Assembly: GCA_017983795.1 (NCBI GenBank)
Contig: JAGOAS010000024.1
Location: 1-62,758, forward strand
Direction: 5' to 3'
DNA: 62,758 bases
Source: Piscinibacter sp.
GTDB lineage: Bacteria > Pseudomonadota > Gammaproteobacteria > Burkholderiales > Burkholderiaceae_C
Below, piece after piece: positions 1 through 62,758 of the stretch. Within the stretch, counting starts at the first letter, position 1, and each line of letters starts with the position of its first letter. Below the pieces are notes generated by a model. That model was not told the origin of the DNA. It worked only from the letters and a program-made list of their open reading frames with translations, and ran no database searches. A program made the position numbers and the translations under genes.

Positions 1-62
1 TTCTTCAGCCTCTCGGCCAACCGCTCCACGGTGGCCTTGTCGCCCACGATCAGACTCTTCAT
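1..62 (-). CDS. N-terminal fragment of an unidentified protein
   Basis: A leftward gene begins with ATG at 60-62 and runs off the window after 20 codons (MKSLIVGDKATVERL...). An AAGGAG ribosome-binding site lies about 8 nt upstream of the ATG, which supports the start. The 61 nt between it and ctaA are unusually AT-rich for this window and could hold its promoter. Too little is present to assign a family. Confidence 0.5.
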   Translation of the reverse strand, partial: MKSLIVGDKATVERLAERLK

Positions 63-123
63 CCACGACTCCTTGAAGTCCGTGGATCGATACTATATCT
101 AATCTATTGAACGCGACTTGGTA

Positions 124-1077
124 TCAGGCGAGGCTCAGCACGGCGGCCAGCAAGGCGGCGGCGAGCAGGTTGTGCAGCAGCGCGAGCGGCAACGGCAGCG
201 CCAGGGCGCTCGAGGCCATGCCGGCCGCCAGCTGGGCGGCGAGCAGCACCAGCAGCAGTACCGCCGTCCGGCGCCGGCCGTGGCGCCACGCCGCCCAGGC
301 GAGCGGCAGCAGCACGAGCATCACCATGAGCGCCGCATGGCGATGCAGGCTGTTGGCCAGCACACCGGCCGGGTTGCCGCCGGTCGCGGCGAGCACGGGC
401 TCGCGCCAGGGCGAGAGGCTGGCCCAGCCCGACTGCTGCACGGCCTCGCCCAGAGCGCAGTCGGCCCCGCCGCTGCAGGCGAGCCCGGCGTAAGACGCAC
501 TCGTCAGGCCGCCGAGCGCGATCTGCGCGGTCAGCAGCAGGGCCGCCAGCACAAGCATGCCGCGCGCGCCAGTAGTAGTAGTAGTAGTAGTAGTTGAGGC
601 CGCGCGCTCCGGCATGGCGAGCCGCACGCACAAGGCCAGCATCAGGAAGCCGCCGAGCAGGTTGCCCATCGCCACCGCCGGCACGCGTGCCGTGCTGCTC
701 CACCAGCCGAGCACGGCGAGAAACAACGCCAGCGCGAGGACGGCCAAGGCGATCAGCCCCTCGCGCACGAACAGCGGCTTGGAGCCCAGGCAGACCAGCA
801 CCATCGTGATCACCAGCAGCAGCGCCGTCGATGCCGTGATGCGGTGCGCCAGCCGCGCCAGCGCGGTGGCCGCCTGCGCCTCGTCCGACGCCGGCCGGCC
901 CTGCTGGGCGCGACGCAGGTCCTGGCCGTAGCAGGACGGCCAATCGCTGCAGCCCAGGCCGACCTTGCTCAGGCGCAGGAAGGCGCTCAGGCTCGTCACC
1001 GCGAGCACCAGCGCGGCGCACAGCAGGGCGAGGCGATGCAGGATGCGGCGGCGGCGATCGGTATGGCTCGTGTTCAT
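124..1077 (-). CDS. ctaA: Heme A synthase, CtaA/COX15 family
   Basis: This 317-aa polytopic membrane protein oxidises the methyl group of heme O to make heme A. It shows the family pattern: paired loop cysteines C43/C49 and C201/C207, and helix histidines H78, H245/H247 and H302 that fit heme ligands. The start chosen (ATG at 1075-1077) precedes a normal basic N-terminus; an upstream in-frame ATG would add 18 residues. It is divergent from the heme-copper operon at 1249, and a Dnr-type palindrome lies in the gap, so the two may be co-regulated. Residues 162-169 are eight threonines encoded by a perfect trinucleotide repeat in the loop between the two halves, which is not part of the normal family sequence. 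Family assignment is secure; which enzyme receives the heme A is inference. Confidence 0.9.
   Translation of the reverse strand: MNTSHTDRRRRILHRLALLCAALVLAVTSLSAFLRLSKVGLGCSDWPSCYGQDLRRAQQGRPASDEAQAATALARLAHRITASTALLLVITMVLVCLGSKPLFVREGLIALAVLALALFLAVLGWWSSTARVPAVAMGNLLGGFLMLALCVRLAMPERAASTTTTTTTTGARGMLVLAALLLTAQIALGGLTSASYAGLACSGGADCALGEAVQQSGWASLSPWREPVLAATGGNPAGVLANSLHRHAALMVMLVLLPLAWAAWRHGRRRTAVLLLVLLAAQLAAGMASSALALPLPLALLHNLLAAALLAAVLSLA
571..594. repeat. Perfect trinucleotide microsatellite (AGT)8 inside ctaA
   Basis: Eight uninterrupted AGT units on the + strand read as eight ACT threonine codons in ctaA. ACT is a rare codon in a genome this GC-rich, and no other run like this is seen in the window. 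Copy-number change would alter a loop length in three-base steps without a frameshift. Confidence 0.95.
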
Positions 1078-1148
1078 GACGCAGATCAGTAAGCGGCGAC
1101 ATCCTAGCGGCAGCCCCCGTTGCTGCTGCAATGCACCACGCGCATTTC

Positions 1149-1162
1149 TTGAACTGGTTCAA
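1149..1162. promoter_or_regulatory. Dnr/FNR-type palindrome upstream of the NorSY-like operon
   Basis: TTGAACTGGTTCAA has two perfect half-sites around a 4-nt centre and is identical to the site before nirS at 14018. It is centred about 93 nt upstream of the ATG at 1249, and on the other side about 78 nt from ctaA. It fits a binding site for the Crp/Fnr-family regulator at 30745-31443. No promoter -10 element was assigned. Confidence 0.8.
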
Positions 1163-1248
1163 GTCGGGTCCCGGGTCGGCTTCTGAGAATCGCAACAGCG
1201 CATATTGCGCCGTCAGCCCCCGCACATCGATCCGAACGGAGACCGAGC

Positions 1249-1404
1249 ATGAGCCATACCGAACAAGACAACGAGCCGGTGCCCTGGATGCAGCAGCTGC
1301 TCGACAACCCCTTCCTGCTGCTGTTCCTCGGGGTGATGATCCCGATGGTGGTCTACATCCTGTGGGGTGTCATCGACATCCTCTCGATCCCGATGGCCAA
1401 GTGA
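1249..1404 (+). CDS. 51-aa single-pass membrane peptide heading the NorSY-like operon
   Basis: This small ORF has an acidic N-terminus (MSHTEQDNEPVPW), one hydrophobic helix at about residues 20-45, and a short polar tail. It begins 87 nt after the Dnr-type box and ends 39 nt before the CuA subunit gene, so it is the first gene of that operon. Small one-helix subunits are common in heme-copper enzymes. A role as an accessory or assembly subunit is inferred from position and topology only. No family was recognised. Confidence 0.75.
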   Translation: MSHTEQDNEPVPWMQQLLDNPFLLLFLGVMIPMVVYILWGVIDILSIPMAK

Positions 1405-1443
1405 CGGCTCGGTCTGCCCAATAAAACCCCGGAGGAGAAAACG

Positions 1444-1983
1444 ATGAGCGCCATCCTGCCCCCCTCAGAGCGCCTGTGGTGGAAACACCCGCTCGACCGC
1501 GTCGAAGGCACCTGGATCGCAATTGCCCTGGCCTGGTGCCTGACCATGTTCTTCATGATGGTCGGCTGGCACATCTACGGCAAGCAGAACCTGTCCACCG
1601 AGACCTACAAGACCACGCCCGAGAAGTTCTCGGCCAAGGCGCAGGCGATGGTCGACAAGTACACGGTGCGCACCGAGACCGCCGACAAGATTCCGGTGGT
1701 GGCGCCGCCGGCCGGCAGCGACGTCTATATCGTCGCGCGGCTGTGGAACTTCTGGCCCATCCTCGAGCTGGAGAAGGACAAGACCTACCGGCTGCACCTG
1801 ACCGCGATGGACTACAACCACGGCTTCTCGCTGCAGCCGGCGAACATCAACATCCAGGTCGTTCCGGGTTATGAGCACGTCGTGACGGTGACGCCGAACC
1901 AGTCGGGCACCTACTCGGTGGTGTGCAACGAATACTGCGGGATCGGCCATCACACGATGGTCGGCCGCGTCTACGTCAAGTGA
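1444..1983 (+). CDS. norS: CuA-containing heme-copper subunit II, NorS-like
   Basis: This 179-aa protein has one N-terminal membrane helix (about residues 22-44) and a periplasmic cupredoxin domain. All CuA ligands are present: H126 in DYNHGF, then C161, E163, C165, H169 and M172 in CNEYCGIGHHTM. It would accept electrons from a periplasmic donor and pass them to the subunit I encoded 14 nt downstream. It is shorter than typical aa3 oxidase subunit II, which usually has two helices. A GGAGGAG ribosome-binding site precedes the ATG. Cytochrome oxidase subunit II-like identity is secure. The NorS label rests on the catalytic-site features of its partner and on the SenC gene in the operon. Confidence 0.8.
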   Translation: MSAILPPSERLWWKHPLDRVEGTWIAIALAWCLTMFFMMVGWHIYGKQNLSTETYKTTPEKFSAKAQAMVDKYTVRTETADKIPVVAPPAGSDVYIVARLWNFWPILELEKDKTYRLHLTAMDYNHGFSLQPANINIQVVPGYEHVVTVTPNQSGTYSVVCNEYCGIGHHTMVGRVYVK

Positions 1984-1997
1984 GGGGGGAGGCAAAC

Positions 1998-3695
1998 ATG
2001 TCCAGCACGACCTACCGGACTTGCCCCCGCTCGGGGCTGCAGTTCGAAGCCAATGCCGAGAAGCTGATGCTCGCCAACGCCGTCGCGGCGGTGGTGTTCC
2101 TGCTCATCGGCGGCATCCTTGCCGTCGGCGTGGTGCTCACGCGCTGGCCGGCGATCCACTGGCTCGAGGCCGACACCTTCTACAAGGTGCTCACCGCGCA
2201 CGGCATCGACATGCTGATCTTCTGGATCATCTTCTTCGAGATCGCGGTGCTGTACTTCTGCTCGTCGACGCTGCTGCGCTGCCGATTGGCGACGCCGAAG
2301 ATCGCCTGGCTGGCCTTCGCGCTGATGGTGATCGGCGCGATCGTCAACAACGTCGCGGTCTACCAGGGCAGCTCGAGCGTGATGATGACGTCGTACGTGC
2401 CGATGATGGCCGCGCCGTCGTTCTACGCCGGCCTGATCCTGTTCGCGGTGGGTGCGCTGATCGGCTGCTTCGTCTTCCTCGGCACGCTGGTCGTCGCCAA
2501 GCGCGACAAGACCTACCAGGGCTCGGTGCCGCTGGTGACCTTCGGTGCCGTCACCGCCTGCATCATCGCGGTGTTCACCATCGCCTCGGGCGCGATCATC
2601 CTGATCCCGACCTTCCTGATGTCGGTGGGCCTGGTCGAGAAGGTCGACCCGCTCGTCTACCGCACCATCTGGTGGGCCTTCGGCCACTCGTCGCAGCAGA
2701 TCAACGTCGCGGCGCACATCTCGATCTGGTACGCGGTGGCGGCGATCGCCTTCGGTGCCAAGCCCATGAGCGAGCGCGTCAGCCGCGGCGCCTTCCTGCT
2801 CTACATCCTGTTCCTGCAACTGGCCAGCGCGCACCACCTGCTCGCCGACCCGGGTCTGTCGACCGGCTGGAAGGTCGTCAACACCAGCTACTTCATGTAC
2901 TTCGCGGTGCTGGCCTCGATGATCCACGGCCTGACCATCCCCGGCGCGATGGAAGTCGCGCAGCGCGCCAAGGGCTTCAACAAGGGCCTGTTCGAGTGGC
3001 TGCGCAAGGCGCCCTGGGGCAACCCGGTGTTCTCCGGCGTGTTCATCTCGATCATCGGCTTCGGCTTCCTCGGCGGCATCTCCGGCGTGATGATGGGCAC
3101 CGAGCAGCTGAACATGATCATCCACAACACCATCTACGTGCCGGGGCACTTCCACGCCACGGTGGTGGTGGGCACCACGCTGTCGTTCATGGCGCTGACC
3201 TACTTCCTGATCCCGGTGCTGTTCAAGCGCGAGATGATCGCCCCGGGCCTGGCGAAGCTGCAGCCCTACCTGTTCGGCCTGTCGATGTACTTCTTCTGCC
3301 TGGTGATGATGGGCGCGGGCACCCTGGGCGTCTCGCGGCGCCACTGGGACATGGCCTTCCAGGGCGCGGCGCTGGCCTACCCGTGGCCGGGCGCGGCCTA
3401 CCTGATGATGGGCCTGGTCGGCATCGCCGGCATCGCAGCCATCACCGGCGGCGCGATCTACATCTACGTGACGGTCGGCTCGCTGCTGTGGGGCAAGAAG
3501 CTCGAGGCCGGCGCCACCAGCGCCAACTTCACGCCGATCCCGCGCAGCGCCCCGACGGTGGTCGCGCAGAGCTACGGCTCGGCCGGCTTCGCGGCGCCGG
3601 GCACCTTCATGCTCGCGATGGTGTTCCTGGTTGCCTTCATCCTGTACTACTTCATCAACTGGAAGTACCTCTCGCAGGTCTGGGGCCTGAGCTGA
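1998..3695 (+). CDS. norY: Heme-copper superfamily subunit I, NorY-like putative NO reductase
   Basis: This 565-aa polytopic protein keeps all six canonical histidines: H68 (helix II), H230 (helix VI), H279/H280 (helix VII), and H384/H386 in PGHFHA (helix X). The helix VI sequence is GHSSQQIN, so the position of the oxidase cross-linked tyrosine (GHPEVY) is Q234, and the family glutamate is serine. Loss of that tyrosine is a hallmark of NO-reducing branches rather than O2 reductases. With the CuA subunit upstream and SenC downstream, the layout resembles the norSY-senC clusters described in ammonia oxidisers. ATG at 1998 is preceded by a GGGGGGAGG ribosome-binding site; a longer in-frame extension overlaps the upstream gene and is rejected. 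NO as substrate is inference. Confidence 0.75.
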   Translation: MSSTTYRTCPRSGLQFEANAEKLMLANAVAAVVFLLIGGILAVGVVLTRWPAIHWLEADTFYKVLTAHGIDMLIFWIIFFEIAVLYFCSSTLLRCRLATPKIAWLAFALMVIGAIVNNVAVYQGSSSVMMTSYVPMMAAPSFYAGLILFAVGALIGCFVFLGTLVVAKRDKTYQGSVPLVTFGAVTACIIAVFTIASGAIILIPTFLMSVGLVEKVDPLVYRTIWWAFGHSSQQINVAAHISIWYAVAAIAFGAKPMSERVSRGAFLLYILFLQLASAHHLLADPGLSTGWKVVNTSYFMYFAVLASMIHGLTIPGAMEVAQRAKGFNKGLFEWLRKAPWGNPVFSGVFISIIGFGFLGGISGVMMGTEQLNMIIHNTIYVPGHFHATVVVGTTLSFMALTYFLIPVLFKREMIAPGLAKLQPYLFGLSMYFFCLVMMGAGTLGVSRRHWDMAFQGAALAYPWPGAAYLMMGLVGIAGIAAITGGAIYIYVTVGSLLWGKKLEAGATSANFTPIPRSAPTVVAQSYGSAGFAAPGTFMLAMVFLVAFILYYFINWKYLSQVWGLS

Positions 3696-3711
3696 GCCGG
3701 GAGCTGCCGCG

Positions 3712-4614
3712 ATGAACACGACCACCCTCGCGAGCACCACTCGCCCCAGCCCCGCACAGGTGGCGCGGCTGGTGCTGGGCCTGTTCAAGCTGCGCATCGG
3801 CGTGCTCATCATGGTCACGGCGCTGGTCGGCCTGGCGGTCACGCCGGGCGTCTCGCCCAGCCTCGTGCAGGTGGCGGTGCTGGCGCTGGCGGTGCTGGGC
3901 GCCTCGGCCGCCGCCGGCGCCTTCAACCAGTACTACGAGGCCGAGAGCGACCGGCTGATGGCCCGCACTCGCGGGCGCGCCTTCGCCAGCGGCGCGCTGC
4001 CGCGTTCGCGGGCCTGGCTGCTGCTGATCGGCGCGCTGCTGGCGCTGTCGGTCGGCGCGGCCTGGCAGGTACTCAACGGCAGCGCGGCGCTCTACATCTT
4101 CCTCGGCGCGTTCTTCTACGGCGTGGTCTACACCGTGTGGCTGAAGCGGCGCAGCTGGACCAACATCGTGATCGGCGGCCTGTCGGGCAGCTTCGCGGTG
4201 CTGGCCGGCGCGGCGGCGGTGAACCCGGCGCTCGGCGCGCAGCCGCTGCTGCTCGCGCTGGTGCTGTTCCTCTGGACGCCGCCGCACTTCTGGAGCCTGG
4301 CGATCGCCGGCTCGGCCGACTACGCCGCTGCCGGCGTGCCCATGCTGCCGGTGGTGGTGGGCCCGCAGCGCGCCGCGCGCGTGGTGTTCGCGAGCACGCT
4401 CGCACTGGTGGCGGCTTCGCTGCTGCCGGGCGCCTTCGGCGCCGGGCCGCTGTACATGGCCGGGGCGGCCATCGGCGGCGGCTGGTTCGTCTACAAGTCG
4501 TGGCGCTTGGCGCGCGCGCCCAGCCGCCAGACGGCGTTGGGCTCCTTCTTCGCCTCCTTGCTGCAACTGAGCCTATTGCTGGGCGCGGCCAGCATCGACG
4601 GCTTGATACGGTAG
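3712..4614 (+). CDS. ctaB: Protoheme IX farnesyltransferase (heme O synthase)
   Basis: This 300-aa UbiA-family membrane prenyltransferase converts heme B to heme O. It has the prenyl-diphosphate-binding segment NQYYEAESDRLMARTRGR (about residues 68-85) and the later LFLWTPPHFW motif, with multiple membrane helices. It sits 16 nt after the subunit I gene, in the same operon, and ctaA lies just upstream on the other strand. The subunit I protein may therefore carry heme O or heme A rather than heme B. That link is inferred from gene order. Confidence 0.93.
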   Translation: MNTTTLASTTRPSPAQVARLVLGLFKLRIGVLIMVTALVGLAVTPGVSPSLVQVAVLALAVLGASAAAGAFNQYYEAESDRLMARTRGRAFASGALPRSRAWLLLIGALLALSVGAAWQVLNGSAALYIFLGAFFYGVVYTVWLKRRSWTNIVIGGLSGSFAVLAGAAAVNPALGAQPLLLALVLFLWTPPHFWSLAIAGSADYAAAGVPMLPVVVGPQRAARVVFASTLALVAASLLPGAFGAGPLYMAGAAIGGGWFVYKSWRLARAPSRQTALGSFFASLLQLSLLLGAASIDGLIR

Positions 4615-4634
4615 GCCGCACAGGCCGGGCGCCC

Positions 4635-5522
4635 ATGGCAGGCCGTCTCCCGCTTCTCGCATCGATCGCAGCCGGGCTGCTCGGGCTGCATGCTGCCGTG
4701 TGGGGCCAGGCCTGGCCTGCCCCCACGCCGCCCGGGCAACCGGCACGCCTGAGCACGGCGGCGGCCGACGAGCCGCCGCCCGTGCGCTCACTCGAACGCG
4801 AAGCTGCGCTGCGCGCCAGCCAGGCCGCCATCGGCCGCTCGGTGAGCGCGCACACGCTGCTCGACCGCGACGGCCGCCCGGTGCCGCTCACGCGCTACCG
4901 CGGCAAGCCGCTGCTGGTGAGCTTCATCTATACCGGCTGCTTCCAGGTCTGCCCGACCAGCACGCGCTCGCTGCAGCGCTCGCTGCAGCCGCTGCGCGAG
5001 GCCTTCGGCGACGACACCTTCAACGTGGTGAGCGTCGGCTTCAACCAGCCCGCCGATTCGCCGCAGGCGATGCGCGCCTTCGCCGCGCAGCACCGCATCG
5101 CCGAGCCGAACTGGGATTTCCTCAGTCCGTCGCCGGCCGCGGTGGACGCGCTGACGCGCGACTTCGGCTTCAGCTACCTCGCCACGCCGGCGGGCTTCGA
5201 CCACGTCGTCGGCGTCAGCGTGGTCGACGCCGAGGGGCGCGTCTACGCCCATGTCTACGGCGACGTGATGACGGCCGACCAGCTCGGCGAGCCGCTGCGC
5301 CGCCTGCTGCGCGGCGCGCCGCCCGCCGCCGGCGAAAGTGCGCTGGCCAACCTGGTCGAGCGCGTGCGCATCATCTGCACCGTCTACGACGCCGAGACCG
5401 GCCGCTACCGCACCAACTACGGCCTGATCCTGGAGATCGCCGGCGGCCTGGGCTTCCTGCTCACCATGCTGGTCTTCTTCGTCGGCGAGGCGCGCAAGCG
5501 CCGGCGAGGCCCGCTTGCGTGA
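4635..5522 (+). CDS. senC: SCO1/SenC copper chaperone with C-terminal membrane extension
   Basis: This 295-aa protein starts with a hydrophobic signal or anchor, followed by a thioredoxin-fold SCO domain. The copper-binding residues are C102 and C106 in GCFQVC, and H190. SCO proteins deliver copper to CuA centres or act as thiol-disulfide reductants, and the neighbouring subunit II needs CuA. After the SCO domain (about residue 230) there is an unusual tail with ICTVYDAETGRYRTNYG and a membrane helix at about 264-284, giving a second anchor. The stop overlaps the next gene by 8 nt, suggesting coupled translation. Confidence 0.88.
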   Translation: MAGRLPLLASIAAGLLGLHAAVWGQAWPAPTPPGQPARLSTAAADEPPPVRSLEREAALRASQAAIGRSVSAHTLLDRDGRPVPLTRYRGKPLLVSFIYTGCFQVCPTSTRSLQRSLQPLREAFGDDTFNVVSVGFNQPADSPQAMRAFAAQHRIAEPNWDFLSPSPAAVDALTRDFGFSYLATPAGFDHVVGVSVVDAEGRVYAHVYGDVMTADQLGEPLRRLLRGAPPAAGESALANLVERVRIICTVYDAETGRYRTNYGLILEIAGGLGFLLTMLVFFVGEARKRRRGPLA

Positions 5523-7047
5523 AGCCCTGCAGTCCGGCTGGCGCGCGCTCGAGCACGGTTTCGACGCCGCTTTCGGCGCCGCGCTGAACCCGCTGCGCCA
5601 CCTCGGCGCGCTCGGCTTCCTGATGTTCTGGCTGCTCGCCGCCAGCGGCATCTACCTCTATGCCGTGCTCGACACCTCGGCGGAGGGCGCCTGGCATTCG
5701 ATCGACGCGCTCTCGCGCCAGCAGTGGTACCTGGGCGGCGTGCTGCGCAGCCTGCACCGCTACGCCGCCGATGCCTTCGTGCTGCTGATGCTGGCGCACC
5801 TGCTGCGCGAATGGCTGTTCGGCCACTGGCAGGGCTTTCGCCGCTTCTCCTGGCTGACCGGCGTGCCGCTGCTGCTGTTCGCCTTCGTCAGCGCGATCGG
5901 CGGCTTCTGGCTCAACTGGGATCAGCTCGGCCAGTTCTCCGCCATCGCCACCGCCGAATGGCTCGACTGGCTGCCGCTGTTCGCCACGCCGCTGACGCGC
6001 AACTTCCTCAACGCCGCGGCGGTCAGCGATCGCCTCTTCTCGCTGTTCGTCTTCATCCACCTCGGCGTGCCGCTGCTGCTGGTGTTCGGGCTGTGGTTCC
6101 ACATCCAGCGCATCAGCCGCGCCGCGGTCTTCCCGCCGCGCATGCTGGCCGCGGGCAGCTTCGCGGCACTGCTCGCGCTGGCCGTGGCGCAGCCGGTGAT
6201 GAGCCAGGCGCCGGCCAATCTCGCCGTGGTGCCGGGGCCGCTCGCCTTCGACTGGCTGCTGCTGTTCGTGCACCCGCTGGTCAACGCCAGCTCGGCCGGC
6301 GTGGTGTGGTGGCTGCTGTCGGCCACGCTCGTCGCCCTGTTCGCCCTGCCCTTCCTGCCGCGGCGCAGCGTGCCGGTGCCGGTGGCGGTGGTCGATGCGG
6401 CCAACTGCAACGGCTGCCGGCGCTGCTTCGACGACTGCCCCTACGCGGCCGTCACCATGATTCCGCACCCGAACAAGCGCATCGGCCGCGAGATGGCGCA
6501 GGTCAACGCCGACCTGTGCGCGAGCTGCGGCATCTGTGTCGGCGCCTGCCCTTCGTCGACGCCCTTCCGCAGCGTCGCCGAACTGGTCACCGGCATCGAC
6601 ATGCCCAGCGCGCCCATCAGCGCGCTGCGCCGCCAACTGCAGCAGGCCCTGGCCGCATCGCGGGCCGAGCACCCCATCGTCGTCTTCGGCTGCGAGTGCG
6701 GCGCGCGCGTCGATACGCTGGCCGCGCCCGACGTCGCACCCTTCAGCCTGATGTGCACCGGCGCGCTGCCGCCCTCCTTCGTCGAATACGCGCTGCGCGA
6801 CGGCGCGGCGGCGGTGCTCGTCGCCGGCTGCCGCGAAGCCGGCTGCGAGTTCCGCCTCGGCCAGCGCTGGAGCGCGCAGCGCCTGAGCGGCGAACGCGAG
6901 CCGCACCTGCGCGCCTCGGTGCCGCGCGAGCGCGTCGCCACCGCCTGGGGCGACGCCGGCGACGAAGCCGCCCTGCATACTGCCTTGACCCAATTGCGCG
7001 AGCGCCTGCGTGGCGCCGCGCCTCTCGAACGAGCCGCCCATGGATGA
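5515..7047 (+). CDS. Fusion: diheme cytochrome b, 2x[4Fe-4S] ferredoxin, MvhD-like domain
   Basis: This 510-aa protein has three modules. Residues 1-280 form a cytochrome b/b6-like membrane domain with two H-x13-H pairs (H81/H95 and H182/H196), fitting two b hemes. Residues 290-350 carry two ferredoxin clusters (C298/301/304/308 and C335/338/341/345). Residues 385-450 resemble the iron-sulfur MvhD/FlpD domain (C393, C395, C414, C439, C444). The start is TTG at 5515, overlapping senC by 8 nt; no better ATG is near. The layout suggests electron transfer between a soluble iron-sulfur donor and the membrane quinone pool or the neighbouring heme-copper proteins. The partner is unknown. Confidence 0.8.
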   Translation: MREALQSGWRALEHGFDAAFGAALNPLRHLGALGFLMFWLLAASGIYLYAVLDTSAEGAWHSIDALSRQQWYLGGVLRSLHRYAADAFVLLMLAHLLREWLFGHWQGFRRFSWLTGVPLLLFAFVSAIGGFWLNWDQLGQFSAIATAEWLDWLPLFATPLTRNFLNAAAVSDRLFSLFVFIHLGVPLLLVFGLWFHIQRISRAAVFPPRMLAAGSFAALLALAVAQPVMSQAPANLAVVPGPLAFDWLLLFVHPLVNASSAGVVWWLLSATLVALFALPFLPRRSVPVPVAVVDAANCNGCRRCFDDCPYAAVTMIPHPNKRIGREMAQVNADLCASCGICVGACPSSTPFRSVAELVTGIDMPSAPISALRRQLQQALAASRAEHPIVVFGCECGARVDTLAAPDVAPFSLMCTGALPPSFVEYALRDGAAAVLVAGCREAGCEFRLGQRWSAQRLSGEREPHLRASVPRERVATAWGDAGDEAALHTALTQLRERLRGAAPLERAAHG

Positions 7048-7561
7048 GCGCAAGACCTCCCTCACACCCGCCGCCTGGATCGGCCAGGTTGCCCTGTACG
7101 GCCTGTTCGCGCTGGCCATCGGCGTGTTCTCGCACTGGCCGCCCTACCGCCACCTGGGCGAAGACCAGGCGCTGATCACGCTGAGCTTCAGCCACACCGG
7201 CCAGCCGGTGTCCGAGTGCCGGCCGCACACCGCCGAGGAACTCGCCAAGCTGCCGCCCAACATGCGCTCGCCGCTGCTGTGCCCGCGCGAGCGCTCGCCC
7301 ATCGTCGTCGAGCTCGACGTCGACGGCCAGCCGGCGCTGCGCCAGACGGCGAAGCCCTCGGGCCTGTCCAAGGACGGCGCGGCTTCCATCTACCATCGGC
7401 TGTCGCTGAGCGCCGGCACACACCGCGTCGCCGTGCGCATGAGCGACGACGCGCGCCGCAGCGACTTCGGCCATGTGAGCGAACAGACCGTGACGCTCAA
7501 GCCGGCCCAGATCCTGGTGATCGACTTCGACACCGCGACCCAGACCATCACGCTGCAATGA
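7040..7561 (+). CDS. Small membrane-anchored protein of unknown function
   Basis: A 173-aa protein has one N-terminal helix (about residues 11-30) followed by a soluble domain rich in beta-type sequence that contains two cysteines (CRPH and LLCPRE). ATG at 7040 is chosen over a GTG at 7010 because it overlaps the previous stop by 8 nt, as in the rest of the operon. Its stop overlaps the next ATG (ATGA). It is lodged between two redox genes and may be an assembly or accessory subunit, but no family was recognised. Confidence 0.75.
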   Translation: MDERKTSLTPAAWIGQVALYGLFALAIGVFSHWPPYRHLGEDQALITLSFSHTGQPVSECRPHTAEELAKLPPNMRSPLLCPRERSPIVVELDVDGQPALRQTAKPSGLSKDGAASIYHRLSLSAGTHRVAVRMSDDARRSDFGHVSEQTVTLKPAQILVIDFDTATQTITLQ

Positions 7562-9000
7562 ACACCCTGCCTTCCGGCGCGGCGATCGCACCGCACCCCA
7601 CCCTCTCATCCGCCCGCGCGACGATCAGCGCGGCCACCCACGCCTACGCCTTGCCCGTGCCCACCGACGCGCGCCGCACGCTGGCGCGCGGCTGGCTGTG
7701 GCTGGCGCTGGCCGCGCTGATCGGCTCGGGCCTGTTCTCGGTGCTGCTGGTGCTGTCGCGCACACCGGGGCTGAACAAGCTCTTCCCGGTGGCCGATTTC
7801 TTCCGCGTCGCGCTGGTGGTGCACGTCGATCTCTCGGTGCTGGTGTGGTTCGTCGCGCTCGCCGGCCTGATCTGGAGCCTGCACGGCACGGCGCGCCGCG
7901 GCGCCTGGGGCTGGGCGGCGCTGGGCCTGTGCGGTGCCGGCGCGGCGCTGATGTCGCTGGCGCCCTTCCTCGGCAGCGGCGAGCCCATCATGGCCAACTA
8001 CATCCCGGTGCTCGACGGCGCGCCCTTCCTTGCCGGCCTCGTCGTCTTCGGCGCCGGCGCGGCCCTGCTGGTGCTGCACGGCCTGCTGACGGCACCCAAG
8101 ATCGGCCTCGCCTTCGACGGCGCCGGCGCGCTGCACTTCGGGCTGAATGCCAGCGTGGTGGCCGGCGCGGTGGCGCTGCTCGCCTTCGCCTGGTCGTGGG
8201 CGGTGCTGCCGGCCTCGCTGGCCGGCCGCGCCTACTACGAGATCCTGTTCTGGGGCGGCGGCCACGCGCTGCAGTTCACCTGGACGCTGCTGATGCTGGT
8301 GGGCTGGCTGTGGCTGGCCGGCGCCTGCGGCGCACGAGCGCCGCTCAGCCCGCGCGTCGCGCTGGGCCTGTTCGCGCTGGCGCTGGTGAGCGTGTTCGTC
8401 ACGCCCTATGCCTACCTGGCGCACGACATCGCTTCGGTCGAGCACCGCAACCTGCACACCTGGGGCATGCGCTTCGGCGGCGGGCTGGCCATCGCGCCGA
8501 TCGCGCTCGCCGTGGTGCTGGGCCTGCGCGGCCTCGCACCGCTGGCTCCCGCACAGAAGCCGCTGCGCGCCGCGCTGCTCGCCTCGATGCTGCTGTTCGC
8601 CTCCGGCGGGATGATCGGCGTGTTCATCGCCGGCAGCAACGTGCGCATCCCGGCGCACTATCACGGCTGCATCGTCGGCGTGACGCTGGCGCTGATGGGC
8701 CTCGTCTACCACCTGCTGCCGCGTCTGGGCTACCGCGCCCCCGAGGGGCGCCTCGCGACGCTGCAGCCCACGCTGTACGGCGCCGGCCAGCTGATGCACA
8801 TCCTCGGCCTGGTGTGGTCGGGCGGCTACGGCGTGCAGCGCAAGGTCGCCGGCGCCGAGCAGGTGCTGCGCAGCAGCTCCGAGATCGCCGGCATGGGCCT
8901 GATGGGCCTGGGTGGGCTGATCGCCATCGTCGGCGGCCTGCTGTTCGTGGTGGTGACGATGCGCGCGATGCGCCAGCCGGCCGGGGAGGCGCAGGCATGA
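7558..9000 (+). CDS. Divergent heme-copper subunit I-like protein, apparently missing helix VII histidines
   Basis: This 480-aa polytopic protein is only distantly similar to NorB, cbb3 and oxidase subunit I. It keeps H89 (helix II), H236 in GGGHALQF (helix VI) and H367/H369 in IPAHYHG (helix X), enough for two hemes and one metal ligand. Where NorB has the helix VII pair GHHFYF, this protein reads TPYAYLAHD (about residues 282-290), so two ligands of the second metal seem to be lost. H289, H296 and H300 lie nearby and might substitute. The helix VI tyrosine is also absent. Start and stop overlap neighbours as ATGA. It could be a divergent NO reductase or a non-catalytic electron conduit. Confidence 0.7.
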   Translation: MNTLPSGAAIAPHPTLSSARATISAATHAYALPVPTDARRTLARGWLWLALAALIGSGLFSVLLVLSRTPGLNKLFPVADFFRVALVVHVDLSVLVWFVALAGLIWSLHGTARRGAWGWAALGLCGAGAALMSLAPFLGSGEPIMANYIPVLDGAPFLAGLVVFGAGAALLVLHGLLTAPKIGLAFDGAGALHFGLNASVVAGAVALLAFAWSWAVLPASLAGRAYYEILFWGGGHALQFTWTLLMLVGWLWLAGACGARAPLSPRVALGLFALALVSVFVTPYAYLAHDIASVEHRNLHTWGMRFGGGLAIAPIALAVVLGLRGLAPLAPAQKPLRAALLASMLLFASGGMIGVFIAGSNVRIPAHYHGCIVGVTLALMGLVYHLLPRLGYRAPEGRLATLQPTLYGAGQLMHILGLVWSGGYGVQRKVAGAEQVLRSSSEIAGMGLMGLGGLIAIVGGLLFVVVTMRAMRQPAGEAQA

Positions 9001-10901
9001 AACGATTGCAAGCGGCGCTGCAGTGGCTGTTCCTGCGCGTCGAGGATGTCTTCAACCGTGCCTTCGGTGATCGTCTCAACCCGCTGTACCACCTCGGCGC
9101 GATCACCTTCTTCCTGTTCTGGGTGGTGGCCGGCAGCGGCCTGTACCTCTACGCCTTCTTCGAGACCGGCGTGGCCGACGCGCACGCCTCGGTGGAGGCG
9201 CTGACGCACCACCAGTGGTTCGCCGGCGGCATCCTGCGCAGCCTGCACCGCTACGCCTCCGACGCGATGGTGGTGACCATGCTGCTGCACCTGCTGCGCC
9301 ACTTCGCCTTCGACCGCTTCCGCGGCTTCCGCTGGTTCTCGTGGCTGTCGGGCGTGGCGCTGATCTGGGGCGTGTACGTCAGCGGCATCAACGGCTACAT
9401 GCTGCCCTGGGACCGCCTGGCGCAGTATGTGATCACCGCCAGCTTCGAGTGGATCGACTGGCTGCCCGGCTTCGGCGGCACGCTGATGCGCAACCTGATC
9501 CACCCGAGCAGCATCACCGACCGCTTCTTCTCGCTGCTCGCCTTCATGCACATCGGCATCCCGCTGGTGGTGCTGCTGCTGATGTTCATCCACGTGCAGC
9601 GCGTGCCCAAGGCGCGCACGCATCCGCCGCGCGCCATCATGCTCAGCCTCGGCGGCACGCTGCTGCTGCTGGCGCTGCTGCGCCCGGTGCTGAGCCAGGG
9701 CGGCGCCGCCGACCTCGCCAGCGCGGTGCCGAAGCTGCAGCTCGACTGGTTCTACCTGCCGCTCTTCCCGCTGTTCGACCTCTGGCCCTTCGGCGCGGTG
9801 TGGGCGCTGGTGGTGGCCGGCACGTGGTTGCTCGCCCTGCTGCCCTGGCTGCCGCCGCAGTGGCGGCGCGGCCGCGCCGGCGAGTTCAATCTCACGCTGC
9901 ACCCTTCCACGCAGCCGCTGGCGGTGCGCAGCGGCGAGACCCTGCTCGAAGCCGGCCTGCGCCAGGGCCTGGCGCTGCCCTACGAGTGCCGCAATGGCGG
10001 CTGCGGCGTGTGCATGTGCACGGTGCTGCACGGCACGGTCGATCACGGCATCTACCAGCGCAGCGCGCTGCCCGATGCGCTGCGCGCCCAGGGCAAGACG
10101 CTGATGTGCTGCGCCACGCCGCTGTCGGACGTCGACATCGAAGTCGAGACGATGAGCGAGGCGCGCGCGCCGCTGCCCGTGCACGAGGCGCGCGTGGTGC
10201 GCCTGGACCGTTTCTCCGACGACGTGATCCGCCTGATGCTCGCGCTGCCCGACGGCCAGGACCTGCCCTTCCGCGCCGGCCAGTACATCAACATCGTGCT
10301 CGACGACGGCCAGCGCCGCGCCTTCTCCTTCGCCAACCCGCCGCAGGTGCGCGGCCACATCGAGCTGCACGTGCGGCGCATCCCCGGCGGGCGCTTCACC
10401 GGCCAGGTGTTCACGCACATGAAGGTCGGCGACACGCTGCGCTTCGAGGGCCCGCTGGGCGACTTCACGCTGCGCGAGGGCGAGGCGCCGATCCTGTTCG
10501 TCGCCGGGGCGACCGGCTTCGCGCCGATCAAGAGCATCGTCGAGGACGCCTTCGCGCGCGGCATCACGCGGCCGATGCGCCTGTACTGGGGCGTGCGCAA
10601 GCGCGCCGACCTCTACGCGCTGGATCTGGCCGAGCAGTGGCAGCGCGAGCACAGCAACTTCCACGTCGTGCCGGTGCTCTCCGAGCCCGATCCCGCCGGA
10701 GCCTGGAGCGGCCGCACCGGCCTGGTCCACGAAGCCATGCTGGCCGACTTCCCCGACCTGACGGGCCACGAGGTCTACGTCTGCGGTTCGGTGAAGATGG
10801 TCGAAGCGGCGGTGCCGGCCTTCCTCGCCCAGGGCCTGGGCGAAGGCTTCTGCTTCAGCGACGCGTTCGTGCCTTCGGCGCCGCGGCCGGGCGCGGCTTA
10901 A
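8997..10901 (+). CDS. Fusion: diheme cytochrome b, [2Fe-2S] ferredoxin, FAD/NAD(P)H reductase
   Basis: This 634-aa protein begins with a four-helix cytochrome b module carrying H84/H98 and H185/H199 (two H-x13-H pairs), similar to the fusion at 5515. Residues 296-390 are a plant-type [2Fe-2S] ferredoxin (C331, C336, C339, and C371 or C372). Residues 395-634 are a ferredoxin-NADP reductase-type module with RAFSFA (441-446, flavin), GATGFAP (504-510, pyridine nucleotide) and VYVCGS. The order suggests NAD(P)H to FAD to [2Fe-2S] to hemes b. It overlaps the upstream gene by ATGA and ends the operon. Module identities are clear; electron direction and acceptor are inferred. Confidence 0.85.
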   Translation: MKRLQAALQWLFLRVEDVFNRAFGDRLNPLYHLGAITFFLFWVVAGSGLYLYAFFETGVADAHASVEALTHHQWFAGGILRSLHRYASDAMVVTMLLHLLRHFAFDRFRGFRWFSWLSGVALIWGVYVSGINGYMLPWDRLAQYVITASFEWIDWLPGFGGTLMRNLIHPSSITDRFFSLLAFMHIGIPLVVLLLMFIHVQRVPKARTHPPRAIMLSLGGTLLLLALLRPVLSQGGAADLASAVPKLQLDWFYLPLFPLFDLWPFGAVWALVVAGTWLLALLPWLPPQWRRGRAGEFNLTLHPSTQPLAVRSGETLLEAGLRQGLALPYECRNGGCGVCMCTVLHGTVDHGIYQRSALPDALRAQGKTLMCCATPLSDVDIEVETMSEARAPLPVHEARVVRLDRFSDDVIRLMLALPDGQDLPFRAGQYINIVLDDGQRRAFSFANPPQVRGHIELHVRRIPGGRFTGQVFTHMKVGDTLRFEGPLGDFTLREGEAPILFVAGATGFAPIKSIVEDAFARGITRPMRLYWGVRKRADLYALDLAEQWQREHSNFHVVPVLSEPDPAGAWSGRTGLVHEAMLADFPDLTGHEVYVCGSVKMVEAAVPAFLAQGLGEGFCFSDAFVPSAPRPGAA

Positions 10902-11456
10902 GCTTTCGGCGCGGGCGCGGCGGGCGCGGCCCCGTGGAGGCTCCTGCGGAGTCGGCCGGCTGACGCCGGCTGCCCTGCGCTACTCGTGTCGGGGTCGCGC
11001 CGCCGAACTCGCTACGCTCACTTCGTTCGCTGCGCTCGGACAGCCGCGGCGAGCATGAAAACGAAGCGCGCGTTCCGCGCGCCGACCCCGACACTGCGTT
11101 GCTCGGCGACTCCCAAGTCGCCCCCACAGGGCCGCGCCCGCCGCGCTGAACCGATGATGGCCTGCGAACAAGTGGCATGCCACCTCTGGTTCAGCAAAGG
11201 GCCGTGCGGGCCGTTCGCGGCGCGCCTATGAAGCGCCGAGGAGCACAGGGCTTGCGGCCCGCGCGCGTCAGCGCGCTTCGTGAACTGACTTGCCGCCTCG
11301 TGTTTGAGCGAAACGAACGTCAGTGAGTGCAGCGAGTTAGGCGGCGGGCCGCGAGACCGCGCACCGCAGGGAAGCCGGCGCAGCCGGCCGCTTCATCGAA
11401 GCGCCGCGGGCGGCCCGCTCGGCCCTTTGCCGCTCAAACTCACCCCGGCATCGACC
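10902..11456. other. 555-nt gene-free stretch between the redox operon and ubiT
   Basis: No credible gene is seen. It holds a 12-bp inverted repeat (10986-10997 with 11083-11094), a perfect 12-bp palindrome GTGGCATGCCAC at 11172-11183, and the large hairpin listed at 11195-11429. A motif close to AACTCGCTACGCTCACT at about 11009 recurs in inverted, diverged form near 11320-11337. Because the flanking genes converge here, the stretch may contain a bidirectional terminator. Confidence 0.7.
11195..11429. repeat. Large imperfect hairpin element with 19-bp end arms
   Basis: The ends 11195-11213 and 11411-11429 are inverted copies matching at 18 of 19 positions. Pairing continues inward in patches, for example GCCGCCT near 11292 with AGGCGGC near 11338, so most of the 235 nt can fold on itself. 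It codes for nothing recognisable and lies between convergent genes. It may be a MITE-like remnant or an RNA hairpin. Confidence 0.7.
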
Positions 11457-11924
11457 TCAGTGCGACGCCGCGCGCCGCGGCCACAGCGGGCCGATGGCAT
11501 CGAGGGTGTTCTTGAGCACCAAGCCAAGCTCGGTGTCGCCTTCCATCACCAGCGTGCGCTCGAAGAACATGCGGTCGGGGTCGTCCTCGCCGCGCAGCAG
11601 GCGCAGGTAGCTCGCGCCGGTGGCGGCGATGCGCAGTGCGGTGTCGCCGTCCTCGCCGGCGCTGGCGAAGCCGGCCGGCGTGATGCGCAGGCGCACGCGC
11701 AGGCCGAAGTCGGTGACGGCCAGTTCCACGCAGTGGCCTTCGAGCGCGCGGCGCGCGTCTTCGGGCAGGCGTGGCAGCAGCACGCGGTCGAGCACGCGCG
11801 CGGCGAGCAGCGAGGGCGGCGTCACCGGCAGCCGCTCGACGAGTCCGCGCACGCGCCGGTGCAGCGGCACCAGCAGTTGCGGCAGGCCGGCCGGCACGCC
11901 GCGGTCGAGTGAGGAAGGGTTCAT
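11457..11924 (-). CDS. ubiT: SCP2-domain accessory factor of O2-independent ubiquinone synthesis
   Basis: A 155-aa protein with a single SCP2-type lipid-binding domain matches the UbiT (YhbT) family in size and context. UbiT is a lipid carrier needed with UbiU and UbiV for anaerobic ubiquinone synthesis. The start ATG at 11924 overlaps the ubiV stop (ATGA); an upstream in-frame ATG would add six residues. It is the third gene of ubiU-ubiV-ubiT. The order and overlaps indicate one transcript starting near the Dnr-type box at 14018. Confidence 0.85.
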   Translation of the reverse strand: MNPSSLDRGVPAGLPQLLVPLHRRVRGLVERLPVTPPSLLAARVLDRVLLPRLPEDARRALEGHCVELAVTDFGLRVRLRITPAGFASAGEDGDTALRIAATGASYLRLLRGEDDPDRMFFERTLVMEGDTELGLVLKNTLDAIGPLWPRRAASH

Positions 11925-12874
11925 GCTGCGCTCTCGCTCCATGCCATGCCCGGCGCGCGCCGCGCATAGCCGTTGCTGAACGGCCCCGGCACGCCGAGGC
12001 CGGCCCAGGCGGCGGCGCGCTCACCGGGCGCAGCGCCATCGTTCATCACCGCATCGAAGTCGGCCAGCACCTGGCCGAAGCCCTGCGCGCAGGGCGACAG
12101 GCGCAGCCGCGACACGCCGGCCGCACGCAGCGCCGCGCCGTCGCCGAGCAGGTTCTGCACCGTGGCCGATTGCGTCTGCGTGCCGTTGAGCACCAGGAAG
12201 GGCTGGCCCTCGGAGGACGAGAGCAGCAGCCCGTCGGGGTCGGCGATGCAGCGGAAGCCGCAGTCGTCCTTGGCCACGCGGTGGTGGCGCGCGGTGAAGC
12301 AGCGCGCCGAGAAGGCCAGCGGCAGGCGGCCGAACACCCAGGCCTCGGTGGCGATGGCCTCGCCGGCGCTCGCGCGCACCGGATCGGCCGGCGGGTTGAT
12401 CAGCGCCAGCGCATCGAGCGAGAGCTCCACCGGCGCCACCCAGCGCGAAGCGCCGAGATCGGCATGCTCGACCAGCGCCTCGCGGCTGTAGATGTTGATG
12501 TGCGGCCCCAGCACCAGCGGCACGCGGCCGGCGAGCAGCTGCAGCGCCGAGGCGTCGGCAGCCTCGACCGCGAACTCCTGCTGCTCGGCCTGGCGCTCGA
12601 GCAGGCGCAGGTCGGCCTCGGTCTCGATCAGCGCCTGCGCGGCCAGCACCACGTCCTTGCCGGCGGCGCGCAGCTCGCGGGCCAGCGCCAGCCAGTCTTC
12701 CAGGCGCAGCTCGCGGCGGCGCGCGCAGACGGTCTCGCCGAGCACGATGGTGTCGGCCGGGCTCTCGGCCAGGTCGGCATAGAACTGCAGCAGCGTTTCG
12801 CGCGACCAGTGGTAGAGCAGCGGCCCGACGCTCAGGGCCAGGCGCGGGGATTCGGACATGGTCATCGCATTCAT
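11921..12874 (-). CDS. ubiV: U32-family O2-independent ubiquinone hydroxylation factor UbiV
   Basis: This 317-aa peptidase U32-family protein carries the UbiV cysteine pattern: C50, then ARCFTARHH followed by DDCGFRC (C-x12-C-x3-C, about residues 190-210), which ligates a [4Fe-4S] cluster in the family. With UbiU it hydroxylates the ubiquinone ring without O2. The start overlaps the ubiU stop (ATGA at 12871-12874); shorter starts at internal methionines 4 and 6 are possible. Its place beside nir and nor genes fits a need for ubiquinone during nitrite respiration. Confidence 0.87.
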   Translation of the reverse strand: MNAMTMSESPRLALSVGPLLYHWSRETLLQFYADLAESPADTIVLGETVCARRRELRLEDWLALARELRAAGKDVVLAAQALIETEADLRLLERQAEQQEFAVEAADASALQLLAGRVPLVLGPHINIYSREALVEHADLGASRWVAPVELSLDALALINPPADPVRASAGEAIATEAWVFGRLPLAFSARCFTARHHRVAKDDCGFRCIADPDGLLLSSSEGQPFLVLNGTQTQSATVQNLLGDGAALRAAGVSRLRLSPCAQGFGQVLADFDAVMNDGAAPGERAAAWAGLGVPGPFSNGYARRAPGMAWSESAA

Positions 12875-13887
12875 CGCCACGGGCGGTTGTAGGCGCCGAG
12901 CGTGTGCTGCTGGCCTTCGGCGTGGCGCGCCAGCGTGGCCGACCACTCGGGCTGCACGCTGTAGCGGCCGACGGCGGCAGCGGCCTGGTCGATCGCGGCG
13001 CGCCACACGCGCGTCACCTGCTCGACATAGGCGGCGCTGCGCTGGCGGCCTTCGATCTTGATGGCCTTCACGCCCATGCCGATCAGCTCGGGCAGGATGG
13101 CCAGCGTATTCAGGCTGGTCGGCTCCTCGAGCGCGTAGTCGCGCTCGCCCTGCACGTCGAAGCGGCCCTTGCACAGCGTCGGGTAGCCGCGCGGCTCGTC
13201 GGGCGCATAGCAGTCGATCAGCACGCCGTTCAGGCGCGCCTGCACGCCGGCCGCGCCCTCCTGCCAGCGCACCGCCGAGGGCGGCGAGCACACGCCGGCG
13301 TTGTTGGGCGATTGCCCGGTGGCGTAGGACGACAGCGCGCAGCGCCCCTCCACCATCACGCACAGGCTGCCGAAGCCGAACACCTCGATGTCGACGTCGG
13401 TGTTCCTGATCACGTTGCCGACCTGCTGCAGCGTCAGCACGCGCGGCAGCACGGCGCGCTGGATGCCGTAGCGCTGGCGGTAGAACTCGATGGCGGCATG
13501 GCTGGTCGCCGAGGCCTGCACCGACAGGTGCAGGCGCAGCTGCGGGTGCGTGTCGCGGCAGTAGGCCATCACCGCGGTGTCGGCGACGATCAGCGCGTCG
13601 GCGCCCAGCGCCACCGCCTTGTCGACCGCGCGGCGCCAGGGGCCGGGGTCGCGCGCGTCGGCGAAGGTGTTGAGCGCCATCAAGACCTTGGCGCCGCGCG
13701 CATGCGCGTAGGCCACGCCCTCGCGCACCTGCGCGTCGTCGAAATTGAGCCCGGCGAAGTTGCGCGCGTTGGTCGCGTCCTTCAGCCCGAGGTAGACCGC
13801 GTCGGCGCCGGCGTCCACCGCCGCCTGCAGCGCGCGCAGCGAACCGGCCGGGCACACCAGCTCGGGCCGTGCCCCTTGATCTTTCAT
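12871..13887 (-). CDS. ubiU: U32-family O2-independent ubiquinone hydroxylation factor UbiU
   Basis: A 338-aa U32-family protein with the UbiU cluster cysteines C176, C183, C200 and C239 (LCVMVEGRC, GVC, TLCKGR). It forms a heterodimer with UbiV and performs O2-independent ring hydroxylation. The start is ATG at 13887, preceded by AAGGAACG; a longer frame reaching 14031 would run through the Dnr-type box and is rejected. The promoter region is shared divergently with nirS, about 137 nt from the box centre. Confidence 0.9.
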   Translation of the reverse strand: MKDQGARPELVCPAGSLRALQAAVDAGADAVYLGLKDATNARNFAGLNFDDAQVREGVAYAHARGAKVLMALNTFADARDPGPWRRAVDKAVALGADALIVADTAVMAYCRDTHPQLRLHLSVQASATSHAAIEFYRQRYGIQRAVLPRVLTLQQVGNVIRNTDVDIEVFGFGSLCVMVEGRCALSSYATGQSPNNAGVCSPPSAVRWQEGAAGVQARLNGVLIDCYAPDEPRGYPTLCKGRFDVQGERDYALEEPTSLNTLAILPELIGMGVKAIKIEGRQRSAAYVEQVTRVWRAAIDQAAAAVGRYSVQPEWSATLARHAEGQQHTLGAYNRPWR

Positions 13888-14017
13888 CAGCGTTCCTTCG
13901 CCCTGAGCGAACCGGCGGACTGTAGGCAGATCCGCCACGCCGACTTTGAGGCTCGGCAAACCGGCGCGACTCTCCCGGCACCCGCTGCGCCGGGGGGCGG
14001 AGGGGACACGCGCGGCC

Positions 14018-14031
14018 TTGAACTGGTTCAA
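14018..14031. promoter_or_regulatory. Dnr/FNR-type palindrome between ubiU and nirS
   Basis: TTGAACTGGTTCAA, identical to the site at 1149, lies in the 214-nt divergent gap. Its centre is about 77 nt before the nirS ATG and 137 nt before the ubiU ATG. It can plausibly serve both directions. The candidate binder is the regulator at 30745-31443. Confidence 0.85.
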
Positions 14032-14080
14032 GGACGCACCGCCACCCGCATCAGACGATGCGAGGGCACATCCACCGTAG

Positions 14081-15832
<1,752 letters not shown>

Positions 15833-15847
15833 TCCGGAGGCCGAACC

Positions 15848-16168
15848 GTGAAGACGCAATTCGTGTTCGCGCTCGGCCTGGCGGTGGCTGCGTTCGGGGC
15901 TTCGGCCCCGGCGCAGGCCGCGCCGGATGCGGCAATGGAGAAGGCCGGCTGCCTGGCCTGCCACACCAAGGACAAGAAGCTGGTCGGCCCTTCCTTCAAG
16001 GAGATCGCCGCCAAGTACAAGGGCCAGGACGTGGTGCCCACGCTGATGCAGAAGGTGCGCGCCGGCGGCAAGGGCAACTTCGGCCCGATCCCGATGGCGC
16101 CCAACCCGCCCGAGAAGATCAACGACGCCGACCTCAAGGAAGCCGTCGAGTACATCCTGAAAAACTGA
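15848..16168 (+). CDS. nirM: Periplasmic cytochrome c551-type electron donor
   Basis: This 106-aa class I c-type cytochrome has a signal peptide ending near AQAAP, heme motif CLACH (C35, C38, H39) and the distal methionine M83 in GPIPMAPN. Size and motif match cytochrome c551, the usual donor to NirS. The start is GTG, with GGAGG about 8 nt upstream. It lies directly after nirS. Confidence 0.9.
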   Translation: MKTQFVFALGLAVAAFGASAPAQAAPDAAMEKAGCLACHTKDKKLVGPSFKEIAAKYKGQDVVPTLMQKVRAGGKGNFGPIPMAPNPPEKINDADLKEAVEYILKN

Positions 16169-16180
16169 GGAGACGCAAGA

Positions 16181-16516
16181 ATGCGGCGGTTGTTGTACGC
16201 CCTGGCAGCGGCCGCCGCGCTGCCCGCATCGGCCTCGGCCGATGCCCCCATTCCCGACACGGCGCGCCAGCGTGAGCTGGTGCGCATGGTCCGGCAGGAC
16301 TGCGGTTCCTGCCACGGCATGACGCTCGGCGGCGGGCTGGGCCCCGCGCTGACGCGCGCGGCGCTCGCCGACAAGCCCGTCGAATCGCTCGCGGCCGTCA
16401 TCGAGCACGGCCGCCCCGGCACCCCCATGCCCCCCTGGCGCTCGATGCTGCGCCCGGGCGAATCACGCTGGATCGCCGAACGCCTCGCGGCCGGCTTTCC
16501 CGAGGAATCCCGATGA
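16181..16516 (+). CDS. nirC: Small monoheme cytochrome c, NirC
   Basis: A 111-aa secreted c-type cytochrome with CGSCH (C41, C44, H45) and methionines in GTPMPPW as candidate axial ligands. NirC-type cytochromes can donate electrons to NirS and are implicated in its maturation. Spacing is 12 nt from nirM, and the stop overlaps the nirF ATG (ATGA), so it belongs to the same transcript. Confidence 0.85.
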   Translation: MRRLLYALAAAAALPASASADAPIPDTARQRELVRMVRQDCGSCHGMTLGGGLGPALTRAALADKPVESLAAVIEHGRPGTPMPPWRSMLRPGESRWIAERLAAGFPEESR

Positions 16517-17703
16517 AGCGAGCGCTGTTGCTTCTTCTTTCTTGCGCCGCGCTGCTCGCCGGCTGCGCCACCAACCCCGCCACGTCGGTCGCGTCGCCCA
16601 AGGGCAGCGGGGACCTCGGCGTGGTGATCGAGCGCGCCACCGGCACGCTGGCCATCGTCGACACCAGCGAGCGCCGCGTGCTCGCGGAGGTGCCGGGGCT
16701 GGGCGATCTCTCGCACGCCTCGGTGGTGTTCTCGCGCGACGGCGGCACCGCCTTCGTATTCGGCCGCGACGGCGCGCTCACGCGCGTCAACCTGCTCGCG
16801 CGCCGCATCGAGCAGCGCGTGATGCAGGCCGGCAACTCGATCGGCGGCGCGGTCTCGCAAGACGGCACGCTGGTCGCGGCGCAGAACTACCAGCCCGGCG
16901 GCGTGAAGGTGTTCGACGCGAAGACGCTCGCGCTGGTCGCCGACATCCCGGCCGAATATGCACCGGGCAAGCTCTCGCGCGTGGTCGGCCTGGCCGACCT
17001 GCCGGGGCAGCGCTTCGTCTTCGCGCTCTTCGACGCCGACCAGATCTGGGTCGCCGACCTGGCCGACCCCAAGGCGCCCAAGCTGACCAAGTTCGAGAAC
17101 ATCGGCCGCCAGCCCTACGACGCGCTGGTGACGCCCGACGGACGCCACTACATCGCCGGCCTGTTCGGTGAAGACGGCCTGGCGCTGATCGACCTGTGGG
17201 CCGAGAAGCCGCAGGTGCGCCGCATCCTCGCCGGCTACGGCCGCGGCCAGGAGCCGCTGCCGGTGTTCAAGATGCCGCACCTGCGCGGCTGGGCGGTGGC
17301 CGGGCGCCACGCCTACCTGCCCGCGATCGGCCGCCACGAGGTGCTGGTGGTCGACACCGAGAGCTGGGCCGAGGTCGGCCGCATTCCCGTCGCCGGCCAG
17401 CCGGTGTTCGCGATGGCGCGCCCCGACGGGCGCCAGGTGTGGGTCAACTTCGCCGTGCCCGACTACGACCGCGTGCAGGTGATCGACACCCTCACGCGCC
17501 AGGTGGTGAAGACGCTGGAGCCGGGCAAGGCGGTGCTGCACATGGAATTCACGCCGCGCGGCGAGGCGGTGTGGATCAGCTCGCGCGATGCCAACCGCGT
17601 GTCGGTATTCGATACGCGCAGCTTCGCGACGCTGGCCACGCTGCCGCTCGATGCGCCCAGCGGCGTGTTCTTCACCAGCCGCGCGGCGCGCATGGGGTTC
17701 TGA
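16513..17703 (+). CDS. nirF: Heme d1 biosynthesis lipoprotein NirF
   Basis: This 396-aa beta-propeller protein is required for a late step of heme d1 formation in the periplasm. It begins with a lipoprotein signal whose lipobox is LLAGC (C18). The body resembles the d1 domain of NirS without the cytochrome c domain. It overlaps nirC by 4 nt and is followed by nirDL after 2 nt. Confidence 0.93.
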   Translation: MKRALLLLLSCAALLAGCATNPATSVASPKGSGDLGVVIERATGTLAIVDTSERRVLAEVPGLGDLSHASVVFSRDGGTAFVFGRDGALTRVNLLARRIEQRVMQAGNSIGGAVSQDGTLVAAQNYQPGGVKVFDAKTLALVADIPAEYAPGKLSRVVGLADLPGQRFVFALFDADQIWVADLADPKAPKLTKFENIGRQPYDALVTPDGRHYIAGLFGEDGLALIDLWAEKPQVRRILAGYGRGQEPLPVFKMPHLRGWAVAGRHAYLPAIGRHEVLVVDTESWAEVGRIPVAGQPVFAMARPDGRQVWVNFAVPDYDRVQVIDTLTRQVVKTLEPGKAVLHMEFTPRGEAVWISSRDANRVSVFDTRSFATLATLPLDAPSGVFFTSRAARMGF

Positions 17704-17705
17704 CC

Positions 17706-18698
17706 ATGGATCGAGTGACTCTGCTCAACCGCTGGCAGCACGGCTTTCCGCTCGAGAGCCGGCCGTTCGCGCGCATCGGCGCGGCGCTCGGCGTGGACGA
17801 GGCCGCGGTGATCGCCGGCTTCGAGGCGGCACGCATCGACGGCTCGCTCAGCCGCATCGGCGGCGTGTGGGCGGCGGGCGCCGGCGGCGCCGCGCTGCTG
17901 GTGGCCATGGCCGTGCCGAGCGAGCGCCTCGAGGCCGTGGCCGCGCAGGTAGACGCGCTGCCCGGCGTCAACCACAACTACGAGCGCGAGCACCGCTTCA
18001 ACCTCTGGTTCGTGATCACCGGCCCGGATGCGGCGACGCTGCATGCACGGCTGGACGCGCTGGAGCGCGATGCGGGTCTCGCCACGCTGCGCCTGCCGAT
18101 GCGCAAGGTCTACCGCATCGACCTCGGCTTCGATCTGCGCGGCCTCGCCGGCGCCGAGCCGGCGCGCAGCGAGCGCACGCGCCATGCGGCGCCGCCGGTG
18201 GCGAGCAGCGAGCGTGCGCTCGCGGCGCTGGTCGAGTCCGGCGTGCCGCTGCTGGCGCAGCCCTACGCGGCCTGGGCCGAGCAGCTCGGCACGCCCGAGG
18301 CGGAGGTGCTCGCCACGATCGGGCGCTGGCTCGATCGAGGCACGCTGCGCCGCTTCGGCGTGGTGGTGCGCCACCACGAGCTCGGTTTCGACCGCAACGC
18401 GATGACGGTGTTCGACCTGCCCGACGACGAGGTCGACGCGCGCGGCGCCGCACTCGCCGCGCAACCCGGCGTGACGCTGTGCTACCGCCGCGAGCGCGCC
18501 GAGGGCTGGCCCTACAACCTCTATTGCATGGTGCACGGCCGCGAACGCGAGGCGGTGCGCGCCACCATCGCCGCCGCCGCGCGCGCCGCCGGCATCGCCG
18601 ACCGCCCGCACGAGGTGCTGTTCAGCACGCGGCGCTTCAAGCAGCAGGGCGGCCGCTATTTCAGCGCAGCGCAGGAGGTTCAGCGTGAACACGCCTGA
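17706..18698 (+). CDS. nirDL: Siroheme decarboxylase, fused NirD-NirL
   Basis: A 330-aa protein contains two Lrp/AsnC-like halves: a first of about 155 residues and a second beginning near residue 165. Each has the family signature (NHNYEREHRFNLWF and CYRRERAEGWPYNL). The siroheme decarboxylase complex removes two acetate carboxyls to give 12,18-didecarboxysiroheme. Fusion of nirD and nirL is known in several denitrifiers. The 3' end overlaps nirG by 14 nt. Confidence 0.9.
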   Translation: MDRVTLLNRWQHGFPLESRPFARIGAALGVDEAAVIAGFEAARIDGSLSRIGGVWAAGAGGAALLVAMAVPSERLEAVAAQVDALPGVNHNYEREHRFNLWFVITGPDAATLHARLDALERDAGLATLRLPMRKVYRIDLGFDLRGLAGAEPARSERTRHAAPPVASSERALAALVESGVPLLAQPYAAWAEQLGTPEAEVLATIGRWLDRGTLRRFGVVVRHHELGFDRNAMTVFDLPDDEVDARGAALAAQPGVTLCYRRERAEGWPYNLYCMVHGREREAVRATIAAAARAAGIADRPHEVLFSTRRFKQQGGRYFSAAQEVQREHA

Positions 18699-19173
18699 GA
18701 CGCCGGACCGTATGGACTTGATGCTGATCGACCGTCTGCACGACGCGCTGCCGCTCACCGAGCGGCCCTTCGCCGACGTCGGCGCCGAGCTCGGCATCTC
18801 CGAGGACGTGGTGATCGAGCGGCTGCGCCACCTGCTCGCGCGCGGCACGCTGACGCGCTTCGGCCCGCTGTTCCAGATCGAGCGCGCCGGCGGCCTGTTC
18901 GTGCTCGCCGCGCTCGAAGTGCCCGAGGGCGAGTTCGAGCGCATCACCGCGATCGTCAACGCCTTCCCCGAGGTGGCGCACAACTACCGGCGCGAACATC
19001 AGCTGAACATGTGGTTCGTGGTGGCCGCCGAGACGCGCGAAGCGGCGTTCGATGCGCTGGCGCGAATCGAAGCCGCCACCGCGCTGAAGGTGCACGCCTT
19101 CCCCAAGGAGCGCGAGTATTTCGTCGAGTTGAGACTGCCGGTGACGGCAGGGGTGGATCATGGCCCTGTCTGA
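18685..19173 (+). CDS. nirG: Siroheme decarboxylase subunit NirG
   Basis: A 162-aa single-unit siroheme decarboxylase subunit with an N-terminal winged-helix segment and the NYRREHQLNMWF signature. The start is GTG at 18685, backed by a strong GGAGG. It overlaps nirDL by 14 nt and nirH by 14 nt, indicating translational coupling and balanced subunit synthesis. Confidence 0.88.
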   Translation: MNTPETPDRMDLMLIDRLHDALPLTERPFADVGAELGISEDVVIERLRHLLARGTLTRFGPLFQIERAGGLFVLAALEVPEGEFERITAIVNAFPEVAHNYRREHQLNMWFVVAAETREAAFDALARIEAATALKVHAFPKEREYFVELRLPVTAGVDHGPV

Positions 19174-19642
19174 GTTCGACCGCGAGCTGATCGCCGCCAC
19201 GCAATCCGGCCTGCCGCTGGTGGCGCGGCCCTATGAAGCGGTGGGCGCGATGCTCGGCGTCAGCGGCGAGCGCGTGAGCGAGCGCCTCGGGCAGATGCTC
19301 GCCGAGGGCCTGATCCGCCGCATCGGCGCCGTGCCCAACCACTATCGCCTCGGCTACACCGCCAACGGCATGACCGTGTGGGACGTGGCCGACGAGCGTG
19401 TCGACGAGCTCGGCATCCAGGTCGGGGCGCTGCCCGGCGTGAGCCACTGCTATCGTCGCCCCCGCGAGCTGCCGATCTGGCGCTACAACCTCTTCGCGAT
19501 GGTGCACGGCCGCTCGCGCGACGAGGTCGAACGCCAGGCCGCGCAGATCCGCGCCCTGCTCGGCGACGCCTGCCGCGCCAGCGACATCCTCTACAGCAGC
19601 GCGATCCTGAAGAAAACCGGATTGCGCCTCACCGAAAGCTGA
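19160..19642 (+). CDS. nirH: Siroheme decarboxylase subunit NirH
   Basis: A 160-aa member of the same decarboxylase family, with the CYRRPRELPIWRYNLF signature in the C-terminal half. It acts together with NirDL and NirG. It is followed after 3 nt by nirJ. Confidence 0.88.
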   Translation: MALSEFDRELIAATQSGLPLVARPYEAVGAMLGVSGERVSERLGQMLAEGLIRRIGAVPNHYRLGYTANGMTVWDVADERVDELGIQVGALPGVSHCYRRPRELPIWRYNLFAMVHGRSRDEVERQAAQIRALLGDACRASDILYSSAILKKTGLRLTES

Positions 19643-19645
19643 TCC

Positions 19646-20836
19646 ATGTTCCGCGTTTCGCAGTACATGCGCGAACTTGCCCAGGCCGAGCGCACCGGCA
19701 CCTACCCCGCTCCCGCTGCGCGCGGCACCAGCGCACCCGGCGGGCCGGTCGGCCCGGTGGTGATCTGGAACCTGATCCGCCGCTGCAACCTCACCTGCAA
19801 GCACTGCTACTCGATCTCGGCCGACCACGAATACGCCGGCGAGCTGAGCACGCAGGAAGTGTTCACGGTGATGGACGACCTGAAGGCGTACCAAGTGCCG
19901 GTGCTGATCCTCTCCGGCGGCGAGCCGCTGATGCGGCCCGACATCTTCGACATCGCCGCACGCGCCAAGGCGATGCGCTTCTACGTGGGCCTGTCGACCA
20001 ACGGCACGCTGATCGACGCGCCCATGGCCGACCGCATCGCGGCGCAGGGCTTCGACTACGTGGGCATCAGCCTGGACGGCATCGGCGCCACGCACGACAA
20101 GTTCCGCCGCCTCGCAGGTGCCTTCGACAAGAGCCTGGCGGCGATGCGCATGCTGCGCGAGCGCGGCGTCAAGGTGGGCATGCGCTACACCATGACGGAG
20201 ATGAACGCGCACGACCTGGTGCCACTGCTGCACCTGATGCGCGACGAGAAGATCGACAAGTTCTACTTCTCGCACCTCAACTACGCCGGCCGCGGCAACA
20301 TCCACCGCTCGCGCGACGCGCAGTTCGAGACCACGCGCAACGCGCTCGACGTGCTCTACCAGGCGGCCTGGAAGGCGGCCTGGGCCGGCAGCGAGCAGGA
20401 CTTCGTCACCGGCAACAACGACGCCGACGGCGCCTGGCTGCTGCGCTGGACGCGCGACCGCTTCCCGCGCTGGCAGGCGCCGCTGCGCGAGCGGCTGGTG
20501 GCCTGGGGCGGCAATGCCTCGGGCGTGAACGTGGCCAACATCGACAACCTCGGTGTGGTGCACCCCGACACCATGTGGTGGCACCACAACCTGGGCAGCG
20601 TGCGCGAGCGGCCCTTCTCCGAGATCTGGATGGACACCTCCGACCCGCTGATGCGCGGCCTGAAGATGAAGCCGCGGCCGGTGGGCGGGCGCTGCGCGCA
20701 CTGCCGCCACTTCGACATCTGCGGCGGCAACACGCGCACGCGCGCCCAGCAGGTGACGGGCGACGCCTGGGCCGCCGACCCGGGCTGCTACCTCGACGAC
20801 CGCGAGATCGACGCGGCGGTGGAGACGCTGTCGTGA
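19646..20836 (+). CDS. nirJ: Radical SAM enzyme NirJ
   Basis: A 396-aa radical SAM protein with the cluster motif CNLTCKHC (C47, C51, C54) and a C-terminal cysteine-rich region (RCAHCRHFDICGG) for an extra cluster. In heme d1 synthesis it removes the two propionate side chains from didecarboxysiroheme, leaving the ring oxo positions. The stop overlaps the nirN GTG. Confidence 0.94.
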   Translation: MFRVSQYMRELAQAERTGTYPAPAARGTSAPGGPVGPVVIWNLIRRCNLTCKHCYSISADHEYAGELSTQEVFTVMDDLKAYQVPVLILSGGEPLMRPDIFDIAARAKAMRFYVGLSTNGTLIDAPMADRIAAQGFDYVGISLDGIGATHDKFRRLAGAFDKSLAAMRMLRERGVKVGMRYTMTEMNAHDLVPLLHLMRDEKIDKFYFSHLNYAGRGNIHRSRDAQFETTRNALDVLYQAAWKAAWAGSEQDFVTGNNDADGAWLLRWTRDRFPRWQAPLRERLVAWGGNASGVNVANIDNLGVVHPDTMWWHHNLGSVRERPFSEIWMDTSDPLMRGLKMKPRPVGGRCAHCRHFDICGGNTRTRAQQVTGDAWAADPGCYLDDREIDAAVETLS

Positions 20837-22410
20837 GCCGCGTCGGCATCTGGCTCAAGCTGGCGCTGGCCGCTTCCTTCTTCGCCATCGCCGCCGACAT
20901 GGCGCGCGCGCAGGCCGAGCCCGCAGCGCTGTACCGCGAGCAATGCGTGGCCTGCCACGGCGAGCAGCGCCTCGGCGGCATGGGCCCGGCGCTGCTGCCC
21001 GAGAGCCTGCAGCGCCTGAAGCCGGCCGAGGCCACGGCGGTGATCACCCAGGGCCGCCAGGCCACGCAGATGCCGGCCTTCGCCGACAAGCTCTCGGCCG
21101 AGCAGATCGCCGCGCTCGCCAAATGGATCTATACGCCGGTGACGCCGGCGCCGGGCTGGAGCGAGGCGCAGATCCGCGCCTCGCGCAGCGAGGTCGAGGG
21201 CGCCGCCGCGCTGCCGGCCAAGCCGGTCTGGAAGGCCGACCCGCTGAACGTGTTCGTGGTCGTCGAAGGCGGCGACCACCATGTCTCCATCGTCGACGGC
21301 GACAGGTTCGAGCCCATCCACCGCTTCGCCTCGCGCTTCGCGCTGCACGGCGGGCCGAAGTTCTCGCCCGACGGGCGCTACGTCTACTTCGGCTCGCGCG
21401 ACGGCTGGATCACCAAGTACGACCTGTGGAACCTCACGGTCGTGGCCGAGGTGCGCGCCGGGCTGAACATGCGCAACGTCGCGGTGTCGGGCGACGGCCG
21501 CTGGGTGATGGCGGCCAACTACCTGCCGCACACGCTGGCGCTGTTCGATGCCGAGCTCAAGCTGCAGCGCACCTACGACGCAAGCACGCTGGACGGCAGG
21601 CAGAGCTCGCGCGTCTCCGCCGTCTACGACGCACAGCCACGGCAGAGCTTCGTGGTGGCGTTGAAGGACATTCCGGAGCTGTGGGAGATCTCCTACGACC
21701 CCAAGGCCGAGCCCATCTACGACGGGCTGGTGCACGACTACAAGATGAGCGAGGCCATCGCCAAGCCCGGCTACCTGGGCGTGCGCCGCACCCCGCTCAC
21801 CGAGCCGCTGGACGACTTCTTCTTCGACCAGAGCTACCGCAACGTGCTCGGCGCAACGCGGCCCAAGAGCGACGGCAGCCCGAGCGCGCAGGTGGTCAAC
21901 CTCGACATCCGCCGCCGCATCGCCGAGCTGCCGCTGGCCGGCATGCCGCACCTGGGCTCGGGCATCACCTTCGCCTGGAACGGCGGCACCGTGCTGGCCA
22001 GCCCCAACCTCAAGGACGGCGTGGTGCAGGTGATCGACATGAAGACCTGGAAGACGGTCAAGAGCATCGCCACGCCGGGCCCGGGCTTCTTCATGCGCAG
22101 CCACGAGAACTCGCCCTATGCCTGGGTCGATTCGATGATGAGCCCCACGGCCAAGGACACGCTGACCGTCATCGACAAGCGCACGCTCGAGCCGGTGGCG
22201 CAGGTGAAGGAGCCGGGGCGCACGCTGGCGCACATCGAATTCACGCGCGACGGCCGCTACGCACTGGCCAGCGTGTGGGAGATGGACGGCGCGATCGTCG
22301 TCTACGACGCACGCACGCTGAAGGAAGTGAAGCGCCTGCCGATGAGCAAGCCGGTCGGCAAGTACAACGTGTTCAACAAGATCACGCGCTCCGAAGGCAC
22401 GTCGCACTGA
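20833..22410 (+). CDS. nirN: d1-type cytochrome NirN
   Basis: A 525-aa NirS-like protein with a signal peptide, heme c motif CVACH (C38, C41, H42) and a d1-binding propeller. NirN oxidises dihydro-heme d1 to heme d1 and hands it to NirS. The start is GTG at 20833 overlapping the nirJ stop (GTGA). It is the last recognised nir gene of the operon. Confidence 0.92.
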   Translation: MSRVGIWLKLALAASFFAIAADMARAQAEPAALYREQCVACHGEQRLGGMGPALLPESLQRLKPAEATAVITQGRQATQMPAFADKLSAEQIAALAKWIYTPVTPAPGWSEAQIRASRSEVEGAAALPAKPVWKADPLNVFVVVEGGDHHVSIVDGDRFEPIHRFASRFALHGGPKFSPDGRYVYFGSRDGWITKYDLWNLTVVAEVRAGLNMRNVAVSGDGRWVMAANYLPHTLALFDAELKLQRTYDASTLDGRQSSRVSAVYDAQPRQSFVVALKDIPELWEISYDPKAEPIYDGLVHDYKMSEAIAKPGYLGVRRTPLTEPLDDFFFDQSYRNVLGATRPKSDGSPSAQVVNLDIRRRIAELPLAGMPHLGSGITFAWNGGTVLASPNLKDGVVQVIDMKTWKTVKSIATPGPGFFMRSHENSPYAWVDSMMSPTAKDTLTVIDKRTLEPVAQVKEPGRTLAHIEFTRDGRYALASVWEMDGAIVVYDARTLKEVKRLPMSKPVGKYNVFNKITRSEGTSH

Positions 22411-22499
22411 CCCCTCGCGTCGAGTGTCAATCCCTCTTTGACCGCTTGCGTCCCCCTTTGCATGCGCTTACCTTCGCAACGCGGAGGGGAGGGCTGGCG

Positions 22500-23300
22500 A
22501 TGGATGGCTCGGGCGACACGGTTCCGCGACCCCTTGACGAGTGCGGGCCGGACACGGACTGGGGTGAACTCCACGAGTTGCGCACCACGACGGTGCTGTC
22601 GCCGTCCATGGTCGACGAGTTGCGCCGGCTCGAGCCGCTCGATGGCCAGAGTCCGGATCTGCTCGAAGCCGTCGCCTGCTGCCTGCGCCTGCATGAATCC
22701 ATGCTGCTGACCATCGCGGTCGACGGCTGGGTCTGGCCGATCACCCTGCACCCGCAACTGCGCCTGTACCGCGCGCCGGTCGACTGGCTGCGTGCGCCGC
22801 CTTCCGGCCTGTGGGGCGCGCGTCTGGTGGCCTGCGAGCCGCCGCCCTTCCCGCCCCCGCTGCTGGCGACGCAACGCCGCCGCACGCTGCCGCCCTGCCA
22901 CTACCCGCTGGCCGGCCTGCTCTGGAGCCTGGCGCTGCTCGGGCCGCGCAACGGCCTGCTGCGCGCCCTGGCCGAAGGCGAGCGCTACCGCGCGATCGAC
23001 CGCGGCGACGATTCGGTGCTGCCGCGCCTGCCCGGCGCACTCGGCTCGGCGCTCGCGCGCCTGCTGGTCGCCCCCGCCGCCTTCGAAACCATCTGCCGCT
23101 GGCCGGGGCTGGATGCGGTGCGCGCCGCGCGGCTGCTCAACGGCCTGTACCTCGAAGGCCGCCTCGTCACCGAGGCCGGCCCGCTCGATCGCAGCGCCGA
23201 GGAATCTGCCTGGAGCGACACCCAGCCGAGCCGCTGGCCGGCACACGAGACGCTCGCCACACCGCGCGGCCAGCGCCTGCGCCACTGGCTCTCGCACTGA
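22500..23300 (+). CDS. Unknown 266-aa cytosolic protein after the nir operon
   Basis: It begins 89 nt after nirN with a GGGGAGGG ribosome-binding site. There is no signal peptide or helix. The C-terminal third (about residues 170-225, ICRWPGLDAVRAARLLNGLYL...) looks like a small winged-helix or effector-type segment, but no family was assigned. Its stop overlaps the following transporter start, so the two are co-transcribed and possibly read through from nir. Confidence 0.7.
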   Translation: MDGSGDTVPRPLDECGPDTDWGELHELRTTTVLSPSMVDELRRLEPLDGQSPDLLEAVACCLRLHESMLLTIAVDGWVWPITLHPQLRLYRAPVDWLRAPPSGLWGARLVACEPPPFPPPLLATQRRRTLPPCHYPLAGLLWSLALLGPRNGLLRALAEGERYRAIDRGDDSVLPRLPGALGSALARLLVAPAAFETICRWPGLDAVRAARLLNGLYLEGRLVTEAGPLDRSAEESAWSDTQPSRWPAHETLATPRGQRLRHWLSH

Positions 23301-24490
23301 TGGAGCGGCGCCCCGCCATCCCGCGTGCCATCTGGGCGCTCGGGATGGTGAGCCTGCTGATGGACATCGCCTCGGAGATGATCCACAGCCTGCTGCCGCT
23401 GTTCCTGGTCGGCACGCTGGGTGCGAGCATGCTGGCGGTCGGGCTGATCGAGGGCATCGCCGAGGCCACCGCGCTCATCACCAAGGTGTTCTCCGGCACG
23501 CTCAGCGACCGCTTCGGCCGCCGCAAGGGCCTGGTGCTGTTCGGCTACGCCCTCGGCGCGGCAACCAAGCCGCTGTTCGCGCTGGCCGGCGGGCTGGGCC
23601 TGGTGGTGACGGCGCGCTTCCTCGACCGCATCGGCAAGGGCATCCGCGACGCGCCGCGCGATGCGCTGATCGCCGACCTGACGCCCGCGCCGGTGCGCGG
23701 CGCCGCCTTCGGCCTGCGCCAGGCACTCGACACCGCCGGCGCCTTCATCGGCCCGCTGCTGGCCACCGCCCTGATGCTGCTGTGGGCGGGCGACTTCCGC
23801 GCCGTCTTCTGGGTCGCGGTGATTCCCGGCGCGCTCGCCGTGCTGGTGCTGGCGCTCGGCGTGCGCGAGCCCGAACGCGCGGCGGCGCCGCCCTCGGCCG
23901 AGGCTCCGCGCGGCGCGGCGTGGCGGCGCCTCGGCTCGGCCTGCTGGTGGGTGGTGGCCATCGGCGCGGCCTTCGCGCTGGCGCGCTTCAGCCAGGCCTT
24001 CCTCGTGCTGCGCGCCGCCGGGCTGGGTGTGCCGGCCGCCGCCGTGCCGCTGGTGATGATGGCGATGAACCTCGTCTACGCCGCCAGCGCCTACCCCTTC
24101 GGCCGGCTCGCCGACCGCGTGAGCCGCAGCGCCCTGCTGGCCGCCGGGCTCGCGACGCTGGTGGCGGCCGACCTCGCGCTGGCCGCCGCGCAGGGCTGGG
24201 CTCTGCTGGCGCTGGGCATCGCGCTGTGGGGCGCACACCTGGGCATGACGCAGGGGCTGTTGCCGGCCATGGTGGCCGATGCAGCACCGCAAGACCTGCG
24301 CGGCACTGCCTACGGCGTATTCAACCTCGTCTCAGGCCTGGCGCTGCTGCTGGCGAGCACCACGGCGGGCTGGCTGTGGCAGCGCATCGGCCCGGCCGGC
24401 TCCTTCCTGGCCGGCGCCGGCTTCGCCACGCTGTGCCTGCTGCTCGCGGCGGCCGGCCGCTGGCTCACGATCCGCAGACAGGCAGGTTGA
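23300..24490 (+). CDS. Major facilitator superfamily transporter
   Basis: A 396-aa protein with about 12 membrane helices and the MFS loop motif (SDRFGRRKG, about residues 70-78), plus a related repeat in the second half (GRLADRVSR). Its position after nirN and the unknown gene leaves the substrate open. Start and upstream stop overlap in TGATG. Confidence 0.82.
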   Translation: MERRPAIPRAIWALGMVSLLMDIASEMIHSLLPLFLVGTLGASMLAVGLIEGIAEATALITKVFSGTLSDRFGRRKGLVLFGYALGAATKPLFALAGGLGLVVTARFLDRIGKGIRDAPRDALIADLTPAPVRGAAFGLRQALDTAGAFIGPLLATALMLLWAGDFRAVFWVAVIPGALAVLVLALGVREPERAAAPPSAEAPRGAAWRRLGSACWWVVAIGAAFALARFSQAFLVLRAAGLGVPAAAVPLVMMAMNLVYAASAYPFGRLADRVSRSALLAAGLATLVAADLALAAAQGWALLALGIALWGAHLGMTQGLLPAMVADAAPQDLRGTAYGVFNLVSGLALLLASTTAGWLWQRIGPAGSFLAGAGFATLCLLLAAAGRWLTIRRQAG

Positions 24491-24577
24491 GCCAGCGCAA
24501 ACCTTGCGCGCAGGCACCGTCAAGCGCGCGCCGTGCGCGCCGATGAGCAGCACACATCAGCTGTTCGAGCCGTACCC

Positions 24578-26128
24578 ATGAAGTACCTCCAGAATCTCCG
24601 CCTCGCGCCCCGCATGGGGCTCGGCTTCGGCAGCGTGCTGCTGCTGCTCGTGGCCATCGCCACCCTCGCGACACTCGGCTTCGAGCGGGTCGGCGGAACG
24701 ACCCGCGAGCTGCTCGAGGAGGAATGGGTCAAGGCCGATGCCGTGTCCCGCCTCGAGACCCTGACACGCGCCAACGCGCGGCGCACGCTGGAACTGGTGC
24801 TCATCGAGGATGAATCCCGGCTGGCCGCCCTGCGCGAGCGCATCGCGACGAACCGCACCGCAGCGGACGAGACGCTGGCCACACTCGAACGCCTGGTGCG
24901 CAAGCCGGAAGGCAAGGCGCTGCTGGCCGACGTGCAGGAGGCGCGCCGGCGTTATGTCGCGTCGTTCAAGCAGGTCGATGCCGAAGTGGCGGCGGGGCAT
25001 CGCGCCGCCGCCGTCTCCCGCGTGCAGACCGAGACGCTGCCGCAGCTGGACGAGTTGCAGAAGCACACCGCCGCGCTGGCCAAGCTGCAGAAGCAGCTCG
25101 CCGAGGACGGCGGCAAGACGGTGCTCGCGGAGATCGGCCGGACCGAGCTGCTGATGCTGCTGATCGGCGGCGGCGCGCTGCTGATCGGCGTGGCCTTCGC
25201 CTGGGTGCTGGCGCGTTCCGTGTCCCTGCCGGTCGGGCAGGCGGTGTCGCTGGCGCGCCGCGTCGCCGAGGGCGACCTGTCGGTGCGCATCGAGGCCGAG
25301 GGCCGCGACGAAGTGGCCGAGCTGATGCGCAGCCTGCGCGACATGAACGGCCGGCTGTCCAGCGTGGTCGGCGCGGTGCGCGGCAACGCCGAGAGCGTGG
25401 CCACCGCCAGCGCGCAGATCGCCCAGGGCAACGCCGACCTCAGCCAGCGCACCGAGGAGCAGGCCAGCGCGCTGCAGCAGACCGCCGCCTCGATGGAGCA
25501 GCTCGGCTCCACCGTCAGCCTCAACGCCGACAACGCCCGCCAGGCCAACCAGCTCGCGCTCGGCGCCTCGCAGGTGGCGCAGCAGGGCGGCGAGGTGGTG
25601 GGCCAGGTGGTGCGCACCATGGAAGGCATCCACGACAGCTCGCGCCGCATCGCCGAGATCATCGGCACCATCGACGGCATCGCCTTCCAGACCAACATCC
25701 TGGCGCTCAACGCCGCCGTCGAGGCGGCACGTGCCGGCGAGCAGGGCCGCGGCTTCGCGGTGGTGGCCGGCGAGGTGCGCAGCCTCGCGCAGCGCAGCGC
25801 CGAGGCGGCCAAGGAGATCAAGAGCCTGATCACCGCCAGCGTCGAGCAGGTGGAACAGGGCAACGCACTGGCGACGCAGGCCGGCTCGACCATGGGCGAC
25901 ATCGTCACCTCGATCCGCCGCGTCAGCGACATCGTGGCCGAGATCAGCGCCGCGAGCACCGAGCAGAGCAGCGGCGTCGGCCAGATCGGCGAGGCCGTCG
26001 CGCAGATGGACCAGGTGACGCAGCAGAACGCCGCGCTGGTGGAAGAAAGCGCCGCCGCCGCCGAGAGCCTGAAGCAGCAGGCCGATCAGCTGGTGCAGGC
26101 GGTCGCGGTATTCAAGCTGGCGGCCTGA
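24578..26128 (+). CDS. Methyl-accepting chemotaxis protein
   Basis: A 516-aa receptor has an N-terminal helix (about residues 14-34), a periplasmic four-helix-bundle sensor, a second helix (about 188-208), a HAMP domain and a cytoplasmic coiled coil with the conserved hairpin tip ([21 protein letters not shown]). The ligand is not evident. The stop abuts the left arm of the structured repeat at 26128. Confidence 0.92.
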
Positions 26129-26396
26129 GAGCTTGAGAGGCTCTCCAGCGTGCCCGCGTTGCCCCTGGGCACTCGCCCAATCGAGGCGCAAAGCACAGCC
26201 GGGTTGGTGGACCCGGCGAGCATTTGCAACGCGGAGTGGGCGCGTGCCCAGGAGCAACCCGGAGGGCCGGGGTACCCAAGGGCGCCGGCGGGTGTTGCGC
26301 CGCATGCCCGGGCGGCGAGCCCGGGCCGCGCGACGCGCCTACGCCGGCGCCCTTGGCCGCCCCGGCGCGGGTACGTTGGAGAGCCTCTCAAGCTCT
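26128..26396. repeat. Structured intergenic element B: 31-bp outer stem with two inner hairpins
   Basis: Arms 26128-26158 and 26366-26396 pair along 31 bp, with the two exceptions being G-U wobbles. Inside are two further hairpins. One, at about 26174-26258, carries the core CCCAATCGAGGCGCAAAGC and GGCGAGCATTTGCAACG shared with 37877-38037. The other, at about 26273-26356, has CAAGGGCGCCGGCG arms and a GGCCGGGGTACCC segment shared with 47650-47750. It lies between convergent genes and includes the end of the ligase gene, so it may also terminate both. Confidence 0.85.
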
Positions 26397-27926
26397 GAGC
26401 GTGCCCAGGCGCTCGCGCAGCGCCGTCTTGAGCACCTTGCCGTAGTTGTTCTTGGGCAGCTCGGCGACAAACTCGTAGCGCTTGGGCCGCTTGAAGCGCG
26501 CCAGCTGCGCGAGGCAGTGCGCGTCGAGCGCCTCGGCCGAGGGCAGCGCGCCGGCGGCCGGCACCACGAAGGCCACCACCACCTCGCCCCACTCGGCATC
26601 GGGCGCGCCCACCACGGCCGCCTCGGCCACGCCGGGCGCGCCGAGCAGCACCTCCTCCACCTCGCGCGGGTAGATGTTGGAGCCGCCGCTGATGATCAGG
26701 TCCTTGCTGCGGTCCTTCAGCGTGAGAAAGCCGTCGGCGTCGAGGCAGCCGACGTCGCCGGTGAAGAGCCAGCCGTCGCGGATCGCACTGGCCGTGGCCT
26801 CGGGGTTGCGCCAGTAGCCGGCCATCACGCTGTCGCCCTTCACCAGCACCTCGCCGATCTCGCCGGCAGGCAGCTCGCGGCCGGCGCCGTCGGCGATGCG
26901 CACGCGCACCGGCGTCTGCGCCACGCCCACCGAGGCGAGGCGCTCGAGATGGCGCGGGTGCGCGGCGTCGACGAGATGCTGGCGCGCCAGCGCAGTGGCC
27001 ACCATCGGCGTCTCGCCCTGGCCGTAGATCTGCACGAAGCGCGGCCCCATCACCGCCAGCGCGCGCTGGATATCGGCCACGTACATGGGCGCGCCGCCGT
27101 AGACGATGGTCTTGAACGAGCGCGCCGCGTCCTCGCGCGTCAAGCCTTCGCGCTCGGCATGGTCGACGAGACGCTTGACGATGGTCGGCGCGGCGAAGCT
27201 CGAGAGCGGCCCGAGCGCGCGCCCGAGCGCGAACAGCTCGGCCGGATCGACGCCGCCCGAGGCCGGCACGACGTGGCGCGCCCCGGCCATCAGGTGCGGG
27301 ATCGCATACAGCCCGACGCCATGCGACATCGGCGCGGCGTAGACGATGGCGTCGTCACGCGCCACCGCGTCGACGTCGGCGAAGTAGGCCAGCCCCATCG
27401 TCATCAGGTTGCGCTGCGTGATCATCACGCCCTTGGGCCGGCCGGTGGTGCCGCTGGTGTAGAAGAGCCAGGCGGTGTCGTCGGGGCCGCGCTCGGCGAT
27501 GGGCACGGCCTCGACCTCGGGCACGGGTGCGAGCAGTGCATCGGCCTCGGCCGATTCGATGTCGATCTGATGCTGCAGCCCGGCCAGCGCCGTCGGCGCG
27601 ACGTCGCGCGTCACGAAGGCCCAGCGCGCCTGCGCGTTGTCGATGATCCACTCGACCTCGCGCGGGTGCAGCTTGGCATTCACCGGCACCACCACCAGCC
27701 CGGCCCACCACGCCGCCCACAGCAGCTCGAGGTAGCGCGTGTGGTTGCGCATGAAGAGCAGCACACGGTCGCCGCTCGCGAGGCCGGCCGCGCGCAGCCG
27801 CGTCGCGGCACCGGCGCTGCGCGCCGCCCAGTCGCGGTAGCTGCCGCGCGGCGTGGCGCCCTCGAACAGCACGGCGCGATCGCCCTGCGCTCGCGCCTGG
27901 CGCAAGAGGAGGTGGGCCAGCGTCAT
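26388..27926 (-). CDS. AMP-dependent acyl-CoA synthetase
   Basis: A 512-aa adenylate-forming enzyme with the AMP-binding signature YTSGTTGRPKG, the later GDVG and KDRSKDLIISGG motifs, and a catalytic lysine region PKNNYGK near the C-terminus. It would activate a carboxylic acid to its CoA thioester; the acid is unknown. The last codons and the stop lie within the arm of element B. Confidence 0.88.
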   Translation of the reverse strand: MTLAHLLLRQARAQGDRAVLFEGATPRGSYRDWAARSAGAATRLRAAGLASGDRVLLFMRNHTRYLELLWAAWWAGLVVVPVNAKLHPREVEWIIDNAQARWAFVTRDVAPTALAGLQHQIDIESAEADALLAPVPEVEAVPIAERGPDDTAWLFYTSGTTGRPKGVMITQRNLMTMGLAYFADVDAVARDDAIVYAAPMSHGVGLYAIPHLMAGARHVVPASGGVDPAELFALGRALGPLSSFAAPTIVKRLVDHAEREGLTREDAARSFKTIVYGGAPMYVADIQRALAVMGPRFVQIYGQGETPMVATALARQHLVDAAHPRHLERLASVGVAQTPVRVRIADGAGRELPAGEIGEVLVKGDSVMAGYWRNPEATASAIRDGWLFTGDVGCLDADGFLTLKDRSKDLIISGGSNIYPREVEEVLLGAPGVAEAAVVGAPDAEWGEVVVAFVVPAAGALPSAEALDAHCLAQLARFKRPKRYEFVAELPKNNYGKVLKTALRERLGTLRA

Positions 27927-27927
27927 C

Positions 27928-29748
27928 TCACTCCCCCACGCTCTGGGTGATGACCAGCCGCATCGTCGTGCCCTCGGGGCCGCTGCGCAGCACCTGCCAC
28001 TGGCCGCCGTGCAGTTCCATCACGCGCTGCACGATGTGCAGGCCGAGGCCGCGGCGGCGGCCGCGCGCGTCGCGTTGCAGGCGCGGCGGCGCGCTGGCGG
28101 CGAAGTCGGGCAATCGCTCGGCCGGGATGCCGGGGCCGTGGTCCTCGACGTCGAGGATCAGCGCCAGCGGCTCGTCGGAATCCGACACCCGCACCACCAC
28201 CTCCGAGCCCGGCGGGCTGCAGCGCAGCGCGTTGGCCAGCAGGTTGCGCAGCGCCAGGCGCATCAGGCCCGGGTCCATGGTGGCGGTGCGCGTGCCGGTC
28301 TCGCGCAGCATGCGCACGCGCCAGGCCTCGCCGGGCGGCATGTCGGCGATGGCCACCTCGATGAGCGCGTCGATGTCGGTGTCCACGCCCTCGACGCGCC
28401 CGCCGCCCATCAGCAGCGAGGCCACCGCGAGCGTGTTGCCGATGCTCTGCTGCACCTCGTTGAGCACCATCTCGGCGCGGCGCATCGGCTCGGCGGCGCT
28501 GAGCTTGCCGTCGCGCGAGAGCTCGACGGTGGCCGCCTGCAGCGCCGCCGAGGCATTGTTGAGCGGCTGGCGCACCTCGTGGGCCAGCACGTCGAGCATG
28601 TCGCTGCGCTCCTTCAGCTGGGCGAGCGTCTGCTCGCGGGCGCGCTGCAGCTCGTGCATGGCGCGCGCCTCGGCCTCGCGGGCGCGCTCGAGCGCATCCG
28701 ACAGCTCGGCCACCTCGCGGATCGTGCGGTCGGCCGTGCCGTCGCTGCCGCGCACATGCGCCTCGACGGCGCCGCGCAGCTGGCTGCCGAGGCGCCGCGC
28801 GATGTAGAGCGCGCCGGCCACCGCCAGCAGCGCGCACAGCACGCCGGTGACGAGCACGGCCATCATCGAGCCGCGCACCTGGGCGTTCAGCGCGCCGGCC
28901 GGGCGCCCCACCACCACGGTCCAGTTCGCACCCGGCACGCGCGCAACGCTGGTGTAGACCGGCTCGCCTTCCTAGGTGCGCGACTCGAACAGCGGCTCGC
29001 CGCTGTCCAGCCCGGCCTGCAGGCTGGCGGTCGCCTTCTGGCCGATGTAGCGCCCGGCATCGCGCGAGCGCGCGATGATCAGGCGCCGCTGGTCGAGCAC
29101 GGCCGCGGTCCAGTCGGCCGGCCAGGCCTGCTCGTTCAGCCAGGTGCCGATCGCGTCGAGGCGCACCACGGCGCGCAGCACATAGGTGCCGGCCGGCCCC
29201 ATGTCCAGCGGCATGCCGACGCCGACCACGCGCTGGCCGCTCACCTCGCCGGTGACCATGGGCGAGATGACCTGGCGGCCCTGCTCGAGGACGGGCCGCT
29301 GCAGCCCGAGCAACTCGGCGTCGGGGGTGGGCAGCACGGTGCCGAGCGGGCGCAGGGTGTTGAAGGGCTGGCGGCCGGCGGCGTCGACGATGCTGATGCC
29401 GACGATGCGCGGATCCACCTGGGCCACGCGGGCGGCGATCTCGTAGGTGGCGGCCATGTCGCCGCGGCGCACTGCGCCCGCCTGGGCCATGGCGCGCAGC
29501 GCGGCGAATACGCCGTCGATCTGGTGGGCGATCGCGGCGGCGCTGGCTTCGGCGCGGCGCTGCAGGGCGGCGACCGCTTGCGCCTGCTGCTCGCTGATCG
29601 CGCGCTGCACGCTGTAGGCCGAAAAGACCAGCAGCGGCAGCAGCGCGAGCAGGCTCACGCCGGCGATCCAGCTGGCCACGCCCAACCCGAGGCCGGCGCG
29701 GCGCGGTGCGGCGTCAGTGGCGGGAGCGGAGGCGTCGGTGGGCTGCAT
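27928..29748 (-). pseudogene. Cache-type sensor histidine kinase interrupted by an in-frame amber codon
   Basis: One frame of 607 codons reads through from an N-terminal helix and periplasmic Cache-like sensor (codons 1-258), then TAG at 28972-28974, then the rest of the sensor, a second helix, HAMP-like linker, HisKA box (VLAHEVRQPLNN) and HATPase motifs (NLLANAL, DHGPGIP, GLGLHIV). Sequence on both sides of the TAG is typical of one protein. This is a nonsense mutation, a sequencing error or suppressed readthrough. No response regulator gene adjoins it. Confidence 0.85.
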
Positions 29749-29811
29749 GTCCAGGTCGGCGCGCCGCGGGCGGCCGAGCCGGATTGTGAGCCCGCGCCGC
29801 CGGGCGGCGGC

Positions 29812-30636
29812 TCAGCCGCAGCCGATGACGGCCGAGGCGGGCTCGCCCAGCTCGGCGTGCAACGACACCACCGTGCCGATCATGATCAGCGCCGGCGCGC
29901 GCACGTCGTGGGTTCGTGCGATCTCGGGCAGCGTGGCCAGCGTGCCGACGATGGTGCGCTGGCCGGGCAGCGTGGCGCGCTCGATGATGGCCGCCGGCGT
30001 GTCGCCGGCCAGGCCATGCGCCTGCAGCTGCGTGCTGATCACCGGCAGCGTGGCCACGCCCATGTAGATCACCACCGTCTGGCGCGGCCGGGCCAGCTGG
30101 ACCCAGTCGAGATCGACCGTGCGCGCATCGGCCTCGCCGCGCAGGTGGCCGGTGGCCAGCACCAGTGCCTCGGCATGGTCGCGGTGGGTGAGCGGGATGC
30201 CGCTGGCGGCCGCGGCACCCTGCGCCGCGCTGATGCCGGGAATGACATCGAAGGGAATGCCGGCCGCCACCAGGCCCTGCGCCTCCTCGCCGCCGCGGCC
30301 GAAGACGTAGGGGTCGCCGCCCTTCAAGCGCAGCAGCCGGCGCCCGCCCTTGGCCAGGCGCACCATCAGTTCGATGATGCCCTCCTGCGGCAGGCTGTGG
30401 TGGCCGCTGACCTTGCCGACGTAGACACGGTCGGCCGAGGCCGGCACCAGTTCGAGCACGGCCTTGGAGACGAGGTTGTCGTACAGCACCAGCGTGGCGT
30501 TGCGCAGCGCGTTGGCGGCCTTGACGGTGAGCAGATCCGGGTCGCCCGGGCCGGCGCCGACCAGCGTGACGTGCCCGACCCCGCCCGAGGCCGTGTCGTC
30601 GGAACTGAACTGGAGCGGCTCGCTGAGCACGGTCAT
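29812..30636 (-). CDS. cobA: Uroporphyrinogen-III C-methyltransferase
   Basis: A 274-aa SUMT-family enzyme makes precorrin-2 from uroporphyrinogen III, the precursor of siroheme and heme d1. Motifs seen are VGAGPGDPDLLT near the N-terminus, LKGGDPYVFGRG and VIPGISAA. ATG at 30636 is chosen because an in-frame ATG at 30711 overlaps the Dnr-type box. The box and the nearby nir genes suggest the denitrification-dedicated nirE role, although a general siroheme role is also possible. Confidence 0.9.
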   Translation of the reverse strand: MTVLSEPLQFSSDDTASGGVGHVTLVGAGPGDPDLLTVKAANALRNATLVLYDNLVSKAVLELVPASADRVYVGKVSGHHSLPQEGIIELMVRLAKGGRRLLRLKGGDPYVFGRGGEEAQGLVAAGIPFDVIPGISAAQGAAAASGIPLTHRDHAEALVLATGHLRGEADARTVDLDWVQLARPRQTVVIYMGVATLPVISTQLQAHGLAGDTPAAIIERATLPGQRTIVGTLATLPEIARTHDVRAPALIMIGTVVSLHAELGEPASAVIGCG

Positions 30637-30697
30637 GACTTGCTTTCGTGGCGGTCGTTCGATAACCGCATTGCACGGCGGGGCATTCGGCGCCGCC

Positions 30698-30711
30698 TTG
30701 AAGCAGTTCAA
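30698..30711. promoter_or_regulatory. Dnr/FNR-type palindrome upstream of cobA
   Basis: TTGAAGCAGTTCAA has perfect half-sites matching the 1149 and 14018 boxes with a different 4-nt centre. It is centred about 68 nt before the cobA ATG and 34 nt beyond the stop of the regulator gene, so cobA can be induced separately from the regulator. Confidence 0.8.
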
Positions 30712-30744
30712 GACTGCGCACGGCGGCCCGCGTGGCCGCGGGGG

Positions 30745-31443
30745 TCAGCGACCGGGATAGTCGGCCAGGCTCTTGGGGTCGAGGATGTGCACGTCGCGCT
30801 TGTCGATGCGCACCAGGCCGGCGCTCTCCAGCTCGTGCAGCACGCGCGAGAAATATTCCGGCGTCAGCGACAGGCGCGAGGCGATGGTCGCCTTGCTGAC
30901 CGGCAGCGAGACGATCACCACCTCGCCGGTGGCGCAGTCTTCCACCACCTGGTCGCGCAGCAGGTAGCCGATCACGCGCTGCATGCCGCTGTGCAGGGCG
31001 TAGGCCTCGACGTCGTGCACCAGGCCGTGCAGGCGGCGCGAGATGCCGGCCAGCATGCGCATCGCGAAGCGCGGGTCGCGCTCGATCTCGCCGACCACGG
31101 CCTCCTTCTTCACCGTCAGCAGCAGCGTGTCGGTGAGCGCCTGCGCGTTCACGATGTAGGGCTTGCCGGTGAACATCAGCGCCTCGGCGAAGCTGTTGCC
31201 GGGGCCGACCAGCTCGATCACCTTCTCCTGCCCGGCCGGCGACAGCGCATACAGCTTGACCTGGCCGGTGACGGTGACGTGGAACTCCTCGCAGGCCTCG
31301 CCGACGCGGAATACCGTGTCGCCGCGCGACAGCCGCCGCAGCTGGCAGCCGAGCGCGAGCCGCTCCAGCTCGGGGCGGTTCAGGTCGGTGAACAGCGGCA
31401 GCACCGACAAGTAGCGCGGCAGGTCGAAGGTACGTGCTTCCAA
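30745..31443 (-). CDS. dnr: Crp/Fnr-family regulator, Dnr type
   Basis: A 232-aa regulator with an N-terminal cyclic-nucleotide-type sensor domain (about residues 15-130), dimerisation helix and C-terminal winged helix (SKATIASRLSLTPEYFSRVL). No N-terminal FNR-type cysteine cluster is visible, which favours an NO-sensing Dnr/NNR type over O2-sensing FNR. Its position between cobA and norD and the four matching boxes make it the likely activator of the local denitrification genes. Confidence 0.87.
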   Translation of the reverse strand: MEARTFDLPRYLSVLPLFTDLNRPELERLALGCQLRRLSRGDTVFRVGEACEEFHVTVTGQVKLYALSPAGQEKVIELVGPGNSFAEALMFTGKPYIVNAQALTDTLLLTVKKEAVVGEIERDPRFAMRMLAGISRRLHGLVHDVEAYALHSGMQRVIGYLLRDQVVEDCATGEVVIVSLPVSKATIASRLSLTPEYFSRVLHELESAGLVRIDKRDVHILDPKSLADYPGR

Positions 31444-31523
31444 GGGCGATCCGGTTTCGGGCTGGCGCGAGTGTCACTGCGGGCAACAAGCCTGGGCTTG
31501 ATGACCGTCAATCGACACCGCGG

Positions 31524-33341
31524 TCAGCGAGTGAGCCGAGCGTACACCGAGGCCAGCCGGGCCGGCAGTTCGGCCGGCCGGCGCACCTGCGCCCAGCCGC
31601 CGCGGCCGAACAGGTGCGGCAGGTACTCGTGCGCCTCCTCGTCGATCGACAGGCAGAAGGGCAGCAGCCCGGCCTCGCGCGCCTCGTGCACGGCGTGGCA
31701 CGTGTCCTCCAGGCCCCAGCGGCCTTCGTAGACGTCCAGGTCGTTGGGCTTGCCGTCGGTGAGGATGAGCAGCAGCCGCTGCCGTTCGGGCCGCAGCGCG
31801 AGGCGCTGGGTCGCATGGCGAAGCGCCGCGCCCATGCGCGTGTAGTAGCCGGGCTTGATGGCGCCGACGCGGGCCTGCGCCTCGCGGCTCCAGGCCTCGT
31901 CGAAGCCCTTGAGGTGCTGCATGCGCACGTGCTGGCGGCGCACCGAGCTGAAGCCGAGCATCTCGAAGGCGTCGCCGGTGCCCTCGAGCGCCTCGCCGAA
32001 GACGTAGAGCGCGTCGCGGATCACGTCGATCACGCGGGCATCGTTGTCGACGTGCGCGTCGGTGGACAGCGACAGATCGGCCAGCAGCAGCGTGGCGAAG
32101 CTGCGCTCGCCGCGCGTGCGGCGCGCGAAGACCAGCGGGTCGCGCGGCGTGGCGCTCGCGGCATCGTCCTCGCCCGCGTCGGCGGCATGGCGCACCCAGG
32201 CGTCGAGGTCGATCGCCTCGCCATCGGCGCAGCGGCGCTGCCAGCGCGGCGCGGCGCGCAGCACCTCGAGGCGGCGCCGCACCTGGCGCGCGGTGCGGCG
32301 CAGCGCCAGCCCCGGCGCGAAGGGCGTACCGGGCTGCGCCATCAGCGTGACGACGCGGCAGTGGTCGGGCTCGAGCTTCTGGCGCTTCCAGTTCCACTCG
32401 GGCAGGGTCTCGCCCTCGGCGATGGCAACGTCGTCGACGCTGGCGCTGGGCAGGTCGAGATCGAACTTGATGCGTGCCGCGCCGGCCTGGCCGTCGCGCG
32501 TGATGGCGAGCTGCTCCATGTCGTCGGCGGCGCGCTGCGCGTTGCCGTCGTCCTCGTCGTCGGTGGCGCGATCCAGCGGCACATGCTCGGCCCAGCTCAT
32601 CAGTTGCTCGGTCTTGGAGGGCAGCAGCAGCGGGGCGCGCTTGTCCTTCTGCGGCTCGACGCGGCGCGTGCGGCGGCGCGTGTCGCTGCGCGGCGCCGCC
32701 GCGTTGCTGGTCTCGCGTGTGGCGTCGTCGCTGGCGGCGGTGGCATCACCCGCCGACGCGGGCAGCGCTTCCAGCCACACCCACACCGGCGCCACCTCGT
32801 GCGCGGCGATGGCCGCGTGCGGCACGGATTCATCGCGCAATGCGGCTCGAACCGCCGCCTCGGCGCCTTGCTCCGGGCCGGGCCGCTGCGCGAGCTGCGC
32901 ATCGCGCAGGCGCTGCCAGCGCGCGCGCAGGCCCGGGCAGCGCTGCAGCACGCGCGCGGTGGCGGCACGGTTGCCGGCGATCCAGTCGCCCGGCCCCTCG
33001 TGCGCCGCGGCCAGCGCGGCCAGCCACAGGTAGAGATCGCGATTGAGCGCCTTGTCGTCGAATACCGCGATCACGGGCGGCAGCGCCAGCGTGTCGGCAT
33101 CGAGCTTGGCGGTGGCGGCGCGCCGGCCGCTGCCAGCGATTTTTTGCAGCCAGCCGCGCGAGCCGCCGGCACGCGATTCGCCGGCAGGAACGACACGCAC
33201 GCCATGCCCGCCGCCGACGGCGTGGAACAGCATCGCGGCGGCCGCCTTCACTTCGGCGAGCGCCACCGCCTGTGCCGGAAAGCTGCGATCGGCCGCGCGC
33301 GTGATCCAGCGGTGCCAGCGTTCGCCGATCCACTCTTCCAT
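31524..33341 (-). CDS. norD: NO reductase activation protein NorD
   Basis: A 605-aa cytosolic protein with a C-terminal von Willebrand A domain (MIDAS-like DLSLSTDAHV followed by LLILTDGKPND). NorD works with the AAA+ protein NorQ to insert the non-heme iron into NorB. It is the last gene of the nor operon, 3 nt after the polyferredoxin gene. A charged, low-complexity linker spans about residues 190-260. Confidence 0.92.
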   Translation of the reverse strand: MEEWIGERWHRWITRAADRSFPAQAVALAEVKAAAAMLFHAVGGGHGVRVVPAGESRAGGSRGWLQKIAGSGRRAATAKLDADTLALPPVIAVFDDKALNRDLYLWLAALAAAHEGPGDWIAGNRAATARVLQRCPGLRARWQRLRDAQLAQRPGPEQGAEAAVRAALRDESVPHAAIAAHEVAPVWVWLEALPASAGDATAASDDATRETSNAAAPRSDTRRRTRRVEPQKDKRAPLLLPSKTEQLMSWAEHVPLDRATDDEDDGNAQRAADDMEQLAITRDGQAGAARIKFDLDLPSASVDDVAIAEGETLPEWNWKRQKLEPDHCRVVTLMAQPGTPFAPGLALRRTARQVRRRLEVLRAAPRWQRRCADGEAIDLDAWVRHAADAGEDDAASATPRDPLVFARRTRGERSFATLLLADLSLSTDAHVDNDARVIDVIRDALYVFGEALEGTGDAFEMLGFSSVRRQHVRMQHLKGFDEAWSREAQARVGAIKPGYYTRMGAALRHATQRLALRPERQRLLLILTDGKPNDLDVYEGRWGLEDTCHAVHEAREAGLLPFCLSIDEEAHEYLPHLFGRGGWAQVRRPAELPARLASVYARLTR

Positions 33342-33344
33342 GGC

Positions 33345-34334
33345 TCAGCCCCGGTCCTCGCGGCGTTGGCGCAAGGTCTCGCGCACCGCGTCGAGCCCGA
33401 CCTTCCATTCGAGGTTGGGGCTGCGGCCCTGCGCGTCGTGCGAGCTCTCGCACTCGGTGAGGCACTGGCCGCACTGCACGCAGGAGAACATCATGCGCTT
33501 GATGTTGCGCGGGTTCAGGCGCATCGGGCAGGCCGTGTCGCAGGCCGAGCCCTGCGGCGAGTTGGCGGTGCTGCAGCTGCGGCAGTCGCGCGCGCGCTCG
33601 CGGTCGAAGGCCACCACCAGGCCCTTGGGGTTGGCCATCCAGGCCAGGCTCTGGAACAGGCCCACGGCGCAGCCGAAGCGGCAGAACAGATGCCGCGCGA
33701 ACATGAATTCGAGCGTGAACACCACGCTGCCGATGACGATGAAGCGCGCCTGGTTGGGCGTCAGCGTGCCGCCGACCAGGTTGCTCCAGATCTCGCGCGG
33801 CGGCAGCAGGTAGCTCAGCAGCGTGATCGCCCACAGGAAGCCGAAGATCGCGCAGGAGAGGAAGAAGGCCGGCCACCAGCGGCGGTCGGGTTGCTGGCCG
33901 GCGCGCAGCGTGCGCTGCCGATCCCAGAAGCTGAGCTTGCCGCTGGCGCGCTGCAGCAGCGAATTGAGCGACTCGACCAGCGAGAAATGCGGGCACAGCC
34001 AGCCGCAGTAGAGGCGGCCGTAGCGGTAGGCCACCGTCATGAAGGCGACCACCAGCAGCACGCCGGGCAGGATGGCGCGCAGCACGATGTTCAGCGCCAC
34101 CTGCGTGGCGCCGATGCGATGCTGCGTGAACTCGTCGATGCCGAGCGACCAGCGATGGCCCAGCACCCACAGCTGCGCCTCGTTGAGATCGAAGCGCAGC
34201 AGGTCGAGTGCGGGCGCGAGCAGGAAGAGCGCGAAGAAGCCGATCTGCAGGGCACGGCGCAAGCGCTGCAGGCGCGCCATGCGCTGCGCCTGCGGCGAAT
34301 CATTCACCGCCAGCGCGAAGGCGCGTTCAGTCAT
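33345..34334 (-). CDS. Polyferredoxin membrane protein inside the nor operon
   Basis: A 329-aa NapH/CcoG-like membrane protein has several helices, cytoplasmic motifs CGWLCP and CRFGC, and C-terminal ferredoxin-type cysteine groups (CRSCS...CDTACP and CVQCGQCLTECE). It overlaps norQ by 8 nt and is 3 nt from norD, so it is made with the NorQD machinery. It may supply electrons or assist metal insertion or reactivation of NorB; this is inferred from position. Confidence 0.83.
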   Translation of the reverse strand: MTERAFALAVNDSPQAQRMARLQRLRRALQIGFFALFLLAPALDLLRFDLNEAQLWVLGHRWSLGIDEFTQHRIGATQVALNIVLRAILPGVLLVVAFMTVAYRYGRLYCGWLCPHFSLVESLNSLLQRASGKLSFWDRQRTLRAGQQPDRRWWPAFFLSCAIFGFLWAITLLSYLLPPREIWSNLVGGTLTPNQARFIVIGSVVFTLEFMFARHLFCRFGCAVGLFQSLAWMANPKGLVVAFDRERARDCRSCSTANSPQGSACDTACPMRLNPRNIKRMMFSCVQCGQCLTECESSHDAQGRSPNLEWKVGLDAVRETLRQRREDRG

Positions 34335-35136
34335 CGCCGATCACGGCCCCCACCACTTCGGCCAGCGCACGCGCGGTGTCGGCGTCGTCGGTGAGCGCGT
34401 CCACGATGGCCGCGTGGCAGGCCTCGCGCAGCGCCAGCCCGCCGGCGGCCAGGCGCGCGGCCATCACCAGCAGCCGCGTGCTGGCGGTCTCTTCGAGGTC
34501 GTGGTCGGTCAGGCGGCGCAGCGCCTGGGCCAGCGCCACCAGGCGCGCCGCGACGGCCGCGCTGCAGCCGCTCTCGGCCTCGACGATGGCACGTTCCACC
34601 GCCGCTTGCGGGTAGCCCAGCGTGAGCGCCACGAAGCGCTGGCGCGTGCTCGGCTTCAGGCCCTTGAGCAGGTTCTGGTAGCCGGGGTTGTAGGAGATCA
34701 CCAGCATGAAGCCGGGCGCGGCGGCGATCAGCTCGCCGGTGCGCTCGATCGGCAGCATCCGCCGGTCGTCGGCCAGCGGGTGCAGCACGACCGTCGTGTC
34801 CTTGCGCGCCTCCACCACCTCGTCGAGGTAGCAGATGGCGCCCTCGCGCACCGCACGCGTCAGCGGGCCGTCGCACCACACGGTGTCGCCGCCGGCGATC
34901 AGGTGGCGGCCGACCAGGTCGGCCGCGCTCAGATCGTCGTGGCAGCTCACGGTGATGAGCGGCCGGCCCAGACGCGCCGCCATGTGCTCGACGAAGCGCG
35001 TCTTGCCGCAGCCCGTCGGCCCCTTGATCAGCAGCGGCAGGCGGGCGGCGTGGGCGCGCTCGAAGAGCGCGCATTCCCCGCCCTGGGCAGCGTAGTACGG
35101 CAGCGCCGCCAGCTGCCGGGCACTGGCCATTTCCAT
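34327..35136 (-). CDS. norQ: AAA+ chaperone NorQ
   Basis: A 269-aa MoxR/CbbQ-type ATPase with Walker A GPTGCGKT (39-46) and Walker B ICYLDEV (D105/E106). With NorD it activates cytochrome c-dependent NO reductase. ATG at 35136 is taken over the adjacent GTG at 35139. It is separated from norB by 16 nt. Confidence 0.92.
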   Translation of the reverse strand: MEMASARQLAALPYYAAQGGECALFERAHAARLPLLIKGPTGCGKTRFVEHMAARLGRPLITVSCHDDLSAADLVGRHLIAGGDTVWCDGPLTRAVREGAICYLDEVVEARKDTTVVLHPLADDRRMLPIERTGELIAAAPGFMLVISYNPGYQNLLKGLKPSTRQRFVALTLGYPQAAVERAIVEAESGCSAAVAARLVALAQALRRLTDHDLEETASTRLLVMAARLAAGGLALREACHAAIVDALTDDADTARALAEVVGAVIGDD

Positions 35137-35152
35137 CACGTCACCTTCGGGC

Positions 35153-37013
<1,861 letters not shown>

Positions 37014-37070
37014 GGGAAACCTCCGCTTGTTATCGACCCCCATAGCCTACTGATTTGCTCGGGAATTTCC

Positions 37071-37084
37071 TTGAACTTGATCAA
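37071..37084. promoter_or_regulatory. Dnr/FNR-type palindrome upstream of norC
   Basis: TTGAACTTGATCAA is centred about 64 nt before the norC ATG. One half-site equals those of the other three boxes; the right half is ATCAA, as in the FNR consensus, so the site may bind FNR as well as Dnr. Confidence 0.82.
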
Positions 37085-37130
37085 GGACACACCCCCAGCA
37101 GGGAAACGGCGCTTCGAAACTTGCTTCGGA

Positions 37131-37808
37131 TCAAGTCAGAGCAGGCTGCAGGGCGCGCTGCCCGCTGGGCGTCAGCGCCAGCGCGCGGCCCTCGCCGCGC
37201 TCGAGCCAGCCGCGCGCGAGGCAGTGGGCCAACCACTCGTCGGCGAGTTGGCCGGCGAGGTGGTCGCGCCGCTCCGACCAGTCCATGCAGGCATAGGCGT
37301 AGCGGCGACTGCCACTGGGCGCGGCCGGATCGAAGCCGAAGCTGCCGAACCAGGCACGGCCGGCCTCGGTGAGCGCGAAGCCATCGGCCTCGGGGCGCAG
37401 GCCGCGCTGCGCGAGCAGCGCCTCGAACAGGCCCACGCCGAGGCGGCCGGCCAGATGCCCGTAGCAGCAGCGCGCCTCGCGCAGCCGCGCACGCTCGGGG
37501 CGCTGCCAGGCGGCTTCGCGCGCGTCGGCCTCGGCCACCAGGGCCAGCGCCTCCAGCGCGTGCGCCACCGCCGGGCTGGCGAGGCGGTAGTAGCGGTGCC
37601 GGCCGCGCGGCTCGCAGCTCACGAAGCCGGCCTCGCGCAGCTGCGCGAGGTGGCCGCTCGCGGTGGCCGGCGTCACCGAGGCCACAGCGGCGAGCTCGCC
37701 CGCCGTGGCCGCCTCGCCGGAGAGCAGCCGGGCCAGCATGCGCGAACGCGCCGCGTCGGCCACCATGGCGGCGGCGCGGGCAAGGCGGGGTTCGTGGTCG
37801 CGCGGCAT
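37131..37808 (-). CDS. ArsR-like winged-helix regulator
   Basis: A 225-aa regulator has an N-terminal winged helix (AATAGELAAVASVTPATASGHLAQL, split here by position: about residues 33-57) and a long C-terminal domain with scattered cysteines (CC at about 113-114). It is roughly twice the length of minimal ArsR repressors. Its 3' end reaches toward the norC control region. No target is evident. Confidence 0.75.
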   Translation of the reverse strand: MPRDHEPRLARAAAMVADAARSRMLARLLSGEAATAGELAAVASVTPATASGHLAQLREAGFVSCEPRGRHRYYRLASPAVAHALEALALVAEADAREAAWQRPERARLREARCCYGHLAGRLGVGLFEALLAQRGLRPEADGFALTEAGRAWFGSFGFDPAAPSGSRRYAYACMDWSERRDHLAGQLADEWLAHCLARGWLERGEGRALALTPSGQRALQPALT

Positions 37809-37876
37809 CGTGGATGCAGGCTAGCACCGCGCGGCGTGCGCCGGCGGCACGACGCTTCGGTGCAGGCCGAAGCCTC

Positions 37877-38037
37877 AGAAGGTGTGAATGAGCCCGGCGT
37901 GCCCGAGCGGGCCGCCAGATTGCGCCCAATCGAGGCGCAAAGCGCAGCCATAGCTCGGGCTATGGCGAGCATTTGCAACGAAGAGTGGGCGCGATATGGC
38001 GGAACGAGCGGGCATGGTGGGTTCGTTCACACCTTCT
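37877..38037. repeat. Structured intergenic element C: long hairpin sharing the core of element B
   Basis: Ends 37877-37888 (AGAAGGTGTGAA) and 38026-38037 are perfect inverted copies, and imperfect pairing continues inward. A second stem pairs CCGCCAGATTGCGCCCA with the region near 37985-38003. The centre has the CCCAATCGAGGCGCAAAGC and GGCGAGCATTTGCAACG blocks shared with 26128-26396, around a CCATAG/CTATGG hairpin. It starts at the stop codon of the downstream lipoprotein gene. Confidence 0.85.
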
Positions 38038-39143
38038 CAGCCCTCGCGCGGCGCCCCGATGCGCTCCAGGCAGCGCCGATGCCGCTCGTCGACGCGGCGC
38101 GCGAACCATTCGGTGGTCAGCTTGCGCGTGATCTTCGGGCTGTGCAGCTCGATGCGCGGCAGGGCGGCGCGCGGCAGCGTGCGGCGGTCGAGCTGCTCGG
38201 CGTAGGCGAATACGCGCTCGTGCAGCGCCGTCTTCTCGAAGCCCGCGCCCTCGCCCTTGCCCAGATCGCGGCGGATCGACGCCTCCGAGAGGCCGAGGCG
38301 CCCGGCCAGCGACAAGGCCGCGCGCTCGGTTTCGCCGCGCTGCGCGCCGCCCGGCGTGATCAGGTCGCCGTCGGGCGTGACCGGCAGGCCCGAGGCAACG
38401 GCCAGCGCATTCTGGAAAGCGGCATTGCGGCTCGCCCAGCGGCCGGCGTTGAAGTCGGCGAAGCGGTAGATCGCCTGCTCGTAGGGCGCCTCGTAGCCGA
38501 GCAGGTGCGCCGCGCCGAAGTACAGCCCGCCGCGGCGCGTGAACACCTCGCGCCGCACCGACTCGCGCAGCTCGTAGGGATAGGGCCGCTGCTTCGCCTG
38601 CGCCTCGGCGAAGGCGATGCTCACCTGCATCGGCCCGCCGGTGCGCACCGGGTTGCGATCGGCGAGAAAGGTCTTGCCCAGCGGCACCATGGCGATGAAA
38701 TCCTCGAATACCTCGCTGAGCTGGCGCTCGGTCTTCACCGCATCGATGCGCTCGGCGTAGCTGCGCCCGCCGCTGGACGGCAGCGCCAGCGCGCCGCGCA
38801 CAGCGAACATCGGCACGCCCGCCGCATCGGCGCGGCGCTCGATCTCCTTCCAGGCGATCGCACCGAGCCCGGGCACGGCCGGGTCGGCGCGATAGCCCGA
38901 TTCCTGCTCGGCCACCGCCATCACCGCGCACAGGTTCTCGGCGGTCGAGGGCAGCTCCTGCGCTGCCAGCGCCGCGTGGATGTCGGCGGCCCAGCCCTCG
39001 CGGTCGGCCAGGCCGGCGGGCAGCACGCGCAGGATGGCGGCGCGCGCCTCGGTCGGCCCCAGGCCCTGCGGTGCCGTCGGCGGCAGCGCGCAGCCGGCCA
39101 GCAGCAAGGCCGTTGCCAGCGCGGCGAGGCCGGGTGCCCTCAT
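38037..39143 (-). CDS. DUF1615-family lipoprotein
   Basis: A 368-aa exported protein has a lipoprotein signal with LLAGC (about residues 14-18) and a body matching the DUF1615 family, with a lysozyme-like feel around AVAEQESGYRADP. Function is unknown. Its start overlaps the upstream reductase stop (ATGA), and its stop lies in the arm of element C. Confidence 0.75.
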   Translation of the reverse strand: MRAPGLAALATALLLAGCALPPTAPQGLGPTEARAAILRVLPAGLADREGWAADIHAALAAQELPSTAENLCAVMAVAEQESGYRADPAVPGLGAIAWKEIERRADAAGVPMFAVRGALALPSSGGRSYAERIDAVKTERQLSEVFEDFIAMVPLGKTFLADRNPVRTGGPMQVSIAFAEAQAKQRPYPYELRESVRREVFTRRGGLYFGAAHLLGYEAPYEQAIYRFADFNAGRWASRNAAFQNALAVASGLPVTPDGDLITPGGAQRGETERAALSLAGRLGLSEASIRRDLGKGEGAGFEKTALHERVFAYAEQLDRRTLPRAALPRIELHSPKITRKLTTEWFARRVDERHRRCLERIGAPREG

Positions 39144-40078
39144 GCCGGCACGCGCGCCGCTTCGGCGAGCTTCACCAGCGCATGCAGCGTGCGGTTCACC
39201 GGCGTCGGCACGCCGAGCTCGGCGCCGCGCCGCGCGACGAAGCCGTTGAGGTGGTCGATCTCGCTCGGCTTGCCGCGCGCCAGATCCTGCGCGGTGGAGG
39301 AAAGCTGCGTGGGCATCGCCGGCGCGAGCTTCTCCATCGCCTGCAGGCACTCGTCGAGTGCGAGCGATTGGCCATCGGCGCGCGCCACCGCCACCACTTC
39401 CTCCACCACCTCGCGCATCACGGCGCGAACCTCCGCCAGCGCCGTCATGCGGCCATAGGGCTGCTGGGCGATCGCCGAGATGGCGTTGTAGGCGCAGTTG
39501 AGCATCAGCTTGCGCCACAGCTCGCCCATCACGTCGGGCGACACCGCCACCGGCACCTGCGCGCTGGCGAACAGATCGACCAGCGCGCGCAGGCGCGCCT
39601 GCAGCGCCGCGTCTTTCGAGCCGATGACGAGGTCGCCGCGGCCATAGTGCGCCACCGTGCCCGGCGCCGGCAACGCCGTGGCGACGTAGACCACCGAGGG
39701 CACGACCGCGCAGCGCACATGGCGCGCGATCGTCGCCGCGTTGTCGACGCCGTTCTGCAGGCTCAGCACCAGCGCGTTCGCCTCCAGGTGCGGCGCCATC
39801 GCACGCGCCACCGCGTCGGTGTCGGGCGACTTCACGCAGAAGAGCACGAGATCGGCACCGCGCACGGCGGCGATCCCGGTGTCGGCCTCGAGGCGCACGG
39901 TCTCGCTGCCGGCCCTGCTTTCCACTCGCAAGCCATCGCGGCGGATCGCCTCGACATGCGGCGCGCGGCCGATCAGCACGACGGCATGGCCGGCACGCGC
40001 CAGCATCGCGCCGAACCAGCTGCCGACCGCGCCGGCGCCGACGACGGCGATGCGCCGAAAGGGTGTGGGATCGTTCAT
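39140..40078 (-). CDS. panE: Ketopantoate reductase family protein
   Basis: A 312-aa PanE/ApbA-type dehydrogenase has an N-terminal Rossmann motif VVGAGAVGSWFGAML, the CVKSPDTDAV segment, and a C-terminal domain with K in GELWRKLMLN and the SEIDHLNG signature. It would reduce 2-dehydropantoate with NADPH for pantothenate synthesis; paralogues of other specificity exist. It is co-transcribed with the DUF1615 gene. Confidence 0.8.
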   Translation of the reverse strand: MNDPTPFRRIAVVGAGAVGSWFGAMLARAGHAVVLIGRAPHVEAIRRDGLRVESRAGSETVRLEADTGIAAVRGADLVLFCVKSPDTDAVARAMAPHLEANALVLSLQNGVDNAATIARHVRCAVVPSVVYVATALPAPGTVAHYGRGDLVIGSKDAALQARLRALVDLFASAQVPVAVSPDVMGELWRKLMLNCAYNAISAIAQQPYGRMTALAEVRAVMREVVEEVVAVARADGQSLALDECLQAMEKLAPAMPTQLSSTAQDLARGKPSEIDHLNGFVARRGAELGVPTPVNRTLHALVKLAEAARVPA

Positions 40079-40152
40079 GGCGCGACGAGTATGCCGCCGC
40101 GCCACGGCGGCCGCTCGGTTACGCTCGCCGCCATCCCGACGAGCGACCTGCC

Positions 40153-41178
40153 ATGAGCGACGACACCGCAAGGCCCGACCCCAAGAAGCCCAGGATCAAG
40201 CAGCCGCCGGTGCTGTTCGCCAAGACGCAGGCCGTGATCGGCAAGCTGGCCGAGCAGCTCGGCGGCCCGATCGTGAGCTACTGGAACAACCCGCGCGGCT
40301 CGGTGTGCCACTCCGACGTGCTGGCGCTGTACGACGTGCTGGGCCGGCTCGGCAAGCACGACACCATCCACCTCTTCATCAAGTCCGACGGCGGCAGCGG
40401 CCAGGTCTCGCTGCGCCTGGTCAACCTGCTGCGCCAGCATTGCCGGCAGCTGGTGGCGCTGGTGCCGCTCGAATGCGCCTCGGCCGCGACCATGATCGCG
40501 CTCGGCGCCGACCGCATCCTGATGGGCCCGACCGCCTACCTCACCGCGGTCGACACCTCGCTGAACCATGCGCTCTCGCCGGTGGACCGCGACAACGAGC
40601 GCGTCAGCGTGAGCCTCGACGAGCTGACGCGCGTGATCCGCCTGTGGCGCGACCAGCAGGGCGACAGCGCCGAGAACCCCTACCGCTCGCTGTTCCAGTA
40701 CGTGCACCCGCTGGTGATCGGCGCGGTCGACCGGGCCGAGTCGCTGTCCATCATGCTGTGCCGCGAGCTGCTGGCCAACCACATCGCCGACGAAGCGGCG
40801 GCCGAGCGCATCGCCACCACGCTGAATTCCAAGTACCCCTCGCACAGCTACCCCATCCTGCTCGACGAGGCGGTGAAGATCGGCCTGAAGGCCGAGCGCA
40901 TGCCGGCCGAGATCAACACGCTGCTGCTCGAGCTGAACACGCACTACAGCGAGATGGGCCAGAAGGCCACCACCGACTTCGACGAGATGCGCGCCCACGG
41001 CAACGAGATCGTCAACATCTGGGAGGCCGGCGGCGTGCAGGTCTTCTACCAGCAGGACAAGGATTGGTTCTACCGCGCCGAGGAGCGCCGCTGGATCACG
41101 ATGAACGACGACAGCGGCTGGCGCCGCATCGAGCGCATCGGCGGGAAGATCCGGCGCACCTTGCTGCACGTGGCCTGA
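40153..41178 (+). CDS. ClpP/crotonase-fold serine protease-like protein, SDH family
   Basis: A 341-aa cytosolic protein resembles the serine dehydrogenase proteinase family. It shows KSDGGSGQ, then LECASAATMIALGAD with the candidate nucleophile serine, and a downstream helical domain. There is no signal peptide. Activity and substrate are unproven, and it is divergent from panE. Confidence 0.65.
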   Translation: MSDDTARPDPKKPRIKQPPVLFAKTQAVIGKLAEQLGGPIVSYWNNPRGSVCHSDVLALYDVLGRLGKHDTIHLFIKSDGGSGQVSLRLVNLLRQHCRQLVALVPLECASAATMIALGADRILMGPTAYLTAVDTSLNHALSPVDRDNERVSVSLDELTRVIRLWRDQQGDSAENPYRSLFQYVHPLVIGAVDRAESLSIMLCRELLANHIADEAAAERIATTLNSKYPSHSYPILLDEAVKIGLKAERMPAEINTLLLELNTHYSEMGQKATTDFDEMRAHGNEIVNIWEAGGVQVFYQQDKDWFYRAEERRWITMNDDSGWRRIERIGGKIRRTLLHVA

Positions 41179-41345
41179 TTGCCAAGCGCGATCGAGCTGC
41201 GCCCGACAGGACTCGAAAGCGCATTTCGTCGCCCCCCAACGTCGCTCGCGCCCAGGCCGACGTCACTCGTCCGTCCGGTGCTTCCCTGCGGCCCGATGGG
41301 CCGCCACAGTGCGCGCCCATCGTCACTGCGCTGCGGTCGGCTCCG

Positions 41346-42611
41346 ATGGCATCAACAACGAGCGCTCCCCATGGCCGCCGGCAGCCGGCGAGGAGGACGC
41401 TGCTGCACGCGGCATCCGTGGCGGCTGCCATGAGCTTGTCCGCAAAGGCCTTCGCCTTCGGCGCGATCGTGCAATACGAAGGAGCGGCCGATGACCGCGT
41501 GGCGTACTTCGCGGATCTCCGCTACCTGTTGAACAGGACGGCGCCCGATCAGCTGGGAGGCGACGTGGAGGTTCGCGAGATTGCCGTGACGGCGGTCTAC
41601 GAGAACGCGAACAAGCCCGAGTTCGTCCACATGAAGCTGCAGTTCCAGTGTCCGAACCGCTATTCGCTGGACAGGGCCAGGCTCGGGCTCTCCGAGAACA
41701 AGAATACGGTCCGCGCAGGCAGCGCGGTCAGCTTCCGCATCGGCCCCGGAAGCTACACGCTGAGGCGATCCGACCTGAAGACCGAGCCGGTGGCCGAAAG
41801 CGCCTGGAAGACGTCCGCTGCGCCGATGCTGTCCAAGGCCGGCACGATCGCCTGCAACCACATCGAAATCGACCAGGCATTGCACGCGGCCATCAAGGGC
41901 AAGGACTTCGATTTCGACGCCTTCGGAAAGCGCATTGCCGCGCTGGGGCTGCCGGCAGACATGGCTGTCATCGGCGAAAGCCTGCCTTCCGAAGTGCTGG
42001 AGTTTGCGTGGCAGAACTTCTGGTGGAAGACGGTTCTGGACGGCAGGCGACCCGACCCCAGCGGCAAGTGGGCCAAGCCGGTTTCGCAAGCCGACAAGCA
42101 GGCCGCGCTCGAGACGCTCCGGCGCAAGCAGCAGGAGCTGGAGGAGGGCACCGCGTCGATCCGGGCCGGTTTGCTGCGGAGTCTCGAGAAAACGGGCGGC
42201 GAGATGAAGGCGGATCTGGAAGCGGCCAGGAATGCCGACAAGCATCCGGACGGCTCGAAGATGAACAAGTACGAAGCCCGGCTGGCGGCCGTCTTCCGCG
42301 GTCAGCCCGAGGAGAAGGTCGTCGAGCTCATGGGCAATCCGGAATTCAATCAGGTCGCGGCGACGCGGTTCCTGCGCTACACGCGCTACTGGGAGAAGGC
42401 CGGTGTCACGGTCTACGGCGCGCAGGGCGTCATCGGTGGCGAAGCCGGCGGCCATGCCGAATGCTTCGCCGAGTTCCGCGTTCGACAGGACGCCAAGGGC
42501 GAGTGGAGGGTGGACGACGTTCTCGTCCGCGCGGACTACCAGGGCGATGTGGGAAGGAGCCGCGTCGGGGGCGTTTGCGACGAGGTCACGAAGGCGAGGT
42601 ACGGCACATGA
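41346..42611 (+). CDS. Secreted protein of unknown function
   Basis: A 421-aa protein has an N-terminal signal with twin-arginine-like ARRTLLHAASVAAAMSLS (about residues 15-32) and cleavage near AKAFAF. The remainder is hydrophilic, with a helical, charged stretch at about 235-310. It overlaps the next gene by ATGA, so they form a pair. Codon use looks less GC-biased than its neighbours, which may hint at transfer. No family was recognised. Confidence 0.65.
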   Translation: MASTTSAPHGRRQPARRTLLHAASVAAAMSLSAKAFAFGAIVQYEGAADDRVAYFADLRYLLNRTAPDQLGGDVEVREIAVTAVYENANKPEFVHMKLQFQCPNRYSLDRARLGLSENKNTVRAGSAVSFRIGPGSYTLRRSDLKTEPVAESAWKTSAAPMLSKAGTIACNHIEIDQALHAAIKGKDFDFDAFGKRIAALGLPADMAVIGESLPSEVLEFAWQNFWWKTVLDGRRPDPSGKWAKPVSQADKQAALETLRRKQQELEEGTASIRAGLLRSLEKTGGEMKADLEAARNADKHPDGSKMNKYEARLAAVFRGQPEEKVVELMGNPEFNQVAATRFLRYTRYWEKAGVTVYGAQGVIGGEAGGHAECFAEFRVRQDAKGEWRVDDVLVRADYQGDVGRSRVGGVCDEVTKARYGT

Positions 42612-43312
42612 TCAGGACGCAATTGCTGGCCGCCGCGCTCGTCGCGGCGAGCCTCTCCTGCCAGGCGGGGGCCGAAGTCCAGGGCGAATCCTTCGATGTG
42701 CTGGCCTCCGTCATGGAGACCCACAACAAGGAGATCGACGCCAGGCAAACCCTCGACGCGGCCAAGGAAGAGGCGATCCGCTATCGGGAAGCGGTCATCA
42801 CCGGCTGGTGGGAGTTCATGCAGGCCAGGTCGAACGCCGCGCCGGGCGAATACTGCGCCGCGTCCTTCCTGCGCGCCAAGCGCCGGGTGGAACCGGGCAA
42901 GGTCGACAAGATGAAGGAGGGCGTCGTCGTCACGCTGTTCGGCCCGGGGGGAAGCTATCGGGGCGCCTTGCTGGCCTTCTCGCCGCTGGGCGATGACAGC
43001 GCCGAGGCCTTCCCGAAACTTCCGAGCGGAACGCCCGTTCGGGTCACGCTGACGCAGGGCAACACCAAGCCCGTGACGCTGAATGCCATCTACCTGGAGA
43101 CCCGGCCGAAGGCGCCGCCCCTGCTGGCATTCGCCGTCCCGAGCATCGACGCGCTGATGAAGGGCATGGAAGACACCTGGAGCTTCGACCTCAGCTACCA
43201 GGGCAGGTCCATTGCCAATATCGAGTGGCACGATGGGCTGAAGGCCCGCGCCGAACTGCAGAAGTGTCTGGCGGGAGCGCCCTTCGACAACAAGCGCCGC
43301 CGAACGCAGTGA
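42608..43312 (+). CDS. Secreted protein of unknown function, partner of the upstream gene
   Basis: A 234-aa protein has a signal peptide (cleavage near CQAGA) and two further cysteines (YCAAS and KCLAG) that could form a disulfide. Its start overlaps the upstream stop, so the two are translated together. Function is unknown. Confidence 0.65.
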   Translation: MIRTQLLAAALVAASLSCQAGAEVQGESFDVLASVMETHNKEIDARQTLDAAKEEAIRYREAVITGWWEFMQARSNAAPGEYCAASFLRAKRRVEPGKVDKMKEGVVVTLFGPGGSYRGALLAFSPLGDDSAEAFPKLPSGTPVRVTLTQGNTKPVTLNAIYLETRPKAPPLLAFAVPSIDALMKGMEDTWSFDLSYQGRSIANIEWHDGLKARAELQKCLAGAPFDNKRRRTQ

Positions 43313-43333
43313 AGCGTCGCCGCGGGGCGGCAG

Positions 43334-44110
43334 CTACATCTGCTTGAAGTGATGCGTGAAGCTGCGACTGGCGCGCAGCACCTCGGTGCGGCCCTTCAGG
43401 TGGATGTCCGCCGTCTCGTTCACGCCGCGCACGACGTGGCTGATCGACCCGAGGTTGACGATCGCCGAACGGTGCACCTGCACGAACTGGTCGGGGTCCA
43501 GCTGGGCGAGCAGGTCCTTGAGGGGCACGCTCACCACGGCCTCGCTGACGGCGCCTTCGTCGTTGCGCCAGGCCACCACGGTGTACTTGTTGTCGGCCTG
43601 CAGATAGTCGACGCGGTCCACCGGAATCAGCCGAAGCGCTGCACCCACCTGCGCGCGCAGCCATCGCAGCCCCGGCGGCCGGCCGCTGCGCTGCAGCTGT
43701 TGCGCGAGCTGGCGCAGCAGATCTTCGTTGTGCTGTGCGGGCGCGGCGCAGTCGATGCGCTCGCGCAGGCGGCTCACGGTGTCGGCAAGGCGCGCAGGCT
43801 GCACCGGCTTGACCAGGTAGTCCAGGGCGCCCTGCGCGAAGGCCTGGACGGCGTACTGCTCGAAGGCGGTGACGAAGACCAGGTGCGCGCGCCGGCCGAT
43901 GTGGTGCGCCGCTTCCACGCCGCTCATGCCCGGCATGTGCACGTCCAGGAAGCAGACGCTGGGCCGCAGGCTCTCGAACTGCTCGACCGCCTCCCGGCCG
44001 TTGCGTGCCAGGGCCACGATGCGCAGCCCGGGCCAGGCGCCCGCCAGGAGCTCGGCGAGCTCGTCGCGCAATCGAGGTTCGTCGTCCGCGATCAGTGCGG
44101 AGATCGTCAT
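43334..44110 (-). CDS. LytTR-family response regulator
   Basis: A 258-aa regulator has an N-terminal receiver domain with phospho-acceptor aspartate in CFLDVHMPG and a C-terminal LytTR DNA-binding domain (FVQVHRSAIVNL). It is AlgR-like. It pairs with the kinase gene upstream, which overlaps it by 4 nt. Confidence 0.88.
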   Translation of the reverse strand: MTISALIADDEPRLRDELAELLAGAWPGLRIVALARNGREAVEQFESLRPSVCFLDVHMPGMSGVEAAHHIGRRAHLVFVTAFEQYAVQAFAQGALDYLVKPVQPARLADTVSRLRERIDCAAPAQHNEDLLRQLAQQLQRSGRPPGLRWLRAQVGAALRLIPVDRVDYLQADNKYTVVAWRNDEGAVSEAVVSVPLKDLLAQLDPDQFVQVHRSAIVNLGSISHVVRGVNETADIHLKGRTEVLRASRSFTHHFKQM

Positions 44111-45369
44111 GCCGGGCCTCCACGGCGCGCCGGGAATTCGGCTTCGGCCACGGTGCCTTCGGCCGCTGTGCTGTCGAGTCGCACGCGCGCATCGTCACCG
44201 AAGGCCAGTGCGAGGCGCTCGCGCAGGTTCGACAGGCCGGTGCCGGACTGCCCGGCCCGTCGCGGCTGCAGGCCGACCCCGGTGTCGGCCACGCGCACCT
44301 GCACGCGCTGATCGCGCACCGTCACGCGCACATCGACGGTGCCGCCGGTCTCGCCGGGGTCGATGCCGTGCTTGATGGCGTTCTCCACGAGCGTGATCAG
44401 GGCCATGGGAGGGCAGTGCAGCGCCAGCGCCGCGGGATCGATGTGCACCGTGTAGCCGAGCCGATCGGGCATGCGCATGCGCATCAGCTCGAGGTAGGCG
44501 CAGACCATCTGCTGCTCGTGCTCGAACGTCGCCTGGCCAGCCTCTAGTTTCGGCACCGCGGCGCGCAGGTAGTCGATCAGCCTGTCGAGCATGGCGGTTG
44601 CATCCGCGCTGCCCGATCGGCGCACCAGCGACCGGATGTTGGCGAGCGTGTTGAAGAGGAAGTGCGGTTCGACCTGCGCCTGCAGGAGCCGCAGCCGCGC
44701 GTCCACCGCCTTGCGTTCCAGTTCGCTGCTTCTCAGCCGGAAGGCCAGTGCCTGCTCGCGCGCGAAGGCCTCGCTGCGATGCAGCAGCGCACCCAGCGCG
44801 ATCCAGGGGCCCACCAGCACGCCCATGAAGGCCGTGATCAGCCAGCCGTCGCGGTAGGTGGTGCCGAGCGACAGCACATCGAGCGTGCCGAGGGTCGTGG
44901 CATAGCCCAGGTAGGTCGCCGGCGGCATGACGAGCAACACGGCCAGCAGTTGCAGGATCCAGCGCGGCGTCGCGGCGGGCAGGTGTCGCGGCCATTGATC
45001 CAGCACGCCATAGGCCAGCACGCCCAGGGCGGTGGCCAGGCCGCAGCGCACCAGCCATTCCGCCAGGCCGGTGGTCTCGGAGGTGAGCGTGCGCACGAGC
45101 GCCCAGATCACCGTCACGACCAGCCACAGCCTGACGCGCGGCCACGCGACCAGGCGGCTCCAGCCGCGCGGGCGGGGCTGATCGAGATCGACGGCGGGTG
45201 TCACGGTGTGGGCTGGTGCCGCTTGCGGGCGCTGGTTCGGAACCGGAATGTGCCGCGGCGGACTGCCCGGCCGGAAGCGGCCTCCGACGGGATACGCGAC
45301 GAGTTGGCCGAGCGACGCATGGAGGCGATGAATCGTTGGACGAACTGCGGCCGCAGGATACAGCGCCAT
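44107..45369 (-). CDS. LytS/AlgZ-type sensor histidine kinase
   Basis: A membrane kinase of up to 420 aa has about four helices (residues 80-200), the His_kinase box EPHFLFNTLANI and an HATPase domain (NAIKHGI, DTGVGL, GTGLSNLRERL). The first 55 residues are proline-rich and unlike the family, so a GTG start near 45204 is also plausible. It is coupled to the LytTR regulator. Confidence 0.85.
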   Translation of the reverse strand: MALYPAAAVRPTIHRLHASLGQLVAYPVGGRFRPGSPPRHIPVPNQRPQAAPAHTVTPAVDLDQPRPRGWSRLVAWPRVRLWLVVTVIWALVRTLTSETTGLAEWLVRCGLATALGVLAYGVLDQWPRHLPAATPRWILQLLAVLLVMPPATYLGYATTLGTLDVLSLGTTYRDGWLITAFMGVLVGPWIALGALLHRSEAFAREQALAFRLRSSELERKAVDARLRLLQAQVEPHFLFNTLANIRSLVRRSGSADATAMLDRLIDYLRAAVPKLEAGQATFEHEQQMVCAYLELMRMRMPDRLGYTVHIDPAALALHCPPMALITLVENAIKHGIDPGETGGTVDVRVTVRDQRVQVRVADTGVGLQPRRAGQSGTGLSNLRERLALAFGDDARVRLDSTAAEGTVAEAEFPARRGGPA

Positions 45370-45527
45370 CGCATCCCGTCCGCGCCCGTCGTCGCTCGGC
45401 CGCCGGGCGCCGTCGCTCGTCGCTCGGCCGCTTGGTGGCGGTCGACGCGCCGGCCAGAGTGCGTGACCACGGCGTCGGCACGCCTGTCGACCGCCATCAC
45501 GACCGAATCACTCTCTGCAAACCGGCC

Positions 45528-45995
45528 ATGAGATTCTCCCGAGCACCCGAGCTTCCACCCGTCGCGATGTGGCGCATCCACATGCTGCGCCTGGCCTATC
45601 TGCTGATGGCCGGCGTGATGGGCCCATTCGTCTGGCAGCAGGTGCTGTTCCAGATCGAACCCTGGCCGGCGCCGCGCATCATCGCCAAGTCGATGCTGGC
45701 GTCGCTGGCACTGCTGAGCCTCCTGGGGCTGCGCTACCCATTGCAGATGCTGCCGCTGATGCTGCTCGAGACGCTGTGGAAGACCGTGGCGATCCTGCTG
45801 ATCATCCTGCCGGCCTGGCTGGCCCACCGGATGACGCCCGACATGCAGGTGCTCTTCGGCGAGTGCATCGGCATCGTCGTGGTCTGGCTGGTCATGCCCT
45901 GGCGCTACGTGTGGGCGCGCTACGTCCGGCAGCCGGGGGAGGCCTGGCGCAGCGCCCGCAGCGACGGCCCCGGCCCTGGGAAGGACTTCCCGTGA
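45528..45995 (+). CDS. Small multi-helix membrane protein
   Basis: A 155-aa protein has about four hydrophobic helices. No conserved motif was recognised. It is divergent from the LytS-like kinase and overlaps the next lipoprotein gene (GTGA), suggesting a two-gene unit that could be a target of the kinase-regulator pair. Confidence 0.65.
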   Translation: MRFSRAPELPPVAMWRIHMLRLAYLLMAGVMGPFVWQQVLFQIEPWPAPRIIAKSMLASLALLSLLGLRYPLQMLPLMLLETLWKTVAILLIILPAWLAHRMTPDMQVLFGECIGIVVVWLVMPWRYVWARYVRQPGEAWRSARSDGPGPGKDFP

Positions 45996-46300
45996 AGACA
46001 TCTCTGCTACTCGCCACCTTGTCGGCATCGCTGCTCGCGGGCGGCTGCGCCGCCATCGCCGTTACCGACGAGGCGATCGTGGATCGGACCGCCTTTGCAC
46101 TTGGGCTCGCCAAGGGCGACTTCACGATCAGCAACCGCATGGACGACGGGGCCGCCACGCGCTACCAGGTGCGCACCAAGGCGGGCCAGAACTACCGCTG
46201 CTTCGTCGGTGGATCGATCGGTCTGCTGGGGCGAGCGGTGTCGGAAGCCGTCTGCACCAAGGAGGGCGAAACGCCCCGGAACCCATTGCTGGGCCGTTGA
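45992..46300 (+). CDS. Small lipoprotein of unknown function
   Basis: A 102-aa protein has a lipoprotein signal with LLAGGC (C19), followed by a short soluble domain with two further cysteines (YRCFV and AVCTK). It starts with GTG overlapping the preceding stop. No family is assigned. Confidence 0.65.
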   Translation: MKTSLLLATLSASLLAGGCAAIAVTDEAIVDRTAFALGLAKGDFTISNRMDDGAATRYQVRTKAGQNYRCFVGGSIGLLGRAVSEAVCTKEGETPRNPLLGR

Positions 46301-46381
46301 GACAGCCGCTGCACGAGAGGAACGGTCCCATGTCGATCCGCGAATTGACCGCCGCCCGATCGACGCCGAGTGCAGCGCCGC

Positions 46382-46477
46382 TCAAGCCTTCACTTCGACC
46401 ACCGGTTCGAAGCCGCCGAAGATCATGCGCTTGCTGGCGGTGAGGACTGCGATCAGGAAACCGTCGATGCAGGACAT
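46382..46477 (-). pseudogene. Internally deleted DUF1428 (YbaA-family) gene remnant
   Basis: A 31-codon frame with a good AGGAG ribosome-binding site reads MSCIDGFLIAVLTASK then RMIFGGFEPVVEV. The first part matches the N-terminus and the second the C-terminus of the roughly 117-aa DUF1428 family. About 85 internal residues are missing, with the join at a lysine codon that occurs on both sides in full-length relatives, so the deletion stayed in frame. Confidence 0.75.
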
Positions 46478-46560
46478 GCCTTCGCTCCTGTTGGGTTGAC
46501 CGGTCGGCGCGAGAGCGCCACACCTACACTCTCACAACGTCGCCCCCGCCGGGAATCCCC

Positions 46561-47154
46561 ATGCCCAGACTGCCGCTGCGCCCGCTCGCCCTGCTCGCCG
46601 CTTTCGCGCTGGCCACGCCGCTCGCCCAGGCCCACGAAGGCGCGGGTCTGGCCGGCGGCTTCATGAGCGGCTTCGCGCATCCGCTGCTCGGCTGGGATCA
46701 CGTGGTCGCGATGCTCGCGGTCGGTCTGTGGGGCGCCTTTCTCGGCGCGCCGGCGCTGTGGCTGCTGCCGGTGGTGTTCCCGCTGGTGATGGCCGCCGGC
46801 GGTGCGCTCGGCGTGCTGGGCGTGCCGCTGCCGGCGGTGGAAGTCGGCATCGCCGTCTCGGCGATCGCGCTCGGCGGCGTGGTGGCCGGCGCACTGCGCC
46901 CGCCGCTGTGGGTGGCCGCGCTGCTGGTGGCGCTGTTCGCCGTCTTCCACGGCCATGCGCACGGCACCGAGCTGCCGCAGGCCGCGAGCCCGCTCGCCTA
47001 CAGCCTCGGCTTCGTCGTTGCCACCGGCTTGCTGCACCTGACGGGCATCGCGCTGGGCCTGCTGACGCGCTGGCCGGCCGGCCGCATCGCGGTGCGCGGC
47101 ATGGGTGCCGGCATCGCGCTGCTCGGCGTGCTGTTCCTCGCCCGCGCGGCATGA
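46561..47154 (+). CDS. hupE: HupE/UreJ family membrane protein
   Basis: A 197-aa protein has a signal peptide (cleavage near AQAHEG), the HPLLGWDHVVAML metal-transport motif and about six helices. The family imports nickel or cobalt for hydrogenase or urease. No such enzyme gene lies nearby, so the substrate is uncertain. The stop overlaps the next gene (ATGA). Confidence 0.85.
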   Translation: MPRLPLRPLALLAAFALATPLAQAHEGAGLAGGFMSGFAHPLLGWDHVVAMLAVGLWGAFLGAPALWLLPVVFPLVMAAGGALGVLGVPLPAVEVGIAVSAIALGGVVAGALRPPLWVAALLVALFAVFHGHAHGTELPQAASPLAYSLGFVVATGLLHLTGIALGLLTRWPAGRIAVRGMGAGIALLGVLFLARAA

Positions 47155-47621
47155 CGCCGGCGGCGAGCGCTGCGCTGATCGTCGTCGCGCTGCTGCTCGG
47201 CCAGGCCGGCTGGCGCGCCTCGCGCGATGCGCTGCTCGCCTTCGCCTTCGCTCTGGCGCTCGGCCTCGCGCTCGCCGCCGCCGACCACGGCGGCCATGCC
47301 GATGCGCCGCTGCTGGTGCTGGCCGCGGCCGGCGGCCTGCTGGTGGCCATCGGCCGCCCCTGGCCGCTGCCACTGCTGGGCGCCATCGCCGCGGCAGCGG
47401 GCGGAGGCATCGGCCTCGGTGCAGCCGCCGAAGCGGGCACGCCGCAGCTGCTGGCACTGGCGGGCAGTTTCGTGGCCGCCTGCCTCGGCGTCGCCGCCGG
47501 CGCATGGCTGGCCGCGCTGGCGCAGCAGCGGCCCTGGGGCCGCATCCTCGTGCGCGTGGCGGGCTCGTGGATGGCGGCGGCGGCGTTGCTGGTGCTGGCG
47601 CTGCTCTACGCCCACGGGTAG
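47151..47621 (+). CDS. Small hydrophobic membrane protein next to hupE
   Basis: A 156-aa alanine-rich protein has about five hydrophobic helices and a histidine-containing loop (AADHGGHAD) that may bind metal. It is coupled to hupE by a 4-nt overlap and probably works with it. Confidence 0.65.
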   Translation: MTPAASAALIVVALLLGQAGWRASRDALLAFAFALALGLALAAADHGGHADAPLLVLAAAGGLLVAIGRPWPLPLLGAIAAAAGGGIGLGAAAEAGTPQLLALAGSFVAACLGVAAGAWLAALAQQRPWGRILVRVAGSWMAAAALLVLALLYAHG

Positions 47622-47649
47622 GGCCTGTTAACACTACGAGAAGGCTCGC

Positions 47650-47750
47650 GCCGGGGTGGCCCAAGGTGCTGGGCAAGGCGCGGCGCGCCGCCCAGGCAGG
47701 CCGCCTGGGCCAGCGGCGCAACGCGGCCCAGCGCCTTGGGGTACCCCGGC
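47650..47750. repeat. Structured intergenic element D: 25-bp arm hairpin
   Basis: Arms 47650-47674 and 47726-47750 pair at all but one position when two G-U wobbles are allowed, around an inner CCCAGGC/GCCTGGG hairpin. The GCCGGGGT-CCCAAGG arm sequence recurs in the second inner hairpin of element B. The remaining spacer to 47886 has no recognisable gene. Confidence 0.75.
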
Positions 47751-47886
47751 CCGAAGGGTGATCTCGGCAAACAGACGCCCGCAGCGGCGGCCGCGAAAAA
47801 CGCCACGACTGGGGCGCACCTCGGGCGATCGGGAGTGCGCGAGCGTACCGAGAATGGGCGCTCCTTCGAATACAGGCACGCCGTCC

Positions 47887-48411
47887 ATGCCGAACCCGAC
47901 CGTCGAACACCGCCGCTGGCTGCAAGCCATCGAGAACGCGCACTTCGGCGTCTGGGATCTCGATCCGCGCCAGGAGACGGTGCACTATGCGCCGGCATGG
48001 AAGGCGCGCCTGGGTTTCCCGCGCGTGCACGCCGCCGACAGCACCTCGTTCTGGCGCTGCCGCGTGCACCCCGGCGACGTCGAGAGGATGCTCGGCTCGC
48101 TGCGCTCGCACCTCGACGGCCACGCCGACAGCTACAGCGCCTGCTTTCGCCTGCGCAGCAACGGCTCGGGCTACCGCGCCATGGTCTCGCGCGGCCGCGT
48201 GATCGAGCGTGACGCGCACGGCGCGGCAACGCGCATGGTCGGCACCATGATCGACCTGAGCTCGCGCCCGGTGGTGGCCGCGCGGCAGGGCCTGGCCTCG
48301 GAGGATCCGCAGGAGTTGCTGCTCATGGCGCCCGGCCGTGCGGCGCTGCCGGCGCCGATGGCCGATCGCATCGCCGACCTGCTCGACATCGCGCTGCGCG
48401 ACGCGAGGTAG
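47887..48411 (+). CDS. PAS-domain protein
   Basis: A 174-aa cytosolic protein has one PAS fold (about residues 10-125, starting AIENAHFGVWDLD) and no attached output domain, followed by a short helical tail. It could be a stand-alone sensor or a truncated signalling protein. Confidence 0.7.
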   Translation: MPNPTVEHRRWLQAIENAHFGVWDLDPRQETVHYAPAWKARLGFPRVHAADSTSFWRCRVHPGDVERMLGSLRSHLDGHADSYSACFRLRSNGSGYRAMVSRGRVIERDAHGAATRMVGTMIDLSSRPVVAARQGLASEDPQELLLMAPGRAALPAPMADRIADLLDIALRDAR

Positions 48412-48420
48412 CTCAACGGC

Positions 48421-49032
48421 TCAGGCGCGCAGCGGCAGCGCCGCGCCGATGGCGATGAAGATGCCGCCGCAGGCCTGGTTGAAGCGCTTGCCGCTGCGCT
48501 CCAGCCAGGGGCGGATGCGGTGCGCCGTGCTGGCGATGACAAACTCGGTGATCACCTCGATGCCGGCGAAGGTGCCGGCCATGATCAGAAACTGCATGAC
48601 GAGGCTGCGCGCCGGGTCGATGAACTGCGGCAGGAAGGCGGCGAAGAACAGGATGCCCTTGGGGTTGGTCATCGCCGACAGCGCGCCCTGGCGGAACAGC
48701 GACCAGCCGCCGCGCTCGCTGGACAGCGCCATCAGCTCGACGCCCAGCGCCGGCGCGCGCCACACCTGGATGCCCAGCCACACGAGGTAGGCGCCGCCCA
48801 GCCACTTCAGCACCGTCAGCCAGACGAGCGAGGTCTGCAGCAGCGCGCCGATGCCGAACATCGACAGCGCGATCACGGCGACGAAGCCGAACGAGCCGCC
48901 GAAGATGGTCCACAGCGTCATGCGCCGGCCGTGCAGCGCGCCGTGCGTCAGCGCCAGCAGGCCGTTGGGGCCGGGCGAGAGCGACAGGCCGAGCGCTGCC
49001 GCGAAGTAGATCAGCCAGGTGTGCAGTGCCAT
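48421..49032 (-). CDS. LysE/RhtB-family amino acid exporter
   Basis: A 203-aa membrane protein has about six helices and the family N-terminal signature SPGPNGLLALTHGALHG. Substrate is not predictable. It shares no overlap with neighbours. Confidence 0.85.
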   Translation of the reverse strand: MALHTWLIYFAAALGLSLSPGPNGLLALTHGALHGRRMTLWTIFGGSFGFVAVIALSMFGIGALLQTSLVWLTVLKWLGGAYLVWLGIQVWRAPALGVELMALSSERGGWSLFRQGALSAMTNPKGILFFAAFLPQFIDPARSLVMQFLIMAGTFAGIEVITEFVIASTAHRIRPWLERSGKRFNQACGGIFIAIGAALPLRA

Positions 49033-49045
49033 GGGTCGCTCTTGT

Positions 49046-49561
49046 TCAGGCCAGCGTGCGCGCCAGCCAGGCGTCGACCGCCGCGCGCGTGGGCGGCAGC
49101 AGCGCAGCCTCGCCGCCGGTGAAGCGCTGCCAGTCGTCGACCAGGTGGTGCGAGACGACGGTGAGCAGCGGGATGTCGCGCGAGAGGATCTCGAGCAGCT
49201 CGGCCGAGAAGCCGCCGCCTTCGGCCTCGAGCTTGCCGAAGCGGTTGCACACGACCAGGTCGGGCTCCTCGGCAGCGGCGCTGCGCAGCACCATGCTGGC
49301 GCGCGCGAAGCCCTGCGGGTCGGCGCGGCAGGCCTTGGAGTCGCGCCCGAGCGGCTGCGAAACGAGGTAGCCGTCGCGCTTGTCGACGTCGACCAGCACC
49401 ATCTCGACCAGGCAGTCGCCGCCCGATGCGGCCGGCGCCATCAGCAGGCCGCGCACGCGCCGGCCGCGGCGGCGCTCGGCCTCGGTCACCTCGGCGAGCA
49501 AGGCATCGACGTCGCAGCTTCCGTCGTGGCGGATGGCGGCGGCACGCAGTTCCTGAGTCAT
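49046..49561 (-). CDS. DUF2478-family protein
   Basis: A 171-aa cytosolic protein begins at ATG 49561, which avoids a long unlikely extension. It resembles DUF2478 proteins, with PDLVVCNRFGKLEAEGGGFS as the conserved segment. The family often lies near molybdenum-related genes; none is seen here. Confidence 0.7.
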   Translation of the reverse strand: MTQELRAAAIRHDGSCDVDALLAEVTEAERRRGRRVRGLLMAPAASGGDCLVEMVLVDVDKRDGYLVSQPLGRDSKACRADPQGFARASMVLRSAAAEEPDLVVCNRFGKLEAEGGGFSAELLEILSRDIPLLTVVSHHLVDDWQRFTGGEAALLPPTRAAVDAWLARTLA

Positions 49562-49683
49562 GGTTGTTTCCACTATATCGCGCGCTGGCGGTGCGGCCCC
49601 CACATCCGTCACGCAAACAGGGCTCACGCCGGGCGCAGCGCGGCCGATCATTCCTTGGCAACACGCGCGCGAAAGGCAGCCCC

Positions 49684-51180
49684 ATGAACATCGATCCCCT
49701 CCTCAGCGCAGGCGCCGCCGCGGCGCTGGCCGTGGCCGCCGGCGCCGGCGCGCTCTGGTGGCGTCGGCGCGGCCCGGTGCAGGCGGCCGCGGCGCCGGCC
49801 GCCGTCAGCGGCGTGGACGCGCTCACCGGCCTGCCGACGCTGGAGCGCTTCGAGCCGCTGCTGACCGAACGTGTGATCGCGGTCGAGAAAGCCGGCCGCG
49901 ACGGCTGCCTGCTGGTGATCGGCGTCGACGAGCTGCGCCTGCTGCGCGACGCCGCCGGCGCGCCCTGGGCCGAGCGCGTGCTCGCCGCGGCCGCCGCCAA
50001 CCTGCGCGCCGAGATCGGCGCCTCGACGCCGCTGGCGCGCATCGACGCCGACGTCTTCGGCCTGTGGCTGGACGCGCCGCGCGAAGCCGGCGAGAAGCTG
50101 GCGCACCGTCTCGTGCAACTCTTCGACGCGCCGCTGACGGTCGACGGCCACGCGCTGGTCGTGCCGCTGTCCATCGGCCTCGCGCTCGCGCCCGAGCACG
50201 GCGGCGGCCCGCGCCTGATCGGCCGCGCGGCAGCGGCGATGCAGTCGGTGCGGCGCAGCGGCGGCCACGGCCACGCGGTGTTCGATTCACGCATCGACGC
50301 CAACCACAACGAGGAACTGCTGATCACGCGCGAGCTGCAGCACGCGGTGGTGAAGCGCCAGCTCGAGCTCTTCTTCCAGCCGCGCATCGACGCGACGACG
50401 CTGCAGATCAGCGCCGTCGAGGCGCTGCTGCGCTGGCGCCACCCGACGCTCGGGCTGGTGAGCCCGGCGCGCTTCATTCCGGTGGCCGAGCGCCACGGGC
50501 TGATCGAGACCATCGGCGGCTGGGCGCTCGACGCCGCGCTGCGCCAGGCCGCCGCGTGGCGCGCCGCGGGCGTCAAGCTGCGCGTGGCGGTGAACATCTC
50601 CGGCGTGCAGTTTCGCCAGGACGATTTCGCCCACCGCCTCGAGCGCGGCCTGAAGGCGCACAACGTGCCGGCCGAGGGCCTGCTGTGCGAGTTGACGCAG
50701 ACCGCGGCGATGGAGAACACCGAGGCCACGCGCCGCGCCTTCGAGCGCCTGGGCCGCCTCGGCGTGGAGGTGTCGATCGACGATTTCGCCGCCGGCGATG
50801 CCGGGCTGGCGGCGCTGTCGCACCAGCCGGTGCGCGAGCTGCAGATCGACCGCGCCACGGTGGCCGCGCTGGCGCGCAGCCACGATGCGCGAGCGATGGT
50901 CGAGAGCGCCGTGCGGGCCGCGCGCGAGCTCGGCCTGCGCGTGGTGGCCGAGGGCATCGAGACCGAGGCGCAGCGCGATGCCGCGGTGCGCCTGGGCTGC
51001 CACCAGCTGCAGGGCTACCTGATCGCGCGGCCGATGAGCGCACGCGCCGTGCTGCTGTGGGCGGCCGACGCCGCCACCACGCTGGCGCAGAGCTTCCCCG
51101 GCTTCAAGGACACGCTGCCGATGGCGGCGCCGCCGGCCGCGGCCGGCTTCGCCGCGACGCGCATCTCGCTGCAGCGTTGA
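49684..51180 (+). CDS. EAL-domain protein with degenerate GGDEF domain
   Basis: A 498-aa protein has an N-terminal helix (about residues 8-26), a GGDEF-like domain whose active motif is replaced by DADVF, and an EAL domain starting near residue 220 with VEALLRWRHP, ELTQ, IDDFAAG and VVAEGIET. The first domain should not make c-di-GMP. Phosphodiesterase activity is possible but some EAL residues deviate from consensus. Confidence 0.82.
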   Translation: MNIDPLLSAGAAAALAVAAGAGALWWRRRGPVQAAAAPAAVSGVDALTGLPTLERFEPLLTERVIAVEKAGRDGCLLVIGVDELRLLRDAAGAPWAERVLAAAAANLRAEIGASTPLARIDADVFGLWLDAPREAGEKLAHRLVQLFDAPLTVDGHALVVPLSIGLALAPEHGGGPRLIGRAAAAMQSVRRSGGHGHAVFDSRIDANHNEELLITRELQHAVVKRQLELFFQPRIDATTLQISAVEALLRWRHPTLGLVSPARFIPVAERHGLIETIGGWALDAALRQAAAWRAAGVKLRVAVNISGVQFRQDDFAHRLERGLKAHNVPAEGLLCELTQTAAMENTEATRRAFERLGRLGVEVSIDDFAAGDAGLAALSHQPVRELQIDRATVAALARSHDARAMVESAVRAARELGLRVVAEGIETEAQRDAAVRLGCHQLQGYLIARPMSARAVLLWAADAATTLAQSFPGFKDTLPMAAPPAAAGFAATRISLQR

Positions 51181-51190
51181 GTCGGCGGCG

Positions 51191-52375
51191 TCAGGGCGGC
51201 CCGTCGTCGTTCGCCGCGCGGGTGCGCCAGCCGCGCGCCGCGAGCACGCTCGCGGTGTGCTCGCCCAGCCGCGGCGCCGGCGTGCGCAGCCGCCCCGGCG
51301 TGTCCGACAGCTTGGGCACGATGCCCGGCACCTTGAGAGGCCGGCCATCGGCATCGTGCGTCTGCACGATCATGTCGCGCGCCTGGTATTGCGGGTCGGC
51401 CGCGATGTCGGCCACGCTGTAGATGCGGCCGGCCGGCACGGCGGCCGCATCGAGCGCGGCGAGCACCTCGGCGATGGTCCGCTGCAGCGTCCAGGCCTCG
51501 ATCGCCGCGTCGATCTCGGCCACGCGCGCGACGCGGCCGTCGTTGCGCGCCAGGCCCGGGTCTTCGGCCAGCTCGGGCCGCACGATGGCGCGCATCAGGC
51601 GCTTGAAGATGCCGTCGCCGTTGCCGCCGATCAGCACATAGGCGCCGTCGCCGCAGCGGTAGGCGTTGCTCGGCGCGATGCCGGGCAGCGCCGAACCCGC
51701 CGCGCCGCGCACCGCGCCGAAGGCGTCGTACTCGGGCAGCAGGCTCTCCATCACGTTGAAGACGCTCTCGTACAAGGCGACATCGACCACCTGGCCCTGG
51801 CCGCCGTTCACCTCGCGGTGGCGCAGCGCCAGCAGCACGCCGATCACGCCGTGCAGCGCGGCCAGCGTGTCGCCAATCGAGACGCCGCAGCGCACCGGCA
51901 CGCGCCCCGGCTCGCCGGTGAGGTGTCGCAAGCCCCCCATCGCCTCGCCGAGCACGCCGAAGCCGGGCTTGTCGCGGTAGGGCCCGGTCTGCCCGTAGCC
52001 GGAGACGCGCAGCATGATCAGTTTCGGGTTGGCCGCATGCAGCGCCTCCCATCCCAGGCCCCAGGCTTCCAGCGTGCCGGGCTTGAAGTTCTCGATCAGC
52101 ACGTCGGCCTCGGCGGCCAGCGCGCGCACCGCGGCCTGGCCGGAGGCAGCGCGCAGATCGAGCGCCACCGAGCGCTTGTTGCGCGACTGCACTTCCCACC
52201 ACACCGAAGTGCCTTCGCGCAGCAGCCGCCAGCCGCGCAGCGGATCGCCGCCTTCGAGCGGCTCGATCTTGATGACGTCGGCGCCGAAGTCGGCCAGCGT
52301 CTTGCCCGCGAACGGCCCGGCGATGAGCTGGCCGAGTTCGAGCACCTTCAGGCCGGCGAGGGCGTCGACGTTCAT
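51191..52375 (-). CDS. CaiB/BaiF-type CoA transferase
   Basis: A 394-aa family III CoA transferase starts MNVDALAGLKVLELGQLIA and contains the DVALYES segment and the RRSVALDL-like NKRSVALDLR. It transfers CoA between carboxylic acids; the substrate is unknown. It overlaps the RidA gene by 4 nt. Confidence 0.88.
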   Translation of the reverse strand: MNVDALAGLKVLELGQLIAGPFAGKTLADFGADVIKIEPLEGGDPLRGWRLLREGTSVWWEVQSRNKRSVALDLRAASGQAAVRALAAEADVLIENFKPGTLEAWGLGWEALHAANPKLIMLRVSGYGQTGPYRDKPGFGVLGEAMGGLRHLTGEPGRVPVRCGVSIGDTLAALHGVIGVLLALRHREVNGGQGQVVDVALYESVFNVMESLLPEYDAFGAVRGAAGSALPGIAPSNAYRCGDGAYVLIGGNGDGIFKRLMRAIVRPELAEDPGLARNDGRVARVAEIDAAIEAWTLQRTIAEVLAALDAAAVPAGRIYSVADIAADPQYQARDMIVQTHDADGRPLKVPGIVPKLSDTPGRLRTPAPRLGEHTASVLAARGWRTRAANDDGPP

Positions 52376-52761
52376 GCCGCCGCCCTCACCCGCGCCGTCA
52401 CCTCGATCTCGATGCGCATGCGCTCGTCGAGCAGCCCGGCGCAGATCATGGTCGCGGCCGGGCGCACCGGGCCCATCACCTTCGCCAGCACCGGCATGGC
52501 GGCGTGGAAATCCTCGCGCGTGGGCACGATGTAGTGCACGCGCACGATGTCGGCGAGCGTCGCGCCCGCGTCGGCCAGCGCGCGCTCGATGTTGCGCCAG
52601 CACTGCTCGGCCTGCGCGGCCGCGCCCTCGGGGATGCTCATGCTCGCGTAGTCGAAGCCGGTGGTGCCGGAGACGAAGATCCACTCGCCGTCGACCAGCG
52701 CGCGGCTGTAGCCGATCTGCGCCTCGTAGGGCGAGCCGGAGCTGATGAGGCGGCGCGTCAT
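52372..52761 (-). CDS. RidA/YjgF-family protein
   Basis: A 129-aa protein matches the RidA superfamily in length and motifs (FVSGTTGFD and an IEIEVTARV end). RidA proteins hydrolyse reactive enamine/imine intermediates, which fits the adjacent PLP enzyme. It overlaps both neighbours by 4 nt. Confidence 0.85.
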   Translation of the reverse strand: MTRRLISSGSPYEAQIGYSRALVDGEWIFVSGTTGFDYASMSIPEGAAAQAEQCWRNIERALADAGATLADIVRVHYIVPTREDFHAAMPVLAKVMGPVRPAATMICAGLLDERMRIEIEVTARVRAAA

Positions 52762-53786
52762 GCCGCATCTCCCAGCACGACGCGCTCGTAGGCGTGCAGC
52801 GCCGGCAGGCCGCCGGTGTGCACGAACAGCACGCGCTCGTTGGCGCCGATCTCGCCGCGCCGCGCCAGGCCGATCAGGCCGGCCATCACCTTGCCGGTGT
52901 AGACCGGGTCGAGCAGCAGGCCCTCGCTGCGCGCCGCGAGCTGCACCGCCTCCACCATGGCCGCATTGGGCACCGAGTATTTGGGCTGCCAGAAGCCGCC
53001 CACGCATTGCACCGCCTCGGCCGGCACCGTGAAGCCCAGGCCCAGCAGGTCGACCACGGCCTGCGCTTCCTTGAGCACCAGCGGCGCCTGCTGATCGGGG
53101 TCGCGGCTCACGCCGATGCCGGTGAGCGGAATGCGGATGTTGTTGCCGAGAAAGCCGGCCACCAGCCCGCCGTGCGTGCCCGAGCTGCCCGAGCCGACCA
53201 CCACGCGGTCGAAGCGCAGGCCCTGCTCGAAGCACTGCTGCTGCAGCTCCTGCGCGCAGGCCACGTAGCCGAGGCCGCCGAGCGCATTCGAGCCGCCGCC
53301 GGGGATGACGTAGCCCTTGCGGCCCGCGGCCTTCAGCTCATCGGCCACCTTCGTCATCGCCGCGGCCATGTCGGTGCCGGCGGGCACCACGGTGAGCGCC
53401 TCCACGCCCATCAGGCGGAACATGAAGTGGTTGCCGCTGCCGTGCGGGTCGTAGCTGTCCGGCACGCGTTCCTCGATGACGAAGCGGCACTTCAAGCCTT
53501 CCTTCAACGCCGCGGCCAGCGTGATGCGGCAATGGTTGCTCTGCGGCGCGCCGCAGGTGATCAGCGTGTCGGCGCCCTGCGCGAGCGCGTCGGCGACGAG
53601 GAACTCGAGCTTGCGCGTCTTGTTGCCGCCGGGGAAGAGGCCGAGCATGTCGTCGCGCTTGACCCAGAGCTCGGGCCCGCGGCCGCCGGGGCAGCTGGCG
53701 GCGAGCGCCGCCGACAGATGCGGCAGCGGCTCGAGCGGCGTGGCGTAGGGCGTGTAGCGGCGGCGCGGGAAGCAGGAGAGATCCAT
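52758..53786 (-). CDS. dcyD: D-cysteine desulfhydrase / ACC deaminase-family PLP enzyme
   Basis: A 342-aa fold-type II PLP enzyme with the catalytic lysine in GGNKTRKLEF, the phosphate loop GSGSSGTHGG and CGAPQSNHCR. It would deaminate D-cysteine or a related D-amino acid. It is first in a unit with RidA and the CoA transferase. Confidence 0.83.
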   Translation of the reverse strand: MDLSCFPRRRYTPYATPLEPLPHLSAALAASCPGGRGPELWVKRDDMLGLFPGGNKTRKLEFLVADALAQGADTLITCGAPQSNHCRITLAAALKEGLKCRFVIEERVPDSYDPHGSGNHFMFRLMGVEALTVVPAGTDMAAAMTKVADELKAAGRKGYVIPGGGSNALGGLGYVACAQELQQQCFEQGLRFDRVVVGSGSSGTHGGLVAGFLGNNIRIPLTGIGVSRDPDQQAPLVLKEAQAVVDLLGLGFTVPAEAVQCVGGFWQPKYSVPNAAMVEAVQLAARSEGLLLDPVYTGKVMAGLIGLARRGEIGANERVLFVHTGGLPALHAYERVVLGDAA

Positions 53787-53833
53787 GGCAGGACGAGGGT
53801 GGTCGCGGGAGACCACCATCATCCCAGATGACG

Positions 53834-55264
53834 CTAGGCCGGTGCCGGCATCGACGTGTCGGAGAGTACGTCGCCGAGGCGGAAGCACAGCTCGGCGCCG
53901 CGCCCGGCGCGCGGCTCGGCCCAGATGCGGCCGCCCATCGCCTCGACGGCGCGGCGCGCCACGCTCAGGCCCAGGCCGTGGCCTTGCTGGCGTGCCCCGG
54001 GGGCGCGGAAGAAGGGCTCGAACAGGCGCGGCGCCAGCTCGGCCGGAAAGCCGCAGCCGTTGTCCTTCACGCACACCACCACGTCGTGCCCGTCCACCGT
54101 GGTGTTCACCTCGACGCAGGGTTCGTCGGCGTCGCTGGAGAACTTCACCGCGTTGCCGATCAGGTTGACCAGCGCAGTGCGCAGCAGCACCGGGTCGGCC
54201 AGCAGCACGCCGGGCATCGCGCTGCAGCGCACGTTGGCGGCTCGCGCCGCGGGCTGCGCGAGCCGCACCTCGTCGATGGCCGATTCGACCACGCGCGCCA
54301 GCTGCACCGGCACGCGCTGCGCCGGCGCGTCGCCGACACGCGCCAGTTCGAGCATGGCGTTGACCATCTTCACGGAAGCGTCGCATTGTTCGGCGATGAG
54401 CGGCAGCGCGCGGTTGGCGAGCGTGGCGTCGCCGCGCGCCATCGCGTCGACGGCCGTGCGCGCCAGCTGCGCCATGCCGCCCAGCGGGCCGCGCAGGTCG
54501 TGCGAGACGCCGCGGTTGAACGATTCCAGGCCGGCCACCAGCTCGTGCAGGTGCGCGGTGCGCTCGGCGACGCGCGCCTCGAGGCGCTGGTTGGCATCGC
54601 GCAGCTGCGCCTCGGCCTCGGTGCGGCGCTCGATCTCGCGCGCCAGCGCGCGGTGCCGGCGCAGCAGGCTGACCGTCAGCACCAGCATGCCGAAGGCGAT
54701 CACCGCCACGCCGGTGTAGTAGCGCAAGTCGCCGCTGTCCACGCCGGCGGCGGCCAGCGCGAAGGGCAGCAGCGGCAGCGTCAGCAGCGCGATGCCGAGC
54801 AGGCCGTGCGCGTTGCCCGGCTCCTGGCGCGCGCGCTCGAAGGCCAGCAGCGCCACGCCGAGATAGGGCAGCAGGCCGGCGACGTGATAGCTGCGGTGCG
54901 AGAGCACACCGCCGACGGCCAGCCAGGCGATGCTCGCCAGCGCGGGCAGGCAGCACAGCAGCACGAAACGGCGCATCCAGCCCGAGGGCCAGCCGAGGTA
55001 GAGCGCCACGCCGATGGCGCGCAGCAGGATGGCCACGCCGACCGCCGCGGCCGAGACGCGCTCGGTCAGCGTGTCGATGTCGGCGCCGGTGTTGGGCGCC
55101 AGGCCGCTGAGGAAGTACCAGCCGGAGGCGACCGCGAAGCCGATCGCCAGCAGCCAGGTGCCGGGCTCGCGCGAGCGCAGCCACACGGCGGTGAACATGA
55201 CCGCCAGCACGACCATCACCAGCGCTTCGACGACGACGATGCTCAACCCGATTGCCTGCAACAA
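53834..55264 (-). CDS. Membrane sensor histidine kinase
   Basis: A kinase of about 476 aa has seven predicted helices (within the first 230 residues), a coiled coil, HisKA box GVSHDLRGPLGG and HATPase motifs (NLIGNAVKF, DNGCGF, GHGLGLSVARR). The frame remains open to ATG 55390, but that start overlaps the divergent amidase start, so a TTG near 55264 is used here with low certainty. No response regulator is adjacent. Confidence 0.8.
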   Translation of the reverse strand: MLQAIGLSIVVVEALVMVVLAVMFTAVWLRSREPGTWLLAIGFAVASGWYFLSGLAPNTGADIDTLTERVSAAAVGVAILLRAIGVALYLGWPSGWMRRFVLLCCLPALASIAWLAVGGVLSHRSYHVAGLLPYLGVALLAFERARQEPGNAHGLLGIALLTLPLLPFALAAAGVDSGDLRYYTGVAVIAFGMLVLTVSLLRRHRALAREIERRTEAEAQLRDANQRLEARVAERTAHLHELVAGLESFNRGVSHDLRGPLGGMAQLARTAVDAMARGDATLANRALPLIAEQCDASVKMVNAMLELARVGDAPAQRVPVQLARVVESAIDEVRLAQPAARAANVRCSAMPGVLLADPVLLRTALVNLIGNAVKFSSDADEPCVEVNTTVDGHDVVVCVKDNGCGFPAELAPRLFEPFFRAPGARQQGHGLGLSVARRAVEAMGGRIWAEPRAGRGAELCFRLGDVLSDTSMPAPA

Positions 55265-55388
55265 TTTGTGCGCCGATGCTAGCGGCGCGGCACGCGCCGC
55301 GCGATTGCGCTGGCGCAGAGCGAGGCCGTGGCGGTCTACTCGATCACGCAAAGGGGCCAGGGTTAACCCCGGAAGCCGGCTCGCTACC

Positions 55389-56873
55389 ATGCCCTCGCCG
55401 CTGCATCACCCCATGGATCTCTCCGACCCCACCGCGCTGAGCGCGCTCGAACTCTCGCGCGCCATCCGCGCGCGCGAGCTCTCCTGCCGCGAGGTGATGA
55501 GCGCCTTCCTCGCGCGCATCCAGCGCCTGAACCCGCGGTTCAAGGCCCTCGTCAACCTCGCGCCCGACGAGGCCCTGCTGCGCGAGGCCGATGCCGCCGA
55601 CGCCGAACTCGCGCGCGGCCACTGGCGCGGCTGGATGCACGGCCTGCCGCAGGCGATCAAGGACACCGGCCAGGCCGCCGGATTCCCCACCACCTTCGGC
55701 TGCGAGCTGCTGAAGGACATGACGGCGCGCGAGGACAGCCTCTACGTCGCGCGCATGAAGGCGGCCGGCTGCATTGTCGTAGCCAAGACCAACATGCCCG
55801 AGTTCGGCCTGGGCTCGCACACCTACAACGCGCTGTTCGGCACCACCGTCAACGCCTGGGACCGCACGCGCAGCGCCGGCGGCAGCAGCGGCGGCGCGGC
55901 GGTGGCGATCGCGCAGCGCCTGCTGCCGGTGGCCGACGGCTCCGACTTCATGGGCTCGCTGCGCAACCCCGCGGCCTGGAACCACCTGTTCGGCCTGCGC
56001 CCCAGCCAGGGCCGCGTGCCGGGCTGGCCGCGGCCGGATCTGTTCGTCGCGCAGCTCGCCACCGACGGCCCGATGGCGCGCACCGCGGCCGATCTCGCCG
56101 CGCTGCTGCGCACCCAGGCCGGCCCGGATCCGCGCGTGCCGCTGGCGCTGGCCGAGCCGCTTCCTGATGCCGAGGCACCGGCACGCAGCTTCGCCGGAAT
56201 GCGCATCGGCTGGCTGGGCGACTTGCGCGGCCACCTCGCCGTCGAGCCCGGCATCCTCGAAGTCTGCGAAGGCGCGCTGCGCACGATGGAAGCGGCCGGC
56301 GCGATCGTCGAGCCGCTCGCACCCGGCTTCTCGCCCGCCGCGGTGTGGGAGGCCTGGCTGGTGTGGCGGCGCGCGCTGGTCGCGCCCGGCGTCGCCGCCG
56401 TGCTCGGCCTGCCCGGCGCGCGCGAGCGCATCAAGCCCGAGGCGCTGTGGGAGCACGACCAGGCGCAAGGCCTTTCCTTCAACGAGTTCATGCGCGCCAG
56501 CACGCTGCGCAGCAGCTTCCACGCGCAGATGCTCAGGCACTTCGCGCGCTTCGACCTGCTGGCCCTGCCGGTGGCGCAGGTCTGGCCCTTCGACGCGGCG
56601 CAGACCTGGCCGCGCCAGATCGCCGGCCGCAGCATGGACACCTACCACCGCTGGATGGAAGCGACGCTCTACGCCACCTTCGCCGGCGCGCCGGCGCTCA
56701 GCCTGCCGGCCGGCTTCGATGCAGCCGGCCGCCTGCCCATGGGCCTGCAGCTGATCGCCGCACCGCGCGCCGACGCGCTGCTGCTCGACGTGGCCGCGGC
56801 CTGGGAGGCGCTCGACCCCGGGTGGCTGGCGCGGCGCCCGCCCGAGCCGGCAGCCGCCGCAGAAGCCGTCTGA
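55389..56873 (+). CDS. Amidase-signature family enzyme
   Basis: A 494-aa amidase with the catalytic triad: lysine in AIKDTG and the two serines of the AGGSSGG motif region. Substrate is unknown. ATG at 55389 or 55413 may be the start. Confidence 0.86.
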   Translation: MPSPLHHPMDLSDPTALSALELSRAIRARELSCREVMSAFLARIQRLNPRFKALVNLAPDEALLREADAADAELARGHWRGWMHGLPQAIKDTGQAAGFPTTFGCELLKDMTAREDSLYVARMKAAGCIVVAKTNMPEFGLGSHTYNALFGTTVNAWDRTRSAGGSSGGAAVAIAQRLLPVADGSDFMGSLRNPAAWNHLFGLRPSQGRVPGWPRPDLFVAQLATDGPMARTAADLAALLRTQAGPDPRVPLALAEPLPDAEAPARSFAGMRIGWLGDLRGHLAVEPGILEVCEGALRTMEAAGAIVEPLAPGFSPAAVWEAWLVWRRALVAPGVAAVLGLPGARERIKPEALWEHDQAQGLSFNEFMRASTLRSSFHAQMLRHFARFDLLALPVAQVWPFDAAQTWPRQIAGRSMDTYHRWMEATLYATFAGAPALSLPAGFDAAGRLPMGLQLIAAPRADALLLDVAAAWEALDPGWLARRPPEPAAAAEAV

Positions 56874-56910
56874 GCCACGGGGCCAAGCCGTCCCCGGCAC
56901 ACTGGGCGGC

Positions 56911-58374
56911 ATGAGCGCCTTCGGCTTCGACCATTCCTACGCCCGCGAGCTGCCCGGCGCCTCCGTCGCCTGGAAGCCTGCGCCGGTGCCGGCGCCGCGG
57001 CTGCTCTTTCTCAACGACGCGCTCGCGCAGAAGCTGGGCCTCGATCCGGCGGCGCTGCGTGCCGACGACGCCGCGGCGATCTTCGCCGGCAACACATTGC
57101 CCAGCGATGCACAACCGATCGCCCAGGCCTACGCCGGCCACCAGTTCGGCGGCTTCTCGCCACAGCTCGGCGACGGCCGCGCGCTGCTGCTGGGCGAGCT
57201 GGTCGACCCGAGCGGCCGGCGCCGCGACATCGCCTTCAAGGGCTCGGGCCGCACGCCCTTCTCGCGCGGCGGCGACGGCAAGGCCGCCATCGGCCCGATG
57301 CTGCGCGAGGTGCTGATCGGCGAGGCCATGCACGCGCTCGGCATTCCGACCACGCGTGCGCTGGCGGTGGCGGCCACCGGCGAGCCGGTCTACCGCGAGC
57401 GGCCGCTGCCCGGCGCGGTGCTGACGCGCGTGGCGGCCAGCCACCTGCGCGTCGGCACCTTCCAGTTCTTCGCCTCGCGCGGCGATCTCGAAGCGCTGCG
57501 CCGCCTGGTCGACTACACGATCGCGCGCCACGACCCCGAGCTCGCCGGCACGCCCGATGCGCCGCTGGCGCTGCTGCGCGCGGTGGCGCGGCGCCAGGCA
57601 GCGCTGATCGCGCAGTGGATGAACGTCGGCTTCATCCACGGCGTGATGAATACCGACAACATGACGATCTCCGGCGAGACCATCGACTACGGCCCCTGCG
57701 CCTTCATGGAAGGCTACGACCCGGCCGCGGTGTTCAGCAGCATCGACCACGGCGGGCGCTACGCCTACGGCAACCAGCCCAACATCGCGCGCTGGAACCT
57801 GGCACGCTTTGCCGAGGCGCTGCTGCCGCTGCTGGCCGATGCCGACGACGAAGCAGCAGTGCAGCGCGTGGTGGCGCAGGCGATGGAGGTGATCGACGCC
57901 TTCCCGGCCTGGTACGAGGCCGAGCTGCTGCGCGGGCAGCGCGCCAAGCTGGGCCTCGCCGATGCGCAGGAAGGCGACGCGGCGCTGGCCGCCGACTGGC
58001 TCGCGCTGCTGCACGCGCAGCGCGCCGACTTCACGCAAGCCTGGCGCGCGCTGGCCGATGCGGCCGAGGGCCGCGAGGCGCCGCTGCGCTCACTGCTGGC
58101 CGAGCCTGCCAGCGCCGACGCCTGGCTGGCGCGCTGGCGCGAACGGAGCGCCCACGATGCGGCGCGCCTGCGCGCGGCCAACCCGCGCATCGTGCCGCGC
58201 AACCAGCGTGTCGAGGAGGCGCTGGCCGCCGCCACCGAAGGCGATCTCGCGCCCTTCGAGCAATTGCTGGCAGCGCTGCGGAAACCCTTCGACGACGCGC
58301 CCGAGTTGGCGCCTTATGCCGAGCCGGCACCGGCGGAAATCACCGCCGGCTACCAGACCTTCTGCGGCACCTGA
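56911..58374 (+). CDS. selO: Protein adenylyltransferase SelO
   Basis: A 487-aa pseudokinase-fold enzyme transfers AMP to protein side chains. It shows FKGSGRTPFSRGGDG, the catalytic HGVMNTDNM and DYGPC, and the conserved C-terminal cysteine in TFCGT (selenocysteine in some relatives). Length matches the family. Confidence 0.93.
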   Translation: MSAFGFDHSYARELPGASVAWKPAPVPAPRLLFLNDALAQKLGLDPAALRADDAAAIFAGNTLPSDAQPIAQAYAGHQFGGFSPQLGDGRALLLGELVDPSGRRRDIAFKGSGRTPFSRGGDGKAAIGPMLREVLIGEAMHALGIPTTRALAVAATGEPVYRERPLPGAVLTRVAASHLRVGTFQFFASRGDLEALRRLVDYTIARHDPELAGTPDAPLALLRAVARRQAALIAQWMNVGFIHGVMNTDNMTISGETIDYGPCAFMEGYDPAAVFSSIDHGGRYAYGNQPNIARWNLARFAEALLPLLADADDEAAVQRVVAQAMEVIDAFPAWYEAELLRGQRAKLGLADAQEGDAALAADWLALLHAQRADFTQAWRALADAAEGREAPLRSLLAEPASADAWLARWRERSAHDAARLRAANPRIVPRNQRVEEALAAATEGDLAPFEQLLAALRKPFDDAPELAPYAEPAPAEITAGYQTFCGT

Positions 58375-58377
58375 GCG

Positions 58378-59346
58378 TCACTCGATCTGCACGTTGGCGC
58401 GCTTGACGAGGCCCGCAAACTTCTCGGTCTCGTCCTTGATGCGCCGCGCCATCTGATCGGGCGTGTCACCGATGGGCTCGGCGCCGATCTCGTCCATGCG
58501 CTTCTTGAACTCGCTCGAGTGGATGGCCTTGATCATCTCGGCCGACAGCTTCGCGCTGATCTCCTTGGGCGTCGCCACCGGCGCCAGCACGCCGAACCAG
58601 GTGCCGATGTCGAAGCCCTTGAGGCCGGCCTCGGCCAGCGTGGGCACCTCGGGCAGCGCCGAGGAGCGCTTGGCCGTGGTCACCGCCAGCGCGCGCAGCT
58701 TGCCGGCCTTCACGTGCGGCAGCACCGGCGTGATGGTGTCGAAGGACATGCTCACCTGGCCGCCGAGCAGGTCGGTGGTCAGCGGGCCGCTGCCCTTGTA
58801 GGGCACGTGCAGCAGGTCGACGCCGGTGAGGTTCTCGAACTGCGTGCCGATCAGGTGCTGCGCCGTGCCGTTGCCATTCGAGCCGTAGCTGAGGCGGTCC
58901 TTGGACGCCTTGCCCAGCGCCACCAGATCGGCGACGTTCTTCGCCGGCGAGGCGGCGTTGACCACCAGCACGTTGGGCACCATCGCGATCGTGGTCAGCG
59001 GCGCGAAGTCGCGCTGGAAGTCGTAGGGCAGCTTCTTGTAGACGGCGCTGGCGATGGTGTGGTGCACCGCGCCGACCAGCAGCGTATAGCCGTCGGGCCT
59101 GGCCTTGGCGACGAGGTCGGCGCCCAGCGTGGCGCCCGCGCCGGGCTTGCTCTCGACGATCACGGTCTGGCCGAGCGACAGCGTCAGGCGCTCGGCGAGC
59201 GCGCGCGCCAGCACGTCGGTGGTGCCGCCGGCCGGGAAGGGCACGATCAGAGTCACGGGCTTGGCGGGCCAGGTGTCGGCATGGGCGGCGCTGGCGGCGA
59301 ACGAGGCCGCGGCGACCAGCAGCAGGAGGCGGCGGGTGGGGTTCAT
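58378..59346 (-). CDS. Bug-family tricarboxylate/solute-binding protein
   Basis: A 322-aa periplasmic binding protein has a signal peptide (cleavage near AHADT) and the Bug signature WPAKPVTLIVPFPAGGTTD. AAGGAG precedes the ATG at 59346; a GTG three codons upstream is less likely. It lies after the TtuC-like gene and may bind its substrate. Confidence 0.9.
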   Translation of the reverse strand: MNPTRRLLLLVAAASFAASAAHADTWPAKPVTLIVPFPAGGTTDVLARALAERLTLSLGQTVIVESKPGAGATLGADLVAKARPDGYTLLVGAVHHTIASAVYKKLPYDFQRDFAPLTTIAMVPNVLVVNAASPAKNVADLVALGKASKDRLSYGSNGNGTAQHLIGTQFENLTGVDLLHVPYKGSGPLTTDLLGGQVSMSFDTITPVLPHVKAGKLRALAVTTAKRSSALPEVPTLAEAGLKGFDIGTWFGVLAPVATPKEISAKLSAEMIKAIHSSEFKKRMDEIGAEPIGDTPDQMARRIKDETEKFAGLVKRANVQIE

Positions 59347-59359
59347 GGCCTGCACTCCT

Positions 59360-60436
59360 TCAGCGCGCCGCGGCGGCGAGTTGGCGGCACACGGCCTGCG
59401 TCACCTCGGCGGTGGTCGCCTTGCCGCCCAGGTCGCGCGTGTGCAGCGCGGGCGTGGCGGTGACGGTCTCGATCGCCTGCATGAGCTGCTTCGCCGCGCC
59501 GTGTTCGCCCAGGTGCTCGAGCAGCATCACGCAGCTCCAGAAGGTGCCCACCGGATTCGCCAGGCCCTGGCCCATGATGTCGAAGGCCGAGCCGTGGATG
59601 GGCTCGAACATGCTCGGGTAGCGGCGCTCCGGATCGATGTTGCCGGTGGGCGCGATGCCCAGGCTGCCGGCCAGCGCGGCGGCGAGATCGCTGAGGATGT
59701 CGGCGTGCAGGTTGGTGGCGACTATGGTGTCCAGGCTCGCGGGCCGATTCACCATGCGCGCGGTGGCGGCGTCGACCAGCTCCTTGTCCCAGGTCACATC
59801 GGGGAACTCGCGCGCCACCTCGGCGGCGATCTGGTCCCACATCACCATCGCGTGGCGCTGCGCATTGCTCTTGGTGACCACGGTCAGCAGCTTGCGCGGC
59901 CGCGACTGCGCCAGCTTGAAGGCGTAGCGCAGGATGCGCTCGACGCCGACGCGCGTCATGATCGACACGTCGGTGGCGGCCTCGATCGGGTGGCCCTGGT
60001 GCACGCGCCCGCCGACGCCGGAATACTCGCCCTCGGAGTTCTCGCGCACGATCACCCAGTTCAGGTCTTCAGGTTTGCAGCGCTTCAGCGGCGCATCGAT
60101 GCCGGGCAGGATGCGCGTCGGCCGCACGTTGGCGTACTGGTCGAAGCCCTGGCAGATCTTCAGGCGCAGGCCCCACAGCGTGATGTGGTCGGGGATGTGC
60201 GGATCGCCGGCCGAGCCGAACAGGATGGCGTCCTTGGCCTTGAGCGCCTCGAGGCCGTCGGCCGGCATCATCTCGCCGTGGGCGCGGTACCAGTCGCCGC
60301 CCCAGCCGAAGTTCTGAAACTCGAAGGCGAAGCGGCCCTCGGCGGCGGCGAGCGCCTCCAGCACCTGCTGGCCGGCCGGCACGACCTCCTTGCCGATGCC
60401 GTCGCCGGGAATGGTCGCGATGCGGTAGGTCTTCAT
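59360..60436 (-). CDS. ttuC: Tartrate dehydrogenase/decarboxylase-like enzyme
   Basis: A 358-aa member of the isocitrate/isopropylmalate dehydrogenase family has GDGIGKEV, the substrate-binding VRENSEGEYSG, NLHADILSDL and the NAD-binding GSAFDI region. The TtuC type oxidises and decarboxylates tartrate and similar hydroxy acids. It is divergent from a LysR regulator. Confidence 0.87.
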   Translation of the reverse strand: MKTYRIATIPGDGIGKEVVPAGQQVLEALAAAEGRFAFEFQNFGWGGDWYRAHGEMMPADGLEALKAKDAILFGSAGDPHIPDHITLWGLRLKICQGFDQYANVRPTRILPGIDAPLKRCKPEDLNWVIVRENSEGEYSGVGGRVHQGHPIEAATDVSIMTRVGVERILRYAFKLAQSRPRKLLTVVTKSNAQRHAMVMWDQIAAEVAREFPDVTWDKELVDAATARMVNRPASLDTIVATNLHADILSDLAAALAGSLGIAPTGNIDPERRYPSMFEPIHGSAFDIMGQGLANPVGTFWSCVMLLEHLGEHGAAKQLMQAIETVTATPALHTRDLGGKATTAEVTQAVCRQLAAAAR

Positions 60437-60538
60437 GCGGGGCCTCGATGCGTGTAGTGGAACGTGGTTGCACTGTAGGAAGACCCGGGTGACGCGAATC
60501 GGCGCTAGAGTGAATCCATCGTCAACCGGAGGTGAACG

Positions 60539-61471
60539 ATGGCCAGCGCGATTCCCCCCGTCATCCAGCCCGGCGAACTGGGCTTCGTCGTCACGCTGGC
60601 GGGCAGCGCCAGCCTTAGCAGCGCGGCACGCGAGCTCGGCCTGTCCAAGGCCGCGGTGAGCAAGCGCCTGGCGCTGATCGAGCAGCGCTCCGGCGTGGCG
60701 CTGGTCAACCGCACCACGCGGCGCATGAGCCTGACGCCCGAGGGCGAGATCGTCGCCGAGTGCGCGCGCCGCATCCTCGGCGAGATCGACGAGCTGGGGC
60801 AGTCGCTGCAGCGCTCGCGCCAGGCGCCGCGCGGCCTGCTGCGTATCAACGCGACGCTGGGCTTCGGGCGCAGCCACGTGGCGCCGGTGATCTCGCGCTT
60901 CGTCAAGCGCCATCCGGAGGTGGAGGTGCAACTGCAGCTGTCGGTAAACCCGCCGCCGCTCACCGACGACGCCTTCGACGTCTGCATCCGCTTCGGCGAG
61001 CCGCCCGATGCACGCGTGATCGCGCGCCGCCTCGCGCCGAACCGGCGCCTGCTGTGCGCCTCGCCCGCCTACCTGGCGCGCCACGGCGTGCCCAGGACGC
61101 CGCAGGATCTGCTGCGCCACAACTGCATCGGCATCCGCCAGGGCGACGAGGCCTACGGCACGCTGCGCCTTTCCACCGGCAGCGGTGCGCGGCGTCGCAG
61201 CGAGACCGTGAAGACGCGCGGCACGCTGGCCACCAACGACGGCGAGATCGCGGTGGCCTGGGCGCTCGAAGGCCACGGCATCCTGATGCGCGCCGAGTGG
61301 GACATCGCGCGCCACCTGAAGAGCGGCCGCCTCGTGCCGGTGCTGCCGGCCTGGCAGACGCCCGAGGCCGACGTCTACGCGGTGGTGCCGCAGCGGCTGC
61401 AGCTGGCCACGCGCGTGCGCGCCTTCGTCGACTTCATCGCCGACGAGTTTGCCGAGCTCAAGGCTGCTTGA
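60539..61471 (+). CDS. LysR-family transcriptional regulator
   Basis: A 310-aa regulator has an N-terminal helix-turn-helix (SLSSAARELGLSKAAVSKRL) and a periplasmic-binding-like effector domain. The 102-nt gap to the divergent TtuC-like gene is the expected control site. Its 3' end overlaps the convergent lipoprotein gene by 14 nt. Confidence 0.92.
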   Translation: MASAIPPVIQPGELGFVVTLAGSASLSSAARELGLSKAAVSKRLALIEQRSGVALVNRTTRRMSLTPEGEIVAECARRILGEIDELGQSLQRSRQAPRGLLRINATLGFGRSHVAPVISRFVKRHPEVEVQLQLSVNPPPLTDDAFDVCIRFGEPPDARVIARRLAPNRRLLCASPAYLARHGVPRTPQDLLRHNCIGIRQGDEAYGTLRLSTGSGARRRSETVKTRGTLATNDGEIAVAWALEGHGILMRAEWDIARHLKSGRLVPVLPAWQTPEADVYAVVPQRLQLATRVRAFVDFIADEFAELKAA

Positions 61472-62261
61472 AGCCCTTGACGGTTTCCCAGGCCACGTTC
61501 TGCAGGTGCTCGGCCACCTCGGCCGGCAGCCCGGCGGTGTACTTGTTGCCCACCGGCGAGAAGCCATAGACCGTGGCCATCACCGTGCAGGCGGCGAGGT
61601 AGGTGCCGGCCAGCGTCGGGTGGCGCTTGTCGGCCACGTAGAGGTTGATGTCGGGCCGCATGACGATCGAGCGCGCGAAGGCCAGGCCCGCCGGCACGAC
61701 CTTGGCGCGGTTGTCGGCGCCGGCCTTCACGTAGGCGGCGGCGAGCTGCTCGGTCATCTCGGGCTTGTCGGCATAGGCCCAGGACATGAAGAACACCGGC
61801 TCGGCGCCATGGCTGCGCGCGATCGCGCTGTTCTTCGCGGCGTACTCGGTGAAGAACTTCGAGAGCTGCGGGTGGATGGGGCACTGGCTGCAGTCCATCA
61901 TGATCACCACGTCGAAGGGCTTGTCGAAGCTGTTGAAGACGACGTTGTTGTGGGCGTCGAAGGAGTACGAGCCCACGCCGCCCGGCTTGAAGTGCGATTC
62001 GAGGTCGTGCCAGTTGATGCCCGAGCCGCTGATGGTCACCGAGGTGGCGCGGTAGCCCTTGGTGCCGGGGTCGGCCGCCGCGATCAGCTGGCCGACATGG
62101 CCGTGCATGCTGTTGTTGTAGTAGAAGAAACTGTTGCCCACCCACAGCGCCGTCTTCACCGGCTCGACGGATTTCGCCGGCGGCATCGGCTTGGAAGCGC
62201 AGGCGGCGAGCAGCAGCGCGGCGCCGAGCATCAGCACGGCGCGCAGGTTGAATCGGATCAT
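61458..62261 (-). CDS. SGNH-hydrolase-like lipoprotein
   Basis: A 267-aa exported protein has a lipoprotein signal with LLAAC (C20-21 region) and GNSFFYYNNSMHGHV followed by a late D-x-x-H-like DKRHPTLAGTY, reminiscent of SGNH esterases. Substrate is unknown. Confidence 0.7.
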   Translation of the reverse strand: MIRFNLRAVLMLGAALLLAACASKPMPPAKSVEPVKTALWVGNSFFYYNNSMHGHVGQLIAAADPGTKGYRATSVTISGSGINWHDLESHFKPGGVGSYSFDAHNNVVFNSFDKPFDVVIMMDCSQCPIHPQLSKFFTEYAAKNSAIARSHGAEPVFFMSWAYADKPEMTEQLAAAYVKAGADNRAKVVPAGLAFARSIVMRPDINLYVADKRHPTLAGTYLAACTVMATVYGFSPVGNKYTAGLPAEVAEHLQNVAWETVKGFKQP

Positions 62262-62321
62262 CGAAGCCTCCTCGTTGTCGGTTGTCGGGTGCGGCATTCT
62301 TGCAGGAGCCAGAATCACGCC

Positions 62322-62758
62322 ATGAACACCACCTTCTTGCCGAACCGCCGCCGCTGCCTCGCCCTGGGCAGCTCCCTCGCCGCCACGCTCGCCCTGCCCG
62401 GCCTCGCCCGCGCGCAGGCCGCCTGGCCGTCCAAGGCGGTGCGCTTCGTCGTGCCCTTCGCGCCCGGCGGCAGCAGCGAGATCGTCGCGCGCACCACGGC
62501 CTTCGAGCTGAGCAAGGCGCTCGGCCAGTCGGTCTACGTCGAGAACAAGCCGGGCGGCGCGGGCAACGTGGCGATGCAGGAAGTGGCGCGCGCGGAGGAC
62601 CAGCACACCATCATCCTCGGCCACATCGGCACGCTGGCGGTGAACCCCTACATCTTCGACAAGCTGCCCTACGACCCGGTGAAGGATTTCAAGCCGGTCT
62701 CGCTGCTCGCCAAGGTGCCCAGCCTCTACCTCGTGCGGCCCGACCTGCCGGTGAAGGA
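62322..62758 (+). CDS. Bug-family solute-binding protein, 3' end outside the window
   Basis: The first 145 codons of a periplasmic binding protein show a signal with a twin-arginine-like NRRRCLALG and cleavage near ARAQA, then the Bug signature WPSKAVRFVVPFAPGGSSE. It continues past position 62758. Confidence 0.88.
   Translation, partial: MNTTFLPNRRRCLALGSSLAATLALPGLARAQAAWPSKAVRFVVPFAPGGSSEIVARTTAFELSKALGQSVYVENKPGGAGNVAMQEVARAEDQHTIILGHIGTLAVNPYIFDKLPYDPVKDFKPVSLLAKVPSLYLVRPDLPVK

Follow-up and report, generated by a model that had tools for sequence, protein, structure and literature searches.

A conserved nine-gene operon of Piscinibacter sp. sets a probable eNOR-type nitric oxide reductase core beside cytochrome b fusion proteins

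In a 62,758-nt stretch of DNA from Piscinibacter sp. (the window), nine rightward genes at 1249-10901 combine what is best read, from the encoded sequences, as an eNOR-type NO reductase core (g1-g2) with two cytochrome b fusion proteins. All nine genes had been predicted and all are present. Their order is conserved beyond chance, since it is identical in 46 of the 58 uncut loci found in other genomes. The original prediction would have fallen with an order private to this genome; the same order recurs in many others. Well-studied NO reductases take electrons from cytochrome c or quinol, and the arrangement described here may point to a so far undescribed means of driving the removal of NO. 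We consider it plausible, if a little short of probable, that eNOR is used under low oxygen or NO in denitrification, together with a membrane electron-transfer module from the same operon. Our literature search found no prior description of the gene set; the main eNOR paper (Murali 2024, PNAS) lay outside its scope and may describe it. The genes and the divergent neighbour of the operon are the following:

124..1131, minus strand, CtaA/COX15 haem A synthase, divergent to the operon (Pfam PF02628, E 1.2e-36)
1249..1404, plus strand, g0: 51-aa one-helix protein without family match
1444..1983, plus strand, g1: predicted CuA subunit II of eNOR (COX2 match)
1998..3695, plus strand, g2: predicted eNOR subunit I, B-family haem-copper, Gln234 at the Tyr position (alignment, structures)
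3712..4614, plus strand, g3: haem O synthase CyoE/CtaB (TIGR01473 above cut-off)
4635..5522, plus strand, g4: SCO/SenC copper chaperone (PF02630)
5515..7047, plus strand, g5: cytochrome b - 2x[4Fe-4S] - MvhD/FlpD fusion (domain matches; TTG start)
7040..7561, plus strand, g6: anchored protein, one helix and beta-sandwich, without known family
7558..9000, plus strand, g7: haem-copper-oxidase homologue without the CuB His pair (fold, alignment)
8997..10901, plus strand, g8: cytochrome b - [2Fe-2S] - FAD/NAD(P)H reductase fusion (domain matches)

Along the operon, the junctions are gaps of 39, 14, 16 and 20 nt followed by overlaps of 8, 8, 4 and 4 nt. The coordinates of g4 are those of the first ATG, and its open frame extends further upstream. 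A repeat search of window positions 500-700 found none.

The core was examined by alignment and structure comparison. The g2 protein is a B-family haem-copper subunit I with three CuB histidines and all haem ligands, and its closest solved structures are ba3 oxidases. Gln234 aligns to Tyr237 of Thermus ba3, and g2 thus lacks the catalytic Tyr expected of an oxygen-reducing haem-copper oxidase, as had been predicted. Gln occupies this position in 118 of 118 g2-type sequences (a set that holds some loci twice), and the same alignment keeps the HH pair and the remaining ligands. Immediately upstream, g1 encodes a CuA cupredoxin subunit with a full CuA site (H126, C161, E163, C165, H169 and M172 in 62 of 62 sequences). 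The short g0 protein, for which the profile search returned no family match, keeps D19, Y36 and W39 across 62 sequences; by position and size, we take it to resemble subunit IIa of Thermus ba3.

Table A4 of PMC8756737 gives Gln instead of the active-site Tyr as the mark of eNOR, and Asn as that of sNOR/NorSY. The core is therefore not NorSY, because Gln is found in 118 of 118 sequences whereas sNOR has Asn; NorSY/sNOR membership was rejected on this residue, and the label "NorSY-like" in the original prediction has to be replaced, while its proposal of an NO-reductase-type core gains support from the sequences. A standard aa3 oxidase assembly unit, which would have overturned that proposal, was likewise rejected, the core being B-family with Gln for Tyr. 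That the core is nonetheless a NorSY/sNOR of the kind found in ammonia oxidisers, or an ordinary aa3 oxidase accompanied by its assembly genes, is very improbable. The B-family Tyr-less subunit I, the CuA subunit and SenC do resemble norSY-senC-orf1, named as a four-gene cluster in a passage of PMC4940428 (see also passages of PMC6967387), and haem O and haem A synthase genes lie alongside; however, the active-site residue is neither Asn nor Tyr, and g2 scores 74.5 against TIGR02891 (CtaD), where the cut-off is 670.75.

In the published passages, eNOR, also named ba3-a1 B-family oxidase, shares with our cluster a B-family subunit I with Gln for Tyr, a CuA cupredoxin directly upstream, an SCO protein and a denitrification context. 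Those passages do not mention what the present cluster holds in addition: one or two cytochrome b fusions, an anchored beta-sandwich protein and an oxidase homologue that lacks CuB.

The genes g3 and g4 may, with g0, serve assembly of g1-g2. The g4 protein has hydrophobic segments at its N- and C-terminus and conserves C110, C114 and H198 (numbered from the upstream start). The divergent ctaA had not been part of the original prediction. A ctaA-type cluster lies near at least 43 of 80 loci, mostly upstream and divergent. Such neighbour counts are lower bounds because the simple gene caller overlooks true genes (in a test on the window it missed g4, g6 and g8), and the 80-locus sample holds at least one locus twice.

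The surroundings of the operon point to anoxic or NO-dependent use. The relevant features are:

1149..1162, unstranded, FNR/Dnr-type palindrome TTGAACTGGTTCAA (pattern match)
11457..14031, minus strand, SCP2 protein (UbiT-like), UbiV and U32 protein (UbiU-like), anaerobic ubiquinone synthesis (profile matches)
14102..15832, plus strand, NirS cytochrome cd1 nitrite reductase (PF02239, E 8.6e-150)
35153..36631, minus strand, NorB-like subunit I, a second NO reductase candidate in the window (motif HLWVEGTWE)

The predicted Dnr-type box was recovered at 1149-1162 and is consistent with control by anoxia or NO. Of 62 regions, counting that of the window, 25 have TTGA-N6-TCAA in the 300 nt ahead of the first gene; mononucleotide shuffles average 0.13, and of 4192 300-mers tiled over the same loci 69 contain it. 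The remaining 37 regions lack the exact box. NirS lies 3 kb downstream of the operon with the anaerobic ubiquinone genes in between, and a U32 cluster is also found near at least 12 of the 80 loci. All 18 operon genomes searched contain a nitrite reductase: 15 have a NirS-type match (E<1e-140) and four a NirK over cut-off, with both in one genome. No cNOR or qNOR match at E<=1e-15 was found in 5 of the 18, which leaves eNOR as the only NO reductase candidate at that threshold in these nitrite-reducing genomes. One example is the cultured Curvibacter sp. PAE-UM (L062, genome G431), which has NirS and the complete set but gave no match for cNOR or qNOR; Comamonas granuli is a further cultured host of the complete set. 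Among 60 relatives, our own genome included, a cytochrome d1 match accompanies g7 in 8 of 8 genomes, versus 18 of 52 without g7 (Fisher 6e-4, uncorrected for kinship). The gene at 35153..36631 is presumed to be NorB-like from its motif; it gave no NCBIfam match at E<=1e-20.

Both fusion proteins begin like a b6/bc-type cytochrome b. Four haem-b histidines are present in each (H81/H95/H182/H196 in g5; H84/H98/H185/H199 in g8), which is the bis-His pattern for two b haems, so two haems per cytochrome b are expected. Four His and 12 Cys of g5 are conserved in 73 sequences. Plain hydropathy gave seven segments in g5 and missed one helix in g8; the membrane topology of both rests on homology to cytochrome b. 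Behind this part, g5 carries two [4Fe-4S] domains and MvhD, and g8 carries [2Fe-2S] and FAD/NAD domains. Residues 290-503 of g5 resemble the C-terminal ferredoxin-MvhD part of HdrA2, matching NF040770 at positions 571-773 (80.5 bits, below the cut-off of 1100); unlike HdrA2, g5 matches only this part of the profile, lacks the HdrA flavin domain and is fused to a membrane cytochrome b. Residues 308-624 of g8 resemble benzoate-dioxygenase-type [2Fe-2S]/FAD/NAD reductases, matching BenC (196.6 bits, below the cut-off of 430) and the solved structure 1krh, but here the reductase half follows a cytochrome b in one polypeptide. Many of the 62 matching genomes (370 searched) have shorter relatives of the reductase half, at 44-52%. 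The b domains of g5 and g8 split into two clean clades of 74 and 71 sequences (support 1.0). This anatomy would suit electron entry from iron-sulfur proteins and NAD(P)H, as had been proposed, and suggests a path by which NAD(P)H, or else a soluble iron-sulfur donor, might reduce NO.

The same parts could be arranged for quinol-based electron bifurcation at cytochrome b, in which one electron passes to CuA/eNOR and NO and the other through the b haems to MvhD or FAD, with NAD(P)H or a reduced iron-sulfur protein as product; this would amount to a Rieske-free Q-cycle. The operon does bring together two b haems, CuA as a high-potential acceptor and cytoplasmic domains of low potential, textbook potentials suggest that the energetics permit it, and anammox Rieske/cytochrome b complexes are proposed to make NAD(P)H in a passage of PMC12954380. 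We nevertheless regard it as improbable. Unlike Rieske/cytochrome b complexes, the nine proteins include no Rieske match, the C-termini being Fe-S/MvhD or ferredoxin reductase domains, and evidence of a bifurcating site was not found. Moreover, the two tails are not needed together, because operons with only g5 or only g8 exist.

Every uncut locus (n=58) has at least one fusion: both in 52, g5 only in 2 and g8 only in 4. Since each has g5 or g8, the two look as if they were interchangeable entry points. Within one class (370 genomes), a cytochrome b/iron-sulfur fusion lies in the eNOR cluster of 29 of 35 eNOR genomes; four of the remaining six were not judgeable and two have a fusion that is not adjacent, which gives 29 of 31 judgeable clusters. 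A phylum sample was less uniform: in 3 of 8 judgeable clusters the fetched flank contains no cytochrome b fusion, and therefore the module is not needed for eNOR. At one locus (L099), an A-family oxidase that keeps Tyr (YSHPAVY) is followed downstream by g5 and g7, an arrangement that fits a module serving haem-copper enzymes in general.

A possible, though rather unlikely, alternative is that the fusions run in reverse or apart from eNOR, as quinol/quinone : NAD(P)+ or iron-sulfur oxidoreductases that keep redox pools in balance when oxygen is absent; their place in the eNOR operon would then reflect a need that arises under one and the same condition for both. The D-W pair kept after helix E (D246-W247 in g5, D250-W251 in g8) resembles, by eye, the PEWY region of quinone sites, anaerobic ubiquinone genes lie nearby, and genome G130 has a lone full-length g8 homologue far from its eNOR operon. 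A 'novel cytochrome' is proposed to help anaerobic redox balance in Accumulibacter in a passage of PMC2289847. Our literature search found no description of the domains of that protein. Its domain make-up is reportedly covered by Garcia Martin 2006. Against this alternative stands the order-conserved placement in eNOR clusters (46/58 identical orders; 29/35 clusters), where the fusions adjoin CuA, SCO and haem synthesis genes.

Two further proteins accompany the fusions. The g6 protein has two invariant Cys and is present in all 27 class-sample eNOR clusters annotated around a cytochrome b fusion. It gave no Pfam match and no PDB fold match at E<=0.001, and was rejected on these grounds as a cupredoxin or Rieske relative. 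The g7 protein has the haem-copper superfamily fold and haem ligands: its best Foldseek match is a ba3 oxidase (E 1.6e-8), the TM-score with 1xme (Thermus ba3) is 0.71 by query length, and H89 (108/108), H367 (110/110), H369 (109/110) and the helix VI His (109/109 rows with a letter) are kept. Unlike subunit I of haem-copper oxidases, g7 lacks the helix VII CuB His pair and the Tyr. The HH pair is found in 0 of 107 judgeable rows, so that the three His of a CuB-type metal site are never complete; one His remains in 2 rows, and 98 rows have Tyr at the second position of the pair. It seems, from the alignment, that g7 is a subunit I homologue that has lost its copper site, a new observation. The missing CuB ligands had not been remarked on in the original prediction. 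As NnrS, g7 was rejected, with no match listed at E<=10, and plasmid carriage gave no match at E<=1e-20 among 72,556 plasmid records. The protein is not eNOR-specific, because g7 is lacking in 6 of 35 eNOR genomes (class sample, 370 genomes) and 20 of 49 g7 genomes have no eNOR at the threshold used.

Returning to eNOR working with a membrane module from its own operon, the redox domains of g5 and g8 would be cytoplasmic, with the two b haems spanning the membrane. A cytoplasmic iron-sulfur protein could feed electrons through MvhD of g5, and NAD(P)H through the g8 flavin; electrons would then cross to the CuA/eNOR side, or to quinone near that side, by a route that may add to or bypass bc1 and cytochrome c. 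In this scheme g6 would be a periplasmic partner of cytochrome b. With haems but no complete CuB site, g7 would be an electron-transfer or proton-moving partner and probably without catalytic activity as an oxidase or NO reductase. For the cytochrome b modules, it is by inference that we name a partner, a direction and a physical complex, and gene neighbourhood is no proof of contact. It also counts against this reading that the window genome has a NorB-like reductase and that the analysis found no partner for MvhD. According to a passage of PMC8879329, eNOR uses reduced cytochrome c; therefore, CuA need not receive electrons from g5 or g8.

A stronger version, which we think unlikely, is a membrane supercomplex in which electrons from the cytoplasm reduce NO directly, NAD(P)H and a low-potential iron-sulfur donor feeding two interchangeable cytochrome b fusions, or in which quinol electrons are bifurcated between NO and NAD(P)+; the g7-type CuB-less homologue would be its electron- or proton-transfer subunit. 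For its part, the g7 family offers a natural test of what survives in a haem-copper oxidase after loss of the catalytic metal site. If true, a conserved eNOR cluster equipped with iron-sulfur and NAD(P)H domains of cytoplasmic type would mean that NO reduction is powered differently, and differently coupled to or uncoupled from the proton motive force, in possible sources of N2O.

The nine genes of the operon (g0 to g8) are tightly spaced and all read rightward, with four overlaps starting at g4; the gene set named in the original prediction is present in full. Family searches gave no family for g0 (a 51-aa one-helix protein) or g6 (an anchored beta-sandwich protein). The remaining assignments, with a tenth gene alongside, were:

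g1: COX2
g2: COX1
g3: haem O synthase
g4: SCO
g5: cytochrome b + 2×[4Fe-4S] + FlpD/MvhD
g7: COX1, 43 bits
g8: cytochrome b + [2Fe-2S] + FAD + NAD
ctaA, 124-1131, divergent to the operon: haem A synthase, tenth gene

Among 80 loci examined for their neighbours, ctaA recurs close to 43. In the window, translated ctaA has eight Thr codons in a row at ≈ 557-600, a trinucleotide repeat. The interval 10980-11440, between g8 and the ubiquinone genes, is GC-rich and, judged by eye, contains repeat-like words.

The solved structures nearest to the g2 subunit I are ba3 (B-family) oxidases, and where Thermus ba3 has its catalytic Tyr237, g2 has Gln234. Gln was found here in 118/118 sequences (some loci counted twice), all haem and CuB histidines being kept, with one gap at H68. 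A table in PMC8756737, modified from Hemp and Gennis, lists the active-site residue by type: Y in oxygen reductases, E in cNOR and qNOR, N in sNOR, Q in eNOR, D in gNOR and N in CuANOR. By that table, the 'NorSY-like' label first given to this core fails, since sNOR carries N, whereas eNOR fits. eNOR is described as the ba3-a1 subtype with reduced cytochrome c as its donor (PMC8879329), and a ba3-a1 enzyme without the Tyr and with SCO in the same operon is noted in PMC6431628.

The same nine-gene order was found in other genomes. A scan of genome contigs yielded 401 stretches encoding a relative at E ≤ 1e-3, and the best 80 of the 401 were retained. A locus was called uncut if the first gene was present and the sequence ran > 300 nt past the last gene, as in 58 of the best 80 of 401. 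With presence judged by tblastn, 46 of these 58 have exactly g0-g1-g2-g3-g4-g5-g6-g7-g8 in one direction. The other 12 lack g3 (2), g5 (2), both (2) or g8 (2), or have g8-g6 preceding g5 and g7 (4). Among the isolates that carry the complete order are Comamonas granuli, Simplicispira hankyongi, Acidovorax sp. 210-6 and Curvibacter sp. PAE-UM; in Castellaniella defragrans, g3 and g5 are missing.

In the cytochrome b fusions, the four haem histidines are kept in g5 (73 sequences) and in g8 (71 sequences). In the same sets, g5 also retains the eight cluster Cys of its two [4Fe-4S] sites and a further four in MvhD, and g8 retains four Cys for [2Fe-2S]. A tree of the b halves separated g5 (74 sequences) and g8 (71 sequences) into two clean clades with support of 1.0; a single duplication with exchange of the tail is therefore their likely origin. 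Plain hydropathy gave seven segments for g5, of which one is probably the ef loop; in g8 it missed helix B. One genome (G130 contig 1, 2181636-2183495, in L222) encodes a lone full-length g8 homologue far from its own eNOR operon, a cluster that showed g5 only.

The CuB His pair is missing from the second subunit I-like protein, g7. Across 110 aligned rows, H89 (108/108 rows with a letter), H236 (109/109), H367 (110/110) and H369 (109/110) are conserved. The columns matching the helix VII HH of g2 hold Ala, Ile, Leu or Val, and Tyr in 98; HH occurred in 0/107 rows with letters, and two rows had a single His. The active-site Tyr position is Phe in 106. Profile alignment shifted the pair one residue earlier, still without HH. 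Ten residues beyond the pair, H296, His in 89 rows, is a possible alternative ligand. The predicted model (pLDDT 87.3) matches ba3 oxidases (1xme, TM-score 0.71).

g7 was found in 8/60 relatives (the window's own genome counted) and, by profile search, in 49/370 genomes drawn from the class. eNOR at E ≤ 1e-80 was found in 35 of the 370: both were present in 29, eNOR only in 6, g7 only in 20 and neither in 315 (Fisher 3e-24, uncorrected for kinship). A cytochrome b fusion lies within the eNOR cluster in 29/35 eNOR genomes, including one (G253) whose fusion sits on a second contig starting inside g4 and two placed by match coordinates alone (G219 and G344); g6 was present in all 27 of these 29 clusters that were annotated around the fusion. 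Four of the 35 are beyond judgement, three ending at a contig edge (G162, G247 and G293) and one with too short a fetched flank (G242). In G199 a g5-g6-g7 group lies ≈ 14 kb from eNOR on the same contig, and in G297 the cytochrome b group was not seen beside eNOR within the fetched flank. In a phylum sample, 19/299 genomes have eNOR; of 10 fetched, 5 contain g5 and g6, 3 lack them within the flank and 2 are cut. From these counts, the core beyond eNOR is g5 + g6, though not universally, with g7 and g8 in fewer.

Denitrification and anaerobic ubiquinone genes share the window:

11457-14031: UbiT/UbiV/UbiU-type genes for making ubiquinone without oxygen, lying after the operon and before nirS
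14102-15832: NirS
35153-36631: NorB-like reductase

Neighbours resembling the UbiT/UbiV/UbiU-type genes occur at 10-12 of the 80 loci examined for their neighbours. Among neighbour clusters at these 80, each named after one example, were a CRP/FNR-type regulator (near 19), a cytochrome d1 protein (18), UbiU/V-type U32 proteins (12 and 10), UbiD (12), SCP2 (10) and a UbiX-type flavoprotein (10). Cytochrome d1 matched (E ≤ 1e-40) in 26/60 relatives, all 8 with g7 among them (Fisher 6e-4, uncorrected for kinship). Searches of 18 operon-bearing genomes for nitrite reductase and cNorB gave a NirS-type match (E < 1e-140) in 15 and NirK over its cut-off in 4, with both in one and neither in none. cNorB at > 70% identity was present in 5 (one copy with an internal stop), 8 gave weaker matches only, mostly qNOR-sized, and 5 (G034, G045, G046, G130 and G431) gave no match at E ≤ 1e-15. 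In these five the eNOR operon is the sole NO reductase candidate seen, though a divergent reductase may have been missed.

In the open papers searched, which did not include the main eNOR paper, neither eNOR with such modules nor a haem-copper family lacking CuB was described. Their homology to cytochrome b predicts six helices for g5 and for g8, and a C-terminus on the inner side. The Fe-S and flavin domains would in that case lie on the cytoplasmic face and the b haems would form a trans-membrane electron path. On the simplest reading, an iron-sulfur donor would deliver electrons at MvhD of g5 and NAD(P)H would do so at g8, with electrons moving to the outer side, the site of CuA; contact with CuA, direction and coupling are putative. 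g6 would then be a periplasmic partner and g7 a helper carrying haem only. The fusions could instead be a quinone:NAD(P) balance enzyme, or catalyse quinol bifurcation.

The g7 family extends beyond the eNOR-type operon. Some relatives adjoin A-family oxidases, where each of six subunit I sequences examined carries HH together with either HPEVY or HPAVY; the three that were scanned scored 559-563 bits with the CtaD model, under its 670.75 cut-off. TPR-fused relatives (L024:8456-10411 and L025:10299-12347) lie beside multihaem cytochrome c and ResB/CcsA-type maturation genes, which gives the family a second genomic setting. At L150:10496-12760, where an A-family oxidase and a relative of g7 lie close by, a NosR-like FMN-binding/Fer4 protein is encoded. 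At L099:420-9282, an A-family oxidase cluster (COX3, SCO, COX2, COX1) is followed by g5 and g7 homologues, with no g6 and no eNOR. This natural swap, an A-family oxidase in eNOR's place, suggests that the module serves haem-copper enzymes generally.
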